Shown in pieces: positions 1 through 64,000 of a stretch of 64,000 nucleotides of DNA (position 1 is the stretch's first letter; every line of letters starts with the position of its first letter). Source of the stretch: a virus. Location of the stretch: the IMG/VR virus record IMGVR_UViG_3300025137_000025, positions 1-64,000 of that record, one strand, 5' to 3'. The notes under the pieces were generated by a model, which saw only the letters and a program-made list of their open reading frames with translations, searched no databases and had not been told where the DNA came from. Both the position numbers and the translations under genes were made by a program.

Positions 1-342
1 AACCAAGTATACTGCTTCTCCTCCATTGCCGTCGTTAAGCACCCCATCGTGCACAGAAATTAAACCTCCTTTACGGGTTTCTAGTTTTAAGCTGTCTGTA
101 CCTGTAACAAGATTTGTACCAGCACTCTGAGCAAATGGAGACTTATATACCTCTACTCTATTTGTATTTACGCCGTCACTAGTTAAACCCGTTTTAACAT
201 GCGTCCCGTTATGATAAATTTCTAATGAGGGCGCAGTACCAACAGAGCCATTATACAGCCCAACAATATTATGTTTGTTAGTCTCTACAACGGCAAAGTT
301 AGAATTTACATTCTCAATTACATCAGATAACTTTATCGGCAT
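1..342 (-). CDS. Partial fibre-like structural protein, C-terminus off the left edge
   Basis: An open frame of 114 codons runs from ATG at 342 to the left edge without a stop. The protein begins MPIKLSDVIENVNSNF and continues with short polar beta-prone stretches rich in Gly, Asn and Thr (for example VGLYNGSVGTAP and TGLTSDGVNTNR). This composition fits the start of a phage fibre or virion surface protein. It overlaps the end of the gene at 323-706 by 20 bases, so it is probably translationally coupled and is the next gene of the tail block. No domain is recognised; the fibre role is inferred from composition and position. Confidence 0.6.
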   Translation of the reverse strand, partial: MPIKLSDVIENVNSNFAVVETNKHNIVGLYNGSVGTAPSLEIYHNGTHVKTGLTSDGVNTNRVEVYKSPFAQSAGTNLVTGTDSLKLETRKGGLISVHDGVLNDGNGGEAVYLV

Positions 343-706
343 GGGGCTTGAGTGTTAGAAAATCCATTGCAGCCATCAAAACGTTGGGTGCAATAGACAA
401 AGTCCCATCGTCTATCAGTTCAACCTTTTTTAAGCGGACTTTCTCATCCTCATTGAGCAATGCTTCTATTTGCTTTTTGAAGTCTGCAGCATCATCATCA
501 GCAATTTTAGGTTCACCGTCTGAGTCAACTGTAGCTTTTGTTCGAAGCTGGTCAATATAAGTTTGTCTGTGCTCTTCAAATGATTCAACCAAAGGTTGCA
601 ACTTGGACATGTTTTGTGCAATAGTCCATCCAGTTACAAGTGGGAGCTGTGATTCACTTATAACCTGAAAGGCTTTATACACGTTAATACATTCTTTTAA
701 TAACAT
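323..706 (-). CDS. Small helical tail-block protein, DUF1617-like
   Basis: A 127-residue, mostly alpha-helical acidic protein with no signal peptide or membrane segment. Its layout (N-terminal helix, then a long charged helical region and a conserved C-terminal tail) resembles DUF1617-type phage proteins, which lie near tail genes and have no firm function. A second protein of similar character is encoded at 11250-11657. ATG at 706 is preceded by an AT-rich leader and a TATATTTG box at 731-738. It sits between two fibre genes. Family assignment is by appearance only. Confidence 0.65.
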   Translation of the reverse strand: MLLKECINVYKAFQVISESQLPLVTGWTIAQNMSKLQPLVESFEEHRQTYIDQLRTKATVDSDGEPKIADDDAADFKKQIEALLNEDEKVRLKKVELIDDGTLSIAPNVLMAAMDFLTLKPHADKVI

Positions 707-730
707 TATATTTGAGATTGGTTTGCTTTA

Positions 731-738
731 CAAATATA
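731..738 (-). promoter_or_regulatory. Putative Bacteroidota -7 box TATATTTG
   Basis: On the minus strand the 36-base gap before the gene starting at 706 contains TATATTTG, matching the Bacteroidota -7 consensus TAnnTTTG. The bases after it (TAAAGCAAAC) closely resemble those after the same box at 27215-27222. A clear -33 TTG element is not obvious. It would serve the genes from 706 leftwards. Confidence 0.4.
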
Positions 739-742
739 CAAA

Positions 743-2674
743 TTATCCTACAACGACTACTTTGAACTCGTTGCCGGTAGCAATTCCTCCCCCTATAGCT
801 ACTCGAACTGTGTTTACTGTTTGCGAAGTATATGTAAAGAATACAATGTTCTGAGTAGCGTCACGTACTTGCACAATAACGTCTCTATGGTTTAATTGAT
901 GTGTAATTGTGAAATACCCATCTGTAACATTTTGTGATGTAATAGTATAGTTTAGTTTATAGATTCTAGCCACTCTAGTAAGAACACTAGAAGCATGATC
1001 CTTGTTGTCAATAGCCCAGTATTTATTGCCTACGGTACTATCAAAAACTAAAGAAGGGTGCGCAGAGTTATCGTGATTTTGTTTATAAGCTTCTATGCCC
1101 AAAAGAGTACCTGCAGCCATAACAGCAGCGTCTGCAAAATCAGTATCTGCTCCGTCATCTTCATTACCAAGCGTTATTAATGCGTCCTTCATATACACAT
1201 TTTCCTGTTGAAGGTTAATGTATGTACCGTCCCCAATGACGTTAAGATTACCTTTTACAGTAAGATCTCCCGTAGTAAGGAGACCTCTGCCGGCATCAGC
1301 TGACGGAGTAAAAGTTAAATCAGCAGTATCAATTTGTACTCCTGTAAAGTTTCCACCAGCAGCCGCAGTAGTAAGTACAACTTTATGTGCTGCTACTGTT
1401 CCCTCAGTTACAGTAATATTAGCGGTAGCCAGCGTTCCAAGACCTGAAACGTCTGCAGCTGCAATTTCTGCAAAAGTTGGAGCTGCAGCATCAGTGTCAT
1501 CGCCCACTGATTGTAAATACTTTTTAGTAGTAGTAGTATTACCCGCAAGGAATGCAGTAGAACCCGTACCATCCTGATAAGGTACACTGCCCAAAGCTCC
1601 TCCTGCAAGTTCAGTAGCGAGATCAGCAGTACCCGTCAAAGCTCCTACAAAAGCTGCAGAAGTAACACTATCTAATCCTGTAAATGTAGCAACACTAGCT
1701 CCTAAAGCTACTGCAGTTGAACCAATAGTGACAGACGCGTTTGCTAAATTAGCATTTGGCAAATCTCCTGTTACATGACTTGCAAGATTAATTGCGTTGA
1801 CCGTAATCTCTTGACCGGATAAAGATAGATAGCCCTGAGGAGAAGAGCCAAATGTTATTGCAGCATGATCCGTGGTATTAGTGTCTACCCACGGGACGTT
1901 AACTACTGCTTGGTCACTAGCGTTAAATTGAACTCCGTAGGTACGGCTAGCTGTAGTACTAACGGCTTCGGCTGCTACTGATTGTTCAGTATTAGAAAAT
2001 AATTTTAGACCTCCAAGAGAAGCGTTGGTCGCAGCACTAAGGCTACCTCCAACACCAAAGATTCCAATATATTTGTAACCTTTGATATAAACTACATCAT
2101 CAGTTGCAATACTACTAGTAAGCTCTGTAGATCCTCCTACTTGGTTGTTAGTGCCGCCTACTTCATCTTCGTTTGTCCAGTACAGAACTCCCGCCTGATA
2201 GTCGAAATACCAGTCAGACGTAGACACACCAGGTACAACACGGAAAACATTTGCTCCCGTGTTGGTACCATTTGTACCGCCGATAGTGGTAGCAATCGCA
2301 TCAGTTCCATTCCATCCTGAAGGACCAACGTAGACCTCTACTGTGTATCCCGCACTAAATTCTGCCGGAATCCAGTCTGTCTGTCCCGTACTCCACGCAC
2401 GTTTGAAGCCAGTAATGTTTGTATCAGTAGTACCTGACGCGGCAGTACACTCTACAACATCTGCTCCTTGATATGCTTGAACAATATCAGCTACAGCTGC
2501 AGGATTGCTTGGTATGCTAGACGTTTGTTGCAAAACTTTATCCCCCCGTAAAAACAAAGGCGATGCAATACCCTCACCAAACCCATCAACCTTTTCTGAT
2601 GTATCGGTTTTAGTTTTACCAAATGCAATCTTCTTGAGTAAGAGATCAACTTTTTCTTCTAATGAAAATGACAT
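743..2674 (-). CDS. Large tail fibre protein
   Basis: A 643-residue protein. The N-terminus (SFSLEEKVDLLLKKIAFGKT) could attach to the tail, and a beta-rich segment with the phrase LYWTNEDEVGG and DVVYIKGYKYIG follows. A long Ala/Thr/Gly-rich repeat region has the SHVTGDLPNANLANASV pattern typical of fibre shafts. Near residues 470-520 it has NLNVIGDGTYINLQQENVYMKDALI-type wording that recurs in marine phage fibres, and it ends in a compact beta domain (DVIVQVRDATQNIVFF). The role would be host recognition or support of the adhesin. The fibre call is from composition and position; the receptor is unknown. Confidence 0.75.
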   Translation of the reverse strand: MSFSLEEKVDLLLKKIAFGKTKTDTSEKVDGFGEGIASPLFLRGDKVLQQTSSIPSNPAAVADIVQAYQGADVVECTAASGTTDTNITGFKRAWSTGQTDWIPAEFSAGYTVEVYVGPSGWNGTDAIATTIGGTNGTNTGANVFRVVPGVSTSDWYFDYQAGVLYWTNEDEVGGTNNQVGGSTELTSSIATDDVVYIKGYKYIGIFGVGGSLSAATNASLGGLKLFSNTEQSVAAEAVSTTASRTYGVQFNASDQAVVNVPWVDTNTTDHAAITFGSSPQGYLSLSGQEITVNAINLASHVTGDLPNANLANASVTIGSTAVALGASVATFTGLDSVTSAAFVGALTGTADLATELAGGALGSVPYQDGTGSTAFLAGNTTTTKKYLQSVGDDTDAAAPTFAEIAAADVSGLGTLATANITVTEGTVAAHKVVLTTAAAGGNFTGVQIDTADLTFTPSADAGRGLLTTGDLTVKGNLNVIGDGTYINLQQENVYMKDALITLGNEDDGADTDFADAAVMAAGTLLGIEAYKQNHDNSAHPSLVFDSTVGNKYWAIDNKDHASSVLTRVARIYKLNYTITSQNVTDGYFTITHQLNHRDVIVQVRDATQNIVFFTYTSQTVNTVRVAIGGGIATGNEFKVVVVG

Positions 2675-2701
2675 AGTTAATTAGTTTATATATTAAAGCT
2701 A

Positions 2702-4768
2702 TTATTCTTGAATTCCAAGCTTACTAATAGCCTCGCTCGCAGCAAGTTTAATACGAAGGAATAAGTGACTGCCTTTTCCCCAACGACCAGTTCCAGCAGT
2801 AATAGTCAACACCTTGTTGGTTTCATCTCCATCAAAGAAATCACCGTCCCCGCAGCCTCCAATAGGTACTCCACCACTTGTTTGTGTAGAGTTGACTGCC
2901 ATGCAATCCAGCCACCCGTTAGTACTTGGATTGGCATCCTCGGTGCTGTCGTCTTCGCCAGCATCAAACTGTTTTACTTTAAATTCAGTGAATGTGCCTG
3001 TTACAGTAATGTCTAGTTTTTGAACTGCGTTACTAGTGTCTAATGGAATCTTCCATGTAATAAACTGGGCATCACTATTACTACGAGTAGAGAAATCAGT
3101 AGCAGCAGCTTGAGATGTAGGGTAGCTAGCACCCGAATAGTCTATTGTACTTTCATGTTTAATACCAGCAGGAATTACAATTGCATCTTTGGCATTGATA
3201 GCAAAAGAACTACTTGCGTTGTTACCAAATTGGGGGCTCCAAGCTCCAAAGTTTGCTGCAGTACCGCCAGGTGTGCTTGTATAAGAATTTACAGTTGTTT
3301 CTTTTACTCGCACTCCGTCTCCGTTAACATCCGAAAACAGTTCCTCTTCAAAAGGAACCATTGTACTAGAATTTGAAACCCGACTGTTCCAAGCTACTAA
3401 GACTTTAGCTGTACTGTTAGCAAAGTCAACATTATCGTCATTACCATACATAGACTTAAAGTCATATCTAGGCTTAACGGCTGAGCCAATGATGAACGTA
3501 CCATTACTAGCTTGAAGACTTACATTTTGACTTAAGCTGTAGCTCGCTAGTCCAGCTGCAACATTTGTGTTACTACTAACATTTTGATGTGCAGTATAGT
3601 CTAGTGTAGGAGGTGCTGCAAAACAGGACTGTGCCTCGCCTACCGCCCAGTTGTAATTAGAAGGACTGTCTAATACCGCTCCATAAACACTGACTCCACT
3701 AGGCACAATGTTTGTTACTGTTGCGCTAATACCAAAGCTAAAGGCTGTATTGCCGCAGTACTTAACGCCACTGCTGTAGTAGTAAGCAAAGCCTGTGTCT
3801 TCATTCATAGAAGACGTGTCCAGCACAGCACTTGCTGCTGAAATAGCAGCGGGGCTGGAAATAGGCTGTATAAAGAAAGTCTTACTAACTGCAGGAGTAG
3901 CGTCTGCATCCCCAATAGCAATCTTATGCGCTCCTACTCCAAGTGTCCCACTGTATGAGTAGGTGAAGCTAGTTATACCCGTATAAAATCCCGCAGAGTC
4001 ACCAATAGTTGGAAAACCACCAGTCACTTTAGCAAGAGTAAGACTGCTAGTAGTCTGACTAGAGTCCCCTGCTGCCAAGTTTGTTACGACACCTGCAGTT
4101 CCTGCAAGAATTAATGTAGCTGCTTCTACCGCGCAATTATTAGCAGGGATAATTGTAATTGTCTCAGAAGTAATGTCTGTATCTGTAGTATGATCTACAG
4201 AAGTGCCTGTAGATGGAAGACCCGACAAGCTATTGGTAACAGGATTTGAAACGAGATTGTTTTGCTTAAATTCAGTAAAAGCCCCAAAATTTGAAGCAGC
4301 AAACTCACCTCCCGCATTAAGCTGAGTTTCAAGTGTTACTGGGGCAGTAGGTACAAGCAAGCCTAAAAGATCATTAAGCTGATCGATAGCGGATGTAAAA
4401 GTAGTAGTAGTTGCAAGGCTACTAATAGCTGCACCCGCTGTTTGAAGAGCACTATTGTCAAAGCTACTATCAGCTCCTAAAGTGTTATCTCCAGATTGCA
4501 ATGCCCAACCAGTACCATCGTGATCTTTCCATAAATTGTTACTACCGGTACCATCTGCAGTATCACTACCAAGATAGATGTATACCTTACCAGTATCTTT
4601 TGCAATTACAATACTGCCTTGCCTTCGAGTATTTACTGGAACGCCTGCTAGCGCTGCTTGTGAAAAAGTTGTCACGTGGTGTACACCTGCAATATTGTTA
4701 CCGTCTACATCCACAATAGGGTATGCAGCGTTTTGATTTTCAAGTGTATCTCCAAATTTGATTGCCAT
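2702..4768 (-). CDS. Large beta-rich tail/fibre structural protein
   Basis: A 688-residue Ser/Thr/Ala/Gly-rich protein with almost no Lys-rich or helical stretches in its middle, as expected for a beta-structured virion fibre. The first 70 residues include KVYIYLGSDTADGTG, a form seen at the base of phage fibres. The C-terminus (GRWGKGSHLFLRIKLAASEA) looks like a folded beta cap. It lies one base after the 426-residue gene and 27 bases before the next fibre gene, so the three probably form one transcript. No enzymatic motif is visible. It could be a receptor-binding or baseplate-proximal protein. Confidence 0.65.
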   Translation of the reverse strand: MAIKFGDTLENQNAAYPIVDVDGNNIAGVHHVTTFSQAALAGVPVNTRRQGSIVIAKDTGKVYIYLGSDTADGTGSNNLWKDHDGTGWALQSGDNTLGADSSFDNSALQTAGAAISSLATTTTFTSAIDQLNDLLGLLVPTAPVTLETQLNAGGEFAASNFGAFTEFKQNNLVSNPVTNSLSGLPSTGTSVDHTTDTDITSETITIIPANNCAVEAATLILAGTAGVVTNLAAGDSSQTTSSLTLAKVTGGFPTIGDSAGFYTGITSFTYSYSGTLGVGAHKIAIGDADATPAVSKTFFIQPISSPAAISAASAVLDTSSMNEDTGFAYYYSSGVKYCGNTAFSFGISATVTNIVPSGVSVYGAVLDSPSNYNWAVGEAQSCFAAPPTLDYTAHQNVSSNTNVAAGLASYSLSQNVSLQASNGTFIIGSAVKPRYDFKSMYGNDDNVDFANSTAKVLVAWNSRVSNSSTMVPFEEELFSDVNGDGVRVKETTVNSYTSTPGGTAANFGAWSPQFGNNASSSFAINAKDAIVIPAGIKHESTIDYSGASYPTSQAAATDFSTRSNSDAQFITWKIPLDTSNAVQKLDITVTGTFTEFKVKQFDAGEDDSTEDANPSTNGWLDCMAVNSTQTSGGVPIGGCGDGDFFDGDETNKVLTITAGTGRWGKGSHLFLRIKLAASEAISKLGIQE

Positions 4769-4769
4769 A

Positions 4770-6050
4770 TCAAGAATATTTTAGTTCTAGATTTAATATA
4801 AGATTATCATCAAAAGCTCCAGGTTGATTGGATCTGTAAGCTTTATATGTAGGAGCCGCTGTTCCTACTGTGTGTGGAAAACCACTGCCCCCGTTATCGT
4901 AAAGTGTCCAACTATCTGTGTAGTTTGCAACACCTTTACCTATAACTTGAGCCGCTACTTCTCCCAATGTACCTGATCCTGGTATTAAAATCCAAGTAAA
5001 GGTACTATTATTTTCTGTATTATTGTTACATTGTACTTGTAAACTTTGCACAGCCTTTGACGGATCTACTAATAGTGTAGAGGTTATTGTGCTAGTTGCA
5101 TTGTTTAATAAGTCTTGCACAGAGCTTATAGATGACGAGGTAGATGTAATTACATAAAACTTGTTTCTATACTTTATATGTACAGTTTTTAGTAACGTAG
5201 TACTGCCTGCGCTGGGATCTGTGTAGGAAGCCTGCACTTTAATATTTCTTTGGCTTACTGTAGCTGATACAGGAATGCCAGGAGACGAGTATGTTGTAGC
5301 TTGTGCATATGGAACAGCTAGTGCTCCGAAGTCAGCTATAGACTGTTGTACTAAAGTGATAAACCCCCCTACGGTAGTAGTGTCTACTATAACTAAGTTG
5401 GAAGAAGCTGTTAAGCTTTCAGGGTTATTAAAGGTTATCCTTACGGCACTTGTGTTTGCTGCAACGCCGCACTGTACTATTAAGTTTTCTCCTTCTGCAA
5501 TTGACGCCCCAGTCCCAGTAATACTAATTGCTCCTATACTAGGAATTAAAAATGGGGCAAGTATATCTCTCATAAGAACCTCTACAGCTGTTCCGCTGTT
5601 GTAAGTATCTCCTTTTTCAGCACTCCCAATGGTATTAGTTACTGTTAAGGTTTGATCTAGAGTAGAGCTCCCTCCATCAGCTTCTGCCCAAACGTATGTT
5701 CCATTAACGTACTTGAGAAATTTGTTTGTTACAGGTACAGGAACATCTTCTAGATCTTCTAGTTGATGAGGGCTTGTTTTAAAAAATGCGTTTAGCGCTA
5801 CAGCTGTTGCATTTACATTGGCTCCCCAAACAGCATTGTTCTCTGTTATTATGTCCCCGTGTGCAAGTCCAATAAATACTTTAATCTCCTTAGATTGTGT
5901 TTCAATATCTATTGCTCCTCCTACTACTCGTGCAAAAAGTTCTTGCGTAGGAAATGCACGTACACCTAATACCGTGTTTGTGTTTGTGGCATCTACTGTT
6001 TGCACTGTATGCTGTCCACCGCTTGCTTTAATTTTATACTTGTTTGCCAT
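4770..6050 (-). CDS. Beta-sandwich structural protein, probable tail component
   Basis: A 426-residue protein that starts MANKYKIKASGGQHTVQ. A shaft-like N-terminal third includes SPHQLEDLEDVPVPVTNKFLK, and two or three Ig-like beta segments rich in Thr/Ser follow. The start ATG shares a base with the stop of the upstream gene (TAATG at 6050), showing tight coupling to the 460-residue protein. The repeated ~90-residue beta segments suggest a tail appendage or fibre-attachment role. The specific function is not recognised. Confidence 0.6.
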   Translation of the reverse strand: MANKYKIKASGGQHTVQTVDATNTNTVLGVRAFPTQELFARVVGGAIDIETQSKEIKVFIGLAHGDIITENNAVWGANVNATAVALNAFFKTSPHQLEDLEDVPVPVTNKFLKYVNGTYVWAEADGGSSTLDQTLTVTNTIGSAEKGDTYNSGTAVEVLMRDILAPFLIPSIGAISITGTGASIAEGENLIVQCGVAANTSAVRITFNNPESLTASSNLVIVDTTTVGGFITLVQQSIADFGALAVPYAQATTYSSPGIPVSATVSQRNIKVQASYTDPSAGSTTLLKTVHIKYRNKFYVITSTSSSISSVQDLLNNATSTITSTLLVDPSKAVQSLQVQCNNNTENNSTFTWILIPGSGTLGEVAAQVIGKGVANYTDSWTLYDNGGSGFPHTVGTAAPTYKAYRSNQPGAFDDNLILNLELKYS

Positions 6051-7432
6051 TACTCCACTTTAAGCGTTCCTGCACTTATTTTAACTGCGCTGAGTCCTGG
6101 GTTTGATTGTACAGGGAGTCTAAGGAATACAGTAGCTGATTGTACACTTCCCACAAGAGTTGTTTCGTCTCCTTGTATTTGTGTATCATTACCACTGAGG
6201 GCATATGTAGTTGTTCCTACAATTGTCTCTTGACCTGTAGAATTATTAACCATCACTACTTCTATATCTAAATCTCCTGCCCCGTCATCATTAAATGCTA
6301 AGGTGTAGGCATACGTCAAAGTCATAGACGACGTAAGTCCGGTGAGAAGCCATTGATTGTTGGCGTACGTAATAATAGATGTGCCGTCAATTGTGCTTAA
6401 GTCTGTAGATTGTGGATTAAGCAATTGCACTGCAGCAGTTATACCTGCTCCGACTGCAACTCCATCTGTTGTAGTACTGCTCCAAGAAACGCTAGTTGTT
6501 CTACGGGTTAGGTTTGTAGCAGCACTCTTTGTAGGAACGCTGTTTGAAATAGTTGCGCTATCTATAAGTGTTCCGCCCCCATTTCTGTCTAGTGACTCAC
6601 GTCTGTTGAGACTACCAAATCCTTCTGCGTGTCTGTTAATGTTAGGAATGAGTCGTACCCATTGATCCATAAAGGATTCGTATGCATCAATATCTGGATA
6701 GTTAGCTGCATTTCTAGCTTGAGTGCAGTAGTACTTCCATTGCATTTCTGCAAATTCATACCCAATCCCATTTTGAGATGGAGTCATATTACCCAGCAAC
6801 ATCTTTTTATATACGTACCAGAACATAGCCTCTTTAAAGCTAATGTCGTCTGGGATAAGAGGGTAGCAGTCATCATCCACGGGAAAAGCCATATAGCTTA
6901 AGCATACTTTGCCTGTAGAGAAAGATGTCTTAATCTTATCTGCTTCGATGTAATAACATCGTGACGTTACTTTATTATCTTCTATACAGTCAGGACAGTC
7001 TGTGCTTCTTGGAAAATGAGATCGGCATTTTGTTAAGATAGCCATGTCGTCTGCTCCCCCAAGTTGATTCTCTAAGACTTGCAGTCTAGAGTTCATTTCA
7101 TTTAGCGTATGGTTAGATGCTCCTGTTCCGTTTATGATATTGTCTATTCTTTCCAAGAGCGTATCCATTTGCTCTGAGATAATCACAGATTCAGCTGTTT
7201 CGTTTACAGCTACTTGATTAACGTAAAAGAGATCACTCGGCAATGCAGCTTTGTAATCTTTTATACTTAAAACGCAGGTACGCAACGCTAGCTGAGAAGC
7301 AGCACCAATGTGCTCAAGTGCTTCTCCCATCCACTCGACTGCATCATCTATCCAGTTATCTGTGTTAGGGTTTATGTCCCTAAAGATTTTCCGGATGATA
7401 ACCTTGCTAGATGTTGTTTTATATATTGCCAT
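6050..7432 (-). CDS. Conserved crAss-like tail protein (hub/stopper candidate)
   Basis: A 460-residue protein with two parts. The N-terminal ~290 residues form an alpha/beta region that begins with VIIRKIFRDINPNTDNWIDD and carries paired cysteines (KCRSHF, TDCPDCIEDN, SRCYY), which may bind metal. The C-terminal ~170 residues are Thr/Ser-rich beta structure. This N-terminal pattern is one I associate with structural proteins next to the tail genes of crAss-like phages. Position after the connector-like genes suggests a tail hub or ring protein. It overlaps the upstream 160-residue gene by 14 bases. Confidence 0.55.
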   Translation of the reverse strand: MAIYKTTSSKVIIRKIFRDINPNTDNWIDDAVEWMGEALEHIGAASQLALRTCVLSIKDYKAALPSDLFYVNQVAVNETAESVIISEQMDTLLERIDNIINGTGASNHTLNEMNSRLQVLENQLGGADDMAILTKCRSHFPRSTDCPDCIEDNKVTSRCYYIEADKIKTSFSTGKVCLSYMAFPVDDDCYPLIPDDISFKEAMFWYVYKKMLLGNMTPSQNGIGYEFAEMQWKYYCTQARNAANYPDIDAYESFMDQWVRLIPNINRHAEGFGSLNRRESLDRNGGGTLIDSATISNSVPTKSAATNLTRRTTSVSWSSTTTDGVAVGAGITAAVQLLNPQSTDLSTIDGTSIITYANNQWLLTGLTSSMTLTYAYTLAFNDDGAGDLDIEVVMVNNSTGQETIVGTTTYALSGNDTQIQGDETTLVGSVQSATVFLRLPVQSNPGLSAVKISAGTLKVE

Positions 7433-7901
7433 GCTTCTTAAATTTGAGATAGGCTAATTCGTCTTCCTTCAGTAGCTTAGTTAACTTTTCCTTGTTTCCC
7501 TTTACGCCTCGGGTAGGGGTAAACCTGTATGCCGTTTTGTTGGGGATTTTGCATTTATGCTTTTCCCAATGGTACTTGCAATACCACGGATCAGTGTAGT
7601 ATATAAACCACTTTGATCCTTCAGGGTCATCTTCTGAGAATAAAGTTTTACCCTCAGCCAATAACTCCTGCTTGTATTTATTACTCTCCCACCAATCTAT
7701 AGTAGGTTTGGACGGGTTACGTTCAATCCTACGTATAGAAAGGTTAGAGAGATTATTCTTCATATTAAATACACTTCCTTCAAGAATTCCTTCTATAACC
7801 TCCATGTTGAACCTTTCGCAAATCTCTTTAAAAAGTTTTTTACTAATAGGTTCTTCTACTGACGTAGAGTAGCTGCTATATACATTCTTGAATGTGTGCA
7901 T
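7419..7901 (-). CDS. Conserved phage protein of unknown function, aromatic-rich
   Basis: A 160-residue protein with a Trp/Tyr-rich core (WWESNKYKQELL, SKWFIYYTDPWYCKYHWEK) and a Lys-rich C-terminus. There is no signal peptide or membrane segment. It is encoded 4 bases after the basic 314-residue gene and overlaps the tail-hub candidate by 14 bases, so it belongs to the virion operon. No family is recognised. A structural or assembly role is inferred only from position. Confidence 0.6.
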   Translation of the reverse strand: MHTFKNVYSSYSTSVEEPISKKLFKEICERFNMEVIEGILEGSVFNMKNNLSNLSIRRIERNPSKPTIDWWESNKYKQELLAEGKTLFSEDDPEGSKWFIYYTDPWYCKYHWEKHKCKIPNKTAYRFTPTRGVKGNKEKLTKLLKEDELAYLKFKKHGNI

Positions 7902-7905
7902 CTAT

Positions 7906-8850
7906 TTAGCGCTTGCCACCTTTTTTCATATACCCCATCTTGTTACGGACAGAAGTAGGAAGTTTCTTTAAGCCTTTTTGATCGTCGCTAGGAGCTTTTA
8001 ACCCACCTGCCTGCATTTTACCTTGTAGTTTACCTACACGCTTTTTCAGCCTGTCAGTTTTTCTAGCAGAACGCGCAGTTCTTCGGTCTATTGGTTTTTT
8101 AGCTGATGCTGCAGGAGCTGCACTTTTAAGTTCGGCTTGTAAAGCTCGAGTGTCTCCTTGAGGGCTCATGCCCGTTCTGCTTGCTGTTGGCTTTGTTGAA
8201 ACTTTTGCAACAGGCTTTTTAGCAGCAGGCTTAGCTACAGCTTTAGCAGGAGTTGAAGACTTAATAGTAGGATTTCGCTCTGGGTTTTTAGTAGCGGGCT
8301 TAGGTGCTACTTTGTTAACCTCCTTACGCATAGGTCCTTTGCCGTACGCTTTGTTGATTTGATTTTGTACTCTATTGTACTCAACAGTTCCTCTTGTAAG
8401 GCCTTTTCTTTCCTTAATCAACTTATCCAAGTTAGGATTCTTTTTCTTAGCATCGGCATAAGAACTACTTGTTTTAGCTGCAGCTGGCTTTTTAGCAGCG
8501 GTAGTTGTTTTAGTAGCGATAGCTCTTTTAGCTCCAACATCTTGAGGCTTAGGGCTTGTAGCTCCTGTGCCCATCACCCCAATTTTGTCCATAGTAGACC
8601 CATCTTTAGCAGCTTTCTGTCTTGCTAATCTTTGTTCCTCTGCCTTCTTTTTTGCAGCGTTTTCTGCTCCTCTTTTAGCAGCTGCAGCGCTATCTACAGG
8701 ACTTTCATTTGGGCGTCGTCCTCCGGGTGCCATCTTTTTAACACCTCCAAAGGATAGTTCTTTGTTAGGTTCGAGGAAGCTCCCATTCTTGTACATCGTC
8801 TTTTTGTTGCCTCCATACATTTTCTTGGAGGGTTTTTTCATATATGCCAT
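7906..8850 (-). CDS. Lys/Ala-rich basic low-complexity protein
   Basis: A 314-residue, strongly basic protein made almost entirely of Lys, Ala, Pro, Thr and Arg in loose repeats (TKTTTAAKKPAAAKTSS, KPAAKKPVAKVSTKPT), recalling histone H1-like tails. The ATG at 8850 (MAYMKKPSKKMYGG) is preferred over an in-frame start 30 bases upstream because it gives a clean N-terminus. Short Gly-containing tags (SFGGVKKMAPGG, KKGGKR) flank the repeats. The likely job is nucleic-acid or charge binding in the virion or packaged DNA; this is inference. It lies among tail and connector genes. Confidence 0.6.
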   Translation of the reverse strand: MAYMKKPSKKMYGGNKKTMYKNGSFLEPNKELSFGGVKKMAPGGRRPNESPVDSAAAAKRGAENAAKKKAEEQRLARQKAAKDGSTMDKIGVMGTGATSPKPQDVGAKRAIATKTTTAAKKPAAAKTSSSYADAKKKNPNLDKLIKERKGLTRGTVEYNRVQNQINKAYGKGPMRKEVNKVAPKPATKNPERNPTIKSSTPAKAVAKPAAKKPVAKVSTKPTASRTGMSPQGDTRALQAELKSAAPAASAKKPIDRRTARSARKTDRLKKRVGKLQGKMQAGGLKAPSDDQKGLKKLPTSVRNKMGYMKKGGKR

Positions 8851-8873
8851 AGGTTCTATTGTTATTGTAGAAA

Positions 8874-9146
8874 TTAACACTTACATCTCCATTTGCGGAG
8901 AGCCTTGTTAATTCTTGAGTTAGGATCTTTTTTTGTTTCTGTTCCTGTGCGACTACGTTTCATACCACACATTCTTGCACAGAAAGATTTACGGCGAGAT
9001 TTTTTTTTGCCTGTGGGATTTTTTTCTGTCACAGCTTTAGATAGAGTACTTCCAGGATTAGCCCTTCGGTACGAAGCGATGCCTGCGGAGTTAAGTCCGC
9101 CTGAGGCACTTTTGCCTTCTTTCCTTTGCCATGCGGGAGATGCCAT
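8874..9146 (-). CDS. Small basic conserved phage protein, DUF6321-like
   Basis: A 90-residue basic protein. SPAWQRKEGKSASGGLNSAG at the N-terminus and KSFCARMCGMKRS followed by DPNSRINKALRKW at the C-terminus match a pattern widely shared by small proteins of marine tailed phages and listed as DUF6321. Its function is unknown. The four C-terminal cysteines and Arg/Lys richness suggest a small zinc-binding or nucleic-acid-associated protein. It starts 2 bases after the upstream gene's stop, in the tail/connector operon. Confidence 0.7.
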   Translation of the reverse strand: MASPAWQRKEGKSASGGLNSAGIASYRRANPGSTLSKAVTEKNPTGKKKSRRKSFCARMCGMKRSRTGTETKKDPNSRINKALRKWRCKC

Positions 9147-9148
9147 GA

Positions 9149-9817
9149 TTACTGCGTATCTTGTTGTCTATCGTTTTCGTCGTCTACTAAGGTACTAATT
9201 AATAGTTTAAGTTCTCCATTAACTAGTCCTGAGGTTATTGCTGAAACCATATCAGCAGGTATAGGGAAAGTAGAGTTTGCATCATAGCAGTTTTCTTCAC
9301 AGCTTTTTATTCCTGCAAGCTCTTCTGGATCTTCAAATACACCTCGTATATTTACTTGCTCCATTCCCTTAGGATTGTAGATATACATGTAGTCTTCTAT
9401 CATGTATGCCTTTGCGTTATTTGCTGTGTATTTATCAGCAGATAACCATTGAACCTCATATGGCTCGATTATAGGTATTCTGCCTAATCCTGTTATGTCT
9501 CCTACATGTGTAATAGCATCACTAAAGTTAAAACGAACAGTGCGTGGTATTTTAATTGTGGTTCTATAGACTGGACAAGCTGTTGTAAAGTCGCAGGGGC
9601 ACTTGCTAGCATCTACTTTAACAAGACTTACACAACCAAGGTCTTGTTCTAAGTGCCGTGTTATAAGTCCGTTACGCATAAAATCTCTGCGAATAAACAT
9701 CGCACGGTAATGCTTAATGTTGAATTTAATCTGTCCAAGAGATAGATTCTCATCATTATGGGTCCTGCCAGCTCTTAGGAGATTTAGCAGGTTGTATGCA
9801 ATTTCATTCAGTGTCAT
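9149..9817 (-). CDS. Head-tail connector/tail-tube-like protein conserved in crAss-like phages
   Basis: A 222-residue protein beginning with a helical stretch (TLNEIAYNLLNLLRAGRTHN), followed by a beta-rich core with VNIRGVFEDPEEL and FPIPADMVSAITSGLVNGEL. This arrangement is one I recognise in the short connector-like proteins of crAss-like and other Bacteroidota podophages. The cysteine cluster CPCDFTTACP near residues 73-82 could bind metal. It overlaps the upstream 102-residue gene by 14 bases. The connector role is an inference from family resemblance and position. Confidence 0.6.
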   Translation of the reverse strand: MTLNEIAYNLLNLLRAGRTHNDENLSLGQIKFNIKHYRAMFIRRDFMRNGLITRHLEQDLGCVSLVKVDASKCPCDFTTACPVYRTTIKIPRTVRFNFSDAITHVGDITGLGRIPIIEPYEVQWLSADKYTANNAKAYMIEDYMYIYNPKGMEQVNIRGVFEDPEELAGIKSCEENCYDANSTFPIPADMVSAITSGLVNGELKLLISTLVDDENDRQQDTQ

Positions 9818-10112
9818 CGAACTTACTCTTTATTACTAATAGCTCTGAGCACTTTTCGTACTCTTCGCCCTCTTCAAAATATGCTATTACGTCATCTATA
9901 ATTAGCTCTACAGTTTCTGGCGCCTTGGGATCAAACGGAAGAAATACAATCCTACCTGATTCTGTTTCTTGTAGTAAAAACTCTTCTACATGAACTTTCC
10001 CAGTTAGAATTTGATATGCGTTCTCATAGGCTTCTCCAAGAATCTCAATTTCCTCGTTGATGTCCACGTCATCATCGTTGTACTCTTCGTCGTATGGTAA
10101 ATCATTAAACAT
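9804..10112 (-). CDS. Small acidic protein of unknown function
   Basis: A 102-residue very acidic protein (NDLPYDEEYNDDDVDINEE at the N-terminus, YFEEGEEYEKC near the end). ATG at 10112 is chosen because it overlaps the end of the phosphoesterase gene by only 8 bases. Starting upstream at 10316 would bury 212 bases inside that gene. The charge suggests a chaperone or DNA-mimic-like protein in tail assembly, but no family is recognised. Confidence 0.55.
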   Translation of the reverse strand: MFNDLPYDEEYNDDDVDINEEIEILGEAYENAYQILTGKVHVEEFLLQETESGRIVFLPFDPKAPETVELIIDDVIAYFEEGEEYEKCSELLVIKSKFDDTE

Positions 10113-11253
10113 TGTATTGATTATATCCTTCCATTCCCCGCGCCTTACTCCATATATATGCCTGTCCTGTTCGCTTGGACTCATATCCCATTTGCTTGTG
10201 CCAAGAATCGTTAGGACAAATAGAAGGAATGAAACGGACTTTGATTCCTCTGTACTCATTGACTTGTTCTTTATGAAAATGTCCACAGTGTGCTTCTCTA
10301 TGAGAAGTGGCTGCAAACATTTCTGGTTGTTCTGTTGCCATGATTAAAGGAATGTTTTGGGCCTTCTCTTTATCGCCATGTGTAAACATGAGCATATTCG
10401 TTCCGTACCTGTAGTACTTTCTAGGCTCGTTGTTATTGTCTACTGTTACTGCATCGTCATTGCGGTACCATCCATCTATTACATCTCCTACGTAATACAT
10501 TCGTTCGTAGTCGTGATTTCCAGAAATGACTATGACGTCTACAGGTGCTATTGTTTTTAGATAGTCTATAGTGTAGACCATCAGTTTCCAATACCCTCGA
10601 AAACTTTTCTTCCAATCCATGTAGTCCTGCTGCGGAGTTCCTTTAGTAGTTGTCTGCCGCATACCCTCTGAGTTAAGTCCGTCGTTACCTATGGGTAGGA
10701 TGAATCGTTCTATATCTAGTCCGGATGCTTTCGCTACTAAGTTTTGCACAACTTGTATATATTCTTTCTCTTGAAAGTCATACGGTAATGGCATATCTAC
10801 TAGCTTCCCATAATGTATGTCTGGGAGAGATATCTCATATGCAATAGGATCATCAAGTTCTTTGTACTCTTTGTCAGGATATATAGGAGCATAGTCTTGT
10901 GCAAACTCTTGCACTTCTTTTCGTATACTGTCTATATCAGGTCCATCAGCAGTTACGATAGAGTATCGTAGATCTCCTGTAGATGTTTGCCAGAACTTTA
11001 CGCTCGATACAGATGCCTCGCTTATACCATGAGTTTTAAGAAACTTCTGTAAGCTAGACGTATTTACAACATCCTCTCTGTCTAGTTTATTACCAGACAC
11101 ATTTTCATTTTTAAGCTCTCGCTTAACAGCCCCTAATACTTCTGTAGCCTCTTCGATAGAACAATCTAATCTATGAGCTAAAGCCCAGGCACCTTTTTTA
11201 AGGTACCCAGGCTTAGCTAGTAGAAATTGTCTTATGTATTCTTTTGACCTCAT
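10105..11253 (-). CDS. Calcineurin-like metallophosphoesterase with N-terminal helical domain
   Basis: A 382-residue protein. Residues ~1-70 form a helix-turn-helix-like segment (LKKGAWALAHRLDCSIEEATEVLG). From about residue 145 it has the metallophosphoesterase signature: SLPDIHYGK (motif I, D and H), LPIGNDGLN (motif II, GND instead of GD), SGNHDYER (motif III) and later GDKEKA and GHFH. Such enzymes bind two metal ions and cleave phosphomono- or diesters. The substrate in phages is unknown. ATG at 11253 overlaps the upstream stop (ATGA). It is set among virion genes, so a virion-borne or assembly role is possible. Confidence 0.85.
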   Translation of the reverse strand: MRSKEYIRQFLLAKPGYLKKGAWALAHRLDCSIEEATEVLGAVKRELKNENVSGNKLDREDVVNTSSLQKFLKTHGISEASVSSVKFWQTSTGDLRYSIVTADGPDIDSIRKEVQEFAQDYAPIYPDKEYKELDDPIAYEISLPDIHYGKLVDMPLPYDFQEKEYIQVVQNLVAKASGLDIERFILPIGNDGLNSEGMRQTTTKGTPQQDYMDWKKSFRGYWKLMVYTIDYLKTIAPVDVIVISGNHDYERMYYVGDVIDGWYRNDDAVTVDNNNEPRKYYRYGTNMLMFTHGDKEKAQNIPLIMATEQPEMFAATSHREAHCGHFHKEQVNEYRGIKVRFIPSICPNDSWHKQMGYESKRTGQAYIWSKARGMEGYNQYNV

Positions 11254-11657
11254 ACTACTATGGGTAAAATTGGAACAACCTGTTCAGGAGTTACATCCTC
11301 TGGCAGCTGCTCTTCTTTAATTGTTTGCAAACTTATTTCTATTGTTTGTTGCATAGTTTCTTCAAGCGCTGCAAGCTGAGACTTTCTCTCACTGATGAGA
11401 TCCGAGTGCTCTTCTTCAAGCTTTTTGATTCCTTCTTCGTCTTCGGCCTCTGCTAGCTTATGGGCTTTCCCAGAAACTTCAATAAATTCTGCAGAAGGCT
11501 TAGCAACTTCTTCGTATTGTTTTAGAAGTTGTTCTAGTTCTTTAACATTGCGGGCTACGATTATAGCAAATCGTGCGCCTTTGTGTTGTTTAACTGCTTC
11601 AAGTCCTTTGTACAATTCAATGGCATCTGCCACCTTCATTTCAATTTGATGATACAT
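11250..11657 (-). CDS. Helical coiled-coil protein, DUF1617-like
   Basis: A 135-residue protein that is almost entirely helical. It has a conserved-looking N-terminal part (VADAIELYKGLEAVKQHKG) and a Glu/Lys-rich coiled coil. It resembles in size and layout the protein at 323-706, and both lie next to fibre genes, so they may be distant paralogues acting as fibre or tail assembly factors. The start could also be ATG at 11639 (MKVADAIE). Its end overlaps the phosphoesterase start (ATGA). Confidence 0.6.
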   Translation of the reverse strand: MYHQIEMKVADAIELYKGLEAVKQHKGARFAIIVARNVKELEQLLKQYEEVAKPSAEFIEVSGKAHKLAEAEDEEGIKKLEEEHSDLISERKSQLAALEETMQQTIEISLQTIKEEQLPEDVTPEQVVPILPIVV

Positions 11658-11682
11658 CTGTTTTGGTTGGTTGGTTTGCGTA

Positions 11683-12702
11683 TTAATTTATAACTACTAC
11701 GTGTAGCTTTCGGATGCTCGAAGGTCGCTCAGCGCCGTCGTTTGTTAGTGTTACTGTTATCTGTCCCGAAGATACGGAAACTAAATTAGTATAGATAGCT
11801 CCTTCGATCTGAGTACCAGATTCGTTAGGAGCAAGTAGTGTTAGCATTACGACTGAGTCGGCAGTAACAAAGGAGTTACTAATAGTAAAAGTTTTTGCAG
11901 TATTAGCTCCAATTGTAGCTGCAAACAAAGTAACAACTCCTGCAGCAGCATTCATTGTTACAGCAGTTGCCATGCTGGTCAGCTGTGTTACAGCCCCTAC
12001 TGTAGAGGTTTTAAAACGTCCTACTGTAATGTCTGTTGCAATAACGCTTCCAAGAGTTACGTTTCCGAGAGTTACGTTATCATTTACTTCTACAAAATTA
12101 CCTTTTGTAAATCCAACAGTTACTGTATTTGCAGAATTGTCTTGAGCGATTGCAATGTTAGTTCCTGCAGTAAGGGTTTTCATCTCAGGTCCTGAGGTTG
12201 TTCCTACTGCTATTTCTAAGTTTGCATCAAGTACAGCATAACTTAAACTTGCGCCTCCTATTAACAATCCTTTGTTTGTAAATGACGCAACACCTGTTCC
12301 CCCATTTGCTATGGGTAATTGTCCTGTTACATTAGATGCGAGGTTTACACTCGAAAGAAATGCAGAACTAGAGTTACTGCAGGCGTTTAGATCAAAAGAT
12401 CCAATTCCTGTGAGACTGCTGATGTTTATATCACTAGGAGTAACAGCTAGTGTTAGGTCATTAGTATTTTGAGTTACAGTTACACCTGTACCCCCTACAA
12501 TATCTCTCTGAGAAAGTGTTCCAAGAGCAAATGTTTTTACAACTCCTGCGCCTGCACTTCCTAAAGTTGTAATAGTTTTTATTGCAGCAGACAAGGCTGC
12601 AAACTTTGTGGTGGTAGACCCATCGGCCATTACAAAAAAGTGTGAGCTCGTTGTACTTGCTACTGCTGTAGCGCTAAGATCATTTATCTTTACGTTAGCC
12701 AT
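11683..12702 (-). CDS. Tail/head fibre protein with fibre-shaft repeats
   Basis: A 339-residue Ser/Thr/Ala/Val-rich protein. MANVKINDLSATAVASTTSS is a common start of phage fibre proteins, and SNVTGQLPIANGGTGVASFT is a typical fibre shaft repeat, also found in shorter form in the fibre at 743-2674. The C-terminus (NDGAERPSSIRKLHVVVIN) is a short beta cap. No enzymatic motif is present. It is encoded between the Cys-rich structural genes and the coiled-coil protein, so a side or head fibre is plausible. Confidence 0.75.
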   Translation of the reverse strand: MANVKINDLSATAVASTTSSHFFVMADGSTTTKFAALSAAIKTITTLGSAGAGVVKTFALGTLSQRDIVGGTGVTVTQNTNDLTLAVTPSDINISSLTGIGSFDLNACSNSSSAFLSSVNLASNVTGQLPIANGGTGVASFTNKGLLIGGASLSYAVLDANLEIAVGTTSGPEMKTLTAGTNIAIAQDNSANTVTVGFTKGNFVEVNDNVTLGNVTLGSVIATDITVGRFKTSTVGAVTQLTSMATAVTMNAAAGVVTLFAATIGANTAKTFTISNSFVTADSVVMLTLLAPNESGTQIEGAIYTNLVSVSSGQITVTLTNDGAERPSSIRKLHVVVIN

Positions 12703-12706
12703 TTTA

Positions 12707-13138
12707 TTAAGTTATTAGGTTGTCCGAGCCTTGTGTTATTAAAGGACTCCCTGATTGAGTTGTGATAAAAGTTATAGTAGGTGTAGGGGAGCTGGAAACT
12801 CCATCAGTTCCTACAGCAACCGTAGCTCCAATTGTTAAGCAGTCTCTACACTCTCTTTGTACGTAATCTAAAAATACGTTTATTAGTTTCCACCCAGGTC
12901 GAGCCGAGTTGGTTACCTGCAGACAGTCTAGATCTTTTTTATCTTCTGCATTTACTTGATAGTCCTGTAACAGGTATGCTATCAAAGTTAGTTTGACATT
13001 CTCACCAGTGTCACATTGTATTCCTCCTATCATCTTTGAATAGAGGGCGTGATGCTTTTTGCTGATACACGTACGCAATGCTGCGAGTCTATCAACTATG
13101 ACCTGGTTGTTGTCGTATGATTGTACTGTAGTAGCCAT
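12707..13138 (-). CDS. Conserved Cys-containing structural protein
   Basis: A 143-residue protein. An alpha-helical first two thirds carry spaced cysteines (LRTCISKK, GGIQCDTGEN, DLDCLQV, RECRDCLT), and a Thr/Ser-rich beta tail follows. The start is ATG at 13138, which shares a base with the stop of the upstream gene (TAATG); an in-frame ATG 18 bases earlier would overlap that gene. The cysteines echo the Cys-rich neighbour, suggesting the two proteins bind metal or each other in the virion. No family name is recognised. Confidence 0.6.
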   Translation of the reverse strand: MATTVQSYDNNQVIVDRLAALRTCISKKHHALYSKMIGGIQCDTGENVKLTLIAYLLQDYQVNAEDKKDLDCLQVTNSARPGWKLINVFLDYVQRECRDCLTIGATVAVGTDGVSSSPTPTITFITTQSGSPLITQGSDNLIT

Positions 13139-13728
13139 TAGCATCCACATGCGCAAACCTCTACACAGAGAGTATTTGCTTTGTTGTACATACTTACAGC
13201 GTGGTCGTAATTGCTTTCTTGTTCAGCAGCAAACGTTGCACCCTGTAGCATTAAAAATACTTTTTCTGCTCTAAGCAGATCTTCTTTACACTTGTCACAT
13301 TTGCAGTGACATTCTATTGCTGCGTCAACAAGCTTTGCTATGCAGCAGTCTATTTGACACGATGCTACTGTATACAATGTCTGCATAAGAGTAGTATCTG
13401 CTGCATTTTCATTCTTTACTCCGTCTGCATCTATATCATAGTTGAGGGTAGTAGCATCATGTAGCTCTACTGATATGACTCCTACAAATGCTGTGGTTGA
13501 TGTTGCTGTAAATATAAATGCTCCCCCTGAATTGGACACGCCGCTGTCAGTGGGCGTTAGGTACAGTTGTACTGTTTTACTCTGATCGTAGATGTAAATC
13601 TTTTTGATATCAGTTATGTCAGCGATGGCACTCCCGAACATATCAAGATGCCCGTTCGCTATTCTCCCGCTAATAGTCTTACAATTAGTAGAGGTATTTA
13701 AGAATCTTACGTCTTCAACGGATGCCAT
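13138..13728 (-). CDS. Virion protein with cysteine-rich C-terminal helix region
   Basis: A 196-residue protein with a beta-rich N-terminal ~115 residues and a helical C-terminal ~75 residues packed with cysteines: ASCQIDCCIAKL, ECHCKCDKCKED and a terminal LCVEVCACGC. At least eleven Cys in under 80 residues is unusual for a phage structural protein and suggests zinc clusters or disulfides. It follows a strong terminator/hairpin zone, so it may start a new transcription unit. Function is unknown. Confidence 0.6.
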   Translation of the reverse strand: MASVEDVRFLNTSTNCKTISGRIANGHLDMFGSAIADITDIKKIYIYDQSKTVQLYLTPTDSGVSNSGGAFIFTATSTTAFVGVISVELHDATTLNYDIDADGVKNENAADTTLMQTLYTVASCQIDCCIAKLVDAAIECHCKCDKCKEDLLRAEKVFLMLQGATFAAEQESNYDHAVSMYNKANTLCVEVCACGC

Positions 13729-13746
13729 GTTATTCTGTTTTGAATT

Positions 13747-13800
13747 AAAAAAGCCTGTAACTCACAAAACCTCGCACTGCGCAAAGTTTAGGTTACAGGC
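13747..13800 (-). terminator. Rho-independent terminator
   Basis: On the minus strand a perfect 9-bp stem (GCCTGTAAC at 13800-13792 pairing with GTTACAGGC at 13761-13753) encloses a ~30-base loop and is followed at once by six T (13752-13747). It closes the transcript of the 366-residue gene and lies just before the next ATG at 13728. Confidence 0.75.
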
Positions 13801-13824
13801 AGCTGCAAAGTTATAAGTGATAAG

Positions 13825-13848
13825 GGGGAGAGCTCAATTGCCCTCCCC
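13825..13848 (-). terminator. GC-rich hairpin after the 366-residue structural gene
   Basis: GGGGAG and CTCCCC form a 6-bp stem with a 12-base loop 17 bases after the stop at 13865. There is no T run, so it may stabilise the mRNA 3' end or work with the terminator at 13747-13800. Confidence 0.45.
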
Positions 13849-13864
13849 ATTACCATAATAGATA

Positions 13865-14965
13865 TTACCAAGCGTACTTGGCAGACTGCAATACAGTAGT
13901 ATCATTTGTGATACCAAATGGAGCAGTAATGTTCTGATTACTTGTGTTTGATGCAATTGCAGTAGAAGCACCAACATAAAGAACTACCTGGTTCAACTCT
14001 CCTGCAGGTGCAATACCTGTAGAGCTTGGCCAGTTGTGTGCGTACTCAACAGTAATCTTGTGATACTTATTTCCTTTAACTGCGATTGGGGCAATCGTTT
14101 GTGGAAGGTACATTCTGTTGAAGTTACCTACACGGCTCTGGCAACGAAACTCCTCTCCCATTACCTGCCAATCATTACCAGTTCCTAAAACTTGACCAGT
14201 AGTAGCAATGGATTGCGCCTTAGCACCGTTAGTTACGTTTTGGATAATCAAATCAAAGATCAAACCTGGGTGCAAAGCTGTAATAACAATGTCATTACTT
14301 ACGTCCGTTGCTGCGACTATTTTGCTGAGTATAGGGCTAGCAGCAATAGCAGCTTGAACAGCAGTAAGGTTGGCAGAAGCGTTTGCATCATCCACGTCAG
14401 CGATATCAACAGACATGTTGATTACCTTGTGGTTAGTAGTGTTGAAAGCTCCCAATGGGAAGTCTCCGAAAGGGGACACACCATTTGCATCATAAAAAGA
14501 AAGCTGATCAGTCGGAGTAGTTCGGATGATAAATCTGAAGTCATAGCTGTTTCCGTCTGCAGAGGCAGTTCCGGCCGCATTTGCAACATTAAGCTTAGCA
14601 CTAGTAATAGTAGCTTTATGCCCCGCCCATGCTTGATAGACATCAACGCTAAGACGCTTGATAGCACTTGTAGCAATCAAAGGTGTTGCAATAGCGTTAC
14701 CTGTGCCTCCTTGTACAATTTGCAATTCTTTTCGTAACCATGCTGGGCTAGCGAAGGCCAATGCTGCGGTCGGCGATGGTGTGCTGCCGTCGGCAGTGTC
14801 GGTGTCACTGTCAAGTGGTGAAAATGTCTTTTGGAATAAGGCAGTAACAGCAAATGCTCCGTCTACAAATAGTCCAACTGCTCCTGCTCCTCCTGAATTG
14901 AAGTCGCCAGATGCTGTTAGTACTGCTCCGTTTTGTACGAAGACTTGTGATAAATTGGTTCCCAT
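13865..14965 (-). CDS. Major structural protein, auxiliary capsid or tail protein candidate
   Basis: A 366-residue Ala/Thr/Ser/Asn-rich, beta-dominated protein with no signal peptide and few cysteines. The composition (FNSGGAGAVGLFVDGAFAV at the start, NITAPFGITNDTTVLQ near the end) and the strong hairpins behind the gene suggest a highly expressed virion component. It could be an auxiliary capsid, head fibre or tail-sheath-like ring protein. It starts 32 bases after the 376-residue gene and has a TAAATTTG box upstream. No domain was recognised. Confidence 0.55.
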   Translation of the reverse strand: MGTNLSQVFVQNGAVLTASGDFNSGGAGAVGLFVDGAFAVTALFQKTFSPLDSDTDTADGSTPSPTAALAFASPAWLRKELQIVQGGTGNAIATPLIATSAIKRLSVDVYQAWAGHKATITSAKLNVANAAGTASADGNSYDFRFIIRTTPTDQLSFYDANGVSPFGDFPLGAFNTTNHKVINMSVDIADVDDANASANLTAVQAAIAASPILSKIVAATDVSNDIVITALHPGLIFDLIIQNVTNGAKAQSIATTGQVLGTGNDWQVMGEEFRCQSRVGNFNRMYLPQTIAPIAVKGNKYHKITVEYAHNWPSSTGIAPAGELNQVVLYVGASTAIASNTSNQNITAPFGITNDTTVLQSAKYAW

Positions 14966-14991
14966 CTTAATTTTATTTAGGGATTAAACGT

Positions 14992-14999
14992 CAAATTTA
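14992..14999 (-). promoter_or_regulatory. Putative -7 box TAAATTTG
   Basis: The minus strand has TAAATTTG, matching TAnnTTTG, 26 bases before the ATG at 14965 and overlapping the stop of the upstream gene. It fits independent transcription of the 366-residue gene, which is also followed by a terminator. Confidence 0.35.
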
Positions 15000-16127
15000 T
15001 TCACTACCTAGGACTTCCCTAGATTGTGAGTTATACCTCGGGTCAGAAATGGCCTCTAGTATGCTTTGAACTGTCATCTCCACGATCTCTTCGTGAGTGT
15101 GGGGAGACAGCTCACAACCTATGTTTAGGATAGCATCCATACGCTTAGGTTGTCTTATATATTTAATATTGACAAATGTAGTGAAAAAAGTATCGTCACT
15201 ATGTACGTCAATAAAGTTTTCTTGAATAGTGTATTTAATCTTGTCGTAGCTAGTCGTATTAAACGGATCACTAAGTAACGCATAAAGATCATCATGCTGC
15301 ACATAGCTCATTTTTTCCTTTTGTCTTGTGCCTGCGTTCTTGTACGTTCGATACGTTACGGTTACAGTAGCAGGTTGAACAGACGCTGCTTCTTCTGTCT
15401 GTGCTGCATTTAATGGATTAGTCCATATAGCCTTAATGGTTTCATCAGCAATTGCACCTGACAACAGGAGCACTAGAGTATTAGAATCACTCGTAGGGGT
15501 TAACTCTGAAGCAGCCCATTCTTCCATGTCGTATTCAGGATCTATTGTTGATGATTCTGCCCCAAAAGCAGGATCAGACATAGCGGGTGCGATATTTGCT
15601 ATCAAACTTTGATCATAGTTCTGCTTATTAAGTAAGTATGGTAAGTCCATACCTGCAGCATTAGAAATCAAAGGAGTTCCACCAGCAGTAATACTTGTGA
15701 GTATCCATCCTGGATTAGTAGTAGGTGTTAGCGGTACGCTGACCGGCTTATATGAAAGCACTGCACTTTCAAATACAATCGGGATATGACAATCGTAAAA
15801 GGTATCTCCTACAGCGTTTACTAAGAACATGTAGTCATTAGGTAAAGGCGCTCGGTCTACGTTAAATCCCGTTATAGTTGTGCCTCCGTAAAAGCATTTT
15901 ACTCGAGAGTCTACTACTAGAGCTCTTAAGTCATCTATACGCTTTTGAGATTGCTCAAAGCCATCACGGTATTTATTACCCATAGGAGAGTAACGTTGCT
16001 TAATAAACGAATCCATCGCACTATTAAGCTCGTGATCAATCTCTTGGGGTAAGAGATTGTCAACCTGGAAAGATGCAATTTTTTGCACCCCCAGGTTGAC
16101 AGCAATATGCATCTCTTCTATAGTCAT
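14997..16127 (-). CDS. crAss-like connector/ring structural protein
   Basis: A 376-residue protein that begins TIEEMHIAVNLGVQKIASFQ, then a helical segment HELNSAMDSFIKQRYSPMGNKYRDGFEQSQKRIDDLRAL and a large mixed alpha/beta region ending in a helical tail. I recognise the N-terminal pattern as part of the block following the major capsid gene in crAss-like phages, where such proteins are thought to form head-tail connector or ring layers. It overlaps the upstream gene by four bases (ATGA at 16127). The exact ring position cannot be told from sequence. Confidence 0.6.
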   Translation of the reverse strand: MTIEEMHIAVNLGVQKIASFQVDNLLPQEIDHELNSAMDSFIKQRYSPMGNKYRDGFEQSQKRIDDLRALVVDSRVKCFYGGTTITGFNVDRAPLPNDYMFLVNAVGDTFYDCHIPIVFESAVLSYKPVSVPLTPTTNPGWILTSITAGGTPLISNAAGMDLPYLLNKQNYDQSLIANIAPAMSDPAFGAESSTIDPEYDMEEWAASELTPTSDSNTLVLLLSGAIADETIKAIWTNPLNAAQTEEAASVQPATVTVTYRTYKNAGTRQKEKMSYVQHDDLYALLSDPFNTTSYDKIKYTIQENFIDVHSDDTFFTTFVNIKYIRQPKRMDAILNIGCELSPHTHEEIVEMTVQSILEAISDPRYNSQSREVLGSE

Positions 16128-16930
16128 TTAATCTCTTTGAGTTGTGCCCTCATTGCATTAACCTGCCCTGAGTTCTTTTTATTATTAAAGTACACTATAG
16201 CGTCAGTGATATTCTCACCAATGGTTTCATCTGCATAGATGATTTGATTACCAATAGTTCGAAGCACACTTAGCTCAATCATCTCTTCGAGTTCTGCACG
16301 TACATCAAGATTCTTATCTGTACTCATTTTAAGAAACATTGCAGGTTTCTCACTTTTGATACTGTACAGTTGATTCTCTATCTCCATGTCTGTGAGAGTC
16401 TCTGGTCTTGCTCCTTTAGACAATACTCGCAATAGTCTGCGCATCTTATCCGTATCAGCAGAAATCTTGATAAACTCCTTATCTGCCTCTTTCTTAAGCT
16501 TAACCTCAACATTTTGTTTCAGCAAGTCTTTTTGTGGATCATATATATAGAACCGCTTTTGTCCGTCAGATTTCATTATTTCTTCTGACTCTGCAACTTG
16601 TCTGTGTTTTAAACACCACTTGTAAATTAGGTAATCCATTACATTCTCTGGGTTACCGCTTTCATCTACTGCGATGTTTAACTCCTTTCCTTCGAAAGGA
16701 ATCTTCACACTCATGCTAGACCAGAAATCTTTTTCTTCCTTTGGCCATTTTTCATGTCCTGGAGGAACGTCTAAGATTTGCGCTAGCAACTTATGTGATT
16801 CTTCACCTTCTACACCTCGTAAAGGCTGTCGCCCTACATAGATGCTTCCGATGCTAATTTTTGCTCCTGCTCTTACCTCTTTGGGTAAGAAATTAAGAGT
16901 CTCTTTTCTGCGTATGTATATTGTTCGCAT
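16124..16930 (-). CDS. crAss-like structural protein after the major capsid gene
   Basis: A 268-residue mixed alpha/beta protein with TIYIRRKETLNFLPKEVRAG at the N-terminus, then the region GRQPLRGVEGEE, and long charged helices in the second half. It has no signal peptide or metal motif. It lies between the capsid gene and the connector-like gene, which fits an assembly or connector role. ATG at 16930 follows an A-rich leader (AACAATCAAACC) with no Shine-Dalgarno, typical of Bacteroidota. Confidence 0.55.
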   Translation of the reverse strand: MRTIYIRRKETLNFLPKEVRAGAKISIGSIYVGRQPLRGVEGEESHKLLAQILDVPPGHEKWPKEEKDFWSSMSVKIPFEGKELNIAVDESGNPENVMDYLIYKWCLKHRQVAESEEIMKSDGQKRFYIYDPQKDLLKQNVEVKLKKEADKEFIKISADTDKMRRLLRVLSKGARPETLTDMEIENQLYSIKSEKPAMFLKMSTDKNLDVRAELEEMIELSVLRTIGNQIIYADETIGENITDAIVYFNNKKNSGQVNAMRAQLKEIK

Positions 16931-17015
16931 GGTTTGATTGTTCTTTTAAGTTTAGAAAGAATAACTAAGCTGTTCTTTTATAAGAAGAATAACTTAATAG
17001 GGGTTTTTTGGTAAG

Positions 17016-17046
17016 CAGGGGGACCACTCGACAGCAGTCCCCCCTG
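17016..17046 (-). terminator. Strong hairpin after the major capsid gene
   Basis: Within the 133-base gap after the capsid gene, the minus strand carries GGGGGAC and GTCCCCC arms around a 12-base loop. The hairpin starts about 18 bases past the stop codon. It has no proper T run, so it may be a partial terminator or an RNA-stabilising 3' structure. The rest of the gap is AT-rich leader for the next gene. Confidence 0.5.
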
Positions 17047-17063
17047 TGCAAACCAAACACAAA

Positions 17064-18491
17064 TTACGATGCCACACACTGGAGATCAAGCGAAGTATCG
17101 AATCTGCGGAGCAGGATACCAGCCGTCTTCAACATGTGTACAGATGCACCGTCTATGTCACTAGCGCGAGTGTCAGACTCAGCAAATCCCTTAGGGACAA
17201 CTGAACCAGCAACAGCCCAACGCAACATTTCACGACCTTTCTTATTAATCATCTGGAGGTTGTTTTCTCCGTCATAAGAAGACTGGTCGACAAACGTCAT
17301 TCTGTACGATTCCAATGGCAATCCAGATTCTGGGTGCTTAGCAGAAGCTTGAGCAACAGGACCGTGATCCATCAATGGTACCTTAACTACATTCACTCTA
17401 TGACCATCAACGTGCTCATAAGAATTGAAGTAACCAGTGATACCTAAGCTACGTCCGCTACCTGTGATAAACTTAGGCTCCGTAGTTTGGAGATAAGAGT
17501 TATTACCATAGTAGGCTCTCATTGCTTTATCAAACTCACGTGCTCCACCAATACCGGTGTACAAAGTCACCTGCTTATCAGTAGCGTCAGTCATTCCGTA
17601 GAACAAGTCCCCAATCACGTTCTCAATCTTTTGTTGAGTAAGAGTAGAGTAAGTGTCCTTGTTGATGATTTGCTCAAACAAACCTGGACCTGCAATTACA
17701 GGTTGTCCGTTTTCGTCAATCATCTCATTTACACCATTGTCACCATATGTCTTCTGGCCATACCAGTAGTACATCTCACACTCTTCTTTAAACTTGAGCA
17801 TGTGACGGTACTCTTCGTAGTCCATCCACAATTTAGTCTTAGAACCCTCACGAGTTGGAAGCTCAAATTGTGCAACATAATCTTTAGCATTACCAGACAT
17901 GTGGTAAGACTTACGTACTGTTCCGATCTTAGAACGAACCAATCCGGGCGCTGCCCAGTTAGATGCATTTCCACGAGAGAAGTCTACACCTACTGATGCA
18001 AACAACATACCGAAGAGAGCGCCATTAACAACGTCTGAAGCAGGCATGCTAGCTTGATCAGGAGATACAAGCTTCAATGTATACTCATATCCACCAGATA
18101 CAGGCTTAGGCTGCTCCATAATACGAGCAAGTACACCAGACTGTGAAACCAGGGTATATGGGAAAATAAACCACTTGTCAGGGAATGTCAATTTGAACAA
18201 TTGACCGCCTGCACCTTGAGCTGCAGACAAAGCTGTTGCGTTAGATACGGGGCGAACATTCACTTCGTGAGTTTTTACACGGTACTCATACTCAAAACGG
18301 TCGATAGATTTAGTATTACCTACGCCTTCCGTAAGGAAAGACAAAGGAAACTTCTTCTCTTCGCGTCCTGCGAGGTGAGTAATAATAGGAGACAACTCTT
18401 CTGGTTTCTCCATAAGTGCATTAACCAACGAGTTAGTGTCGGTCATCTGCTGATCATTGTAGTACGTTTTTAGTACTTGCGTTAAAGCCAT
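17064..18491 (-). CDS. Major capsid protein (HK97-fold, crAss-like)
   Basis: A 475-residue protein placed after the scaffold-like gene and before the connector genes, the usual position of the major capsid protein. It starts with helical residues (VNALMEKPEELSPIITHLAG) and FPLSFLTEGVGNTKSIDRFE, patterns I associate with crAss-like major capsid proteins; the remainder is a globular alpha/beta region of the length expected for an HK97 fold. Its leader is A-rich (AAAAACTAGAAAACT). The capsid call is from gene order, length and resemblance. Confidence 0.85.
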   Translation of the reverse strand: MALTQVLKTYYNDQQMTDTNSLVNALMEKPEELSPIITHLAGREEKKFPLSFLTEGVGNTKSIDRFEYEYRVKTHEVNVRPVSNATALSAAQGAGGQLFKLTFPDKWFIFPYTLVSQSGVLARIMEQPKPVSGGYEYTLKLVSPDQASMPASDVVNGALFGMLFASVGVDFSRGNASNWAAPGLVRSKIGTVRKSYHMSGNAKDYVAQFELPTREGSKTKLWMDYEEYRHMLKFKEECEMYYWYGQKTYGDNGVNEMIDENGQPVIAGPGLFEQIINKDTYSTLTQQKIENVIGDLFYGMTDATDKQVTLYTGIGGAREFDKAMRAYYGNNSYLQTTEPKFITGSGRSLGITGYFNSYEHVDGHRVNVVKVPLMDHGPVAQASAKHPESGLPLESYRMTFVDQSSYDGENNLQMINKKGREMLRWAVAGSVVPKGFAESDTRASDIDGASVHMLKTAGILLRRFDTSLDLQCVAS

Positions 18492-18516
18492 AGTTTTCTA
18501 GTTTTTAAGTTAGTTT

Positions 18517-19620
18517 TTATTGTAGAATGCTTCCGAGATCTAAATTGTCAAAGTCGACGTTTGTAGATCTGCTTTGTTGTTTGCGAGCGCTCTTTACTTT
18601 CTCTTCATTTGAAACAATCCTGTTTCTTAAATTCTTAGCAGCTTGAGTTTTCGCTTTCTTTTCGATTACACCGTTAAGATCAAATCCGCTATATAGCATG
18701 TAATCTATAGCTAATTTGACATCTGTTGCTGCTTCTTGATAGTCAAGGTCCCTTTGTGTTTCCCCGTTATCTCCGACAGACTCAGATATGTACTCAAAGA
18801 AGTTTGATTTCTCTCGGTCTGGGATGCGAACTCCGGCAAACTCATTCCCTGATTCGATAGTATCAGCTACCTCACCCCAGAACTCTTGTTGTTGTTCTTG
18901 TTGTTGATCATACTCTTCACGCTGTTGAGCCATCATTTGTTCTTGCTCCTCTTTTTGGTACGATGCAAGATGTCCTTTAGCTTTCTCAGCGTTATTGTAC
19001 AACTTCCCAGAATCCTCATACGTATCAATAGTGTCTTGTATGAATTCTGTATCGTGGCCTTTAGTTTGAAGGAACTGAGCTAGTATTGCACGTTGCATAT
19101 TAACGTCTCCTTCTTCTACTTGGATAGAGTTATAATCTATCTGCTGGCCCTGTCTTTGAAAGAACTCACGGGATTCACCTCCCGCTAGTACATAGTCAAG
19201 ATGTTGCTGCACTTCAGGGAACTGTTGGAATAGGCCTTCCAATTGTTCTTCTGCCGCATTTTGCGTAACGTCTTTTACGAAGCTTGTAAGACCCTCTACA
19301 GAATCTTCATAGTCTCCGTCTAATTCAAACCCTAAAGTTTTTGCAACTTCAAAGGCTACGCTTCCGCTTTCTGCTTCAACATCTTCGTCTGCTTCATCTT
19401 CAATATAGTTTTGATCTTCTTGCTCATGTTGATATTCATCATCATCAGCGTCTTCATCACCCCTATCATTAGGTTCTGCAGATATTTCATCTGTTACTTC
19501 CTCAACTTCTTGAGGAGATTCTGCTTGGACTTCTGTGTCGTCCTGCAGTACTTCGACTCCATCTCCTATGACATTGTCTAGGGTTAGAGAGTCTATGTTT
19601 AACTTGTCGTCTGGTTGCAT
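18517..19620 (-). CDS. Acidic scaffold-like protein
   Basis: A 367-residue protein. The first ~110 residues are extremely acidic (for example EPNDRGDEDADDDEYQHEQE), then long Gln/Glu-rich helices likely to form coiled coils, and a basic C-terminal part (NEEKVKSARKQQSRSTNV). This three-part layout, placed directly upstream of the major capsid gene, is typical of phage capsid scaffolding proteins, whose basic C-terminus contacts the coat. No protease motif is seen. Confidence comes from layout and position. Confidence 0.7.
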   Translation of the reverse strand: MQPDDKLNIDSLTLDNVIGDGVEVLQDDTEVQAESPQEVEEVTDEISAEPNDRGDEDADDDEYQHEQEDQNYIEDEADEDVEAESGSVAFEVAKTLGFELDGDYEDSVEGLTSFVKDVTQNAAEEQLEGLFQQFPEVQQHLDYVLAGGESREFFQRQGQQIDYNSIQVEEGDVNMQRAILAQFLQTKGHDTEFIQDTIDTYEDSGKLYNNAEKAKGHLASYQKEEQEQMMAQQREEYDQQQEQQQEFWGEVADTIESGNEFAGVRIPDREKSNFFEYISESVGDNGETQRDLDYQEAATDVKLAIDYMLYSGFDLNGVIEKKAKTQAAKNLRNRIVSNEEKVKSARKQQSRSTNVDFDNLDLGSILQ

Positions 19621-19691
19621 GTTTACAAATTTAATTAGTTAGTTTGCTTGTTTCTTATAAAATTATTTTTTACAAAAAACCTTATAATATA

Positions 19692-21251
19692 TCACTTACG
19701 CAGTTTAAAGTACTTTTGGGTTTGAGTGGTTTCCTCACAGTCTCCTCCAGGACAGTTATCTTTTGCGTATTTATTTATCCACGATTGCATTGTTTTGGCG
19801 TACTCATCAGGAGTTTTGTTTTTCTTTTCCTTTGGAACATTAGGACCGTACTTACTAGGGAATACATCTGCTAAATCTTTTTTATCTCTGACTACATATC
19901 CTAAGTACTCTCTAGTTCCCTGTCTCCCAAGCATATTAATTATACCTGCAAGCTGTTCTGCACTATATCCTTTTTTTGCAATTTGATCAGGATAGTTTTT
20001 ATACATATGCTCAAGGTTGTTCATCATTGATTTCTCATTATTCAAACCTTCGTAGAGTCTTTTATCAAAGATGCTATCTTGTGCAGCTATGTTTGTGCTA
20101 AACTCTTTTCGCGTTCCTGGGTAACTATTTTTTACCTCGCTAAATAGCTGCCCATACAATCCAGTTGCTGTAGAACCTGGATTCATCATATTAACTCCAG
20201 CACTACTCTCCGTACCTGCTACTCCAGCTTTTAATAGCTCAGAATCTATCCCAAACGAGGGCGGAGTTCCTGCTTGCAGTTTACGAACACCCCCTGCTTG
20301 CCTTCTTTCGTAAGCACTAGCTTTGAAGGCTTTAGCCCCAATTACCCCTTTCTCAAGAGTGTGTGCCTTGTGTGATATGTTGTGCCCAGCTTTAGCAATG
20401 CGAGCCGCACCTACTGCATTCCCTGCAAACGGTATTGCACTAGCGGCACTAAGACCTGCTAATGTAAACTGCTCTTTAGCTTTTGCTGTGTCTCCTACTG
20501 CAGTATTGTATAGGCCTCGCACCCCACTAATTCCAGCATTTGCTAAATCTGCTACTTCCCCAATTACAGGTAGTTGTCCTGCAATTGCGAGGTCCATGCC
20601 CAGAGCGTCTAAAGGCTTGTCTTTATGAAACTGGTAAGCATTGCTACCTGCAGCGCTTAACCTGTTTGACACATTTGTCTGGGCTTTATTTACACGAGTC
20701 TGTTCTCCCCTATTATTAAACTGACGCATTTGTGCGTCTGTGGACGACGTTAAGCGATCATTGTTTTGAGGACGAGACGCAACGGCTGCTGCTAACTCTG
20801 GGTTAAGGTTGTTATACTGTGCGTATTGTTGCATTCCAGGAATAACTCCCCCACTTTGCATATTAGCAGGAGTCTCAATGACTGTACCACGTTGTGGTCC
20901 TGTTGGGAGATTTTGTACACCTGGGGGAACGTTATCGTATGACTTGACTAAGTGTCCCTGCTCATTAAACTTTTTGATGTCGATTGGGGCTTTCATGCCC
21001 ATCGTATTGAATGGAGTGTTAGGAGGGACATTAGGGAATGTCATACTTTGATTAACGTTCCCCACCTGGTGTGCGGGTCTCAATCCTTGCTGTTGCTGTT
21101 GAGGTGTTTGCGCAACTTGCATTTGTTGTTGCTCAAACTCCCCAAGTAAGTCTATTCCTTGGTCGTGTGCCTTGAATACATCAAGTATAGACCCAGGAAA
21201 CTGAGACTGTCGGTGTCTTGTCAATAAACTCCGGCGAGTAGCGTTATCCAT
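19692..21251 (-). CDS. Portal-linked virion protein with transglycosylase-like C-terminal domain
   Basis: A 519-residue protein whose ATG shares a base with the portal stop (TAATG at 21251). The N-terminal third is Gln/Pro/Asn-rich and probably disordered. Residues ~225-290 are hydrophobic (AIAGQLPVIGEVADLANAG, SAASAIPFAGNAVGAARI), as in membrane-inserting segments. The C-terminal ~190 residues contain GTESSAGVNMMNPGSTATGL, reminiscent of the Glu/Ser...Gly-Leu-Gln pattern of lytic transglycosylases. It may be an ejected protein that opens peptidoglycan. The enzyme call is tentative because the usual GLMQ is GLYGQ here. Confidence 0.55.
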   Translation of the reverse strand: MDNATRRSLLTRHRQSQFPGSILDVFKAHDQGIDLLGEFEQQQMQVAQTPQQQQQGLRPAHQVGNVNQSMTFPNVPPNTPFNTMGMKAPIDIKKFNEQGHLVKSYDNVPPGVQNLPTGPQRGTVIETPANMQSGGVIPGMQQYAQYNNLNPELAAAVASRPQNNDRLTSSTDAQMRQFNNRGEQTRVNKAQTNVSNRLSAAGSNAYQFHKDKPLDALGMDLAIAGQLPVIGEVADLANAGISGVRGLYNTAVGDTAKAKEQFTLAGLSAASAIPFAGNAVGAARIAKAGHNISHKAHTLEKGVIGAKAFKASAYERRQAGGVRKLQAGTPPSFGIDSELLKAGVAGTESSAGVNMMNPGSTATGLYGQLFSEVKNSYPGTRKEFSTNIAAQDSIFDKRLYEGLNNEKSMMNNLEHMYKNYPDQIAKKGYSAEQLAGIINMLGRQGTREYLGYVVRDKKDLADVFPSKYGPNVPKEKKNKTPDEYAKTMQSWINKYAKDNCPGGDCEETTQTQKYFKLRK

Positions 21252-23473
21252 TACTCCCCATTAGGTTCGAGGTCACCTTCTTTAGATAACGCTTCACGTT
21301 TAAGATCTACTTCTTTCTGCTTAATGTCGTAGTCCTGCATAATTTTCTGCAAGTCTATATCTAAGCGATTAGCTTGGTCTTTTGCTTCTGCGTTAATCAA
21401 AGCTATTTCTATATCTTTCTGCCTGTCACGATCTTTTTCTTGTCCCTCTTGCTGCATCTTTTGCTGGTCCATTTGCATCTGCTGTTGCATTTGCTGTTGT
21501 TGAGCCTGCTGTTGAGCTTGTTCAAGTTCTGCTTGTGCCGCTTCTGCTTTACGTAGCTTGTCTTTAATACCAGAGAAGTTCTCAGTATCAAGTAACTCGA
21601 GTACTGCAGATGCAGGCATCCCGTTTTGAATCATTGCTTGTGATAGCTCACGTGCTTGTCTAATGTTTTCTTGGTCTCTTCCAGCGTCAGATACAAAGAT
21701 TCCATACTCAGACTCCATGTGCCCAAGTGACTCAAGGTCTATAAACTGAGTAGTTGTATCGGGCATTACATACATACCTTTCTTCCCAGATACCCAAGCC
21801 TCCTTAGAGTAGTCTAGCATTCCTTGCAACTCTCGTTGTTCAAAGCGTGAGAACTTGCGGAATAGGTCTTCTGTGATATGACTTGATTGTACAATAGCTT
21901 GCTGAGAAGATCCTTTACCTTCATTTGCACCTATTGTTCCTTGTCGTTGTCTGTTCACCCCTGATATCTTTTCCCACTCCTGCATAGTATTCTCTAAGAG
22001 AAGTATGTATTGTTCTATTGTCTTAATAGACATGTCTAATACAGACTGGTGCTGAGGTGAAAGCTGTATGCCTTCCTTGTTGTAGTCAACCCAGGCAATG
22101 CCTGTGCCTTCTACGTAGTACATAAACTTGTCCAGGTCCCATTTCTTTGGGATCATGTTGATATCAAACTGTGCTATGATGTCCTTAGACCGTGCAATAG
22201 CAAGTTCCATGCGGTACTTGAATATGTTGTAATTAATCTGAAAAGGTATACCTAAACTAACTAGAGATACGTTATTAGAGTTAATGTCTGAGTACTTAAA
22301 CCCATTGATTGGGAGCTTGCAGAGTGATGGATTGTCTAGTGACGTACGCTGGTTAGCGATTGGGGTCATCTTTACATAAAATCTACCATCAATCTTAGTG
22401 CCTTCCCATACCTCGTTTACCCATTCCCAATTGGTTTTAGCGCCTTGGGCCTTAAGTTCTGGTGGCATCTTGTACTCTTCATCTATCTCAAACTCTTCCG
22501 CTACTCCTGTTTGTGGATCTATGTATTCCACAAAGCCAATACGCTTTCTGCTTTTCCAATATACAGTAACTACTTCAACAAGTCTATTGCGGTATACGTT
22601 ATCCCCATTACCTGCAGCTTCTGATCTGTACAATAAGTACGTATCTACTGATTGGTTCTTGGGATCTTCTAGTTCTAATACCTGCTGCTCTGTAAGAAAG
22701 TCCCCAAATTGATCTATAACCGTAGACGTGTGTGCGTATCGTCTAACTATTGACCAGTCCCCATCCTCTACAAACTCTACATCAGGATCTTTATCGAAGT
22801 CAATATCAATAGGATTAACTACATCATAGAAAGGTTCTGAGCGTCTTACTCCTTTGTGGGAGTATGCTTCTCCTGCTATTAGGAAGTGGAAGAACTGCTT
22901 CTGGAACTTATCATACATTTCTTGTTCATACATGATGTAGTTTACAGCTGCTTGTCCTTTAATGGCACGGTCATCTACATATGTACGCTCAAACTGTTCT
23001 GCTACCTGCTTTGGAAGAAGTGGTTTTTGTTCTTGTGCCTGCTGGCTCTGCAAATCTTTAGGTTCTGCTATTTCTTTCAAGAACATAGCTTCTACTGTCT
23101 TACGTAACTGCTCCGTCTTAGCCTGCTGCTTGAGACTAACACTGTCTGCGTTCTTTACAGTAACGCTGTAATTTAGTGGCCTTTTTGACTTTTCCCCTAG
23201 CAACAAATCTATGATCGGTTTGATAATGGGGTAGTTCCTTAGCTTAGACGGAAAGTTTTCTCTGCTTTTGCCGTACGGCTTTATGACATAGCGGTAGTCG
23301 GTTTCATCTACCTCTCCGTTATAATAATCATATAGGGCCTTAAGATTGCTGCGCCTCTCGCTTAGTCCGAACTTAGATAGGTTAATGAAAGCATCAATGC
23401 ATTCCTCTCTCCACTTCTTAGTTTTCTTCTTTAGCGGGAGTCTTTGCTGCGGTATTTTTGCTGCTCCGTACAT
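21251..23473 (-). CDS. Portal protein
   Basis: A 740-residue protein directly after TerL and about the usual crAss-like portal length. It has the N-terminal NYPIIKPIIDLLLGEKSKR segment seen in crAss-like portals, a large mixed core, a region of long helices (SSQQAIVQSSHITEDLFRKF) fitting portal stem and wing helices, and a Gln-rich coiled-coil C-terminus. ATG at 23473 (MYGAAKIPQQ) is chosen, 20 bases after the TerL stop. An in-frame start at 23548 would overlap TerL by 56 bases. It forms the dodecameric DNA gate through which TerL pumps DNA. Confidence 0.85.
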   Translation of the reverse strand: MYGAAKIPQQRLPLKKKTKKWREECIDAFINLSKFGLSERRSNLKALYDYYNGEVDETDYRYVIKPYGKSRENFPSKLRNYPIIKPIIDLLLGEKSKRPLNYSVTVKNADSVSLKQQAKTEQLRKTVEAMFLKEIAEPKDLQSQQAQEQKPLLPKQVAEQFERTYVDDRAIKGQAAVNYIMYEQEMYDKFQKQFFHFLIAGEAYSHKGVRRSEPFYDVVNPIDIDFDKDPDVEFVEDGDWSIVRRYAHTSTVIDQFGDFLTEQQVLELEDPKNQSVDTYLLYRSEAAGNGDNVYRNRLVEVVTVYWKSRKRIGFVEYIDPQTGVAEEFEIDEEYKMPPELKAQGAKTNWEWVNEVWEGTKIDGRFYVKMTPIANQRTSLDNPSLCKLPINGFKYSDINSNNVSLVSLGIPFQINYNIFKYRMELAIARSKDIIAQFDINMIPKKWDLDKFMYYVEGTGIAWVDYNKEGIQLSPQHQSVLDMSIKTIEQYILLLENTMQEWEKISGVNRQRQGTIGANEGKGSSQQAIVQSSHITEDLFRKFSRFEQRELQGMLDYSKEAWVSGKKGMYVMPDTTTQFIDLESLGHMESEYGIFVSDAGRDQENIRQARELSQAMIQNGMPASAVLELLDTENFSGIKDKLRKAEAAQAELEQAQQQAQQQQMQQQMQMDQQKMQQEGQEKDRDRQKDIEIALINAEAKDQANRLDIDLQKIMQDYDIKQKEVDLKREALSKEGDLEPNGE

Positions 23474-23492
23474 TCCTGTAAAAGTATAAAAT

Positions 23493-25457
23493 TTAGTTAT
23501 AATTTCGATCGAACCATTCGTTTTGAGACATATCGTTAATGCTTTCAACGACCTCTTTATTATATAGCTCTCTAGTGTGATACATTCCTACCATAAAAGC
23601 CATGACTCGGTCAAAATTACCTTTGTGGTTAAATTTAATCAATTCTTGTAGTAATCCAACATCATAAACGTCATGTAAATTTAATCTTACATTGCCGTCT
23701 TCATCTTTGCTTCGTGGTGATATTAACCAGTCTCTTATATAAAGCTCCCCTTGTCGCTTACGTTGCTCTGTCATATGCATACCATACTGACGTTTAACGT
23801 TCTTTGATCGTAGCTCTCGTTTGTCCAACATTTCAAACTCTTCTTGCAACTTATGCAATTTGCGATATCGTTTGGCATATGCAATAAGCTCACCTCTATC
23901 GTTCTCAAACCCAATCTTAGCATTGTAGTAGTCTGCTAGCATGAACAGGTTTCTATTGTACTCGTCTTGTGTTTGAGGTCTTCCTACGTAGCTAGCCACA
24001 ATTATATCGTCCGGCTTGGATAGATTGTTGGGACGTTTAATTACATAGGCTGCTCCCAAGGATTGGTTGGTTGTACTCTTACTCTGTGCATAAGGGTCAT
24101 GGCAGATAACGTAAAGATTGTGAGGTGTGTTTCCTTCCTTGGTTTTGAATGGGTTTTGATACACCACTATTCCTCCTGTTAAATCATCGTCTTTTCTGTG
24201 CGGGAACTTATTGATTGGTTTTACAGTAGGATCAGGTCTGAAAGACACTTGTTCTCCTTTATAGTACAATAACCCTGCAGTCCCTTCCTTTTCCAGGTTA
24301 TGTGCTTTTACTCTATTGTACTGTTCTTTCAACGAGGTAACATCAAAGATGTTTATTGTAGTTTGAAGTGTAGCTTCTTGTGGTGTAAACGGGTGCTCAG
24401 CTATGTACTGGTCTAAAGCTTTTGCGTCGTTTGCTTTCTTCTTATTGGTGCGGGCCTCTTCTTCAAACTCTTTAGCGTCTGCTATCATTGAGTTCCCATA
24501 GTCGTCCATAAAGCCGTCTAGGTTTTGGTATATAGGAACAAAGTACCCACACGATGTACCCATAGCTCCCGCGTCCCACTCATTCTCAAATGATAAGCAG
24601 TTGTATGCTTCTGGGTGGTAGAATAGTTCTTCTAATGAAGCAAATCCGTGTCCTTCTTCCCCGCCTGTGCCAAACGCTATCATAGTCCCAAGTGTTTTAG
24701 AACCTTGTTTCATTGTAGGCATAGCAATCTCCCATGCGGTTAGAAGTCCCGAGAACGATCCCGCTTCTTCAAAGAATATGAGCTCACCCGCTTTACCCCG
24801 CACCTTATGAGGATTATCTTTAAGAGATACCCCAATTATCTGTGATTTCATGCCAAGAGCTACGTCTGTCCCGTTAACTCTCTTTTTATACCCAGATTGC
24901 TTGTGCATTTCTTTATCGGTCAGACGAGGCTGTGTCCATGCAGTGTTATCATCTATAAATGATATAAAATCCCAGGTCTTAGACAAGAGTCCGTCACCTG
25001 TTAGGTATTCTTTCTGTTCTGCAAATACAAAGTTCTTAGAGTTACGTAGAAAGAAGTAGTTACGTGCTAGCATACTCCCAGCTTTGTAGGAAAACCCCTT
25101 ACGTCTGGCTTTAAGTACAGACATATGTTTGTTTTCTTTCCTACATGTGTCTACTGCATGGTAATATTTGTAGTCTCCGTCGTAGAATGCTGGAAATGTA
25201 CGTTCTCTGCGTGCTTGTACTGTCCCATCTGGGAGAACTTCGTCTACTGCGCGGTCAATTGGGCAGTAATTAAGGTAAAAGTAGTGGTAGCCTGTAATTC
25301 TGATGCCACTTACTTCAAATCCATACATGCATCTGTTTCGTTCTGTGTCCCAAAACTCATAATACTCTTTTGTTCCGTTTAATGCGTCTGTATAATAGCC
25401 CGATCTAATATACGTTCTAGCTGCAGGAGAGAAGTTGTGTGTGTTTTGGAATATCAC
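23493..25457 (-). CDS. terL: Terminase large subunit (ATPase and nuclease)
   Basis: A 654-residue protein with a two-domain terminase layout. The ATPase half has an atypical P-loop-like KARRKGFSYK (about residues 116-125), a Walker B-like ELIFFEEAG (225-233) and a coupling motif IAFGTGGEEG. The nuclease half has YVICHDPYA, IGFENDRGEL and a late Asp in FDRVMAFMVG, the three acidic positions of an RNase H-type nuclease. It would cut concatemers and package DNA through the portal. ATG overlaps the upstream stop (ATGA at 25457). Confidence 0.9.
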   Translation of the reverse strand: MIFQNTHNFSPAARTYIRSGYYTDALNGTKEYYEFWDTERNRCMYGFEVSGIRITGYHYFYLNYCPIDRAVDEVLPDGTVQARRERTFPAFYDGDYKYYHAVDTCRKENKHMSVLKARRKGFSYKAGSMLARNYFFLRNSKNFVFAEQKEYLTGDGLLSKTWDFISFIDDNTAWTQPRLTDKEMHKQSGYKKRVNGTDVALGMKSQIIGVSLKDNPHKVRGKAGELIFFEEAGSFSGLLTAWEIAMPTMKQGSKTLGTMIAFGTGGEEGHGFASLEELFYHPEAYNCLSFENEWDAGAMGTSCGYFVPIYQNLDGFMDDYGNSMIADAKEFEEEARTNKKKANDAKALDQYIAEHPFTPQEATLQTTINIFDVTSLKEQYNRVKAHNLEKEGTAGLLYYKGEQVSFRPDPTVKPINKFPHRKDDDLTGGIVVYQNPFKTKEGNTPHNLYVICHDPYAQSKSTTNQSLGAAYVIKRPNNLSKPDDIIVASYVGRPQTQDEYNRNLFMLADYYNAKIGFENDRGELIAYAKRYRKLHKLQEEFEMLDKRELRSKNVKRQYGMHMTEQRKRQGELYIRDWLISPRSKDEDGNVRLNLHDVYDVGLLQELIKFNHKGNFDRVMAFMVGMYHTRELYNKEVVESINDMSQNEWFDRNYN

Positions 25458-25951
25458 TGCGAATACTTGTTAGTTACTACCCCTCCTCTATTAGGATTGT
25501 CTTTCTGCTGTTGTTTTTTTACCAGGTCTTCTAACTCATCTAAACTTTGCACCACTTTTGCCATGTTAGACAGATTGGATATTAGGTCTTTGGCGTGAAA
25601 TATAGGTTTGCCGTTGTCATCTGCTAGGGTCAAGTCCACATCTCTAAAATATGCCTCTAGTTTAGTTACCGATTCTCTTGCAGCTTTTAACAGCTTCACT
25701 GCGGAAGTTTCTGATAGCTCTTTGTACTTCTCTATTGCTGCTTTAATTTTTGGTGTAGACTTAACTTTTAGTAAGTCCATGATATGGTTCCACCTGTCTT
25801 CCTCCTCGTATACTCCGTACGGAGACCTGTGGTCCACAAAGAAATAAACAGCAGACAGCTCTTCAATCTTAAGTGATTTAAACTCAGATACAGTAAGTAC
25901 GTACGGTGCTGGTATAACCGTATTTCCGTCAGCTGTTATTAGGTTCTTCAT
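25454..25951 (-). CDS. Terminase small subunit candidate
   Basis: A 165-residue, mostly helical protein immediately upstream of TerL with a 4-base overlap. A globular N-terminal part (PYVLTVSEFKSLKIEELSAV, DHRSPYGVYEEEDRWNHIMD) is followed by helical hairpins and a Lys/Gln-rich basic tail. Position and helical nature fit a small terminase subunit, but no clear helix-turn-helix is seen. It could equally be another conserved packaging-associated protein. Confidence 0.5.
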   Translation of the reverse strand: MKNLITADGNTVIPAPYVLTVSEFKSLKIEELSAVYFFVDHRSPYGVYEEEDRWNHIMDLLKVKSTPKIKAAIEKYKELSETSAVKLLKAARESVTKLEAYFRDVDLTLADDNGKPIFHAKDLISNLSNMAKVVQSLDELEDLVKKQQQKDNPNRGGVVTNKYSQ

Positions 25952-26138
25952 TTAAATATTTTAATCTTCCTTTTCTAACATGAAACTTCCCTAAGAAAGG
26001 GAGCCGGACTGCCTCAAAATTTCCTGCACGCATTACATCTGCTACGTATTTAAACTGATAGTACACAGCTTCTTCTACTTTGTGCAGAGGTAGATTGTGC
26101 TCACTGGCTAGCTTCTGAATTATTATTTTTTCCTTCAT
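25929..26138 (-). CDS. Short HU/IHF-like DNA-binding protein
   Basis: A 69-residue protein with the N-terminal two-helix part and the turn of the HU/IHF family: KIIIQKLASEHNLPLHKVEE, then NFEAVRLPFLGKFHVRKGR, equivalent to the HU segment ending in GFGTF. It lacks the long beta arm and C-terminal helix, so it is shorter than normal HU (about 90). HU-like proteins bend DNA; one next to the terminase may help packaging or late gene control. It overlaps both neighbouring genes. Confidence 0.65.
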   Translation of the reverse strand: MKEKIIIQKLASEHNLPLHKVEEAVYYQFKYVADVMRAGNFEAVRLPFLGKFHVRKGRLKYLNEEPNNS

Positions 26139-26364
26139 CCTCCCATCTATTATCCGGGCAGTTAGACGTTGCCCATTTTGCTTTTTCTTCTATTACGCAT
26201 CCACATATCCCACACCTATATTCTTCTAGATGAGGACAACTTGCACACGTACATAGCCTAGCTTCATACTCAGCATCTGATACATGTGGAGCTCCTGCTC
26301 TAGCATATCGTATAATTTCATCTTTGAAGTTTAGCAGCATTTGCCTTATTGATAGCTTACTCAT
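26101..26364 (-). CDS. Small zinc-finger protein
   Basis: An 87-residue protein with cysteines arranged LCTCASCPHLEEYRCGICGC, followed by KAKWATSNCPDNRW. The CxxC/CGxC spacing points to one or two zinc sites. This CGC...AKW...CP...W pattern recurs in small proteins of Bacteroidota phages next to terminase genes. It overlaps the winged-helix gene by 8 bases and the HU-like gene by 38. Its function is unknown; nucleic-acid or protein binding is likely. Confidence 0.65.
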   Translation of the reverse strand: MSKLSIRQMLLNFKDEIIRYARAGAPHVSDAEYEARLCTCASCPHLEEYRCGICGCVIEEKAKWATSNCPDNRWEDEGKNNNSEASQ

Positions 26365-26677
26365 TTGTATAAAATATTTGCAGGTTAATGTTTTTCTGAG
26401 GTATTAGTATCTGAGACAGTTTGTAGCCATCTTTTGTTTTTCTAATAGCACCCTTGTCTTTTAACTTCTTTACGTAGTTATTTAGCGTATTGTAATCTTT
26501 AATAGCTAAACTGTCTGCTACAACTCTTTTGTTTTCTGTAGAGCACAGGTTTACTGTGTCTGACAGGTCTATAAACTTAGATAGCACTAATAGCTCCTTG
26601 TCTGTAAGCTCTAGTATGCCGTTAAATACCTGTAGATACTTGAGTGTAGAATTTACTTCTATCTTAAGTGTTTTCAT
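26357..26677 (-). CDS. Winged-helix DNA-binding protein
   Basis: A 106-residue protein. ELTDKELLVLSKFIDLSDT is a helix pair, followed by RVVADSLAIKDYNTLNNYVK as a recognition-type helix and KDGYKLSQILIPQ as the wing. This resembles small winged-helix proteins common near terminase genes of Bacteroidota phages. It probably acts as a regulator or packaging cofactor. It overlaps the upstream gene by 14 bases. Confidence 0.6.
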   Translation of the reverse strand: MKTLKIEVNSTLKYLQVFNGILELTDKELLVLSKFIDLSDTVNLCSTENKRVVADSLAIKDYNTLNNYVKKLKDKGAIRKTKDGYKLSQILIPQKNINLQIFYTNE

Positions 26678-26906
26678 TGATTTGCACTTTGGCTTTCCCG
26701 TCTACAATGCGTATTGTAGCCTGAGAAGACTGATTGTTAAACTCATCCACGTATATCTGGATATTTTCCCGTGTACACAGAAAGGACAAAAAAACCTCGA
26801 TCTCCTTAGCGGCTCGTTTTAGTTTTTTTTGCATATCCTGTGAGTCTTTGCTTGAGCTTCGTAGCTCATCAAAGTCTTTTAGCGGGAGAGTGACTGTCCC
26901 GTTCAT
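26664..26906 (-). CDS. Small helical protein of unknown function
   Basis: An 80-residue protein with a Lys/Glu-rich helical middle and a short beta-like end (ATIRIVDGKAKVQINEN). ATG at 26906 is preferred over a TTG one codon earlier. It begins 4 bases after the GroES-like gene. No motif is recognised. Confidence 0.55.
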   Translation of the reverse strand: MNGTVTLPLKDFDELRSSSKDSQDMQKKLKRAAKEIEVFLSFLCTRENIQIYVDEFNNQSSQATIRIVDGKAKVQINENT

Positions 26907-26909
26907 CAA

Positions 26910-27197
26910 TTACGCGTTCTTTGGGATAACGCCTACAATCTGAAATTCATTAACACATGCATACTCTTTCTTGTCGAGATTTATGATAAGAGCTCCTGAC
27001 TCTGGATGCACAAGAACTGTGTCTCCTTGTTTAACCATCACACAGTCTGGACCTGCTTCCAGGATCTCTACAATGTTAGTGCTTATGTTTTTTTGCGCAT
27101 CGCCTAACAAGTGAATACCGGAGTCGGTTGTTTCTTGTCTAGGACTTCTAAATACTACCCAGTCTCGAGTAGGATTAAAATTCAATTTGGTTCCCAT
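26910..27197 (-). CDS. GroES-like co-chaperonin
   Basis: A 95-residue protein with the layout of a GroES/Cpn10 fold: NPTRDWVVFRSPRQETTDSG at the N-terminus (mobile-loop region), VEILEAGPDCVMVKQGDTVLV in the middle and EYACVNEFQIVGVI at the end. GroES caps GroEL. Phage versions such as T4 gp31 help fold the capsid protein; this one would act with the host GroEL. It is 95 residues, normal for the family. It lies early in the late operon, ahead of capsid genes, and a TATATTTG box precedes it. Confidence 0.8.
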   Translation of the reverse strand: MGTKLNFNPTRDWVVFRSPRQETTDSGIHLLGDAQKNISTNIVEILEAGPDCVMVKQGDTVLVHPESGALIINLDKKEYACVNEFQIVGVIPKNA

Positions 27198-27214
27198 AAT
27201 AGTTTGCTTTGCAG

Positions 27215-27222
27215 CAAATATA
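27215..27222 (-). promoter_or_regulatory. Putative Bacteroidota -7 box TATATTTG
   Basis: The minus strand has TATATTTG followed by CTGCAAAGCAAAC, 17 bases before the ATG at 27197. The box and the AAAGCAAAC after it also occur at 731-738. It would drive the GroES, winged-helix, packaging and head genes. Confidence 0.45.
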
Positions 27223-27230
27223 AAGGAAAC

Positions 27231-27734
27231 TTATATAGTGTCAAAGTCTATATAAGAAATTTCTACTTTTTCCCCCTTTTCAAGCACCTCTGCTACTTCT
27301 GCGTACACTCTTCTGTATGCTGTAGTAGAACTTCCTACAAACCCGTCGGATTTTATGTTTTCTGTTTGTGTGTTACCCAAGAGTAGACACCCACTAGTAT
27401 CATCATCATCATTACCGCAATGGATAAGAATATACTCAAACCCAGGTATATCACGAACCCACAACATCCCTTTATGAATATCAGCAAACCTTTCAGAGTA
27501 TTTAGAATTAAAACCCCCAACAGTTCTAAGCGTAATTTCATATGTCCCAGCAGGGATACGCGTTTCGTGCATGACTTTCGTATCTCTGTATTCATCCTCT
27601 AATGTGTAGCATAAAAATTCTCTTTTTTTGTCTGTAACATTAAATAACAGACCAAGAGTACTGTCTTTCTGCGAGCTAAACCTTACAACCTCTAGCTGCA
27701 TAGTTTTACGGTTAATTGGGTACCTTAAATTCAT
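27231..27734 (-). CDS. DUF5675 family protein
   Basis: A 167-residue protein with the family pattern: STLGLLF, FLCYTLEDEYRD, RIPAGTYEITLR, a middle GMLWVRDIPGFEYILIHCGN and DDTSGCLLLG. The IHCGN...GC part recalls the active-site region of YkuD-like transpeptidases, so a cell-wall related job is possible but unproven. ATG at 27734 is chosen over GTG 9 bases earlier. It heads the late operon and starts 32 bases from a divergent gene. Confidence 0.7.
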   Translation of the reverse strand: MNLRYPINRKTMQLEVVRFSSQKDSTLGLLFNVTDKKREFLCYTLEDEYRDTKVMHETRIPAGTYEITLRTVGGFNSKYSERFADIHKGMLWVRDIPGFEYILIHCGNDDDDTSGCLLLGNTQTENIKSDGFVGSSTTAYRRVYAEVAEVLEKGEKVEISYIDFDTI

Positions 27735-27742
27735 AGTAGTCA

Positions 27743-27750
27743 CAAATATA
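27743..27750 (-). promoter_or_regulatory. Putative -7 box TATATTTG in a 32-base divergent gap
   Basis: The gap between the DUF5675 gene (minus) and the T9SS type B gene (plus, GTG at 27767) holds TATATTTG reading leftward, 8 bases before the DUF5675 ATG. The gap is AT-rich and must also contain signals for the plus-strand gene, so the two promoters probably overlap. Confidence 0.4.
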
Positions 27751-27766
27751 GTTATATATTAGCTGT

Positions 27767-29005
27767 GTGAAAAAATTATTTCTTCTCGTATTGCTCGCCC
27801 AAGTCATACTTGTGGGATACGCTAATATAGCTATAAAAACCATTGTATTCCCTGGGTGCACTGACCCCTTTGCACTTAATTACAATGAGGATGCTACTGA
27901 AGATGATGGCACCTGCGTCTATTCTATAGGCCCAGATCCAGTCATACTTAATATAACTGTTACGGATGAAAGCTGCCAAGAGTACGAGACAGGAGTCCTG
28001 TCTTCTTACGTATACGAGGCTACTATAGTAAACATAGGAAATGAAGCAGTTACAAACTTTTGCCTTAGCGACTTTTTAGGTACTACGTTTAATTGTTTTA
28101 ACGGGGTTTCTAATCTTGCTGTTTGGATTCAACCGGGGGATACTATAATTGTAACGGGCAACATTAATAGTATCGGCACATGGGCAGCAGGGCAAGGAAA
28201 CTACATGAGCGTAACGAGTGTTCCTGGTGAGATTATTACAGGTAATAATAACTTTGTTTTTTACATGCCTGAGGGAGTGGATTGCATAGAGCCTCCTGAT
28301 CCCGAGTATTGCGATACTTTACTGGTTTACGTGACTGAGATAGATACGCTTATTGAGTATGTAGAACTTCCTGCTGATACAGTGACTGTGCTGCAGTTAG
28401 ACACGTTGTACATCCCTTGGGAGTATTACTTCTACGATACCGTCTATGTAGATGTCTTTGATACTATTTACATTAACATTTTAGACACAGTTATTGTTAC
28501 AGAGATTGATATTGAGTACGTTTATGTAACAGACACATTAGAAGTCTTTACAACAGACACATTGTATATCACGCAAGTAGATACTCTAATGCAAGAAGTC
28601 GTTGTGTACGAATACATCTACAACACAGATACCATCTATGATGTAGTATATAATGAGATATTAGTAGACTGCAGTACTGGTCTCCCTTGTATGGGTGGGT
28701 TTGTTGGGGAAGACTGCCGATCCGTATTTGTCCCTAACGCGTTTTCTCCTAACAATGATGGTATTAATGACACCTTCTATGCAGTATCTCAATCTTACAC
28801 ATGTTGGAGAGACTGGAATTTAGTTGTTTATAACCGTTGGGGAAATATAATATGGAGTACTACTGACCCCGAAGTGCAGTGGGAAGGAGAAACTGAAGCC
28901 GGTACTCATTATGCCGCAGATGGGATGTACGTATGGACTTTGATTGCAAGAGGGTATTCCGGAGATGTTTTAGACCTCAGTGGGAACGTTACACTCTTTC
29001 GTTAA
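27767..29005 (+). CDS. Secreted repeat protein with T9SS type B (gliding-motility) C-terminal domain
   Basis: A 412-residue protein with a GTG start. Residues 1-19 (KKLFLLVLLAQVILVGYA) form a signal peptide. A single calcium-type repeat GCTDPFALNYNEDATEDDG follows at ~30-48, then a beta domain and a stalk of DTLYI/DTVYVD-like repeats (~200-300). The last ~90 residues start VFVPNAFSPNNDGINDTF and contain NRWGNIIW and ADGMYVWTL, matching the gliding-motility-associated C-terminal domain (CHU_C, TIGR04131) that marks type IX secretion type B cargo. The protein should be carried to the host cell surface. It is the only plus-strand gene in the late block and its stop overlaps that of the thioredoxin-like gene by 4 bases. 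Confidence 0.9.
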   Translation: MKKLFLLVLLAQVILVGYANIAIKTIVFPGCTDPFALNYNEDATEDDGTCVYSIGPDPVILNITVTDESCQEYETGVLSSYVYEATIVNIGNEAVTNFCLSDFLGTTFNCFNGVSNLAVWIQPGDTIIVTGNINSIGTWAAGQGNYMSVTSVPGEIITGNNNFVFYMPEGVDCIEPPDPEYCDTLLVYVTEIDTLIEYVELPADTVTVLQLDTLYIPWEYYFYDTVYVDVFDTIYINILDTVIVTEIDIEYVYVTDTLEVFTTDTLYITQVDTLMQEVVVYEYIYNTDTIYDVVYNEILVDCSTGLPCMGGFVGEDCRSVFVPNAFSPNNDGINDTFYAVSQSYTCWRDWNLVVYNRWGNIIWSTTDPEVQWEGETEAGTHYAADGMYVWTLIARGYSGDVLDLSGNVTLFR

Positions 29006-29373
29006 AAGTCGCTTAGTATAATTTCGTCGATTGCATCTTGCACATCTGTTTCTGTGGCTTCCATTGTCATCATAATGTTAGCCTGAAATCGTGTTATTTC
29101 TTCTCCCTCGTTAAATACTACGATAGTGGGAACAACTACAATTTTGTGTCTTTGCTGCATATCCGGAGAAGATGCAATATCTACTCTCCCAGTTTCACAA
29201 TCATTTAATTGTTCTATCCAAGGAACAGCGTTCTGCTGATTGAAGTTGGCGTTGAATTCTACTACGCACACTCCAGACGTGCAGATTTTAGCTTCTTCTA
29301 CAGGCGGCGTACTTACGTAAACAGCTGTTGAAAATAAAAGCAGGGATAATATAACAGAGATTAAGGTTTTCAT
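29002..29373 (-). CDS. Exported thioredoxin-fold protein lacking CxxC
   Basis: A 123-residue protein with a signal peptide (KTLISVILSLLLFSTAVYVS). The rest has the thioredoxin outline: VVEFNANFNQQNAVPWIEQL where WCGPC should be, RVDIASSP, and IVVVPTIVVFNEGEEI with the conserved cis-Pro. The redox CxxC is absent, but two Cys lie just before the fold (CTSGVC). It should be periplasmic and is unlikely to be a normal reductase. It could be a chaperone-like or host-interaction factor. It lies in the envelope module. Confidence 0.7.
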   Translation of the reverse strand: MKTLISVILSLLLFSTAVYVSTPPVEEAKICTSGVCVVEFNANFNQQNAVPWIEQLNDCETGRVDIASSPDMQQRHKIVVVPTIVVFNEGEEITRFQANIMMTMEATETDVQDAIDEIILSDF

Positions 29374-29380
29374 TTCTCAT

Positions 29381-29665
29381 TTATTTAAGTTGATCTATTT
29401 TCTCCTCAATCCGTTTGATGTCTTCTTTTATTTCTGTGACATCTTCTTGTGTAGTCATAATAGTTTGACGAACTAATTTGTCTTTCATGTCAAACTCCAT
29501 GCGTGTGATTTCAGGAGCTAGTGGCTCTGGGAGTTTTTTTGCTTCTTCTATATCTGCTTGCAGTACAAACCACATGCTTATGAGCGCCCCCAAACCCGTA
29601 ACCGCTAACCCAATTGTTTTAAGATCTAAAGTAATCTTTGTGCTCTCATTAATATGCTGTGCCAT
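29381..29665 (-). CDS. Single-pass membrane protein with coiled coil
   Basis: A 94-residue protein. One transmembrane helix near residues 17-36 (IGLAVTGLGALISMWFVLQA) is followed by an acidic coiled coil (QEDVTEIKEDIKRIEEKIDQ). The ATG at 29665 shares a base with the stop of the barrel gene (TAATG) and is preferred to a start 42 bases upstream inside that gene. The topology fits a small holin accessory, spanin-like or antiholin protein beside the holin module, but this is not certain. Confidence 0.6.
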   Translation of the reverse strand: MAQHINESTKITLDLKTIGLAVTGLGALISMWFVLQADIEEAKKLPEPLAPEITRMEFDMKDKLVRQTIMTTQEDVTEIKEDIKRIEEKIDQLK

Positions 29666-30708
29666 TATAGTAATATGTAGTTTAAACCGATAGAGAAGTC
29701 GTGCCACTCTCTGTTCCAGTATCTATTGTACCTGCCCTCTGCAAATACTCCTAAGCTTTTGGTTACTTTAGAACCAAAGACTATTCCAGCACCAGTGTCT
29801 ATCCACTGGCCCCCGTTTACAAAGTTATGGTACGAAAATTTGTTTCCGTTGTTTAAGTGATAGGGCATAATGTTGCCCCAAGAGTGTATCCAAAAATCTT
29901 TTGTGTAATGATAAAAATCAAACCCAATTACAGCGGAATGCATCCATATACTTTGAAGCTCCGCACGTCTGTCTGCTACGTAGGTATCTAGCACTTCTGG
30001 TATTACTACTTGTTCCCAGATTGCAGGATCGTTTGCTACGAGGCCCCCGTTTTGATCAAAAAATTCTCCTGTATTAACATCTATACTGTACCCTTCTTGT
30101 ATTGCGAGGGCGGTATAATGTAGTTGGTTATTTGGGAGAACCCACTGCTGCAAAGGGTCGTACCCGTAAGGTTCTGATATTCTTTGTACGATGCCGAGGT
30201 TTAAGGAAAACTTCTTCCCAATCTTAAGTCGTGCTCGTTGTGACGACTCAAAGTATTTTACGTCAGCAAACCCATCTTGTAGATACTCTGCTTTTACTAA
30301 CCACCAATTGTCTACGTATCTAACAAAGTAGTCTTGGTCTAAAAAGTTCCGCCCCTGCTGCCTCCTCCAGTCCGCTTCCGCCAGGAACTCGAACCCGTCA
30401 TATTTTCCAACGGTAGCAGCGTCACCATAAGTTTTTTCTGTTCCGTTGTAAAATACGTTGGCTCTGTTTTCATACCCAAACCTAGCAATCTTTCTAACTC
30501 CCAGAGTAAATGAATAGTCAAACGGAGTTTTAATTACACTTGTTTGTAGCGCTCCTGTAGCAACAGAGTATACTTCTTGATCGGAAACGGAGTTTCCGCC
30601 GTTTACTGCAGCGTAGAAAGTAGCACGTCTAAGAACCTTCTTGTAGAAGTCACTTTGTCCCCAGCTAATTGTGGGGGCCAATAATAATAGTGCTATAATG
30701 TATCTCAT
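29665..30708 (-). CDS. Outer-membrane beta-barrel protein
   Basis: A 347-residue protein with a signal peptide (RYIIALLLLAPTISWGQS). Alternating strands are rich in Tyr, Phe and Trp, for example GYENRANVFYNGTE, DGFEFLAEADWRRQQ, AVIGFDFYHYTKDFWIHSWG and FAEGRYNRYWNREWHDFSIG; it ends in LNYILL, a strand-like C-terminus. It should insert in the host outer membrane. It is not an obvious PorP/SprF. Receptor modification, superinfection exclusion or help with surface display are possible roles. It overlaps the T9SS type A gene by 4 bases, indicating coexpression. Confidence 0.75.
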   Translation of the reverse strand: MRYIIALLLLAPTISWGQSDFYKKVLRRATFYAAVNGGNSVSDQEVYSVATGALQTSVIKTPFDYSFTLGVRKIARFGYENRANVFYNGTEKTYGDAATVGKYDGFEFLAEADWRRQQGRNFLDQDYFVRYVDNWWLVKAEYLQDGFADVKYFESSQRARLKIGKKFSLNLGIVQRISEPYGYDPLQQWVLPNNQLHYTALAIQEGYSIDVNTGEFFDQNGGLVANDPAIWEQVVIPEVLDTYVADRRAELQSIWMHSAVIGFDFYHYTKDFWIHSWGNIMPYHLNNGNKFSYHNFVNGGQWIDTGAGIVFGSKVTKSLGVFAEGRYNRYWNREWHDFSIGLNYILL

Positions 30709-32828
30709 TCTCGTACAATTGTTTGTTTAACAACTCGACCGTTGTATTCCACTACTACGATATACACTCCTGCGGTAGGGAGTTCTATTTGTGAATTAAT
30801 TGTTGTTATTAGTTCTTGCCCTATAGAGTTATAAATAGTGCTTACACTACTCGGGGGAGCTTGAATATTTATGGTTCTATTTGTTGGGTTTGGGTATATG
30901 CTTATTCTTTCAAAGAGCTCGGGGATGTTTGTTACCCCGTCTCCACAGTACTCATACATTTCTACACACACGTTGTCCCAATTAGTTTCACAGCAGTAGG
31001 GGTCAATACTAATAACCCATGAGTAGCACTGGTCGTTTCCCCAGTACGGATCGCCTGGCTCTCCTATACATCCTGCATCATATAAACACTGCTCATTATC
31101 TGCAGTATTAGCATCTGCATTAAAGTTGTAAGCGTCTGTGTCCATGCACCCCTCTAGCACATCAATACAACCGCCCCCATCAGCGTTTGCTTCTTCGTCG
31201 TAGTTAATTGCATCTGGATTAGTACATCCGTAAATGAAGGCTACGCAACTTCCGTTGTCTGTGTTTGCTTCCGCGTTGTAGTTAAACTGTGTGGGATCGG
31301 TACAACCAAAGACAATCTGTTCGCAGTCCCCACTATCAGTAGCAATAGGGTTGTAATTAAATGCTGTAGCATCCATGCATCCAACTATTTCTAACTCATC
31401 GCAAACTCCATCGTTGTCCAAATCTGTAACACACTGATTATCACAGGTATAGAACTCTATGGGAAGTGTGCAGTCTGATTCTACATTTGCATCAGGATTG
31501 TAGTCACATGCAATTGGGTTTGTGCACCCAACTACAGCGTCAATGCAGAAGTCTTGACAATAAGGAACACCTTCGTATTTAAATGGGAACTTATTTATTG
31601 GGTCAGTCCAAGGGTTACTTCCAGCTTCCATAAATATTCCAGTAGGACTGGTGAAGAAGAATCCGCATTGGGCGGCGGTAGTTTCAGCGTTACCTCCTGT
31701 AAAGAACATTACTTCTATAGGTTCTCCTGAGTACAGTGGGATAAGGAACTGCTCTTCTGTCCCATCATTAGGACCCATTTGGAATGGGCCAAATATCTCA
31801 TCCCCTTGCACAACACCTAACCAGCTCCCAAACCATCCGTCACCTGCTCCGTCTGTTATTGTAAGGAGTGTCATACATAATGACTGTGTTTCTAGTGTGT
31901 TAGCGTCGGGGTTAAAATTAACTGCGGTAGAGTCTATGCAGCCCAGGATCACCTCGGTTAGGCAAGACTCGTCATCTATATCTGCAAGTGGGTTGTACTC
32001 AGTAAAGTTAGGGTCTGTGCATCCCTCTAGTACATCAGTTGTGCATGCATCTACAGCAATAGGCTCGCTGGAGATAGTGGAGTATTGCAAAGTATCTCCT
32101 ATATAGTATAGCGTATCTCCACATAAAGTAGTTATTGAGATATTACCATCAACCCCACCATAGCAGCTCCCGCACATCCCATCACCAAAAGTGTCTAACA
32201 CTTCTAAGACAAGAGTGTCCCCAACAGCAACGCACACATCATGTATTACTGGGATTCCTACAGAAGTATACCCACTGCCCGATAGTATCTCTACTTCATT
32301 AGACTGCAGTCCCCAACTAATCTCGCCTGCGTATGTGTCTGGGGTTACTGTTACAATAATGGTGGTCTCTCCATTGTCACAAGGTTGGGGCGGATAAACA
32401 CAAGGTTGAGAAGCATTAGCCCAAGGATTGTAGTCTACTGCTATTGGGTCAGTACATCCAAAGATGGGTGGGGGACAAGGAAGTACCTCAAATGGGAGTA
32501 TTAGTTCTGGGCTATTGAAGTCGTATACTGCTGTATCTAATTGGCAGGAATTACTAAGGGCAAACCACCCTTCCCCAAACCCACAGCAGATCCCGTCCCC
32601 AAAGCTGTCGTATATGATAAACTCGTAGTTACCTGGGGAGAGAAAGACAAGCTGCTCGTTGTATGAGTTACTTGCGTAAGTGCTTGACTCTTCTATAACT
32701 TCCTCGTCCTGTACGATTACCCAGCTAGTCTCGAGTGCGTACTGGTCTGTTTGAAGTTCCACAATTACCCAGCTCTGTCCCAGCACTATGCTTGGGAGGA
32801 GCAATAACAGTGCTAGCAGCGATCTCAT
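30705..32828 (-). CDS. Large secreted repeat protein with T9SS type A sorting domain
   Basis: A 707-residue protein. Signal peptide RSLLALLLLLPSIVLGQ at 1-18. Two beta domains carry DSFGDGICCGFGEGW and DTFGDGMCGSCYGG. Eight GCTDPxAxNYNPxA-type repeats are spread through the protein (GCTDPIAVDYNPWAN, GCTNPIACDYNPDAN, GCMDATAFNYNPIAT and others). A Cys-rich DPYCCETNWDNVC unit precedes a C-terminal ~75 residues starting ISIYPNPTNRTINI and ending in VVEYNGRVVKQTI, the T9SS type A sorting domain (TIGR04183). It should be exported and anchored or released on the host surface. ATG overlaps the holin stop (ATGA). A phage carrying this cargo is unusual. Confidence 0.9.
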   Translation of the reverse strand: MRSLLALLLLLPSIVLGQSWVIVELQTDQYALETSWVIVQDEEVIEESSTYASNSYNEQLVFLSPGNYEFIIYDSFGDGICCGFGEGWFALSNSCQLDTAVYDFNSPELILPFEVLPCPPPIFGCTDPIAVDYNPWANASQPCVYPPQPCDNGETTIIVTVTPDTYAGEISWGLQSNEVEILSGSGYTSVGIPVIHDVCVAVGDTLVLEVLDTFGDGMCGSCYGGVDGNISITTLCGDTLYYIGDTLQYSTISSEPIAVDACTTDVLEGCTDPNFTEYNPLADIDDESCLTEVILGCIDSTAVNFNPDANTLETQSLCMTLLTITDGAGDGWFGSWLGVVQGDEIFGPFQMGPNDGTEEQFLIPLYSGEPIEVMFFTGGNAETTAAQCGFFFTSPTGIFMEAGSNPWTDPINKFPFKYEGVPYCQDFCIDAVVGCTNPIACDYNPDANVESDCTLPIEFYTCDNQCVTDLDNDGVCDELEIVGCMDATAFNYNPIATDSGDCEQIVFGCTDPTQFNYNAEANTDNGSCVAFIYGCTNPDAINYDEEANADGGGCIDVLEGCMDTDAYNFNADANTADNEQCLYDAGCIGEPGDPYWGNDQCYSWVISIDPYCCETNWDNVCVEMYEYCGDGVTNIPELFERISIYPNPTNRTINIQAPPSSVSTIYNSIGQELITTINSQIELPTAGVYIVVVEYNGRVVKQTIVRE

Positions 32829-33256
32829 TTTTTTGTTTTTTCAATCGTCCTTCCTGCAAAGTATGCACCGAACGCGGTTAGCATTAGTATTTGCAATAAG
32901 TCGATGTAACTGTCCTTGACGTTGAATGGTAAGCTGTCCATGCTGTCGAACACCATAGTTAGGCAGAACATTACCATTAATGTGATGAGGGTAACTGGTC
33001 GTATTAGTTTGGCGAGTTTAATATCGCTCCCCATATCAGCCTTCCACCGTTCCGTTACGTTCTCTTGGAATCGCACCTCTGCGTCTATCTTTGCCTGCGC
33101 CTCGGCAGGGTCGATATCAGGCTCTTTATCTAGGAGGTTTTTTACAAGTCCCAGTGCTCCTTGGTCGGGTAATAGGTCACCCACGGTACCAAGAATGCTA
33201 GGAGCCTTTTCCTTTAACCAAGCACCTAACTTGGTGTCCTTAATCTTCTTGCTCAT
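32825..33256 (-). CDS. Holin, 3-TM (GTA_holin_3TM-like)
   Basis: A 143-residue protein. A soluble N-terminal half precedes AKIDAEVRFQENVTERWKAD and SDIKLAKLIRPVTLITLMVM, the sequence around the first helix of the 3-TM holin family (GTA_holin_3TM). Further hydrophobic stretches MFCLTMVF and DLLQILMLTAFGAYFAGRTIE follow. It would pierce the inner membrane to time lysis. ATG at 33256 is chosen over one 42 bases upstream because it begins the SKKIKDTK segment. It is the first gene of the envelope module. Confidence 0.8.
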   Translation of the reverse strand: MSKKIKDTKLGAWLKEKAPSILGTVGDLLPDQGALGLVKNLLDKEPDIDPAEAQAKIDAEVRFQENVTERWKADMGSDIKLAKLIRPVTLITLMVMFCLTMVFDSMDSLPFNVKDSYIDLLQILMLTAFGAYFAGRTIEKTKK

Positions 33257-33298
33257 ACGACTAGTTAGTTTGTCGTAAAAGTAATCAATTAAAACCAA

Positions 33299-33543
33299 AC
33301 ATAATTATCCCCCTTAGGTTTTTATTAAACGACACACTTCCACTCGGCGTATTGAGCCTGACGTCTGGGGGAGTTACTTATTACCGTGTTCCCAGACCCG
33401 AGTTTTATAGTGTCACAATTTGCACAGCTATTGGGGACAACTTCACCGCTATGTTTACCTGTTATCTCAAGGCTGCAGTTATTAACCCAACTTCTGACCC
33501 CCTACTTCTATCCCTCAGGGGTGATCTAGATTATTCTAGGCTG
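33299..33543 (-). other. Noncoding gap without a supportable gene
   Basis: About 245 bases lie between the 45-residue gene and the holin. The minus strand has no ATG-started frame here apart from the region just before the holin. Short GC-rich inverted arms occur (CCCCTGAGGGATAG...GGGG), and TATGTTTG, matching TAnnTTTG, lies just before the holin start. The content may be a structured leader or an RNA; nothing specific is recognised. Confidence 0.4.
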
Positions 33544-33681
33544 TTAACTTCCGCAGTTCTCACATGCTTCTGGTGAATCCACGTTGCATGTAATCTCTCC
33601 GGTTTCTATTTTCTTTTCGAGTGCTTCCGTTTTACTCTTATCTAAGAAATCTACGTTGAAGTCGTCCTTTTCGTTTTCCAT
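33544..33681 (-). CDS. Small protein with C-terminal cysteine motif
   Basis: A 45-residue frame with ATG at 33681. It begins MENEKDDFNVDFLDKSKTEA and ends with the Cys-containing NVDSPEACENCGS. The acidic N-terminus plus CENC tail suggests a small metal-binding or protein-contact protein. It runs in the same direction as the late block and is 39 bases after the small basic gene at 33721. Confidence 0.5.
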   Translation of the reverse strand: MENEKDDFNVDFLDKSKTEALEKKIETGEITCNVDSPEACENCGS

Positions 33682-33720
33682 TGCTACTTAATTGGGACGG
33701 TAAAGATACGTCATAGTTCT

Positions 33721-33852
33721 TCACCTCCCTTGACCTCGGTACGCTTTTTTGTAATTCTTTGAGTCCTTATGGGCTGACGTCTTAGTCTTAGCATGAACTC
33801 CAGGCCTAGAGACTGTACTCTCTTCTTTTTGGTGTGATTGGATTTTTGCCAT
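33721..33852 (-). CDS. Small basic conserved phage protein
   Basis: A 43-residue frame with ATG at 33852. RPGVHAKTKTSAHKDSKNYK and KAYRGQGR form a short basic protein that I recognise as a recurring small gene of Bacteroidota phages (GVHAKTK...NYKK.YRGQGR). Its function is unknown. It is the first gene of the minus block at the divergence point, with TAGCTTTG upstream. Confidence 0.65.
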   Translation of the reverse strand: MAKIQSHQKEESTVSRPGVHAKTKTSAHKDSKNYKKAYRGQGR

Positions 33853-33982
33853 GCCCCAAAGCTATACAAAATTCTGGGTAAAAAAATTTTATCTGGGAGT
33901 TTTTTGAGTGCGTTAACCTACACAATCAATGACCCCCACTATGCATCGTCACCGGGGTATCCCCCCACAAAACTATATTACC
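33853..33982. promoter_or_regulatory. Divergence point between late and early blocks
   Basis: About 130 bases separate the minus-strand gene at 33852 from the plus-strand gene at 33983. The minus direction has TAGCTTTG 6 bases before ATG, matching TAnnTTTG. The plus direction has an A/T-rich tract (33886-33912) and a C-rich stretch near 33961. It is the natural place for divergent promoters, including one for the virion polymerase, but no consensus was identified. Confidence 0.4.
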
Positions 33983-34156
33983 ATGTTTAAATTAGCGAAT
34001 TACCGACTTAGTAAGGAAGGCACATACTTGTGGCATCCAACTGTATTTGGTGTTGACTCGAATGACAGCGTCATCGAAGACTCACCGCAACCTATCGAAA
34101 TTGCAGGCAACGAAGCTCTGCATAAGCGTTGGTTGGAACTAACGAAGGAAGCGTAA
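33983..34156 (+). CDS. Small early protein of unknown function
   Basis: A 57-residue protein (MFKLANYRLSKEGTYLWHP...). ATG at 33983 is chosen over an in-frame ATG at 33929 because it follows an AT-rich leader (AACTATATTACC). The globular acidic sequence ends in LHKRWLELTKEA. It is the first gene of the early block and is closed by a strong terminator. No family is recognised. Confidence 0.5.
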   Translation: MFKLANYRLSKEGTYLWHPTVFGVDSNDSVIEDSPQPIEIAGNEALHKRWLELTKEA

Positions 34157-34195
34157 GCTTCTTTCTATTGTGTTGCTCAGTAACAATTTACTGAA

Positions 34196-34236
34196 AGGGA
34201 GAGAGAACGCACACTAGTGTTCTCCTCCCTCTTTTT
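34196..34236 (+). terminator. Rho-independent terminator
   Basis: GAGAAC (34203-34208) pairs with GTTCTC (34219-34224); an outer stem extends it (AGGGAG with CTCCCT, one A bulge). CTTTTT follows. It ends the first early gene before the gene at 34286. Confidence 0.75.
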
Positions 34237-34285
34237 CCCCTTTAGTCAAACCTGTTACAATCCGTAACATATAATAGTATCACAC

Positions 34286-34456
34286 ATGTCTAACAAAGAA
34301 GAACGAAAACCAGAGTTTAGATACAGCGGACAATATGTTATGGAGTACACAGAGAACAACGTTGTAGGAGATATTGCATGGGACTGTGACTATGGATATT
34401 TGAAATGGAATGGAACTGAATGGAAACAGTATAATCCAAAGAAAACTGCTTATTGA
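34286..34456 (+). CDS. Small early protein of unknown function
   Basis: A 56-residue frame with ATG at 34286 after a terminator and AT-rich leader (ATAATAGTATCACAC). The protein is Trp/Tyr-rich (GDIAWDCDYGYLKWNGTEWK) and soluble. It may bind DNA or a host protein. No family is recognised. Confidence 0.5.
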   Translation: MSNKEERKPEFRYSGQYVMEYTENNVVGDIAWDCDYGYLKWNGTEWKQYNPKKTAY

Positions 34457-34496
34457 GGCTGTGTTATCATTTTTAAACCCCTTTAAATTATTTACC

Positions 34497-34664
34497 ATGA
34501 CTATACAAGAAGAACTACAGCAAGCTCGAACCAAAAACGTTAACAAAATGCTTGAAAAAATACACAAGGAGCTTAACGAATTGTCTCAAGAGTTGTCTGG
34601 GATGCCAATAGAAGAGTTCATGTTCACTTATGAACCTACCAATCCTTTTTTTAGAGCCCTATAA
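34497..34664 (+). CDS. Small helical early protein
   Basis: A 55-residue protein (MTIQEELQQARTKNVNKMLE...). Amphipathic helices are followed by an acidic C-terminus. ATG at 34497 is favoured over an in-frame start at 34410, which would overlap the previous gene by 47 bases. The leader contains TTTTTAAACC...TTTAAATTATTTACC. Function unknown. Confidence 0.5.
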   Translation: MTIQEELQQARTKNVNKMLEKIHKELNELSQELSGMPIEEFMFTYEPTNPFFRAL

Positions 34665-34681
34665 ACTAAAATATAATCAAC

Positions 34682-34876
34682 ATGAAAGAAAGATTATTCC
34701 TACGAGCAATGCTCATTATTCTTACTTGTGCACTCTTAGCATCGGTAACAAGTTGTTCAAGCGCAGGGCACACAACATCAACGTGTCCTGCGTACAGTTT
34801 CACTAATCAAAATTGTAATGCAAGTAAAGACATACAATATCAAGAAGACCATATGGACGATCGAGGACTTGAATGA
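34682..34876 (+). CDS. Small predicted lipoprotein
   Basis: A 64-residue protein with a lipoprotein signal: MKERLFLRAMLIILTCALLA then the lipobox SVTSC. The mature part (SSAGHTTSTCPAYSF...) is short and polar. It should be lipidated on the inner or outer membrane. An early phage lipoprotein could block superinfection; this is inference. It overlaps the next gene by 59 bases. Confidence 0.6.
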   Translation: MKERLFLRAMLIILTCALLASVTSCSSAGHTTSTCPAYSFTNQNCNASKDIQYQEDHMDDRGLE

Positions 34877-35093
34877 ATTTGCACATTACGCAACATCTTC
34901 TAAAAAAGACTTAACCAATCACTTGAAGAAGAACAAGGAGAAATATGAAGACGGACAGTTCATTGTCTGTAGATATAACTCTATGAAAAGTTTAGTTCCG
35001 GACTCAGTTGAAACCATTAAAAGTTTTACATTACAGTATAATTTAGAAAAATGGCATCCGAAGAATCTAATTCCCAGTTTTATCAAGACGTAA
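34818..35093 (+). CDS. Early protein of unknown function
   Basis: A 91-residue basic protein (KTYNIKKTIWTIEDLNEFAH at the start). No motif is recognised. It overlaps the lipoprotein gene by 59 bases and the next gene by 43, so translation of this group is likely linked. Confidence 0.5.
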   Translation: MQVKTYNIKKTIWTIEDLNEFAHYATSSKKDLTNHLKKNKEKYEDGQFIVCRYNSMKSLVPDSVETIKSFTLQYNLEKWHPKNLIPSFIKT

Positions 35094-35245
35094 ACTTAGC
35101 CTCAATTGTAGCGACCTACGAGTACGCAACACAGTGTGGTTTAGATGATCTCCGTGAAGGAGCTGCTGATACGTTTTGTCGTTTGTATGAAGTATTTGAC
35201 ACTGAAGAGTTACATGCTCTTGGTGTTACAAAAAGCAATGGTTAA
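35051..35245 (+). CDS. Small helical early protein
   Basis: A 64-residue acidic helical protein (QFYQDVNLASIVATYEYATQ, DTFCRLYEVFDTEELHALG). It is followed by a weak AGGGAC...GTCCCT hairpin at 35246-35268. Function unknown. Confidence 0.5.
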   Translation: MASEESNSQFYQDVNLASIVATYEYATQCGLDDLREGAADTFCRLYEVFDTEELHALGVTKSNG

Positions 35246-35299
35246 AGGGACGACCATCAATAGTCCCTACATTTAAATACATTTACCTACATAACTATC

Positions 35300-35884
35300 A
35301 TGGTAAACGCAATTAACTCAGGTTCTCTGGAGACCTTAACTCCAGGACAAACGCTACTCCTCGCGGCGCGCAAAGTCGAGGGTAACAAAACTCAGTTAGA
35401 GTTTGCTGAAATTCTTCAACAAGAAGACAGACCAGTCAATGCTCTTGCAATGTTCAATCAATCCGATCCACGATTTAGTGCAGGAGGGAAACCTCGACGT
35501 GCTTGGATGAGTGTTCAAGCAGAAGATGCAGAAGTACTGCTTGGTGTCGACTTGACTACAGATTTCAGTACCAACGAAATGGGTCATGTTGTTAAGTCTC
35601 TTAACATCTTGAACCCAGAGGTAGACGGACAACGTCTGCGTCCTCAAATCGTTGAGACAACTGAGGCTACTCAGTGGCAGGCAGAAAACATCCACAAAGC
35701 TGCCAAGCGCAAAGGTAAAGACGGAGATTTCATCACCCACAAAGGGATGCATATCTTCACTCAGTCTACCGTTGTGATTGGGGAACCAACTAATGTGTTC
35801 CTAGACGCGGATGTAGCTGTATCAAACGCAGGTATTCTTGCTAACGGAAGCGTTAGTGTGAATACAGGAGAGATATTCTCCTAA
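35300..35884 (+). CDS. Early protein of unknown function, soluble
   Basis: A 194-residue protein. An N-terminal helical part (NSGSLETLTPGQTLLLAARK) is followed by a beta-rich C-terminal half (GMHIFTQSTVVIGEPTNVFL, SVSVNTGEIF). It has no signal peptide or catalytic motif. Two tandem terminators lie behind it, so it was probably expressed strongly. A DNA-binding or host-takeover role is speculation. Confidence 0.5.
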   Translation: MVNAINSGSLETLTPGQTLLLAARKVEGNKTQLEFAEILQQEDRPVNALAMFNQSDPRFSAGGKPRRAWMSVQAEDAEVLLGVDLTTDFSTNEMGHVVKSLNILNPEVDGQRLRPQIVETTEATQWQAENIHKAAKRKGKDGDFITHKGMHIFTQSTVVIGEPTNVFLDADVAVSNAGILANGSVSVNTGEIFS

Positions 35885-35950
35885 ACTGCACAAGCTCGTT
35901 ACACCAACAGTGTAATGGGAGTTTCGCGTAATGCGAGACCTTAGGACGGG

Positions 35951-35983
35951 AGGGGGACTATAACAGTTCCCCTCTTTTCTTTT
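35951..35983 (+). terminator. Rho-independent terminator (first of two)
   Basis: AGGGGGACT and AGTTCCCCT form a 9-bp stem with a five-base loop, followed by CTTTTCTTTT. It ends the 194-residue gene transcript, about 65 bases after its stop. Confidence 0.7.
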
Positions 35984-36049
35984 CCGCCAAGAGAGGTTTT
36001 GACAATTTCCTCCTCTTGACTTGTTTCATGGTATGAACAGGTGACACGA

Positions 36050-36085
36050 ATAGGCAGCTTGCGGAGGCTGTCTATTTATTTTTAA
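36050..36085 (+). terminator. Second hairpin with T tract before the polymerase operon
   Basis: ATAGGCAGC pairs with GCTGTCTAT over 9 bp (one G-U) with an eight-base loop, followed by TTATTTTT. It lies 77 bases after the first terminator and 10 bases before the next gene, so it could also act as an attenuator in that gene's leader. Confidence 0.5.
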
Positions 36086-36095
36086 ACTTTAAATT

Positions 36096-36332
36096 ATGGG
36101 ATGGATGAAACTAGTTGCAAACATGCAAGAAAATAACACATTGACGTTATTAAAAGCGGCTTTAGACAAAGCGATAGAGTACAATTTGAAGTACGTTCAC
36201 TTTGACGGAGAGATTTTAACTACAGACAAAGCACGTGCTATCGTTACTTTGTTAGAAACTAAACAAAATGATCAAGTTCATAGGGAATCAGACACAATTA
36301 CCGAATTCTACCCCTACGTCTCAAAACAATGA
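36096..36332 (+). CDS. Small protein ahead of DNA polymerase
   Basis: A 78-residue protein (MGWMKLVANMQENNTLTLLK...), helical, no motif recognised. Its last 65 bases overlap the polymerase gene. The leader contains TTTTTAAACTTTAAATTATGG, nearly the same AT motif seen before 34497. Confidence 0.5.
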   Translation: MGWMKLVANMQENNTLTLLKAALDKAIEYNLKYVHFDGEILTTDKARAIVTLLETKQNDQVHRESDTITEFYPYVSKQ

Positions 36333-38178
36333 GATTCAACAAGGGACTATTAAAGAATGTAAAGAGTATTGCGAGACCCGTAGCGTTTTGGGGGTAGACA
36401 CTGAGACTGAGGGTTTTGACTTCACATGCAAGAAGATGATTATGTTTCAGATCGGGGATGAGCATCAACAATTTGTCGTCGATACAAGACATGTATCAAT
36501 AGAACCATTAAGAGAAATATTAGAGTCTAATGAAATTCAAAAGATATTCCACAACGCAAAGTTCGACTACAAATTCATCAAGCAATGGGCTGGGATTTCG
36601 GTACAAAACGTATACGACACCTATCTCACAGAGAGAGTATTACACTGCGGCAAACTCAATTTCGGTTACTCACTATCAAGATGCTGTGAGAGGTACATCG
36701 GTGTTACTTTGGACAAAGCGGAACGAAGCAAATTCGTTGGACTGCAAAGTCAGCCGTTCACGTACAATCAAATTACCTATGGTGCCAAAGACGTTGTTTA
36801 TCTGGTTCAAATTCGGGAGAAACAAAACAAGTTACTGGATGAAAGTGATTTATTTCAAGTTGCTGATCTAGAGAACAAGGCAGTTATTGTCTTTAGTGAG
36901 ATCGAATATGAAGGTTTGATTGTTGATAAAGACAGGTGGGTAGACTTGGCTAATGACAATTTAGAGTTGGCTAGCAGTTTAGAGCTGCAATTAGATAGAG
37001 AAGTAATAGAACATCCTAAGCTCAGTCCTCATTATCATGTCCCAGTACAACAGGATATGTTCTTGCCAGCAGAAGAGCACAGGGTTACAAACATTAAGTG
37101 GAGTTCACCTGCACAGATGTTAAAACTGTTTCAGTATCTAGTGCCTAAGCTTGAAGATGTCAACGGAAAGAACATATATAAGTACAGATACAAGCATCCT
37201 ATAATCAAAAGCTATATACGTTATAAAGAACTAAGCAAGTTAGCTAACGCTTACGGGAATAACTTCTTTAAGTATGTAAACTGTGATGGTAAGGTGCACA
37301 CAAACTTCTCTCAGATACTGGATACTGGTCGAGTTAGCTCAAGTGAGCCTAACATGCAGCAGATACCAGCTGATAATAAGTATCGTAACTGTTTTATATG
37401 CCCTGAGGGTTGGCTATTTGTATCTAGTGACTATAGTTCACAGGAGTTAAATGTTATCGCATTCGGTAGCAAAGACCCTGTATTCTTAGAAGCACTAGAA
37501 AAAGGTCAAGACTTGCACTCTGTATGTGCAGATCTTGTCTTTGAGGATGCATGGACAGATGCAGCTGAAGATAATTGCGCTTACATGCGTAATAAGTCTA
37601 AATGCAGCTGTCCTAAACACAAAGAGATGCGTACTAAAGTAAAAACTATCAACTTTGGTCTAGCCTATGGCATGGGACCACACAAGTTAAGTGACACACT
37701 TGGGATTTCTGTAAAAGAAGCTTCAGAGCTTATTGATAAATACTTTTCAGCATTCCCAAACATCAAGAAATTCCTTGAGATGCTAGGGAGATTTGGTAAA
37801 ATGAATGGCTATATTCGTACGTTCAAACCATTTAAGCGCAAACGTTTCTTCGATTACTGGGACGGTCCCAACACTCCTATGAAAGAGCTAGGTATGATTG
37901 AGCGTGCTAGCAAAAACACACCTATACAAGGTGCGTCTGCTGACATGACCAAGCTAGCTCTTATTAAGATTCACAATTACATACAAGACAATGATTTGTC
38001 AGACAGAGTCAAGATTATTATGACTGTGCATGACCAGATCGACACTATATGTAAAGAGAATATGGCAGAGGAGTGGAAAGACCGTATGACAAAGCTGATG
38101 GAAGATGCAGCACTGACTATTGTAACTAATGGTCTGTTAAAAGCAGACACAAACATTTCGAAAACATGGGAAAAATAA
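36268..38178 (+). CDS. Family A DNA polymerase with 3'-5' exonuclease
   Basis: A 636-residue polymerase. The exonuclease has DTETEG (~44-49), HNAKFDYKF (~95) and YGAKDVVYL (~171), giving the DEDD set. The polymerase has DYSSQEL (motif A, Asp388), RTKVKTINFGLAYG (motif B) and VHDQ (motif C, ~587). Motif B has Phe463 at the E. coli F762 position. No 5'-nuclease domain is fused; a separate exonuclease is encoded at 50467. It replicates the genome, as expected for crAss-like phages with PolA. It overlaps the following gene by 13 bases. Confidence 0.97.
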   Translation: MIKFIGNQTQLPNSTPTSQNNEIQQGTIKECKEYCETRSVLGVDTETEGFDFTCKKMIMFQIGDEHQQFVVDTRHVSIEPLREILESNEIQKIFHNAKFDYKFIKQWAGISVQNVYDTYLTERVLHCGKLNFGYSLSRCCERYIGVTLDKAERSKFVGLQSQPFTYNQITYGAKDVVYLVQIREKQNKLLDESDLFQVADLENKAVIVFSEIEYEGLIVDKDRWVDLANDNLELASSLELQLDREVIEHPKLSPHYHVPVQQDMFLPAEEHRVTNIKWSSPAQMLKLFQYLVPKLEDVNGKNIYKYRYKHPIIKSYIRYKELSKLANAYGNNFFKYVNCDGKVHTNFSQILDTGRVSSSEPNMQQIPADNKYRNCFICPEGWLFVSSDYSSQELNVIAFGSKDPVFLEALEKGQDLHSVCADLVFEDAWTDAAEDNCAYMRNKSKCSCPKHKEMRTKVKTINFGLAYGMGPHKLSDTLGISVKEASELIDKYFSAFPNIKKFLEMLGRFGKMNGYIRTFKPFKRKRFFDYWDGPNTPMKELGMIERASKNTPIQGASADMTKLALIKIHNYIQDNDLSDRVKIIMTVHDQIDTICKENMAEEWKDRMTKLMEDAALTIVTNGLLKADTNISKTWEK

Positions 38179-38486
38179 GATTAGTAAAAATACCTACTGT
38201 AGTTATAAAACGTATTAACGGTAGAGTAAACAGCGTTACGGGTAGACACCGAACTGGGAAAGTATACACTGACGTTGAGGTTAAACAATACTTTAATATG
38301 TATATATCTGGCTATACTCTACAAGAGGTGGCTGAGCATTTTGAAGTATCACTTGGAAGAGTTGGGAACGCTTTATCAAAGCATGTAGGTATCATGCAGT
38401 ATTGGCAAAAACTTTCAAAAGAAAACAGGTATCGCAGACATGGGGAATTAGAGCTTATGCACGTAAAAGAATTTATAGAGCAATGA
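38166..38486 (+). CDS. Helix-turn-helix DNA-binding protein
   Basis: A 106-residue basic protein. GYTLQEVAEHFEVSLGRVGN is a clear helix-turn-helix with preceding VEVKQYFNMYIS helix. The N-terminal NGRVNSVTGRHRTGK tract is basic. It probably regulates transcription or recognises DNA during replication. It overlaps the polymerase gene. Confidence 0.7.
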   Translation: MGKIRLVKIPTVVIKRINGRVNSVTGRHRTGKVYTDVEVKQYFNMYISGYTLQEVAEHFEVSLGRVGNALSKHVGIMQYWQKLSKENRYRRHGELELMHVKEFIEQ

Positions 38487-38587
38487 GTGAAGAACTACTA
38501 AGCAATTGCTGCGGGGCTACGAAACATGGAGATTTGGATTTATGTTCTGAATGTCTAGAGCATGCAGATTTCACAGGTGAATATTAA
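38483..38587 (+). CDS. Very small zinc-ribbon-like protein
   Basis: A 34-residue frame with ATG at 38483 that overlaps the previous stop (ATGA). SNCCGATKHGDLDLCSECLE has two Cys pairs, CC and CxxC, like the short SNCCGA zinc proteins often found in phages. It is probably real because of the coupling and motif. Confidence 0.6.
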   Translation: MSEELLSNCCGATKHGDLDLCSECLEHADFTGEY

Positions 38588-38592
38588 ATAAA

Positions 38593-38739
38593 ATGAGTAA
38601 AGTCAAAATTAGATCAACAACTAAGCCTCAGTCCTCTTTTGCATCTTACGAAGAATGGACAGCTTGGACAATACAACGGTACAAAAATGAATGGAGTAAA
38701 AGAATGGAAAACTCGCACACAAAAACAGATAAGATTTAG
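38593..38739 (+). CDS. Small basic protein
   Basis: A 48-residue frame with ATG at 38593, five bases after the previous stop. KVKIRSTTKPQSSF then WTAWTIQRYKNEWSKRM are basic and aromatic. It contains no motif, but spacing fits the operon. Confidence 0.45.
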   Translation: MSKVKIRSTTKPQSSFASYEEWTAWTIQRYKNEWSKRMENSHTKTDKI

Positions 38740-38746
38740 TGAGTGT

Positions 38747-38809
38747 ATGTCTGCAGCAGGGTGGGTAGGAATAATTATAACCTTTATATTACTTTGGATA
38801 TGGAACTAG
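38747..38809 (+). CDS. 20-residue single-helix membrane peptide
   Basis: An ATG frame of 21 codons whose 20 residues form one hydrophobic helix (AGWVGIIITFILLWIWN after MSA). It lies 7 bases after the previous stop and overlaps the next start (ATG at 38800) by 10 bases. Many phages encode such peptides, which may alter the membrane, but a chance frame cannot be excluded. Confidence 0.4.
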   Translation: MSAAGWVGIIITFILLWIWN

Positions 38810-39111
38810 TAAACGAAGAATTTGAAGGAGACATAGGAGACTATGCTTTATCTATTGTTATGGAAGCTCGTGTAGTAGCTGTAGACAATGGTATAGGGGA
38901 TTACGAATTCTGGGGCACTAGAGGATATCACACAGATATTGTAAAGGAACTAGAATCTGCTCCCTATATAGAAGAAATGACACTGATTGATGAAGACTCT
39001 AATCAAATAGAGATTGGGGAAGAAGAAAAAAACCTCATTGATAAGTGGATTACACAAAATAGTAGCATAATAGAAGAAACGCTTCTTGAAAAAGCTATTA
39101 TTGATTGTTAA
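38800..39111 (+). CDS. Acidic protein of unknown function
   Basis: A 103-residue acidic protein. ATG at 38800 (MELVNEEFEGDIGDY) is chosen over a GTG at 38743, which lies upstream of the small membrane peptide. It has EEMTLIDEDSNQIEIGEEEK and a helical C-terminus. No motif is recognised. It ends 8 bases before the tRNA cluster. Confidence 0.5.
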   Translation: MELVNEEFEGDIGDYALSIVMEARVVAVDNGIGDYEFWGTRGYHTDIVKELESAPYIEEMTLIDEDSNQIEIGEEEKNLIDKWITQNSSIIEETLLEKAIIDC

Positions 39112-39119
39112 GCTAACAT

Positions 39120-39193
39120 GCGCTTATAGCTCAGTCGGTTAGAGCATCCGACTCATAATCGGCAGGTCCTAGGTTCAAGTCCTAGTAGGCGCA
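39120..39193 (+). tRNA. tRNA-Met (CAT anticodon)
   Basis: A 74-base cloverleaf. Acceptor GCGCTTA pairs with TAGGCGC and the discriminator is A. TAGCTCAGTCGGTTAGAGC is the D arm. The anticodon loop CTCATAA gives CAT; the T arm is TAGGTTCAAGTCCTA. A paired first base pair argues against an initiator tRNA. An isoleucine-2 tRNA with modified C34 cannot be excluded by sequence alone. Confidence 0.9.
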
Positions 39194-39255
39194 CTTATCT
39201 CGTCATTTATGACTGTCAAAGCGGCAACAGGTCACCGACACCTGTGGGGTATTAA

Positions 39256-39329
39256 GCTCTCTTAGCTCAGCTGGTTAGAGCATCTCACTTTTAATGAGAG
39301 GGTCCTGGGTTCGAGTCCCAGAGGGGGTA
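39256..39329 (+). tRNA. tRNA-Lys (TTT anticodon)
   Basis: A 74-base cloverleaf with D arm TAGCTCAGCTGGTTAGAGC, anticodon loop CTTTTAA (TTT, Lys) and T arm CTGGGTTCGAGTCCCAG. The acceptor pairs GCTCTCT with AGGGGGT, including several G-U pairs. The next bases are A then C. Confidence 0.9.
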
Positions 39330-39339
39330 CGACTATTAT

Positions 39340-39369
39340 CTAACATCAATCACCTATACAAGATGTTAG
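39340..39369 (+). other. Hairpin after tRNA-Lys
   Basis: CTAACATC and GATGTTAG form an 8-bp stem with a 14-base loop, 10 bases after the tRNA. It is followed by AGTTTATG. It may aid tRNA processing or stop transcription weakly. Confidence 0.4.
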
Positions 39370-39422
39370 AGTTTATGTAAGATAGGTTGCCCGACACCTT
39401 GTGGGTACAACGAATCAAGGTA

Positions 39423-39458
39423 GGGGAGATAAGTAGGTGCAAGATGCTTACTCTCCCC
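39423..39458 (+). other. Hairpin before tRNA-Arg
   Basis: GGGGAGA pairs with TCTCCCC and is extended by TAAGT with GCTTA across a bulged C. It lies 7 bases before tRNA-Arg. A third small hairpin, ACAGGT...ACCTGT at 39227-39245, precedes tRNA-Lys, so each tRNA spacer holds one. Confidence 0.4.
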
Positions 39459-39465
39459 GATTTCT

Positions 39466-39539
<74 letters not shown>

Positions 39540-39567
39540 CAATCAAAATTTAAACACAAACAATTTA

Positions 39568-40089
39568 ATGGAGAACGAAGAAAATGTAACATCTCCTTGG
39601 GTGTACGCAGGGCTAAAACAGAGGTCACGTTTATTTTTGATAAACAGACACACAAGTAGCCATGCAGATCTTAATGGGATATTGGAGTGCTGTACTATAG
39701 TTTTTAGTGCATCACGAGATGACATATTGGGGAGCTGTCGTAAACATGAGTTTGCGCTTGCACGACACGCGTTTGTAAAGCTAGCTCGAGATAGGACACA
39801 CGAGTCTTATGCAGTTATAGCTGAATACTTAGGTAAAAGAAACCACGCAACTGCGGTTAACAGTTTTAAACAGGCTAATGTTTTAATTGAGACTTATCCG
39901 ATGTTTAGGGATAAATATGAAATGACAGCTAAACTGCTTAAAAAAGCTGAAACTATTAAAGAGGCGCATAACCTTGAGAAACTTTCAGAGAGACTTGAGT
40001 TAATTAAAAAATTTAAAATTGACGATAATGTTATTGAATACAAAAACAATGAAGAAAACATTAAGCATAAAAGATCAGAAACAGCGTGA
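39568..40089 (+). CDS. DnaA domain IV-like protein
   Basis: A 173-residue protein. Residues ~37-115 match the DnaA C-terminal DNA-binding domain: LNGILECCTIVFSASRDDIL, GSCRKHEFALARHAFVKLAR and YLGKRNHATAVNSFKQANVL, equivalent to the GgRDHsTVlhA signature. The AAA+ ATPase of bacterial DnaA is absent, so it would bind DnaA-box-like DNA without ATPase activity, perhaps as an origin-binding or competitor protein. A basic helical tail follows. It starts 28 bases after tRNA-Arg and overlaps the helicase gene by 41 bases. Confidence 0.75.
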   Translation: MENEENVTSPWVYAGLKQRSRLFLINRHTSSHADLNGILECCTIVFSASRDDILGSCRKHEFALARHAFVKLARDRTHESYAVIAEYLGKRNHATAVNSFKQANVLIETYPMFRDKYEMTAKLLKKAETIKEAHNLEKLSERLELIKKFKIDDNVIEYKNNEENIKHKRSETA

Positions 40090-41200
40090 AGCACTTAATG
40101 CATGGGCATCTGCTGGCTGCAATGGGTCTATTATTGCTGGTACTGGTTTTGGGAAGTCCCGCTGTGGTGTACTTGCTACTAAATGGGCGTTAAAAGACGG
40201 AGGTAAAGCTATTGTGCTTGTACCTACTACACAGTTGCAAGATCAATTTGCAGAAGAGTTTAATAAGTGGGATGCAGGAGATCTTGTAAATACAAAACAG
40301 GTAGAGTTTGTGTGCTATCAGTCTGCGTACAAATTAGAGAACATGCATTACGATATTGTAGTGTGCGATGAGGTGCACTTAGGCATTAGCGAACAGTACC
40401 GTAAGTTCTTTGAGAACAACACTTATGACAAGCTTATCTGCATGACAGCTACTGTCCCTGAAGAAGATGAGTATCGTAAGTATCTTATGACACTGGCTCC
40501 TATACGATTTCATATCTCACTAGATGAGTGTGTAAACTTAGGATTAGTTAGCCCTTATGAGATTGTGTGTCTTCCTTTGGAGCTAAGCGACGAAGACAGA
40601 GCAGAATACAAGAAGGCTAACAATTTGTTTGTGCAAATGAAGTACAAGCTAGGAGGGTTTGATGTATTTACACATGCTCAAGGAATCTTAGCTGGGACTA
40701 GAGACGGAGACAAAGGTGCAGCAGCTCAGTATTTCAATGCAATACGCAGACGCAAAGCTGTTGTACAGCAAGCTAATGTCAAGATTGAGAAGGCTAAAGA
40801 ACTAATAGCAGATCATCCTGATGAGAAGATTCTTGTATTCTCTGGAGTCAATAGTTTTACTGATAAAATGGCTGAAGCTCTAGGGGGACTGCCTTATCAT
40901 TCAAAGCATACAAAGAAAGTACGAGAAGCTACACTTAGTCACTTCAGAGACGGTTCTAACAACGTCTTGTGCAGCACACAAGCACTTAACCAAGGCTTTG
41001 ATGTTCCTGATGCTTCTGTGGGTGTTATTGCTGGTCTTACTAGCAAGGCTCTGCCCATGATACAACGTGTAGGTAGATTGCTGCGATTAAGTACACCTGA
41101 TAAGATTGGGAAGATCTATATCATGTACATCAAAGATTCGCAGGAAGAAAAATGGTTACGAAATTCAGTTAAATCTTTAAACAATATAAAATGGCTTTAA
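40049..41200 (+). CDS. SF2 DExH helicase
   Basis: A 383-residue helicase. GTGFGKS is motif I, CDEVHLG motif II (DEVH), MTATVPE motif III and QRVGRLLRL motif VI, with VLCSTQALNQGFDVP as motif V. The layout is UvsW/RAD25-type, as in other crAss-like phages that carry an SNF2-like or SF2 helicase. It may process replication forks or DNA structures. ATG at 40049 is chosen over TTG 30 bases upstream. Confidence 0.9.
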   Translation: MKKTLSIKDQKQREALNAWASAGCNGSIIAGTGFGKSRCGVLATKWALKDGGKAIVLVPTTQLQDQFAEEFNKWDAGDLVNTKQVEFVCYQSAYKLENMHYDIVVCDEVHLGISEQYRKFFENNTYDKLICMTATVPEEDEYRKYLMTLAPIRFHISLDECVNLGLVSPYEIVCLPLELSDEDRAEYKKANNLFVQMKYKLGGFDVFTHAQGILAGTRDGDKGAAAQYFNAIRRRKAVVQQANVKIEKAKELIADHPDEKILVFSGVNSFTDKMAEALGGLPYHSKHTKKVREATLSHFRDGSNNVLCSTQALNQGFDVPDASVGVIAGLTSKALPMIQRVGRLLRLSTPDKIGKIYIMYIKDSQEEKWLRNSVKSLNNIKWL

Positions 41201-41252
41201 AACATGTAAGTAAAACCGGTATAGACAGACACAACACATAATACTTTTCTTT

Positions 41253-41804
41253 ATGATCGTAGAGATTGGTATAAATAGTCTCAAAGATTTTGGGATAACT
41301 GCTGATGAATATGTATATTTACAGCTGTTACAAAGTGGTTCCCACGATGTCATAGACGATCTAAAGTTAGTTGTTAGGTTAGAAGTACTGCAAACCAAAG
41401 GCCTAGTTAAGCTGGGGGAGAGCACTGATCAACATGTCGTAAGAGATAAATTTAGCTCTGCTAATTCTACCCCTTTCGATCAAATGTGGTCAGAGCTTCT
41501 CTCCCACTTTCCTCTAAAGGTGTATGCAAATGGGGGTATGAGACCCCTTCGAGCCAAAGACCCTAACGCCTCAACAAATAATAAAGCCCGCAAGCAGTAC
41601 AAAAAGTACATAGGCGATAGCGTGGCTAAACATAAGGAGGTAATACGGTGCTTAGGTGTAGAGCTAGACCAAAGAAAGAAAGCTAACAATTTAGGTTATA
41701 TGCAGATGCTCAGCACATGGGTTAATCAGTATTCATGGGAAAAGTATCAAGACCTTACAGAATCTTTAGACAACAATGAGCGGCGCATCACAAGGGAACT
41801 CTAG
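41253..41804 (+). CDS. Conserved protein next to DnaB, possible helicase partner
   Basis: A 183-residue protein. The N-terminus (IVEIGINSLKDFGITADEYV) forms helices of winged-helix type, and the C-terminal half has long helices. Position directly before DnaB, with a 29-base overlap, suggests a helicase loader or replication accessory. That is inference from position. No Walker motifs are present. Confidence 0.55.
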   Translation: MIVEIGINSLKDFGITADEYVYLQLLQSGSHDVIDDLKLVVRLEVLQTKGLVKLGESTDQHVVRDKFSSANSTPFDQMWSELLSHFPLKVYANGGMRPLRAKDPNASTNNKARKQYKKYIGDSVAKHKEVIRCLGVELDQRKKANNLGYMQMLSTWVNQYSWEKYQDLTESLDNNERRITREL

Positions 41805-42717
41805 TCTCCCAAAACTTTTCCATATATCGAAGACAGTAGAGAAATCTATCAAAGATGTCCACGATGGTATGGCAGGCAAAAGACAAGTATACCCTACGTC
41901 TTGGCCCCGACTTAACAGAAATCTTATGGGTGGTTTACAACCAGGCAAGATGTATGTTATTGCAGGTCGTCCAGGTGTAGGTAAATCAGCATTTTCTAAT
42001 CAATTAATATTCGACATACTAGATGTAAACAAAAAAAAACAAAACGATCTCATAGTTATTTATTGGAGCTTTGAGATGCCTGGCGAACAGCAAATTCTTC
42101 GTGCAGGTTCAAAAGACACAAAACTGCAAACGTTTGATCTTTTGTCGGTAGAGAAAACTCTATCTACAGAATCGTTTGAACGATATAAGCAGGCCGTACA
42201 GAGATATAAGGAATATCCCATGTATTTCTGTAGTATCCCTCAAGACATGGCAATTATCAAAAAAGTCAACGAGGAGATGTTTTTACGACATCCTTCTAAA
42301 ACTGTCATCAATTTGATTGACCATTCACGATTAGTGCTAGGTCGAGAGGATACTGAATTACAGAAACTAAATACAGTTTCCAAGTCTTGCATGTGGATGC
42401 AGGCTAAAATGCAATCCATTACTATACTACTCTCACAACTGAATCGTAATATCGAGCAGGAGTACCGAGCCAAGCAGCAATATCAACCATTGCTTACTGA
42501 CCTCTTCGGAGGTGATTCTATTGGCCAGGACTCTCATGTAGTCATGATGCTACAGCGACCGTACGATTTGTATGGTATTACTGATTCGTATTGTGGACAA
42601 GACCCTGTAGGGTTACTTGCTTGTCACGTAGAGAAGAATCGTGATGGTTTGCTAGGTATGATTCCATTTCAAACAGATTTATCAACTTTTACAATTAATG
42701 AGCGAAGTAAAGATTAG
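41776..42717 (+). CDS. DnaB-like replicative helicase
   Basis: A 313-residue protein with the RecA-type ATPase core of DnaB. GRPGVGKSAF is Walker A, IVIYWSFEM the following strand, INLIDHSRLV Walker B and ITILLSQLNR the H4-like segment, with SIGQDSHVVMMLQR near the end. It lacks the N-terminal DnaB domain. It would unwind DNA at the phage fork. Next comes the Sak4-like ATPase, overlapping by 20 bases. Confidence 0.9.
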   Translation: MSGASQGNSSLPKLFHISKTVEKSIKDVHDGMAGKRQVYPTSWPRLNRNLMGGLQPGKMYVIAGRPGVGKSAFSNQLIFDILDVNKKKQNDLIVIYWSFEMPGEQQILRAGSKDTKLQTFDLLSVEKTLSTESFERYKQAVQRYKEYPMYFCSIPQDMAIIKKVNEEMFLRHPSKTVINLIDHSRLVLGREDTELQKLNTVSKSCMWMQAKMQSITILLSQLNRNIEQEYRAKQQYQPLLTDLFGGDSIGQDSHVVMMLQRPYDLYGITDSYCGQDPVGLLACHVEKNRDGLLGMIPFQTDLSTFTINERSKD

Positions 42718-43411
42718 TCTTCCGACACAGAAAACAAAAGCTGTGCGGAAGTCTCCTAAAAACTTTGTCTTGTATGGTCAACCAAAGGTAGGTAAGACAT
42801 CCGCTCTAGCACAGCTAGACAATTGTCTTATCATAGACTTGGAAGACGGTACAGACATGTTAGATGCTTTGAAGATCAAAGCAAAAGACCTCAAACATCT
42901 TGCTGAGATAGGTAAAGAGGTATTAAAACAAGGCAAACCTTACAAGTATATTGCTATTGATACTGTTACACAACTTGAAGTCTGGTGTGAACCAGAAGCC
43001 AAGAAGTTGTATCAGAACACCCCTATGGGTAAGAACTTTGACAAAGACAACAAAGGTTTGTCTGTGTTAACTCTACCCAACGGCGGCGGTTATATGTATC
43101 TACGCATAGCTTTCAAGAAGTGGCTTGAGCGTTTAAATACTCTTGCAGACCATGTAATACTGGTCGGTCACCTCAAAGAGGCAAAGATTGAGAAGAAAGG
43201 TAAAGAGGTCGCCTATAAAGACCTTGACCTCACAGGAAAGATTCGCAACATTACCTGTGCTAATGCTGACGCCATTGGTTATGTATTTCGAGAAGACGAT
43301 ACTACTATGATTAGTTTCGATTCACTCGGTGACATACAAGCTGGCTCTCGTTGCGATCACCTTAAAGGACAAACGTTCCCGTTAGAATGGGACAAAATAT
43401 TTATTGATTAA
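42698..43411 (+). CDS. RecA-like ATPase, Sak4/AAA_24-type
   Basis: A 237-residue ATPase. GQPKVGKTSALAQLDNCLII contains Walker A and IAIDTVTQ is Walker B; NTLADHVILVGHLKEAK follows. This is the layout of phage Sak4-like single-strand annealing recombinases. It works with an SSB, for which the 252-residue protein two genes on is a candidate. It starts inside the end of the DnaB gene. Confidence 0.85.
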   Translation: MSEVKISLPTQKTKAVRKSPKNFVLYGQPKVGKTSALAQLDNCLIIDLEDGTDMLDALKIKAKDLKHLAEIGKEVLKQGKPYKYIAIDTVTQLEVWCEPEAKKLYQNTPMGKNFDKDNKGLSVLTLPNGGGYMYLRIAFKKWLERLNTLADHVILVGHLKEAKIEKKGKEVAYKDLDLTGKIRNITCANADAIGYVFREDDTTMISFDSLGDIQAGSRCDHLKGQTFPLEWDKIFID

Positions 43412-43421
43412 TTACGCTACT

Positions 43422-43784
43422 ATGATTGAAGCAAACCAACAAACGGAGCCTACCGTAGAAAAGCAAGAAACCCCAAAAGGGCAAGACCGTGTGATCAAAG
43501 TGTCACAGATTATTATCGATTTGGACAACGGACTAGGTCGTCCGCAAATCAAAGAGAAGTATAGTTTGACTGCTACTGAATTAAAAGCCTTGTTTCAAGT
43601 GCCTGTTCTTAAGAAGCGTCGTCCAAAACGTGCTTTAACTAAGATCTCCTTCACTCTTGTGGATGATGTAACTCCTGCAGAAGATGAGAATCAACTGCGT
43701 GTAGATGTTGAAGCACAACGAACTGAAGACAGTGTTTCTGAGAACGACTCAGAGACTTTTGACACCTTTGAAATCATTGACTAA
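43422..43784 (+). CDS. Small HTH-like protein with acidic tail
   Basis: A 120-residue protein. RVIKVSQIIIDLDNGLGRPQ, IKEKYSLTATELKALFQVP and KKRRPKRALTK form a DNA-binding helical part with a basic patch, and the C-terminal 40 residues are acidic and probably disordered. ATG at 43422 is chosen over TTG 18 bases upstream. It overlaps the next start by one base. Confidence 0.55.
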   Translation: MIEANQQTEPTVEKQETPKGQDRVIKVSQIIIDLDNGLGRPQIKEKYSLTATELKALFQVPVLKKRRPKRALTKISFTLVDDVTPAEDENQLRVDVEAQRTEDSVSENDSETFDTFEIID

Positions 43785-44542
43785 TGGCTATTACCGCAAA
43801 TAATTCAAACGAAGAAGTAGCAGGAGGGAGTGGAATTCCTATGTTCGTAGGTATTGCACCTATGCAAGTAGTTGCCGTGAACCCTACACTCAAAGAGCTT
43901 AATGACCTTGGAATTCCAGCAAAGGTTGAGCCTGAGTATATAGGTGTTAACATTAACTCTGATACTTTCAACAAAATAACCTTCTGGGTTAAGTGCATTG
44001 AGCCTGAGTTCTTGACTCGCTTTGATGTACTAGTGAAGCCTGAGCATCGTGTTGCTAAATCTGGGAAACCTCAGTGGTGTAACTCTGTCGGTCAGTTTGC
44101 TTTTGCAGACCAGAAAGCATCAGAGGCGTATGACTGGTTCAAAGACACAGGTGTGCGTGAAGCGTACATTGGTGAAGAAACTTTGATGAGGTTTATTCAA
44201 GCTTATGCAAACGTAGCTAACGGAGATGAATGTGCATTTGAGACTATGGGTAAAATCATGGCAGGTGATGTAACTGAAGTTCGACAGCTTGTAAATGCAC
44301 TTTCTGAGAATAGAGTTCGTCTCTTGCTTGGTGTCAAAGATGGTAAGTACCAGCAGGTATACACCAAGCACTTTGGTAGACTTAAGCCGTTCCGTAAGGA
44401 TCTGTTTATCAAGCAGCTGAACGATGATTATGGTTCATTTAATGCAGAATACAACGCTAGCCTTGATTTAGAAAAGTATGTTCCTGGGTTGATTGCTCCT
44501 GATCCTGAGCCAGCAGTAGAGACAGCTGATAGCAATTGGTAA
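43784..44542 (+). CDS. Candidate single-stranded DNA-binding protein
   Basis: A 252-residue protein. Its beta-rich core (EYIGVNINSDTFNKITFWVK, RLLLGVKDGKYQQVYTKHFG) and an acidic C-terminal tail ending PAVETADSNW resemble phage SSBs, whose acidic tail recruits replication partners. It sits between the recombination ATPase and primase. A strong terminator follows. The SSB call is based on layout and position. Confidence 0.6.
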   Translation: MAITANNSNEEVAGGSGIPMFVGIAPMQVVAVNPTLKELNDLGIPAKVEPEYIGVNINSDTFNKITFWVKCIEPEFLTRFDVLVKPEHRVAKSGKPQWCNSVGQFAFADQKASEAYDWFKDTGVREAYIGEETLMRFIQAYANVANGDECAFETMGKIMAGDVTEVRQLVNALSENRVRLLLGVKDGKYQQVYTKHFGRLKPFRKDLFIKQLNDDYGSFNAEYNASLDLEKYVPGLIAPDPEPAVETADSNW

Positions 44543-44564
44543 GAATAGATATCTAGATAATGGA

Positions 44565-44595
44565 GGGGACTTCGGTCCCCTTCTTTATTTTTGCA
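44565..44595 (+). terminator. Rho-independent terminator
   Basis: GGGGAC-TTCG-GTCCCC is a 6-bp perfect stem with a stable UUCG tetraloop, followed by TTCTTTATTTTT. It ends the SSB-candidate operon just before the primase start. Confidence 0.85.
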
Positions 44596-44599
44596 GATT

Positions 44600-45628
44600 A
44601 TGATTAAACACAGAAAAAGTGACGATCATCTGCACACGGATGTAATTCTTGCTAAAGTATCAGAGTACGATATATTCAAACACTATTGTTCTAGCTTTAA
44701 AAAGTTAGGTACTAAGTTTTGCAGTGACCTTAGGGAAGATAAAAGCCCTGGTGTCAGTATAGTTGAGTGGAAGAACACCTTATTGTACAAGGATTTTGCT
44801 AATGAAGAACATACCTTTAATTGTTTTGGGTATGTTATGCATAAGTATAACCTTGACTTTGTAGGTGCTCTTCAACTTATTTCTCGAGACTTTGGTCTTG
44901 GGTTAGCTGCTACAGACGTAATGCCTACCGCTCGTAAGTATACCTACACAAAAACCCCACTTAAAAAGGCTGTAATCCGTATAAAATCAAGAAGATGGCT
45001 TCCTGAAGATGCAGATTACTGGAAGAAGTTTTGTATTCCGAAGAGTTTATTGGTTAAATTTGACGTTCACCCAGTAAAATATTTTTGGATTAATGAAACA
45101 CGTTTTCACCCGCCTAGTATCAGTTATGCTTTCCGTTTTAACGGAGGTTATAAGATTTATAGCCCGCATGAAAGTGACAATAAGTGGTATTCTAACGTGG
45201 GCCGAAACGTCATACAAGGATATAGTCAATTGGCTAAAACTGGGGAAATTGTATTTCTCACAAGTTCGCTCAAGGACGTCATGTGCTTGGAAGTCCTTGG
45301 CTACGCATCCATCGCGTTACAGTCCGAAATGCAATTGCCAGAAGAAACCCTCGTACAAACGCTCAAGGAAAGGTTCAAAAAAGTAATCGTGTTTTACGAT
45401 AACGATTTTGGATCAGAGCAAAATCCGGGGCAAACTATGGCTTCTAAGATTTGTTCTAAGTTTGATATACCTAATATATATGTTCCTGACATATATTGCA
45501 GCAAGGATATCTCTGATCTAATTAAAAATCGTGGTCTGGCTACAGCACAACAATTAATTAAAGATGAGATATGCAAAAGGACAAACAAAAGCAAATTGAC
45601 GATATCCTACATAGATGTTCCATTCTAA
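44600..45628 (+). CDS. DNA primase with TOPRIM-like domain
   Basis: A 342-residue protein. The C-terminal half has LTSSLKDVMCLEVLGYASIA followed by VIVFYDNDFG and PDIYCSKDISDLIKN, the three-part pattern of TOPRIM primases (Glu, DxD-like, and Asp/Lys motifs). It lays RNA primers for lagging strand synthesis. ATG at 44600 is chosen over TTG at 44591. The N-terminal zinc finger of DnaG is not seen, but spaced Cys and His (HYCSSFKKLGTKFCSD) may substitute. Confidence 0.8.
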   Translation: MIKHRKSDDHLHTDVILAKVSEYDIFKHYCSSFKKLGTKFCSDLREDKSPGVSIVEWKNTLLYKDFANEEHTFNCFGYVMHKYNLDFVGALQLISRDFGLGLAATDVMPTARKYTYTKTPLKKAVIRIKSRRWLPEDADYWKKFCIPKSLLVKFDVHPVKYFWINETRFHPPSISYAFRFNGGYKIYSPHESDNKWYSNVGRNVIQGYSQLAKTGEIVFLTSSLKDVMCLEVLGYASIALQSEMQLPEETLVQTLKERFKKVIVFYDNDFGSEQNPGQTMASKICSKFDIPNIYVPDIYCSKDISDLIKNRGLATAQQLIKDEICKRTNKSKLTISYIDVPF

Positions 45629-45768
45629 TGAGTAATCTTGGAATGAAAACTAAGGATGATGTGGGAAGTAGGGATAAAGCAAAACAAATAGAACGAAAGT
45701 GGCTTCAAGAAATAAAAGACATAGATCTAGAACAGTACAAAATGTTGGTACCCGATCTACGAGAGTGA
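45571..45768 (+). CDS. Small helical protein between primase and nuclease
   Basis: A 65-residue helical, charged protein (KQKQIDDILHRCSILMSNLG). It overlaps the primase by 58 bases and the nuclease start by 4 (GTGA). No function is recognised. Confidence 0.5.
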   Translation: MQKDKQKQIDDILHRCSILMSNLGMKTKDDVGSRDKAKQIERKWLQEIKDIDLEQYKMLVPDLRE

Positions 45769-46190
45769 GAAACGCACGCAGAAAAGAAGTCGATGGCATA
45801 AACTTTAGAAGTATGCTTGAGGTATTCTGTTACGAAAAGCTCAAAGAGAACGGTATTAGCTCGGAGTATGAAACTAAAAAGTTTGTTCTGTTTAAAGGCA
45901 TGCACTACGGTAGTAGTAGATATGAAGACAACGGAAAAACTGGATACCAGGATAAGAAAGCTCATAAAGTTAGAGATATTACTTACACTCCTGACTTCCT
46001 TGACCCAAAAGGGAAATGGATTATAGAGTGCAAAGGATATGCTAACGAAAGGTTTCCTTTGAAATGGAAAATGTTTTTAAAGCTGCTAATGGAACAGGAT
46101 GATCCTCCTGTATTATTCGTACCTCGAAATCAAAAGCAAATATTGCAGACGATGGAGATGATTTTAGAACTGACGGCCCCTACAAAATAG
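45765..46190 (+). CDS. PD-(D/E)xK nuclease, phage endonuclease/resolvase-like
   Basis: A 141-residue protein. YTPDFLDPKGKWIIECKGYA carries the PD...ExK motif, preceded by SMLEVFCYEKLKENGI. It resembles small phage endonucleases of the T7 endonuclease I/DUF1064 type that resolve branched DNA or degrade host DNA. GTG at 45765 overlaps the previous stop and is preferred over a GTG 66 bases upstream. A terminator overlaps its 3' end. Confidence 0.75.
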   Translation: MRNARRKEVDGINFRSMLEVFCYEKLKENGISSEYETKKFVLFKGMHYGSSRYEDNGKTGYQDKKAHKVRDITYTPDFLDPKGKWIIECKGYANERFPLKWKMFLKLLMEQDDPPVLFVPRNQKQILQTMEMILELTAPTK

Positions 46191-46202
46191 GGGTCGTTTT
46201 TA
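46173..46202 (+). terminator. Rho-independent terminator overlapping the nuclease 3' end
   Basis: ACGGCCCCTA pairs with TAGGGGTCGT over 10 bp (one G-U) with loop CAAAA, followed by TTTTATTT. The stem begins inside the last codons of the nuclease gene. Confidence 0.8.
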
Positions 46203-46213
46203 TTTACAACAAT

Positions 46214-46585
46214 ATGGAAGAATTTAAATTAAGGTCAGGGGTAGAACCCCCCGATCCTGGAGACTTAATTGGTGTAGCTTATGGTGGAGCTGGGATGATC
46301 ACTCCTTCTGTATTTATAAGGGTTAAACAAGGCAATGGCCATTATATTGTTAACCATTTTATACTAGGGGGTTATTGGTCTCGCAGAAAGTTACCGCCTT
46401 CTCCTACACTAGAGTGGGTACACAAAAACTGTGACTATATCTACGGAAGTTGTATATCAGATAGGATTATTTATGCAGACCCTAGGTGTTTGTCTAAAGA
46501 ACAGAAAGAAGAGTATCATGTAATTAAATCACTTGTAAAAAATGAGTATAAAAACTATTGGGCAACAGACTCAATCAAACACTAG
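46214..46585 (+). CDS. Protein of unknown function
   Basis: A 123-residue soluble protein with Pro/Gly-rich start (GVEPPDPGDLIGVAYGGAG) and two Cys pairs in NCDYIYGSCISD. No family is recognised. It starts 11 bases after the terminator T tract and overlaps the rIIA-like gene by 44 bases. Confidence 0.5.
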   Translation: MEEFKLRSGVEPPDPGDLIGVAYGGAGMITPSVFIRVKQGNGHYIVNHFILGGYWSRRKLPPSPTLEWVHKNCDYIYGSCISDRIIYADPRCLSKEQKEEYHVIKSLVKNEYKNYWATDSIKH

Positions 46586-49301
46586 TGGACTAAAAAAGAT
46601 TATCAATAAAGGCGCTCAACGTCTTGTAATTGATGTCTTACAGTCTACTCAGTATTCTACCCCAATCCCTTCAACAATACGTGAGCTGGTAACAAATGCC
46701 TGCGATTCACAACGCGAGAAGGAGATTGCGATAGAAATACTAACAGGTAAGGCAAAGATGGAGGATTACTTCATCACCAGACAGGGAGAAGAGTATACAG
46801 ATTCAAATTTTGATTCGTCGTACTATTCTTTGGAGAATCTTAACACGGCTCAGAACAATGTAAAAGTTAAGTATCATGAAAATGATGCAGGTACAGGGTT
46901 CTGTGACACAGTTGAGATCATTGACTATGGCGTAGGCATTGGTAATAGAAGACTTGAAGGTATGTTGGAGCTAGGTTATTCTACAAAGCGCAACACATCT
47001 GAGAACTTCGGTGCCTTTGGTTTAGGTAGCAAAATTGCATTGTCTACAGGTGTATCGCACTACACCATTGAGACTGTGCATAATAACAAGAAGTTCAAGA
47101 TGCACTGCTATCCGTACAAAACTGACTTTGTAATAACAAAGTGGGATTGTGATGGACACGTGGTTCTTAGCAATGGAGAACATGCTTATTATAAGAAAAC
47201 TACTTCTACTAACTACACTAAAATCTCGTTTGGGAGTAAGAAACACAATCGCTCAGCTTACAGAAATGCAATCAAGGAGCAGCTTTCTTACATATCTAAC
47301 GTGGATTACTATACTTTATGTCTCGACGGAGACGGTAAGAGTCGTGAGTACAAAGAGGATATAAACAAGGAAGTGCTTGTAAATACACCCTCTTGTATTG
47401 TAGCTGCTGGAAGTAGGTGGTATTCAAAGCCGCACATCGTTATTGTCAAGAATCCTGGTGATTCTGTAGGTATTAACTATGGCAGCATTGATTTCCGTGA
47501 ACTTGAGATGGAAGATCTCGCAGGAAACATAGGCATAAAGTGTCCTATGCGGCAATCGTATATAAATGATGATGGACAAGAAGTAGTATTACAAGAAGGT
47601 GTAGACGTTACTCCTTCTCGTGAGAAAGTTATATGGAATGAATCGACAAAGGAATATGTGCAGAAGATGTTGGAGCAAGCTGCGGATGAAGCAGCGGAAG
47701 TCATACAAGAAGCACTAAAAGAAGATGATTTTATACAATGGATTAAGCTGTGTACTAACATACTATACAAGAACCCATCTGCAGAAGGGCTAGGTGACGA
47801 CCTAGTTGGGCTTAATCAGATAGCTCGTATGGTTGATACCTCGAAGATTAGACCTATGTTTAAGTCTTCTGGAATTAGATTTACTAATCCCAAGAAGATG
47901 TTTGCAGGGTACAGTGTTCGACAGATTCGACGTGTTAGTAATGGCATTGAACGGACTGAATTGAGCGACTGGACTTCGACAGATATGTCTAGGGTCTATG
48001 TTGCAGATGAAGGCGGTGCAATCAAAATAAATGATTTGTATCTGACTCTTGGAGACTCTCGTAGTTTTATTCTTATTTCACCTAAAGGCACTGATTATCT
48101 TTCAGACGATATCGCACGCGAGACTCGTCCTGAGATAAAGCAAAAACTTCAGGCAGAGAAGAATAAGTACGAGAAGAACAAGCAGATCATAACATCTCTT
48201 TTGAATACGCAAACCTCATCTGTGCATAGTTACTCTGATATAGAGGTGCCGGAAGATGTCTTAAGTACAATTCAAGCTATAGAAGCTAAGGATATCTCTC
48301 AAGAGCTTACACCTGCAGAACTTCGTAAACTCCAACAGAAGACTGTAGGCTATACTCTAAGAAGGCAGATGAATGATGAACAGTGGGTATGGGACAAGAT
48401 AGAACCAACAATTGAAACAGTTGTAAATTCTAAAATTGAAACATATTATGGAACATCAGAAGACGGTCCTAAGATAAAGCTAGCTGCTGAGATGTTACGT
48501 AGACGAGTTTCTACCTGGGGAAGAGTCAGTGTTAGGCTTTCAAGTTCTCAGTGGGACACCAGTCCTATATTATTTAGAGAAGCTATTCCTGCGGCTGTCA
48601 ATAAGTACAATGCGACATTAAAAGAAGGCTTTTCTAGTGTGCTGGATAAATATGAGAGTGAAGCTCCGCAGCTTATTAGATTATCAGAGAGCAACTGTAA
48701 ATACGCACGTAAGAATACAAACTGGAAGCACATTGATGACTTCTTCTTTACAATGACTGAAGAAGGAGCTATTACTGCAAGTAGATATCTTAAACCTGTC
48801 CTCACTTGTATATCTCTACGAGATAGAAAACAATCGTGGGAATGGTTAGGGAGTGCTACGGCTAAAAATTTGTTGCCTCCTGCGCATAAACTTTATAAAA
48901 CTGTATATAGGTATATGGATATTTGTTTCCCTATCAATCTATCTAACAGCGATTTAGGGGCAGATGATTTTATCAAATATCTTGTAAACTTTATAAAGTA
49001 TCAAGACATTTGTGATACTGATGATCTATCTTTAAGGCAGGAAAAGTCCCGTGAATTCTTTGTTGTAGATGTCCCAAGCATCGATGCGTACGACAAAGAG
49101 ATTGCAGAACTTGGAAATACTTTAGATGATTTGTCAGAGCATATCGGTAGCTGGATGCTTCACTCTCGTGAGACAGTCTACAATAATGCACAGCATGAGT
49201 CTATATACAATGTAGTGTTCAACCACTACAATAAATTTGATATCGAAATCCCGGAAATCGAGGTACCGGGCTTGAGATTTAACCTTACTCCTCGAAGTTA
49301 A
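46542..49301 (+). CDS. rIIA-like GHKL ATPase
   Basis: A 919-residue protein with a GHKL ATPase head: RELVTNACDS (~47-56, N box), DYGVGIG (~128, G1 box) and NFGAFGLGSKIALS (G2 box). A later GVDVTPSREKVIWN is characteristic of T4 rIIA-like proteins. The rest is a long helical and coiled-coil region (~500-900). In T4 rIIA protects against lysis by resident prophages; in crAss-like phages its role is not established. The next gene is rIIB-like. Confidence 0.85.
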   Translation: MSIKTIGQQTQSNTSGLKKIINKGAQRLVIDVLQSTQYSTPIPSTIRELVTNACDSQREKEIAIEILTGKAKMEDYFITRQGEEYTDSNFDSSYYSLENLNTAQNNVKVKYHENDAGTGFCDTVEIIDYGVGIGNRRLEGMLELGYSTKRNTSENFGAFGLGSKIALSTGVSHYTIETVHNNKKFKMHCYPYKTDFVITKWDCDGHVVLSNGEHAYYKKTTSTNYTKISFGSKKHNRSAYRNAIKEQLSYISNVDYYTLCLDGDGKSREYKEDINKEVLVNTPSCIVAAGSRWYSKPHIVIVKNPGDSVGINYGSIDFRELEMEDLAGNIGIKCPMRQSYINDDGQEVVLQEGVDVTPSREKVIWNESTKEYVQKMLEQAADEAAEVIQEALKEDDFIQWIKLCTNILYKNPSAEGLGDDLVGLNQIARMVDTSKIRPMFKSSGIRFTNPKKMFAGYSVRQIRRVSNGIERTELSDWTSTDMSRVYVADEGGAIKINDLYLTLGDSRSFILISPKGTDYLSDDIARETRPEIKQKLQAEKNKYEKNKQIITSLLNTQTSSVHSYSDIEVPEDVLSTIQAIEAKDISQELTPAELRKLQQKTVGYTLRRQMNDEQWVWDKIEPTIETVVNSKIETYYGTSEDGPKIKLAAEMLRRRVSTWGRVSVRLSSSQWDTSPILFREAIPAAVNKYNATLKEGFSSVLDKYESEAPQLIRLSESNCKYARKNTNWKHIDDFFFTMTEEGAITASRYLKPVLTCISLRDRKQSWEWLGSATAKNLLPPAHKLYKTVYRYMDICFPINLSNSDLGADDFIKYLVNFIKYQDICDTDDLSLRQEKSREFFVVDVPSIDAYDKEIAELGNTLDDLSEHIGSWMLHSRETVYNNAQHESIYNVVFNHYNKFDIEIPEIEVPGLRFNLTPRS

Positions 49302-49316
49302 TTCCAAACATTAACA

Positions 49317-50465
49317 ATGATAAATATAAACCTGATAGAAGAGAATATCTCTGTATCTATAGGCGAAGACTTTTATGTAATCCCGCATAATGCTGCGTCT
49401 ATGAAACGATTGAGTGACTTAGCAGCTCAAGCTAATTTTGCAAAGACATATGAAGATTATGAAATCTATGTCCGAGAAATTACTACGCTAGTTGAAGAAA
49501 ACGGTATAGATTCTTCTGCATTGATACAATCTAAATGTGACCACATTGTTCAAGATCCTCTGACTAAGGAGTTCTTCTTGACATACGGTGACGATAAGAT
49601 TTCAACCATGCCTATGCCGCAGTCTCTTGTTGATCGTATAATGGATTCGATTGATAAGAACATAGATTTCTTACCTGTTATAAAACTATGGACGCGGTTT
49701 CTACGCAATCCGTTGTTGAAAGAGAAAGGAGCAGATTTTGCTGAGAGATTTGCTGACTTTGTAAACATGCGCTATGTGCATCCTGCGAGTAAAGAGGTTT
49801 ATCTGGAAAAAGGTCTTGCCGAAGACGTAGCTATTGAACTTGCTACTGTATATCAGATAAAAATTACCAACGAAGGTCTCTTGAATGGTTACAAAGTTAG
49901 CAGAGAGCTGCTTCATTCTTTTGACATTGAAACGGGAGAGAAAGTTGATCGCTACAAACGCACTTTTAATGTTGATACTGGAGAGATAGAGTCAGAAGGA
50001 CTCCCTCAGTACATCGAAGATCGTGTGTTTGAGCCTGCAGTCATGGGCAATGGGGGCGATGCATTCTACTGCGGTGACAATAAAGGTCATCACATTAAAG
50101 TAGGACAAACACATTCTCTTGAATCGTGGGATCAAGTGAATACTAATGACAATGCTACATGTGTCCCAGGATTACATATAGGTGGTCTTAGGTATATTGC
50201 TTGGTACGCAGGTGAGATACATAATGTGTTTGTTGACCCTATGCATATTGGAGCTATACCTGATTCAGAAGATGGTGCTATTCGTTGCCTCGAATATTTC
50301 GTACACTCTAGCTTAGCTGGTGTGAATGGAAGTATGTATCATTCTTCTACCTATGCAGCTATGACAGATGCTCAATGGGGAATTCTTCGCCTAGAGATTA
50401 TGACAGATAATCTTGCAAAGATACAGGAGCTTCAAGCAGCAGATAAACTTTTAGATGTAATGTAA
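49317..50465 (+). CDS. rIIB-like protein
   Basis: A 382-residue protein. The C-terminal half has NEGLLNGYKVSRELLHSFDI, ATCVPGLHIGGLRYIAWYAG and VFVDPMHIGAIPDSEDGAIR, which match rIIB-like proteins of tailed phages. It starts 15 bases after the rIIA-like stop and almost certainly works with it. A membrane-exclusion or lysis-control role is inferred from T4. Confidence 0.85.
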   Translation: MININLIEENISVSIGEDFYVIPHNAASMKRLSDLAAQANFAKTYEDYEIYVREITTLVEENGIDSSALIQSKCDHIVQDPLTKEFFLTYGDDKISTMPMPQSLVDRIMDSIDKNIDFLPVIKLWTRFLRNPLLKEKGADFAERFADFVNMRYVHPASKEVYLEKGLAEDVAIELATVYQIKITNEGLLNGYKVSRELLHSFDIETGEKVDRYKRTFNVDTGEIESEGLPQYIEDRVFEPAVMGNGGDAFYCGDNKGHHIKVGQTHSLESWDQVNTNDNATCVPGLHIGGLRYIAWYAGEIHNVFVDPMHIGAIPDSEDGAIRCLEYFVHSSLAGVNGSMYHSSTYAAMTDAQWGILRLEIMTDNLAKIQELQAADKLLDVM

Positions 50466-50466
50466 C

Positions 50467-51240
50467 ATGAGTCAACAAATTGAACGACTTCCTAAAGGAA
50501 AGGCCGTTTGTTTGATTGACGCAGACTCGTTGCTGTACTACGAGATGGGGAAAGAAACGTTGGAAGAGGCTATGGCTGGCCTCGACCAACGTGTTCTTCA
50601 CATCCTAGAACAGTGTAATACTACTAAGTATGCGGGTTTTCTGACTCAAGGCAAGTGCTTTAGGTATGAGGTAGATTTTGAATACAAAGCTAAACGTAAG
50701 AAATCCAATCGATCTGTGTTGTTTCCTTCTTTGAAGGAGTACGCACAGCAGAAATGGGGTTTCACTTATGTTACAGAGCTGGAAGCTGATGATTTAGTCA
50801 GTTATTATTCATACAATCACGAAGAGAATACAATTATCTGTTCCCCTGACAAAGATGTACTCAAACAATGTATTGGTATGCATTATAATTATGGGAAAGC
50901 AGAGTTCACACACACATCTCCTGAAGAAGCTCTTAAGTTTCTATGGATACAAGCGTTGATGGGCGACAGCACAGATAATATAACAGGTATTCCAGGGGTA
51001 GGGATAAAGACTGCAGAGAATTGGTTAAAGGATAGGACGAAAGACTTTGAGTCTTTTGCTATACGTAAATACGTAGAGAAGTTCGGTATGATAAATGGTA
51101 TCATGGAGTTCTTCAAAAACTTTAACCTTGTATACTTACTAAAAACAGATGAGGATATGGCCAGATATGGTCTTACTCTTTCTGCTTTGGAGTGTATTGA
51201 CATTTCTCAGAATGAGCTAGAATTATGGGACGATGAATGA
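50467..51240 (+). CDS. 5'-3' exonuclease, FEN/PIN family
   Basis: A 257-residue protein with CLIDADSLLY (first Asp), LEADDLVSYY, ICSPDKDVL and the helix-hairpin-helix region GDSTDNITGIPGVGIKTAEN. These are the metal-binding acidic sites of phage 5' nucleases such as T5 D15 and T7 gp6. It removes primers and flaps and compensates for the missing domain of PolA. It starts 1 base after the rIIB-like gene. Confidence 0.92.
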   Translation: MSQQIERLPKGKAVCLIDADSLLYYEMGKETLEEAMAGLDQRVLHILEQCNTTKYAGFLTQGKCFRYEVDFEYKAKRKKSNRSVLFPSLKEYAQQKWGFTYVTELEADDLVSYYSYNHEENTIICSPDKDVLKQCIGMHYNYGKAEFTHTSPEEALKFLWIQALMGDSTDNITGIPGVGIKTAENWLKDRTKDFESFAIRKYVEKFGMINGIMEFFKNFNLVYLLKTDEDMARYGLTLSALECIDISQNELELWDDE

Positions 51241-51991
51241 TGCAAAGGGTCTTAATTTAACGCCTGTTGATGGGCGTACTGTTCGTCTGAACCGACCTGC
51301 AGATTTTAGAGAAGTAACAAATGACACTGATATAGTTAAGCTATATCGAGAGTCTGACGATCTTTCGATCACAATTGGGACCTCTATAATCTATAGAAAG
51401 ACAAAGCACAAAGTAAATATTATTAATAGGGGCACACACGAAGGGAGACTTGTTTCCTACGATTTAAAGTGTGCGTTACTTACTAGTTCTAGTACGTTTG
51501 TGCTTCCTTTCTTGGGCGGTAACAGAAAGTATATGTTGTGGGATTCATTGTTTGTAAATGCTTTTATTTCTACACCTGAACACGATGAGTGCATTGCACT
51601 TTTGTACAGATTTTCAGGAGAAGAGCTATTTACAAAGTTTGAGTCCGCAATGTGTGCTATGCCTACGTTTATCAAATTTGAAGATGTGGATAATCACCAC
51701 GTGCTTTTCACTTTTGATGTTCCGAGTTCTGCTAAGAACTCATATGAACAATTTAGAAACGGACAATATTCAAAGATTGATGATATATGGAAATTATTAA
51801 TACTAGACTATCACGGATTTGACAGCAAAGGACAGACCGCTCAGATATTGTACAAAAGCTCAGAGCTTAGGAAAGAACTAGAAAAACGTCTAGATACGGA
51901 CCTAGGAGACTCTGAGGTGCACAGTATTCCTGACATGACTTATGAGAGATTTAATAAAGAATACTATCAAGCACATGCATCCACTATTTAA
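51233..51991 (+). CDS. Conserved phage protein of unknown function
   Basis: A 252-residue soluble protein with beta-rich first half (YRESDDLSITIGTSIIYRKT) and helical C-terminal region. It overlaps the exonuclease gene by 8 bases and the UDG gene by 17 (or 50). I recognise no family. Its position suggests DNA metabolism. Confidence 0.5.
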   Translation: MNDAKGLNLTPVDGRTVRLNRPADFREVTNDTDIVKLYRESDDLSITIGTSIIYRKTKHKVNIINRGTHEGRLVSYDLKCALLTSSSTFVLPFLGGNRKYMLWDSLFVNAFISTPEHDECIALLYRFSGEELFTKFESAMCAMPTFIKFEDVDNHHVLFTFDVPSSAKNSYEQFRNGQYSKIDDIWKLLILDYHGFDSKGQTAQILYKSSELRKELEKRLDTDLGDSEVHSIPDMTYERFNKEYYQAHASTI

Positions 51992-52688
51992 AGATGTAGA
52001 CTATGGATGGGGGGAGTTGGAGCCCCTCATCAATAGCTCTCAATTCGATTTTACGGTAGAGGAGATAAAGACAAAAGGCAAGAAGATATATCCTAAACGA
52101 GAGGATTTATTTAAGGCTTTTAGACTTTGTCCCTTAGATAAGGTTAGAGTAGTGATACTCGGACAAGATCCATATCATAATGGTCAAGCAACTGGATTAG
52201 CTTTTGGGGTAGCACATAAACCTATCCCTCCTTCTTTGCGTATCATACACAAAGAGCTATGCGCACAGTTTGATCACAACCAACCAATCGAGGAGTTCGA
52301 TCATACTCTAGAGCATTGGGCAAAACAAGGAGTTCTACTTCTTAATACTTGCCTAACTGTAGAAGAGAAAACTCCTGGAGCCCACGCTGGTATGTGGGAT
52401 TGGTTTGTGAGAGAAGTGCTGCAAATGGTACAAGCAAAACAGAGGCATACTATATTTGTACTCTGGGGTAAGCACGCTCAGAAGTTTACTAAATTCATCA
52501 ATGTCGCTACAATTTCTTCTGCACATCCTGCAGCTGAAGTTTACACGGGCGGTAAAGGTGGGTTCCACGGCAATGGGCACTTTCTAGACTTAAACAGTCG
52601 AGTAGGTAACATTGACTGGTTTAAACTTCCAGAGCCTGTATCCGAAGATTCACAAATTAAAATGTATGAACAAGATGTATGGGAATGA
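51975..52688 (+). CDS. ung: Uracil-DNA glycosylase, family 1
   Basis: A ~237-residue glycosylase. VVILGQDPYHNG has the catalytic GQDPYH motif, LLLNTCLTVEEKTPGAHAGM the substrate-contact strand, and SSAHPAAEVYTGG the HPSPLS-like Leu-loop region. It removes uracil from DNA, either for repair or to protect against incorporated dUMP. ATG at 51975 is chosen; an in-frame ATG at 51942 is an alternative with a larger overlap. Such enzymes are known in crAss-like phages. Confidence 0.95.
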   Translation: MHPLFKDVDYGWGELEPLINSSQFDFTVEEIKTKGKKIYPKREDLFKAFRLCPLDKVRVVILGQDPYHNGQATGLAFGVAHKPIPPSLRIIHKELCAQFDHNQPIEEFDHTLEHWAKQGVLLLNTCLTVEEKTPGAHAGMWDWFVREVLQMVQAKQRHTIFVLWGKHAQKFTKFINVATISSAHPAAEVYTGGKGGFHGNGHFLDLNSRVGNIDWFKLPEPVSEDSQIKMYEQDVWE

Positions 52689-52731
52689 CAAACTTAGGTT
52701 TTGGGAACAAGACTATAAAACAACAACTACT

Positions 52732-53013
52732 ATGGATATAATCAAATTAGATACCATTAAAGAGGCACATGATATCTTAGACAGCTTGAAGACTCTCCTT
52801 GCGGAGAAGAACCAGGCATACGGAGACAGTGCTCTTTCTGATATTAATTTGTTCTGTAATTTATCTTCACTCCAATTGTTGGAGGGACAGATAGAACATA
52901 AGTTGCGTAGGCTTAAAAACCTAGGTGTTGACGGCGACACGGAAGATACACTCATGGATCTCATGGGGTATCTAACGTTGTTTATGGTAGCTGTTAACCG
53001 ATCGAGAAAATAA
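52732..53013 (+). CDS. Small nucleotide-metabolism-like protein
   Basis: A 93-residue helical protein: EAHDILDSLKTLLAEKNQAY, YGDSALSDINLFCNLSSLQL, IEHKLRRLKNLG and DTLMDLMGYLTLF. The pattern of YGDS...KL.RL...D...DL.GYL.L resembles short MazG-like/DUF1599 phage proteins linked to nucleotide pool control. ATG at 52732 gives the conserved block; longer in-frame starts exist. It ends the plus block. Confidence 0.6.
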   Translation: MDIIKLDTIKEAHDILDSLKTLLAEKNQAYGDSALSDINLFCNLSSLQLLEGQIEHKLRRLKNLGVDGDTEDTLMDLMGYLTLFMVAVNRSRK

Positions 53014-53020
53014 GGAAATT

Positions 53021-53049
53021 GGGGTGGCGGCTTTCGCTGCCCCTTTTTT
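53021..53049 (+). terminator. Rho-independent terminator at the convergent boundary
   Basis: GGGGTGGCGG pairs with CTGCCCC-type bases over 9-10 bp (with G-U pairs) and is followed by TTTTTT. It lies between the last plus-strand gene and the end of the 1278-residue minus gene, so it may terminate both directions, but the T run favours the plus direction. Confidence 0.7.
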
Positions 53050-53055
53050 AGGGCC

Positions 53056-56000
53056 TTACTTTTTGCTAGTCAGTTCATAGTACTTAGAAGCCTGTTCTGG
53101 GTCTACTGATTTGTACAAACCAGCAGCAATTGGGAATACATCTAAGAGTTCTTTTGTCCACTTAAGATCTCCTTTTTGCATTTTTCCTGCTCGACGCTGA
53201 TAATAAACATCTTCATCAGGTACAAGCCCGACAGAATTAAAAAGTAAATCTTTAGATGCCCGTAGCAGCTGAATATTATCTTCAATTAATTGGCTAGCCG
53301 CTGTAGGATTCTCCATCAGTCTAAATAATTCAGATGGGTCTCTGAACGCATTAAGTTCTGTCTTTAATCTATGTGCTTGATAAATAGCAAAGTGCCCTGC
53401 AAAGTTATCGAACTCGTCGTCGTCATCCATTGCAGCTCCTAATGCGCTAGTCATAAGACCTAGCATTGACAAATAGACTTGTTCGTGATAAACTCTTTTT
53501 AAGTTTTGTCTTTGTAAATCCGACAGATCTTTTGAGAATGGGTTTAGATTGTTGAACGCTCGAGCAAATTCACGTCTCCGTACCAGTGCAAGCGAACTTC
53601 CTATCGCTCTTGCTACGGTTGTGTAGTATCCTTCTGTAATATCTGCTAGCTCCACATCAACATGGTATCCCCCAGTAGAATGCCCAAATCTTTTTCTATA
53701 GGCAGGCACTAAGAACTTTCTAAAAAGCATTAAAGGTCTAGTAACGTTTTGACGTTCTAATAGCACCTTATCAATAGGACCTTTAAGCTGGTTAGTTCTT
53801 TTGGTGATCCCATTAAGCTTACTTGCAAAAGCTGCTAGTTCTTTCTTACCAAAGTTTGCAACCTCTGAGTTTACTACAAGTCTGCCTTTGCTGTTTATCT
53901 CCATCACGTCCCAGAGGTTAGCCTCTTTGCCCTCCTTTGTTTTTATAACCTTACCGTTTTTATCCTTAAGGGTTCCTTCTAAGGATATAGCTAAGGCTAC
54001 CATCTTTTCAGCTGTAGTTTGCCATTCCATTCCTCGTTGTGCTGCAAATGCTGTCCCAAAGTCTGTTGCTTTTTTGACTGCACTTCCAGTGGTTTTCTCA
54101 AATGCTTGTGAGTGTTCTTGCAAAGCATCAAACATCTCTAGCATCTTGTTAAGCTTAGTTTCTTTATTAAACTTAGGGCTTAGTCCTTCCGACGACATGC
54201 TTGCAAGCACTTTAAATCTTGCACGAGATAAGTCCGATCTGCTGTAGAATTGGTTTGCCCACCCTTCTTGAGCGTTCATAGTGCTATCAATTATGAGCTG
54301 GTTAGTTGCTTGCAGCATGTTACCAGATAATCGTGCTAGTGCTGTCATTGTTGAAGCTTGTCCCACTAGTTTTGATACTGAGAGCTTACCTAAAACTGTT
54401 TTTTTAGCATTCCCTTTTATAGACTCTCCGTAGATCACGTTGTCGATGAAGCTTTCTAACGCTATATATGTGTTTGACTTTTTTCCCTCATCTTTTAACT
54501 CAAGGTTGTATCCTAGCTTTTGTGCTGTGCGATCGGTTAAATAGTTACCAGATTCCGTCATAGTTAACGTACCTCGAGAAGCTATAGCATCATGCATTAC
54601 GTTTACCATGCCTAGCATTTTAGCCTTAGCCTCGTATCGGTTAGACATATCAGTAAACTTAACTATACTATCCACTATGTTCTTAGACACCTTAGCTTCT
54701 TCTACTACGTTAGTAAAGTATCTAGGTATAAACTTCATCTTCTCACCACTAGCCTGTACCAGCTCTCCAAAGTCTGTATCAGTTTCTTGTAAGTAGAACG
54801 CATCATTTATTACGTCGGTTACCGCCTCTCCTGGGTTGCCCTCTAGTCCTATATCCAGTGCCGACTTTCTAACAGATGGAAGTATGTACGAGAAGTTGTC
54901 CCAGGAGTTTTGAGACATGCCTCCTTTCCCAAGTTTCTTCTGCTGTATTTTATATATGTTTAGCAACACATCATAAAACTCTTTTGCTTCCGCAGGCATA
55001 GAGGTATACTTTGTGTTATTGTAGCTCTGGTTAGGTACAGTTAAGTTCCCTACTATCTGCATCCCATTTTTTCCACGTCTGTATACCTTTTTTATTTCTA
55101 GCTCTAGTGCATGGTACTGGTAGGTTAGCTCCTTCCCTGTTTCTTCTTTCCCGTCCTTAAACGCTTTGATTCGTGCATAGTCTAAATTATCTCGCTCTGT
55201 AAGCATGCCGTCAATAATGTCTCGTGCTCCTTGTATCTCTTCAGTATTTTCTGCATACCATTTTGCTACAGCTGCATTATATTTTCTCCCATTGTCAGAC
55301 CTAAAGAAATCATCCAAGTCAGCATTGTCCTTAGGATAGTTGTGTGCTTTCTTAGCAGCTTCAAATGCTTGAGTCTTTGCATTCTGAAATCGGTTCATGT
55401 TATATGGCTGCACAAAGGACAGAACTGGAATCATCTTGATCGTACCGTCTTCTTGCTTTCGTGCAATATTTACAGTCTCAAACAAGTTTTCATAAAACTT
55501 ATCGGGCCTATCTTCCGATACACCTTTCCATGCTCTAAATTTTTTAAAGGCAGGTTCTAGCTGATACTTTACATCAATTGTTTTTTGATGAGCATCAAAT
55601 AATTCTGACTTCACAGCATTTGCAAACAATTGAATGTTAAGTTCTGAGTTGTACACTAAAGGATCTGCGTACATAGAAAAAGATGAAGCATCTTGATGAG
55701 TTTCTCGTAACTCTCGTATGATAGCCTCTCTCCCAACTATCTGTTCTTTTAGTTGTATAATGTTTAGCTTCATTAATTTCTCTCTCCTCTCTTGTCCTGC
55801 CCCTATTTTAAGAGTATCACGCATAATTTTAATTGCACGTGGGTCTCTTCTCTTTAGTCCTTCATAGGGAATATTAAAGTCTTTCTTTGCCACTGCAGCT
55901 TCTAGCTTCTCTATACTGGCATTAAACTTTTGGTTAACCTCCATTGGAGCATACTCTAGCAGTAGATCCGCTTGAATAGGTATAGCTATTTCTAAGTACC

Positions 56001-56892
56001 TGTCATTCAGATCCTTCATATCAGATATAGACACTACAAGTTTGTCTAAGAGTTCATCTTTTGTCCCAGACTCATCTTGCATACGCACCAGTTTACTCTG
56101 TAGTTGGTTAATGACCGATAAATCTCTGTTTTCTGTGTAGAAAGCATCTAGCGTTTGCTTTAAAGTAGAGATTTTAGATAAGATTGCTGCTCTATCTGAG
56201 TTAGGCATAGTTTTGTATGCAACAGAGTACTCGTCTTCCATCTTATCCATTGCTGTAGCAGCTCTTTTGCTTAGATTAAATACATAATCTACGTAATCAT
56301 AGAAGTTGTCTACTCTTTCTTTTCCAGTTGCTACTTTCCTGAGCTGTATTTTTAACAGTTCCAGCTCTCTTCTCCTATTTTTTACAGAATCTGTTTCCTC
56401 AAGTCTATTTAATCTATCTATTTGTAGCTGCAGGTTAGTAACGATTTTGTCTGTTAGATCGTCCACTTTTTCTTTCCTGTCAAATGCCTCACTGATTAAA
56501 GGGTCAACAGTTTCTTCTATTTCTTCTACTCTGTCTACTCCTTTTGTGGTAGTAGATGAATTTTGAAGATCACTTGTAGGATTCAGCAGCTCTAGGATAT
56601 TATCGTTTACAGATATGCGTGTGTCTTTTCCGGCAGGAGTTTGCATTATTAAGTCTCCCACAACTCCAAAGAACTCGCGTGCTGTATTATTTATGGTAGC
56701 TATGTCCTCTGCTACTCCATCTTGTTTTACAGCAAACAAAGCGTCTCCGTCTTCGAATACCATGTTACGAGAACGCAGCATGTTTTCAATTTTAAAACCT
56801 GCACGCGCACCGCTAGGATTATCTTCAACATAGTTAAATACCTCTGTCAGCAATGCATTTTCTACTCCCCCAACTCTATAGCTACAGCTCAT
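53056..56892 (-). CDS. Giant virion/ejected protein (crAss-like)
   Basis: A 1278-residue protein whose ATG shares a base with the polymerase stop (TAATG at 56892). The N-terminal half is helical and coiled-coil-like. The C-terminal part has helical segments with FRKFLVPAYRKRFG, EGYYTTVARAIGSSL and LMTSALGAAMDDDDE, the form I associate with the second large protein of crAss-like phages, thought to be virion cargo injected with the polymerase. No catalytic motif is seen. It is likely to act with the giant polymerase in capsid or entry. Confidence 0.6.
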   Translation of the reverse strand: MSCSYRVGGVENALLTEVFNYVEDNPSGARAGFKIENMLRSRNMVFEDGDALFAVKQDGVAEDIATINNTAREFFGVVGDLIMQTPAGKDTRISVNDNILELLNPTSDLQNSSTTTKGVDRVEEIEETVDPLISEAFDRKEKVDDLTDKIVTNLQLQIDRLNRLEETDSVKNRRRELELLKIQLRKVATGKERVDNFYDYVDYVFNLSKRAATAMDKMEDEYSVAYKTMPNSDRAAILSKISTLKQTLDAFYTENRDLSVINQLQSKLVRMQDESGTKDELLDKLVVSISDMKDLNDRYLEIAIPIQADLLLEYAPMEVNQKFNASIEKLEAAVAKKDFNIPYEGLKRRDPRAIKIMRDTLKIGAGQERREKLMKLNIIQLKEQIVGREAIIRELRETHQDASSFSMYADPLVYNSELNIQLFANAVKSELFDAHQKTIDVKYQLEPAFKKFRAWKGVSEDRPDKFYENLFETVNIARKQEDGTIKMIPVLSFVQPYNMNRFQNAKTQAFEAAKKAHNYPKDNADLDDFFRSDNGRKYNAAVAKWYAENTEEIQGARDIIDGMLTERDNLDYARIKAFKDGKEETGKELTYQYHALELEIKKVYRRGKNGMQIVGNLTVPNQSYNNTKYTSMPAEAKEFYDVLLNIYKIQQKKLGKGGMSQNSWDNFSYILPSVRKSALDIGLEGNPGEAVTDVINDAFYLQETDTDFGELVQASGEKMKFIPRYFTNVVEEAKVSKNIVDSIVKFTDMSNRYEAKAKMLGMVNVMHDAIASRGTLTMTESGNYLTDRTAQKLGYNLELKDEGKKSNTYIALESFIDNVIYGESIKGNAKKTVLGKLSVSKLVGQASTMTALARLSGNMLQATNQLIIDSTMNAQEGWANQFYSRSDLSRARFKVLASMSSEGLSPKFNKETKLNKMLEMFDALQEHSQAFEKTTGSAVKKATDFGTAFAAQRGMEWQTTAEKMVALAISLEGTLKDKNGKVIKTKEGKEANLWDVMEINSKGRLVVNSEVANFGKKELAAFASKLNGITKRTNQLKGPIDKVLLERQNVTRPLMLFRKFLVPAYRKRFGHSTGGYHVDVELADITEGYYTTVARAIGSSLALVRRREFARAFNNLNPFSKDLSDLQRQNLKRVYHEQVYLSMLGLMTSALGAAMDDDDEFDNFAGHFAIYQAHRLKTELNAFRDPSELFRLMENPTAASQLIEDNIQLLRASKDLLFNSVGLVPDEDVYYQRRAGKMQKGDLKWTKELLDVFPIAAGLYKSVDPEQASKYYELTSKK

Positions 56893-59800
56893 TATTTACA
56901 GTTTTTATCTAGGTTAGTTTGAGTTCCTGTGTTTTTTGTCTCTCCTTTGGAAGACGTTACCCCTACCTGAGAACTGGTTATACCCTCACGTGCTGTCAAA
57001 TCTACTGCTTTTATTTTACCCCCTGATGTTTTAACCTTAACACTTGTCTCTCCATTAACATTAGACCAGAAACTAGTTTTAACTACTTTTCCTGTTGCAT
57101 CTCGCAAGTTTAGCTCTAATAAGTTATTTGGAATTCCTAAACTATGTATCTTATAGTAGACTCCGTCCTTGTACTCATACACGGATATTTTATCTACTCC
57201 TAGCTTATAATTTCTTTTAGTAGCAAATCTTGGAAAGTCCTGCTTTACACTGGCTTTAGACCCTATTAACACTTTACCTGCATCTCTAAACCCGCTAGGT
57301 ACTTTACCTATCAATGGTCTTCCTCCTATGCTGGAAGTACCATAGTTCTGGACAAAGTCAAACATAAAATCACTGAAGTATCTAGGATCTTGTTTGGCTG
57401 TGTGGAACTCTTCTCGCATATACTCCATCAAGCTTTTGCCTGTGGCCTCATCTTTAATCTGCAAGAAGAAGTCAATTGGGACAGAGTTGTAATACGTACC
57501 GAATGAAGGAGCAAGTCCAGTGGTAACTACAGAGTTGATGACTAAGCGTTTAGCTACATTCTGTATCTTTTTATTTAACTCCTCGCTGTTTTCTTGTCCT
57601 TGCGTATACAGCTCTGGGTTGTACAGAAGTTTACCAAAGTCTTGTCTAACCTTTTCCCTTGCCTCTAGCGTCATCTTCTCGGTATTTTCCATTGATATAC
57701 CCCATACCCTGTTGGTAGGTTTATCATTCCCAATACCAGGAATTGCTCTGCTTAGCATTTCATTTTCCTGCAACGTTGGAATCTCCTTTATAAGGTTCTG
57801 TATTTGCGTATTCAAGTTGTTGTTAGGGTTTAACAACATGCTTTTGATTACGTCTTTTCGCATGAACTGTGTCATAGGAGAGCCGTCCTTAGTAAGCAAG
57901 TGATAGAATAAAGCTCTGTCTGTAAATCTATGCTCTGCAGCTGTCAACTTAGTTTTACCTGTAGCTTCTTTAAGGTCTGACTTAAATTGTTTTACAGATT
58001 CGGCTCCTCCTAAGAACAACTGTGACGATATCTGCATTGATTCATCAATCATATCGTAGAAGGCACGCATAGTTCTGTATGCATCTCCTTTGAGTATTTT
58101 TTCTACTTCACTGTATCCTACAATATTGTTGTCTCCCCCTCTTCTGTAGTTCTCAAGAGTATCTAGATAAGCCATTACCTCCCCAAGGTCTCCCATACTG
58201 TCTAGATTATCTACTGCAATTACTTCATAGTAGTCAGACAAGCTATTACCTGCAGAATATGCATTAGCAAAAGCTATGAAGGCTTTCTTGGCAGACTCGC
58301 TTGTGCTATCATTAGCAGCAGTGATTGCTTTTAGCTCTGCTGTATTTACAACAGGAGTCTCCAAGTTTGGATCATTCTTAGATATCTTACTGTACATCTG
58401 CTTAGAGATGCCTAACTCATTGAACACAGTTCCTACACCAGCTGAGCTGGTTCTACGTTTCTCAACAAATTGTCGTACAAGAGGTGTGGTAAGAAGTGCA
58501 ACTACGTCAGCATCTTCAAATCCTATACTCTTTAAGTACACTGTTGCATTTAAAGTTTGTTCATTGTCATTCAACGCGGTGTGTATCAACTTAGAAGCTG
58601 CGTCGAGGGCGGCTGAAAGTCTTTCTACAATTCCATCTAGCGTTCGTTCCTGCGTGAATGGGGATAGAATATTGATCTGATTCAACAACACACCATTAAG
58701 CATAAAGTGCTTAGATGAGTTGACCATAGTTCCTGTACTAATGTACTCGGAATTAGGATCATTATACTCTGCTGCTTGTGCTGCGATGTTCCAACCTGAA
58801 ATAGCATTAGCGTATCCACCCACTAGAGTAGCTGCACTTTTGTAGTTAGATTCCATCCGTATCTCAGTCATAGGATCATCAAAGGCCATTTTTTGTTGAC
58901 CTTCTTGGACCTCATCTGCCAGAGCATTGAGAGTATCTTGAGTAAGAGGTTTGAACAAATAGGGGGCGGTCTTGGCATTAAGTAGAACTGCTTCTGATAA
59001 ATTCAACAAGTCGTTCTTTCTCTTTGCTAGTTTAGATTTTGCATTTTTATCCTGGAAGAGTCCAAACAGTTTGTCAACGTCAAAGTCACTACCAGTCTGC
59101 ACTGTTATGTTACCCGCGACTACAACTGTTTTGCTATACCCCTTTGGAAGTATACCTACTATCTTACTTGGGACATTTGAAGAGTAGTCCTGATTCGGAA
59201 TACGATACATAATGCCTGTGTCTCCCACCTTTAGCCCTAATCTGTCTGCTACGTCTTGTGAGATAAGTACTTCTGAGTGTATTACTTCCCCAGTTATTTC
59301 ATTAATATCTAAGTGTCTCAGTTCTCTTACTTCTCCCCCAATCTCCCACTTACCTGGACCCGCAACCTGTACTAGTTCTCTTCCTGGAAGCTTGATCTGA
59401 TAGACATTAGACTTGAACAAAGAGTAGATTAAACTTTCGAACTCTCTTTGGTATACTGGGAAGTACAGAGGTACGTTGAAATCGTAGCGTCCTGTTTCTA
59501 AGTCTTCTACTAACCTAAGCTGCTTATCTAAGTTAGAGTCAACTTGATTGTTCTTAAGCTTGTTATCATATATAACCTCACGTATTCTTTGCAAAAAGTT
59601 AAGACGTAACTCATTGTTGCTTGGATCTTCCTTCAAGGCTGTCCACCCAAGTTCATCAAATAACTTTTTGCCCTGCATTTGTATGATATCTTCATTGGCA
59701 TTGTGATACTCGTTGAGTAATTGCTCACCTGTAAGAGTAGTGCCGTCTGCTAAGGTATAGGTAGCTGTTTTATCTACCATTGTAGGAATGCCTTTACGAA

Positions 59801-62800
59801 TCTGGCGATTCATCTTAGCGGTCATGTCCTCTTTGTCATTGATAATTTGAGGCATGTAGAGCTTAGATCCGTCCATGTCTCTTGACTCTAGGCCATCAAA
59901 CATCTGCTCTCCTAACTCTTGATTAATCTCAAAGTTCTGTCCTTTAAATAATTTCTTTGCAGACTCCGTATTGATGATGTCAATAGGATCGTTAGGATTC
60001 ATCATTCTATTGTACATAGCAGTTAACAACTCGTTACCCTGCACAAATTCTTTTGTGAGTACAACATAGGAGTTCTTCTGCATGTCTACAGTCATTACTC
60101 CCTTATCTATTAGTCTTTCTTCTGCGTAAAACTTGTAAGCAGGAGTATACTTTGCTTTCCATTCTCCGGTTCCTGCTATATATTCATTGAACCACTGCTC
60201 ATCCTTAGCTGTCCACCTGCCCAGACCCTGTTCAATATTACGGAACATGTGTGGAGATATAAATGCCTGCGCATCTGTGTGGTCAGCACCTCTGTTGGCA
60301 GTTTTGTACTGATCTGCTATATTTCTTGCTTTCTCTGCCGCCTCTTCTATACTGTAATTTAAGTTTTCAAAGTACTTAACATACATCCTTTCTATGCGTC
60401 CAGCTATCTCATCATGGTAAGGATCAGAAATACGAATCTTCTGTATACTTGCCTCCTTAATAATTTTAGGTATGCCGTACGTAGGGTCATGTACAAATTC
60501 TCCTTCCATCATCAACTTATCTCCTGGAGTATTAAGCAAGCCCATTCTTTTATAGAATGCGGCGGTGTTTTTAAACTGCACTACTCCCCCACGAAACGCT
60601 TGAGCCATTTCTATTCTAGCTACAAGATCAGTAAGCACATATGCTTTTACTAATTCTGCAGCACCTCCGTACTTAGTTTGACTGGCGTCTATTCTAGAGC
60701 CCTTAGGTATTGACCAAGAGTTTTCTGCTTCATTAAGCTGCAGAATATTGTATTTAGCAAGCTCCTGCATAAACTGCTCATTGTATTCCTTAAACGTAGT
60801 CTCAGAGTAATTCTTTACTTGATTGTTGATTTCATCAAATACATACCTATACACTGAACTCTTTGGATTTTTTAGAGCATTTTGTATGACTTGAGATAGT
60901 TTCCCACCTTCCACTTCTGCATCTACTATACCTGATAAGTGAAACCCATTATTTTCATTTCGTGCTAGATCAGGATTAAGGCTTAGTCTTACTAAGTCTC
61001 GTATAACAATGTGAGTAAGCATAGCTCGCTCTCCTGATGCTGTCTTTGGAATACCTGCCTCTGTTATATTCTTTTTGATAGGGTTCCCAAAAGTAGGCAC
61101 CTTCAAGAAATCCATTCTACCTCTGGTTTCCTGTACAGGGAGTGGTATGTAAGAATATCCTTGTCCGTCGTTTAGAAACATGTTGATTCTAAGTATCATA
61201 GAATCTCTTTCAGACAACTTCACATACTCTACATTTTGATCGTCTTGGGTTTCATTCTGAACTACATCTAAGCTAAAGCTAGTAACGTCAAACTCTTTTT
61301 GTTCTATCAAGTACAAGAATAACGCTCTACCTTTTTCCGTTTTTCCAATAGTCATTGCCAATGAAGGGTCTTTCATCATAAGCTGGTACAGCTCTGAGTC
61401 TTTTCCTTTCTGCATGTCCTGCAACGTATCACTAAATGTGGTTGGGAGGTTATAAGGATAGATAGTCTTTCCTTTTCCGTTAACGTATGCGAGTGCTGTA
61501 GGGAGGGTAAACTCTGCGGCTATTTCTGCCAGAGCTTTAATGGTAGAACCTTCTGACTTAAAGAAGTTTACTGGAGTCTCTTTCAGTGTTGCCTTCTTTA
61601 CTATGCCTCCTTCGGTTGTAAGATTAAGAGCTTTACTTATAACAGCGTTTATTAACTTGTTATATATGATTTGGGCTTCATCTTCCGGGTTACCCTCATG
61701 CTTCTTTAAGTAGCTTAGCAGTCTAGCTTCTGCTTGTGACTTATTCCTAGCCATCCCTAGTGACGAGAACCACATAAGGTCATTTAGCGCAACTGCTTTT
61801 GCTTCTGTGCTTGATGCTTTTTGGTATTGTCCTATAGCATTTTTAATATGCTGAAGTCTTGATTTGCCTTCAATAACATTATTGTTAAACTTCAGCTTGC
61901 CTTTTGACTCTATAAATACTGCTCCTGGTCGAGTTACAATTTCAGTGGATACTGACTCTGCTTTCCAACTAGTAGCCCATCCTATTGTAGCACTTTTTCT
62001 ATCAGAGTTGATCGTCTTAACGTTCATCGCCTCTTCTATCATCTCTTCCTTTACTATTCGGTGTTCCGAGTAGGTCTTTTTAAAGAACCTAGATAATGCT
62101 GCAGCATCTGCTGCCTGTATAGGACCTTTTAAAAAGTTTGCAATAGGTTGTAATACTTTAAAGTTAGGAGCAGCTTCTATGATGTTACCTAAAATTTCTT
62201 CGTATGACTGTGATCCTACTGCAACTGCAAGTGCGGCTCTTATAGCTTCATCTACATTAACATATGTAATAAAGCCTATAGAGTTTTCTTTGGCATTTGT
62301 AATCTTAGAGAATAATCTTCTTACCTCTTCACTAACAGTCTTTGTAGGATCTTGCTCAAAGTGAGAGATGTCGAAAATCTTATCGTAATTAGTTTCTTCT
62401 TTACTTGCCAATCCTTCGTCTTCTATTAAGTCTTTTCTGACTTGTGATTTAGCAAGTCCTACGGTGTAGCCGTATTTTTTTAAGTCCATTGCGACAGCGT
62501 CTCTCCACCCAAATTTGTCTACGTTTCCTAATTCGTCTTCTACGTTAATCCAATTGTTCCACACATTGAAGTATACACTTGCAGCTTTTTTGAGCTCCGC
62601 TGTGCTTGAGTTTCGTATGAAAGACATAGGGACTGCTCCTTCAAGGACTGCATCTTTTACAGGAATACCTGCTATAAACTTATACTTTTTGGCTACTGCT
62701 CCACGCTCTTGTTTAGTTGTTGCTTTTGCAAATGCGTCAAGAGCTTCTTCGCTTACGTATGTCCCATCAGGATTAGTGATCGAATGCTTAAGAAAAAATT

Positions 62801-64000
62801 TAGCAATTCCTCCCTTGTTGTTCTCACCTGTTCCTAATAGTTCTGTAGCTAAAAGCTTTTTGTTTATACGGAAGTCTTCTAGCTCTCTGAACTGCTTTAC
62901 AAAGACGGAGCTAACACTGTCTACTACATCTTGTTGGAACTCAAAGTCTTGGTTAAAGGCGTCTACAAGTCTGTACGCTTCCTTGCCCTCAAATCTTTCA
63001 GCACTACGCTCAAACTTCTTAGGCATCTTGTTCGACTCTATAAGAGAGTAAAACTGTTGTATCTCTACTGTGTTGGTAAATAGAGCTTTAATAAAGTTAA
63101 ACAGGTCTTGAAAGAACTTTTTGATCTTACCTGGGAGAGTTTCTTCTGTACCCTGTGCTGTAAACACATAGTCTCTAAACTCCTCAGCCATCATTTCTTC
63201 TAGCTCAAGAGGTGTAGCATTTGGCAAGTTGTACTTTACTCGTGCTTCTTTGTACAGCGCTTCTCTTTGCTTATCGGTAAGCATTGTTCGGAAGCTGTAG
63301 TGAAATGCTTCGTGGTATTCAGTACCTACTTCGGCGTTGTTCCACAAGTATACCCCAGCGTTCTTCATGTAACCATGAGCAACTGAACTGCCTACTCGTA
63401 GTGCAGTATCATAAAACTCTACAGGTATACCTCTCTTCTTTAGCCATGCTTCAGCCTCAGCTCTATCCATCTTAACTATAGGATTTTCTCCAGCTAATCT
63501 AAACGGGGCATCGTCATCACTTACGTTGTCACCTAACTTCGTATTTGTGTTACTTGCACGAGACCCTAGAGATTCCTCTACTTTGGGCCCTATACTTTCA
63601 CTCCACGCAGCAGCATTTGATTTCTCTACAAAATAAACAGTGTCATCTGAGAAGTATTGAATTGCAGATACGTTTCCTAAAGCGTCATAAGCAATCTGCA
63701 CATTGTTTCCGTCTACACTAAGCGTATCTGTAAAGGCATACTTTGGAGTGAGGTCTGGTTCTTTTTCAGCTAGCCCAGGTTCTTTTTGTTGACTTTGTCC
63801 TTCTTGCTCATCTCTTCTAGCTTGCGCTTTTGCTGCAAATAACATTTCTGCAGCAGTTGGCTCTGCAGCAGGTTGGGCATTAGGTTGATGAGTAGTTATT
63901 TTTACAGATTCTGCAGTTAGCTTCTTCCCTCCCACTCTTGTCTCAGCTACATCAAAGCTTAATCCTATATCATGGTATATAGATCCGTCGACTGTAGCTA
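56892..64000 (-). CDS. Virion RNA polymerase with metalloprotease-like N-terminal segment, partial
   Basis: The frame is open past the right edge, so the true N-terminus is outside (at least 2369 codons, including stop). Counting from the first internal start codon, GTG at 63935, it has EYHEAFHYSF, an HExxH zinc protease motif near residue 208, with MMAEEFRDYV giving a possible third ligand. The RNA polymerase has YQIKLPGRELVQ, YRIPNQDYSSN and a later GSDFDVDKLF, whose DFDVD (bases 59073-59087, ~1617-1621) is the catalytic aspartate triad of the crAss-like virion polymerase (compare phi14:2 gp66). This enzyme is injected and transcribes early genes. Its fusion to a protease-like domain is noted in related phages. 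The rest is long helical sequence. Confidence 0.9.
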   Translation of the reverse strand, partial: ATVDGSIYHDIGLSFDVAETRVGGKKLTAESVKITTHQPNAQPAAEPTAAEMLFAAKAQARRDEQEGQSQQKEPGLAEKEPDLTPKYAFTDTLSVDGNNVQIAYDALGNVSAIQYFSDDTVYFVEKSNAAAWSESIGPKVEESLGSRASNTNTKLGDNVSDDDAPFRLAGENPIVKMDRAEAEAWLKKRGIPVEFYDTALRVGSSVAHGYMKNAGVYLWNNAEVGTEYHEAFHYSFRTMLTDKQREALYKEARVKYNLPNATPLELEEMMAEEFRDYVFTAQGTEETLPGKIKKFFQDLFNFIKALFTNTVEIQQFYSLIESNKMPKKFERSAERFEGKEAYRLVDAFNQDFEFQQDVVDSVSSVFVKQFRELEDFRINKKLLATELLGTGENNKGGIAKFFLKHSITNPDGTYVSEEALDAFAKATTKQERGAVAKKYKFIAGIPVKDAVLEGAVPMSFIRNSSTAELKKAASVYFNVWNNWINVEDELGNVDKFGWRDAVAMDLKKYGYTVGLAKSQVRKDLIEDEGLASKEETNYDKIFDISHFEQDPTKTVSEEVRRLFSKITNAKENSIGFITYVNVDEAIRAALAVAVGSQSYEEILGNIIEAAPNFKVLQPIANFLKGPIQAADAAALSRFFKKTYSEHRIVKEEMIEEAMNVKTINSDRKSATIGWATSWKAESVSTEIVTRPGAVFIESKGKLKFNNNVIEGKSRLQHIKNAIGQYQKASSTEAKAVALNDLMWFSSLGMARNKSQAEARLLSYLKKHEGNPEDEAQIIYNKLINAVISKALNLTTEGGIVKKATLKETPVNFFKSEGSTIKALAEIAAEFTLPTALAYVNGKGKTIYPYNLPTTFSDTLQDMQKGKDSELYQLMMKDPSLAMTIGKTEKGRALFLYLIEQKEFDVTSFSLDVVQNETQDDQNVEYVKLSERDSMILRINMFLNDGQGYSYIPLPVQETRGRMDFLKVPTFGNPIKKNITEAGIPKTASGERAMLTHIVIRDLVRLSLNPDLARNENNGFHLSGIVDAEVEGGKLSQVIQNALKNPKSSVYRYVFDEINNQVKNYSETTFKEYNEQFMQELAKYNILQLNEAENSWSIPKGSRIDASQTKYGGAAELVKAYVLTDLVARIEMAQAFRGGVVQFKNTAAFYKRMGLLNTPGDKLMMEGEFVHDPTYGIPKIIKEASIQKIRISDPYHDEIAGRIERMYVKYFENLNYSIEEAAEKARNIADQYKTANRGADHTDAQAFISPHMFRNIEQGLGRWTAKDEQWFNEYIAGTGEWKAKYTPAYKFYAEERLIDKGVMTVDMQKNSYVVLTKEFVQGNELLTAMYNRMMNPNDPIDIINTESAKKLFKGQNFEINQELGEQMFDGLESRDMDGSKLYMPQIINDKEDMTAKMNRQIRKGIPTMVDKTATYTLADGTTLTGEQLLNEYHNANEDIIQMQGKKLFDELGWTALKEDPSNNELRLNFLQRIREVIYDNKLKNNQVDSNLDKQLRLVEDLETGRYDFNVPLYFPVYQREFESLIYSLFKSNVYQIKLPGRELVQVAGPGKWEIGGEVRELRHLDINEITGEVIHSEVLISQDVADRLGLKVGDTGIMYRIPNQDYSSNVPSKIVGILPKGYSKTVVVAGNITVQTGSDFDVDKLFGLFQDKNAKSKLAKRKNDLLNLSEAVLLNAKTAPYLFKPLTQDTLNALADEVQEGQQKMAFDDPMTEIRMESNYKSAATLVGGYANAISGWNIAAQAAEYNDPNSEYISTGTMVNSSKHFMLNGVLLNQINILSPFTQERTLDGIVERLSAALDAASKLIHTALNDNEQTLNATVYLKSIGFEDADVVALLTTPLVRQFVEKRRTSSAGVGTVFNELGISKQMYSKISKNDPNLETPVVNTAELKAITAANDSTSESAKKAFIAFANAYSAGNSLSDYYEVIAVDNLDSMGDLGEVMAYLDTLENYRRGGDNNIVGYSEVEKILKGDAYRTMRAFYDMIDESMQISSQLFLGGAESVKQFKSDLKEATGKTKLTAAEHRFTDRALFYHLLTKDGSPMTQFMRKDVIKSMLLNPNNNLNTQIQNLIKEIPTLQENEMLSRAIPGIGNDKPTNRVWGISMENTEKMTLEAREKVRQDFGKLLYNPELYTQGQENSEELNKKIQNVAKRLVINSVVTTGLAPSFGTYYNSVPIDFFLQIKDEATGKSLMEYMREEFHTAKQDPRYFSDFMFDFVQNYGTSSIGGRPLIGKVPSGFRDAGKVLIGSKASVKQDFPRFATKRNYKLGVDKISVYEYKDGVYYKIHSLGIPNNLLELNLRDATGKVVKTSFWSNVNGETSVKVKTSGGKIKAVDLTAREGITSSQVGVTSSKGETKNTGTQTNLDKNCK

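Follow-up and report, generated by a model that had tools for sequence, protein, structure and literature searches.

Does a crAss-like phage encode cargo for the type IX secretion system (T9SS) of its host, and do its two candidate cargo genes belong to one system? Many Bacteroidota, a group that is dominant in sea and soil, reach their cell surface mainly through the T9SS. The window (the whole 64,000-nt stretch analysed) is part of a 78,586-base (78.6-kb) record of a Crassvirales phage. It carries the Crassvirales markers PF23898 (capsid), PF24228, PF25702, phrog_6547 and phrog_6681 within a crAss-type set of capsid, portal, terminase and ring protein genes, and its terminase matches those of gut crAss-like phages at 42%. 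We consider the phage a putative Bacteroidota virus. Given the Crassvirales capsid, terminase, portal and ring proteins, the sequence supports the view that both cargo genes, here called T9A and T9B, belong to the phage.

Two putative T9SS cargo proteins

Both open reading frames are present at the positions given in Table 1, with an ATG start for T9A and a GTG start for T9B. The first-pass annotation had assigned a signal peptide and a T9SS C-terminal domain to each, and in the profile search that it proposed as a check both proteins exceeded the curated cut-offs. T9B scored 56.2 bits against PF13585 (CHU_C; cut-off 27, E 3.8e-15) and 35.3 bits against TIGR04131, barely over the cut-off of 35. 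T9A scored 29.2 bits against TIGR04183 (cut-off 23, E 6.6e-7) over residues 644–705 of 707, and 21.4 against the parallel Pfam model PF18962, which is under the cut-off of 27 for that model. Judging from these profiles, the type A signal of T9A is genuine but weaker than the type B signal of T9B. The N-termini of T9A (MRSLLALLLLLPSIVLGQ) and T9B are signal-peptide-like, as judged by eye from a basic start, a hydrophobic core and a small residue before Q/N. A search of the whole 78,586-base record gave a single type A match and a single type B match. T9A thus looks like a type A cargo and T9B like a type B cargo of the T9SS.

Table 1. Positions of the genes and domains discussed, numbered along the window.
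Feature	Positions	Strand	Evidence
DUF5675 protein, probable peptidoglycan-active lysis protein	27231..27743	-	PF18925 E 2e-26
T9B, predicted secreted protein of 412 aa with type B T9SS domain, antisense to late operon	27767..29005	+	PF13585
T9B single GCTDP-type motif, residues 29-52	27851..27922	+	sequence
T9B beta-rich stalk, 8-residue DT-x-x repeat	28307..28666	+	lag-8 identity
T9B type B (CHU_C) T9SS sorting domain	28727..28945	+	PF13585 59 bits, genome search
Secreted thioredoxin-fold protein without CXXC	29002..29373	-	PF00085 E 0.0015
gp108, 94 aa, one N-terminal membrane helix and C-terminal coiled-coil-like tail	29381..29665	-	alignment, hydropathy
Outer-membrane beta-barrel (predicted), 347 aa, signal peptide	29665..30708	-	structure model, Foldseek, viral relatives
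T9A, Cys-rich acidic protein of 707 aa, predicted to be secreted, with type A T9SS domain	30705..32828	-	TIGR04183; 39 Cys, pI about 4
T9A type A T9SS C-terminal sorting domain	30714..30899	-	TIGR04183
T9A Cys domain preceding sorting domain, residues 584-630, candidate docking domain	30939..31079	-	conservation
T9A region with 8 GCTDP-like motifs, residues 118-583 (motifs at 124 to 560)	31080..32477	-	motif scan
Holin, first gene of this late-operon stretch	32825..33298	-	phrog_3427 E 7e-22

GCTDP-type repeats had also been ascribed to both proteins. This holds for T9A, whose motif count was not approached by any of 500 shuffles (0 motifs), but T9B has one motif only. AG-345-P14 was the sole match to T9A in INPHARED, over only 59 residues, all of them GCTDP motifs. 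The best-conserved part of T9A across 48 phages is the Cys domain, with a mean top-residue frequency of 0.75 as against 0.50–0.66 elsewhere and an occupancy of 1.0. The survey of related phages, likewise proposed in the first-pass annotation, supports retention of the sorting signal across highly diverse phages, with TIGR04183 present in 47 of the 48 cassette cargos.

The stalk of T9B has a lag-8 identity of 0.21, compared with 0.11 in shuffles (p 0.002). The heads of this protein swap independently of the anchor end: one relative (L005) has 90% identity in the head and 67% in the anchor, another (L008) 33% and 84%, respectively. The structure model of T9B (pLDDT 54, pTM 0.33) covers only a CARDB-like head (3idu) and the C-terminal sheet, and Foldseek therefore yields no identity for it. 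The gene is opposite in strand to the terminase in all 28 loci compared. It has no cognate PorP/SprF barrel gene directly downstream, an arrangement that is common but not universal, and orphan type B substrates have been described (PMC12618676). The PorP/SprF model PF11751 was absent from 14 phage records including that of the window phage, and present in two Bacteroidota MAGs. The two cargo genes had been read as one system, which does not stand: T9B stands by itself, on the other strand from the four-gene cassette to which T9A belongs.

A conserved cassette that is mobile between phage groups

The cassette runs from T9A to a barrel gene, then gp108 (a one-helix coiled-coil protein) and finally a thioredoxin-fold gene. 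The holin stop overlaps the T9A start, the barrel start codon overlaps the T9A stop, and the median gaps among relatives are -4 (T9A to barrel), 1 (barrel to gp108) and 5 bases (gp108 to thioredoxin fold). T9A directly precedes the barrel in 80 of 83 cases, the other three barrels being near contig ends, while a survey anchored on gp108 (n = 58) found the thioredoxin fold in 57, the barrel in 55 and T9A in 52. Every cassette gene is under purifying selection (dN/dS about 0.04–0.19 for close pairs). Distances for the barrel correlate more strongly with those for the T9A C-terminus (r 0.86) than with those for gp108 (0.60), the correlation being inflated by shared descent. The cassette is common to crAss-like and gp23-bearing T4-like phages, in which it occupies differing late-gene sites. 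It is not one obligate machine, since there is a divergent barrel branch without T9A (L046, L305, L328) and a gp108–thioredoxin pair without the barrel (L350, L353, L355). Scans for Sigma-70 promoters and terminators in the phage gave results close to shuffled expectation.

The holin and outer-membrane barrel had been named as neighbours of the cargo genes, and both were borne out. The barrel was modelled with ∼12 strands at medium confidence (pLDDT 63, pTM 0.57), and Foldseek matched the model to several barrel classes (autotransporter/NanC/OmpG) with E to 8e-8. With its barrel fold, signal peptide and C-terminal hydrophobic strand, the protein is predicted to be an outer-membrane beta-barrel. 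Relatives were found in at least 538 viral loci in IMG/VR, in four loci only among 84,980 bacterial and archaeal genomes, and in none of 50,697 phage records. No known family was found for it in Pfam, PDB sequences, PHROGs or INPHARED, and sub-threshold matches to Pfam SH3_5 are noise. Homology to PorP/SprF or PorV was rejected, as profile-profile comparison related the barrel to neither (hhalign E 0.13 over 9 columns against PF11751 and E 0.23 over 25 columns against NF033709). Cultured crAss-like phages of Flavobacterium and Cellulophaga lack the barrel; the hosts of these phages generally have a T9SS.

The membrane helix of gp108 gives a hydropathy peak of 1.93 at residue 17. The protein has weak matches to phrog_462/1009 and an i-spanin-like topology; no spanin family match was found for it, and no o-spanin lipoprotein gene was recognised at the cassette. 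The last cassette protein is a thioredoxin by fold signature only: CXXC occurs in 0 of 88 family members, and a VPT-type motif is kept in 87 of them.

Possible roles at the surface of the infected cell

Because the cassette, found in hundreds of viruses, combines a T9SS-tagged cargo with the virus's own outer-membrane barrel, its carriers probably place proteins on the outside of infected cells. The best reading, by analogy, is that the barrel would anchor T9A as PorP/SprF barrels do type B cargo. In Bacteroidota the cognate PorP/SprF barrel of a type B cargo is commonly encoded directly downstream, and the cargo depends on it both for its secretion and for its anchoring at the surface (PMC12618676, PMC9143113). 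We give somewhat less than an even chance to the full proposal that the phage encodes a host-T9SS cargo plus its own outer-membrane partner, and that the barrel holds T9A on the surface of the infected cell. We infer that T9A would be made late and cross the inner membrane by Sec, and that the host T9SS, with PorV as shuttle and SprA as pore, would recognise its type A domain and move the protein outside. The barrel encoded directly downstream would then hold it on the cell, and either the conserved Cys domain or the sorting domain would be the likeliest point of contact. In the inner membrane gp108, and in the periplasm the redox-dead thioredoxin fold, might complete an envelope-spanning set. 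T9B would take the type B route as a second cargo under regulation of its own, and would have to borrow a PorP/SprF-type shuttle from the host since none was found encoded by the phage. The outer parts are variable, repeat-bearing and domain-swapped and the membrane parts conserved, a pattern in keeping with remodelling of the infected cell's surface. Several points count against this explanation: the barrel lacks profile similarity to PorV and PorP/SprF and its model is of medium confidence, partial sets of the cassette genes occur, the cultured crAss-like phages named above lack the barrel, and a dedicated barrel is unnecessary for export, because bacterial type A cargo is exported via PorV.

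A wider version is more tentative. Hundreds of Bacteroidota phages may share a transferable cassette that supplies a T9SS cargo with its own shuttle or anchor, from a barrel family that is all but absent from bacteria, by which the T9SS would be reprogrammed and the infected cell dressed in viral protein. The cargos may serve to exclude superinfecting phages or to assist lysis; as a purpose, blocking of competing phages would be our first choice.

A role in lysis deserves weighing, as the window cassette is flanked by the holin and DUF5675. In some relatives (L060, L083, L091) an amidase endolysin takes the place of DUF5675, and relatives have the cassette flanked by holin and amidase; among T4-like carriers a PG_binding/Amidase_2 endolysin directly follows the cassette, and in L353 and L355 the gp108–thioredoxin pair adjoins an M15 endolysin and a holin, without barrel or cargo. 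Together with the i-spanin-like topology of gp108 this could point to a spanin-like device in which gp108, the thioredoxin fold and the barrel as outer-membrane part breach the outer membrane at lysis, with T9A added to loosen or coat the cell surface for virion exit. We find this rather doubtful. The cassette lies between the portal and capsid genes, away from the lysis genes, in another crAss-like group, and it is dispensable for lysis, because in relatives such as L035 the holin adjoins DUF5675 with nothing between; nor was an outer-membrane lipoprotein partner or a spanin family match recognised. The portal–capsid placement and the empty arrangement of L035 led us to reject a strict lysis cassette as the sole explanation.

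The cargos might instead be adhesins, released or displayed so that infected cells or lysate stick to other cells or to particles, which would help progeny to meet new hosts. They are acidic and repeat-bearing, with an adhesin-like build, a long beta stalk and exchangeable heads; a secreted M43 peptidase occupies the same slot in some relatives, and SprB is one of the adhesins among the type B cargos of F. johnsoniae (PMC12618676, PMC9143113). This is unlikely in our judgement, as no known adhesin domain or binding-site match was found and the data do not separate adhesion from receptor masking. It is very improbable that T9A or T9B is a virion fibre or decoration with borrowed sorting-domain structure. 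The late-gene position, adjoining capsid genes in one group, would suit such a role, but the signal-peptide-like starts, the sorting domains at the extreme C-terminus, the co-transcribed outer-membrane barrel and the occurrence of the same cassette in phages with unrelated virions speak against it. Hardly credible at all is the notion of passenger host genes, or of a binning or assembly artefact, without function in the phage: the domains do resemble those of secreted Bacteroidota proteins, but hundreds of viral contigs, a tight operon, purifying selection and near-absence from bacterial genomes contradict it.

Relation to known systems

The first-pass annotation knew of no described phage system of this kind, yet phage T9SS cargos have been reported before (PMC7468147, PMC6949934); of the four-gene cassette we found no report in the literature. 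Cryophage, like the window phage, has genes with type A T9SS sorting domains, identified computationally, whose products, the authors suggest, hijack the host T9SS and may serve superinfection exclusion (PMC7468147). Its three cargos are highly variable and enzyme-like (endoglucanase, GH39, PA14) with no barrel cassette described (PMC7468147), whereas in the window phage a single cargo belongs to a conserved cassette of four genes, and a type B cargo is present as well. In a crAssphage-centred study, gut phages of cluster 2 also have T9SS sorting-domain proteins, near BACON genes, with no function, barrel partner or type B cargo described (PMC6949934).

As in bacterial type B/PorP-SprF pairs, the gene right after that of the T9SS cargo encodes an outer-membrane barrel; the cassette differs in being phage-encoded, in having a type A cargo and in containing the additional gp108 and thioredoxin-fold genes. 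If the wider version above is true, the cassette would be the viral counterpart of the PorP/SprF route. Similarly, gp108 resembles two-component spanins in its single N-terminal membrane helix, periplasmic coiled-coil-like tail and location near holin and endolysin, but instead of a lipoprotein partner its locus has a barrel and a T9SS cargo.

To our knowledge, surface exclusion and envelope breakdown in Bacteroidota phages are largely unstudied. A conserved T9SS-using viral cassette would show how lytic phages remodel the Bacteroidota cell surface, would make exclusion versus breakdown directly testable, and would explain some of the late genes labelled 'unknown' in crAss-like and T4-like phages from the environment. 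The defined tags and the new barrel family could be tested in F. johnsoniae. Both of the Bacteroidota MAGs with a cassette contig have SprA, PorV and PorP/SprF. Among larger phage records (n = 43), 31 have exactly one strong type A match and 17 one strong type B match.

Sorting domains of the two cargo proteins

The phage encodes two predicted cargo proteins of the type IX secretion system (T9SS), T9A (type A) and T9B (type B), and both genes lie where the first-pass annotation had placed them. The C-terminal T9SS domains it had read in them were borne out by profile search, all above cut-off: T9B matched PF13585 (56.2 bits, cut-off 27) and TIGR04131 (35.3 bits vs. a cut-off of 35), and T9A matched TIGR04183 (29.2 bits, cut-off 23). 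T9A scored 21.4 bits against PF18962, below the cut-off of 27. No further type A or type B match was seen across the whole 78,586-base record. Both N-termini, judged by eye, are convincingly signal-peptide-like. GCTDP-type repeats had been claimed for both proteins; this holds for T9A (eight motifs, with 0 occurrences in 500 shuffles) but not for T9B, which has one motif only. The best-conserved portion of T9A is a 47-residue Cys domain immediately ahead of the sorting domain.

The sorting signal is widely retained, with TIGR04183 present in 47 of the 48 T9A relatives. A type A match over cut-off occurs, always singly, in 31 of 43 larger phage records; 17 of the 43 have a type B match, again one each, and 9 have both. 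Earlier papers had already described type A phage cargo, in Cryophage (PMC7468147) and close to BACON genes in gut phages (PMC6949934); the remark in the first-pass annotation that it knew of no such described phage system is thus not supported as stated. In our search of open-licence papers we met neither the barrel cassette described below nor a type B cargo in phages, nor any functional tests.

The capsid protein is Crass_capsid (PF23898), and the crAss-like assignment is also backed by the terminase (phrog_6681), portal (phrog_6547) and ring proteins. The best terminase matches in the searched phage records come from gut crAss-like phages (about 42%). The holin is phrog_3427, and Pfam matches, obtained for 37 of the phage's proteins, include no integrase. 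The early region contains three tRNA genes, and one ORF between the scaffold-like and portal genes ranges from ∼217 to 1403 aa among relatives, the lengths of its neighbors being constant.

T9B as a separate unit

T9B is a unit separate from the cassette. A pattern search found it in 346 viral loci, it is antisense to the terminase in all 28 loci having both, and it also occurs in the T4-like phages G007, G009, and G010. Its 8-residue β stalk and sorting domain are retained while heads are exchanged: T9B is 90% identical to its relative L005 in the head and 67% in the anchor end, and 33 and 84%, respectively, to L008. The T9B structure model is poor. A search of 14 phage records turned up no PorP/SprF shuttle. 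T9B would thus depend on a shuttle supplied by the host, which would make it an "orphan" of the type B class; three such substrates are known from F. johnsoniae (PMC12618676). In both T4-like and crAss-like phages T9B has as neighbor a secreted protein of 120–140 aa, small and rich in Cys, which is absent from the window and is a possible partner. Proteins with a terminal T9B-like CHU_C domain were also seen in two uncultured huge phages of 634–642 kb (LR756502.1 and LR745206.1).

The barrel cassette and its genomic contexts

In the cassette, T9A is followed by a predicted outer-membrane β-barrel, the coiled-coil-like gp108 and a thioredoxin-fold protein (Trx). A scan with the barrel alignment gave at least 538 viral loci. 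When 84,980 genomes of bacteria and archaea were scanned in a similar way, 4 contigs came up, all from MAGs; the barrel was not found in INPHARED, PHROGs, Pfam or PDB sequences. A T9A relative lies directly upstream of the barrel in 80 of 83 loci (the other three are near contig ends), and the gp108 and Trx genes come after it. With median gaps of -4 (T9A-barrel), 1 (barrel-gp108) and 5 bases (gp108-Trx), the cassette is a tight operon, probably translationally coupled. A separate gp108-seeded scan had 58 loci with enough upstream DNA (Trx in 57, barrel in 55, T9A in 52). Since each set comprises the best 80 listed, with some contigs in common, these fractions describe the near family rather than all phages. 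The contigs are linear IMG/VR records, not necessarily complete, and presumably marine from a few names (e.g., NAT55, ERR599-type MAG titles). A divergent barrel branch (361–365 aa) has gp108 and no upstream T9A.

In the group to which the window belongs, a holin and DUF5675 flank the cassette; an amidase endolysin in the position of DUF5675 in close relatives suggests that DUF5675 is a lysis enzyme. The same slot holds T9B alone in L032 and L033, a secreted pappalysin-type M43 metallopeptidase (PF05572) with a dockerin-like tail in three loci, and nothing in L035, which marks it as a hot spot for secreted-protein genes. In a second crAss-like group the cassette lies between the portal and capsid genes, and in T4-like phages (assigned by gp23, PF07068, in G053 and G054) ahead of a PG_binding/Amidase_2 endolysin. 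From this variation in slot and context, the cassette is an accessory unit moving between phage groups.

Positions of the features discussed, in the window or in related viral loci (L-numbers)
Feature	Position	Remark
T9B	27767-29005, +	
T9A	30705-32828, -	
DUF5675 family protein	27231-27743	amidase endolysin at same place in close relatives
tRNA genes (Met, Lys, Arg)	39120-39540	
ORF of variable length	19692-21251	
M43 metallopeptidase	L043:5234-6394, L044:1395-2561, L047:2431-3621	relatives without T9SS cargos in that slot
Small Cys-rich protein by T9B	L011:11059-11481, L012:11052-11471, L068:2523-2885, L089:1647-2048	
Divergent barrel branch	L046:340-1437, L305:3900-4997, L328:3913-4998	

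Proposed export and anchoring, and possible purpose

In Bacteroidota, a PorP/SprF barrel is commonly encoded after its type B cargo, which it both shuttles and anchors (PMC12618676; PMC9143113). The phage T9A-barrel pair has the same gene layout but differs in that its cargo is type A and its barrel, for which the structure model is of medium confidence, is unrelated to PorP/SprF: profile comparison showed no relation to PorV or PorP/SprF (control alignments A6 vs. A7, E 0.0016). SprA, PorV, and PorP/SprF are present in both Bacteroidota MAGs containing a cassette contig, the binning of viral contigs being unreliable. On this layout analogy and the T9SS genes of the two MAGs, we favor a mechanism in which the host T9SS would export the phage cargo and the phage barrel would anchor it at the surface. 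One Flavobacteriales MAG (G052, with L101) has five gp23 capsid matches, viral contigs having been binned into it.

As to purpose, the strongest rival is that the cassette helps lysis, since there are also loci lacking both barrel and cargo in which gp108 and the thioredoxin fold adjoin a holin and an M15 endolysin. Our first choice is the exclusion of competitors, preferred for the contrast between the outer parts, which are variable and swapped, and the conserved membrane parts. Distances of the barrel correlate more strongly with those of the T9A C-terminus (r 0.86) than with those of gp108 (0.60) or Trx (0.70); this higher value, inflated by common descent, would be compatible with a physical partnership of barrel and T9A. 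For whole cassette genes, dN/dS was about 0.04–0.19 in the closest pairs, deeper pairs being saturated.
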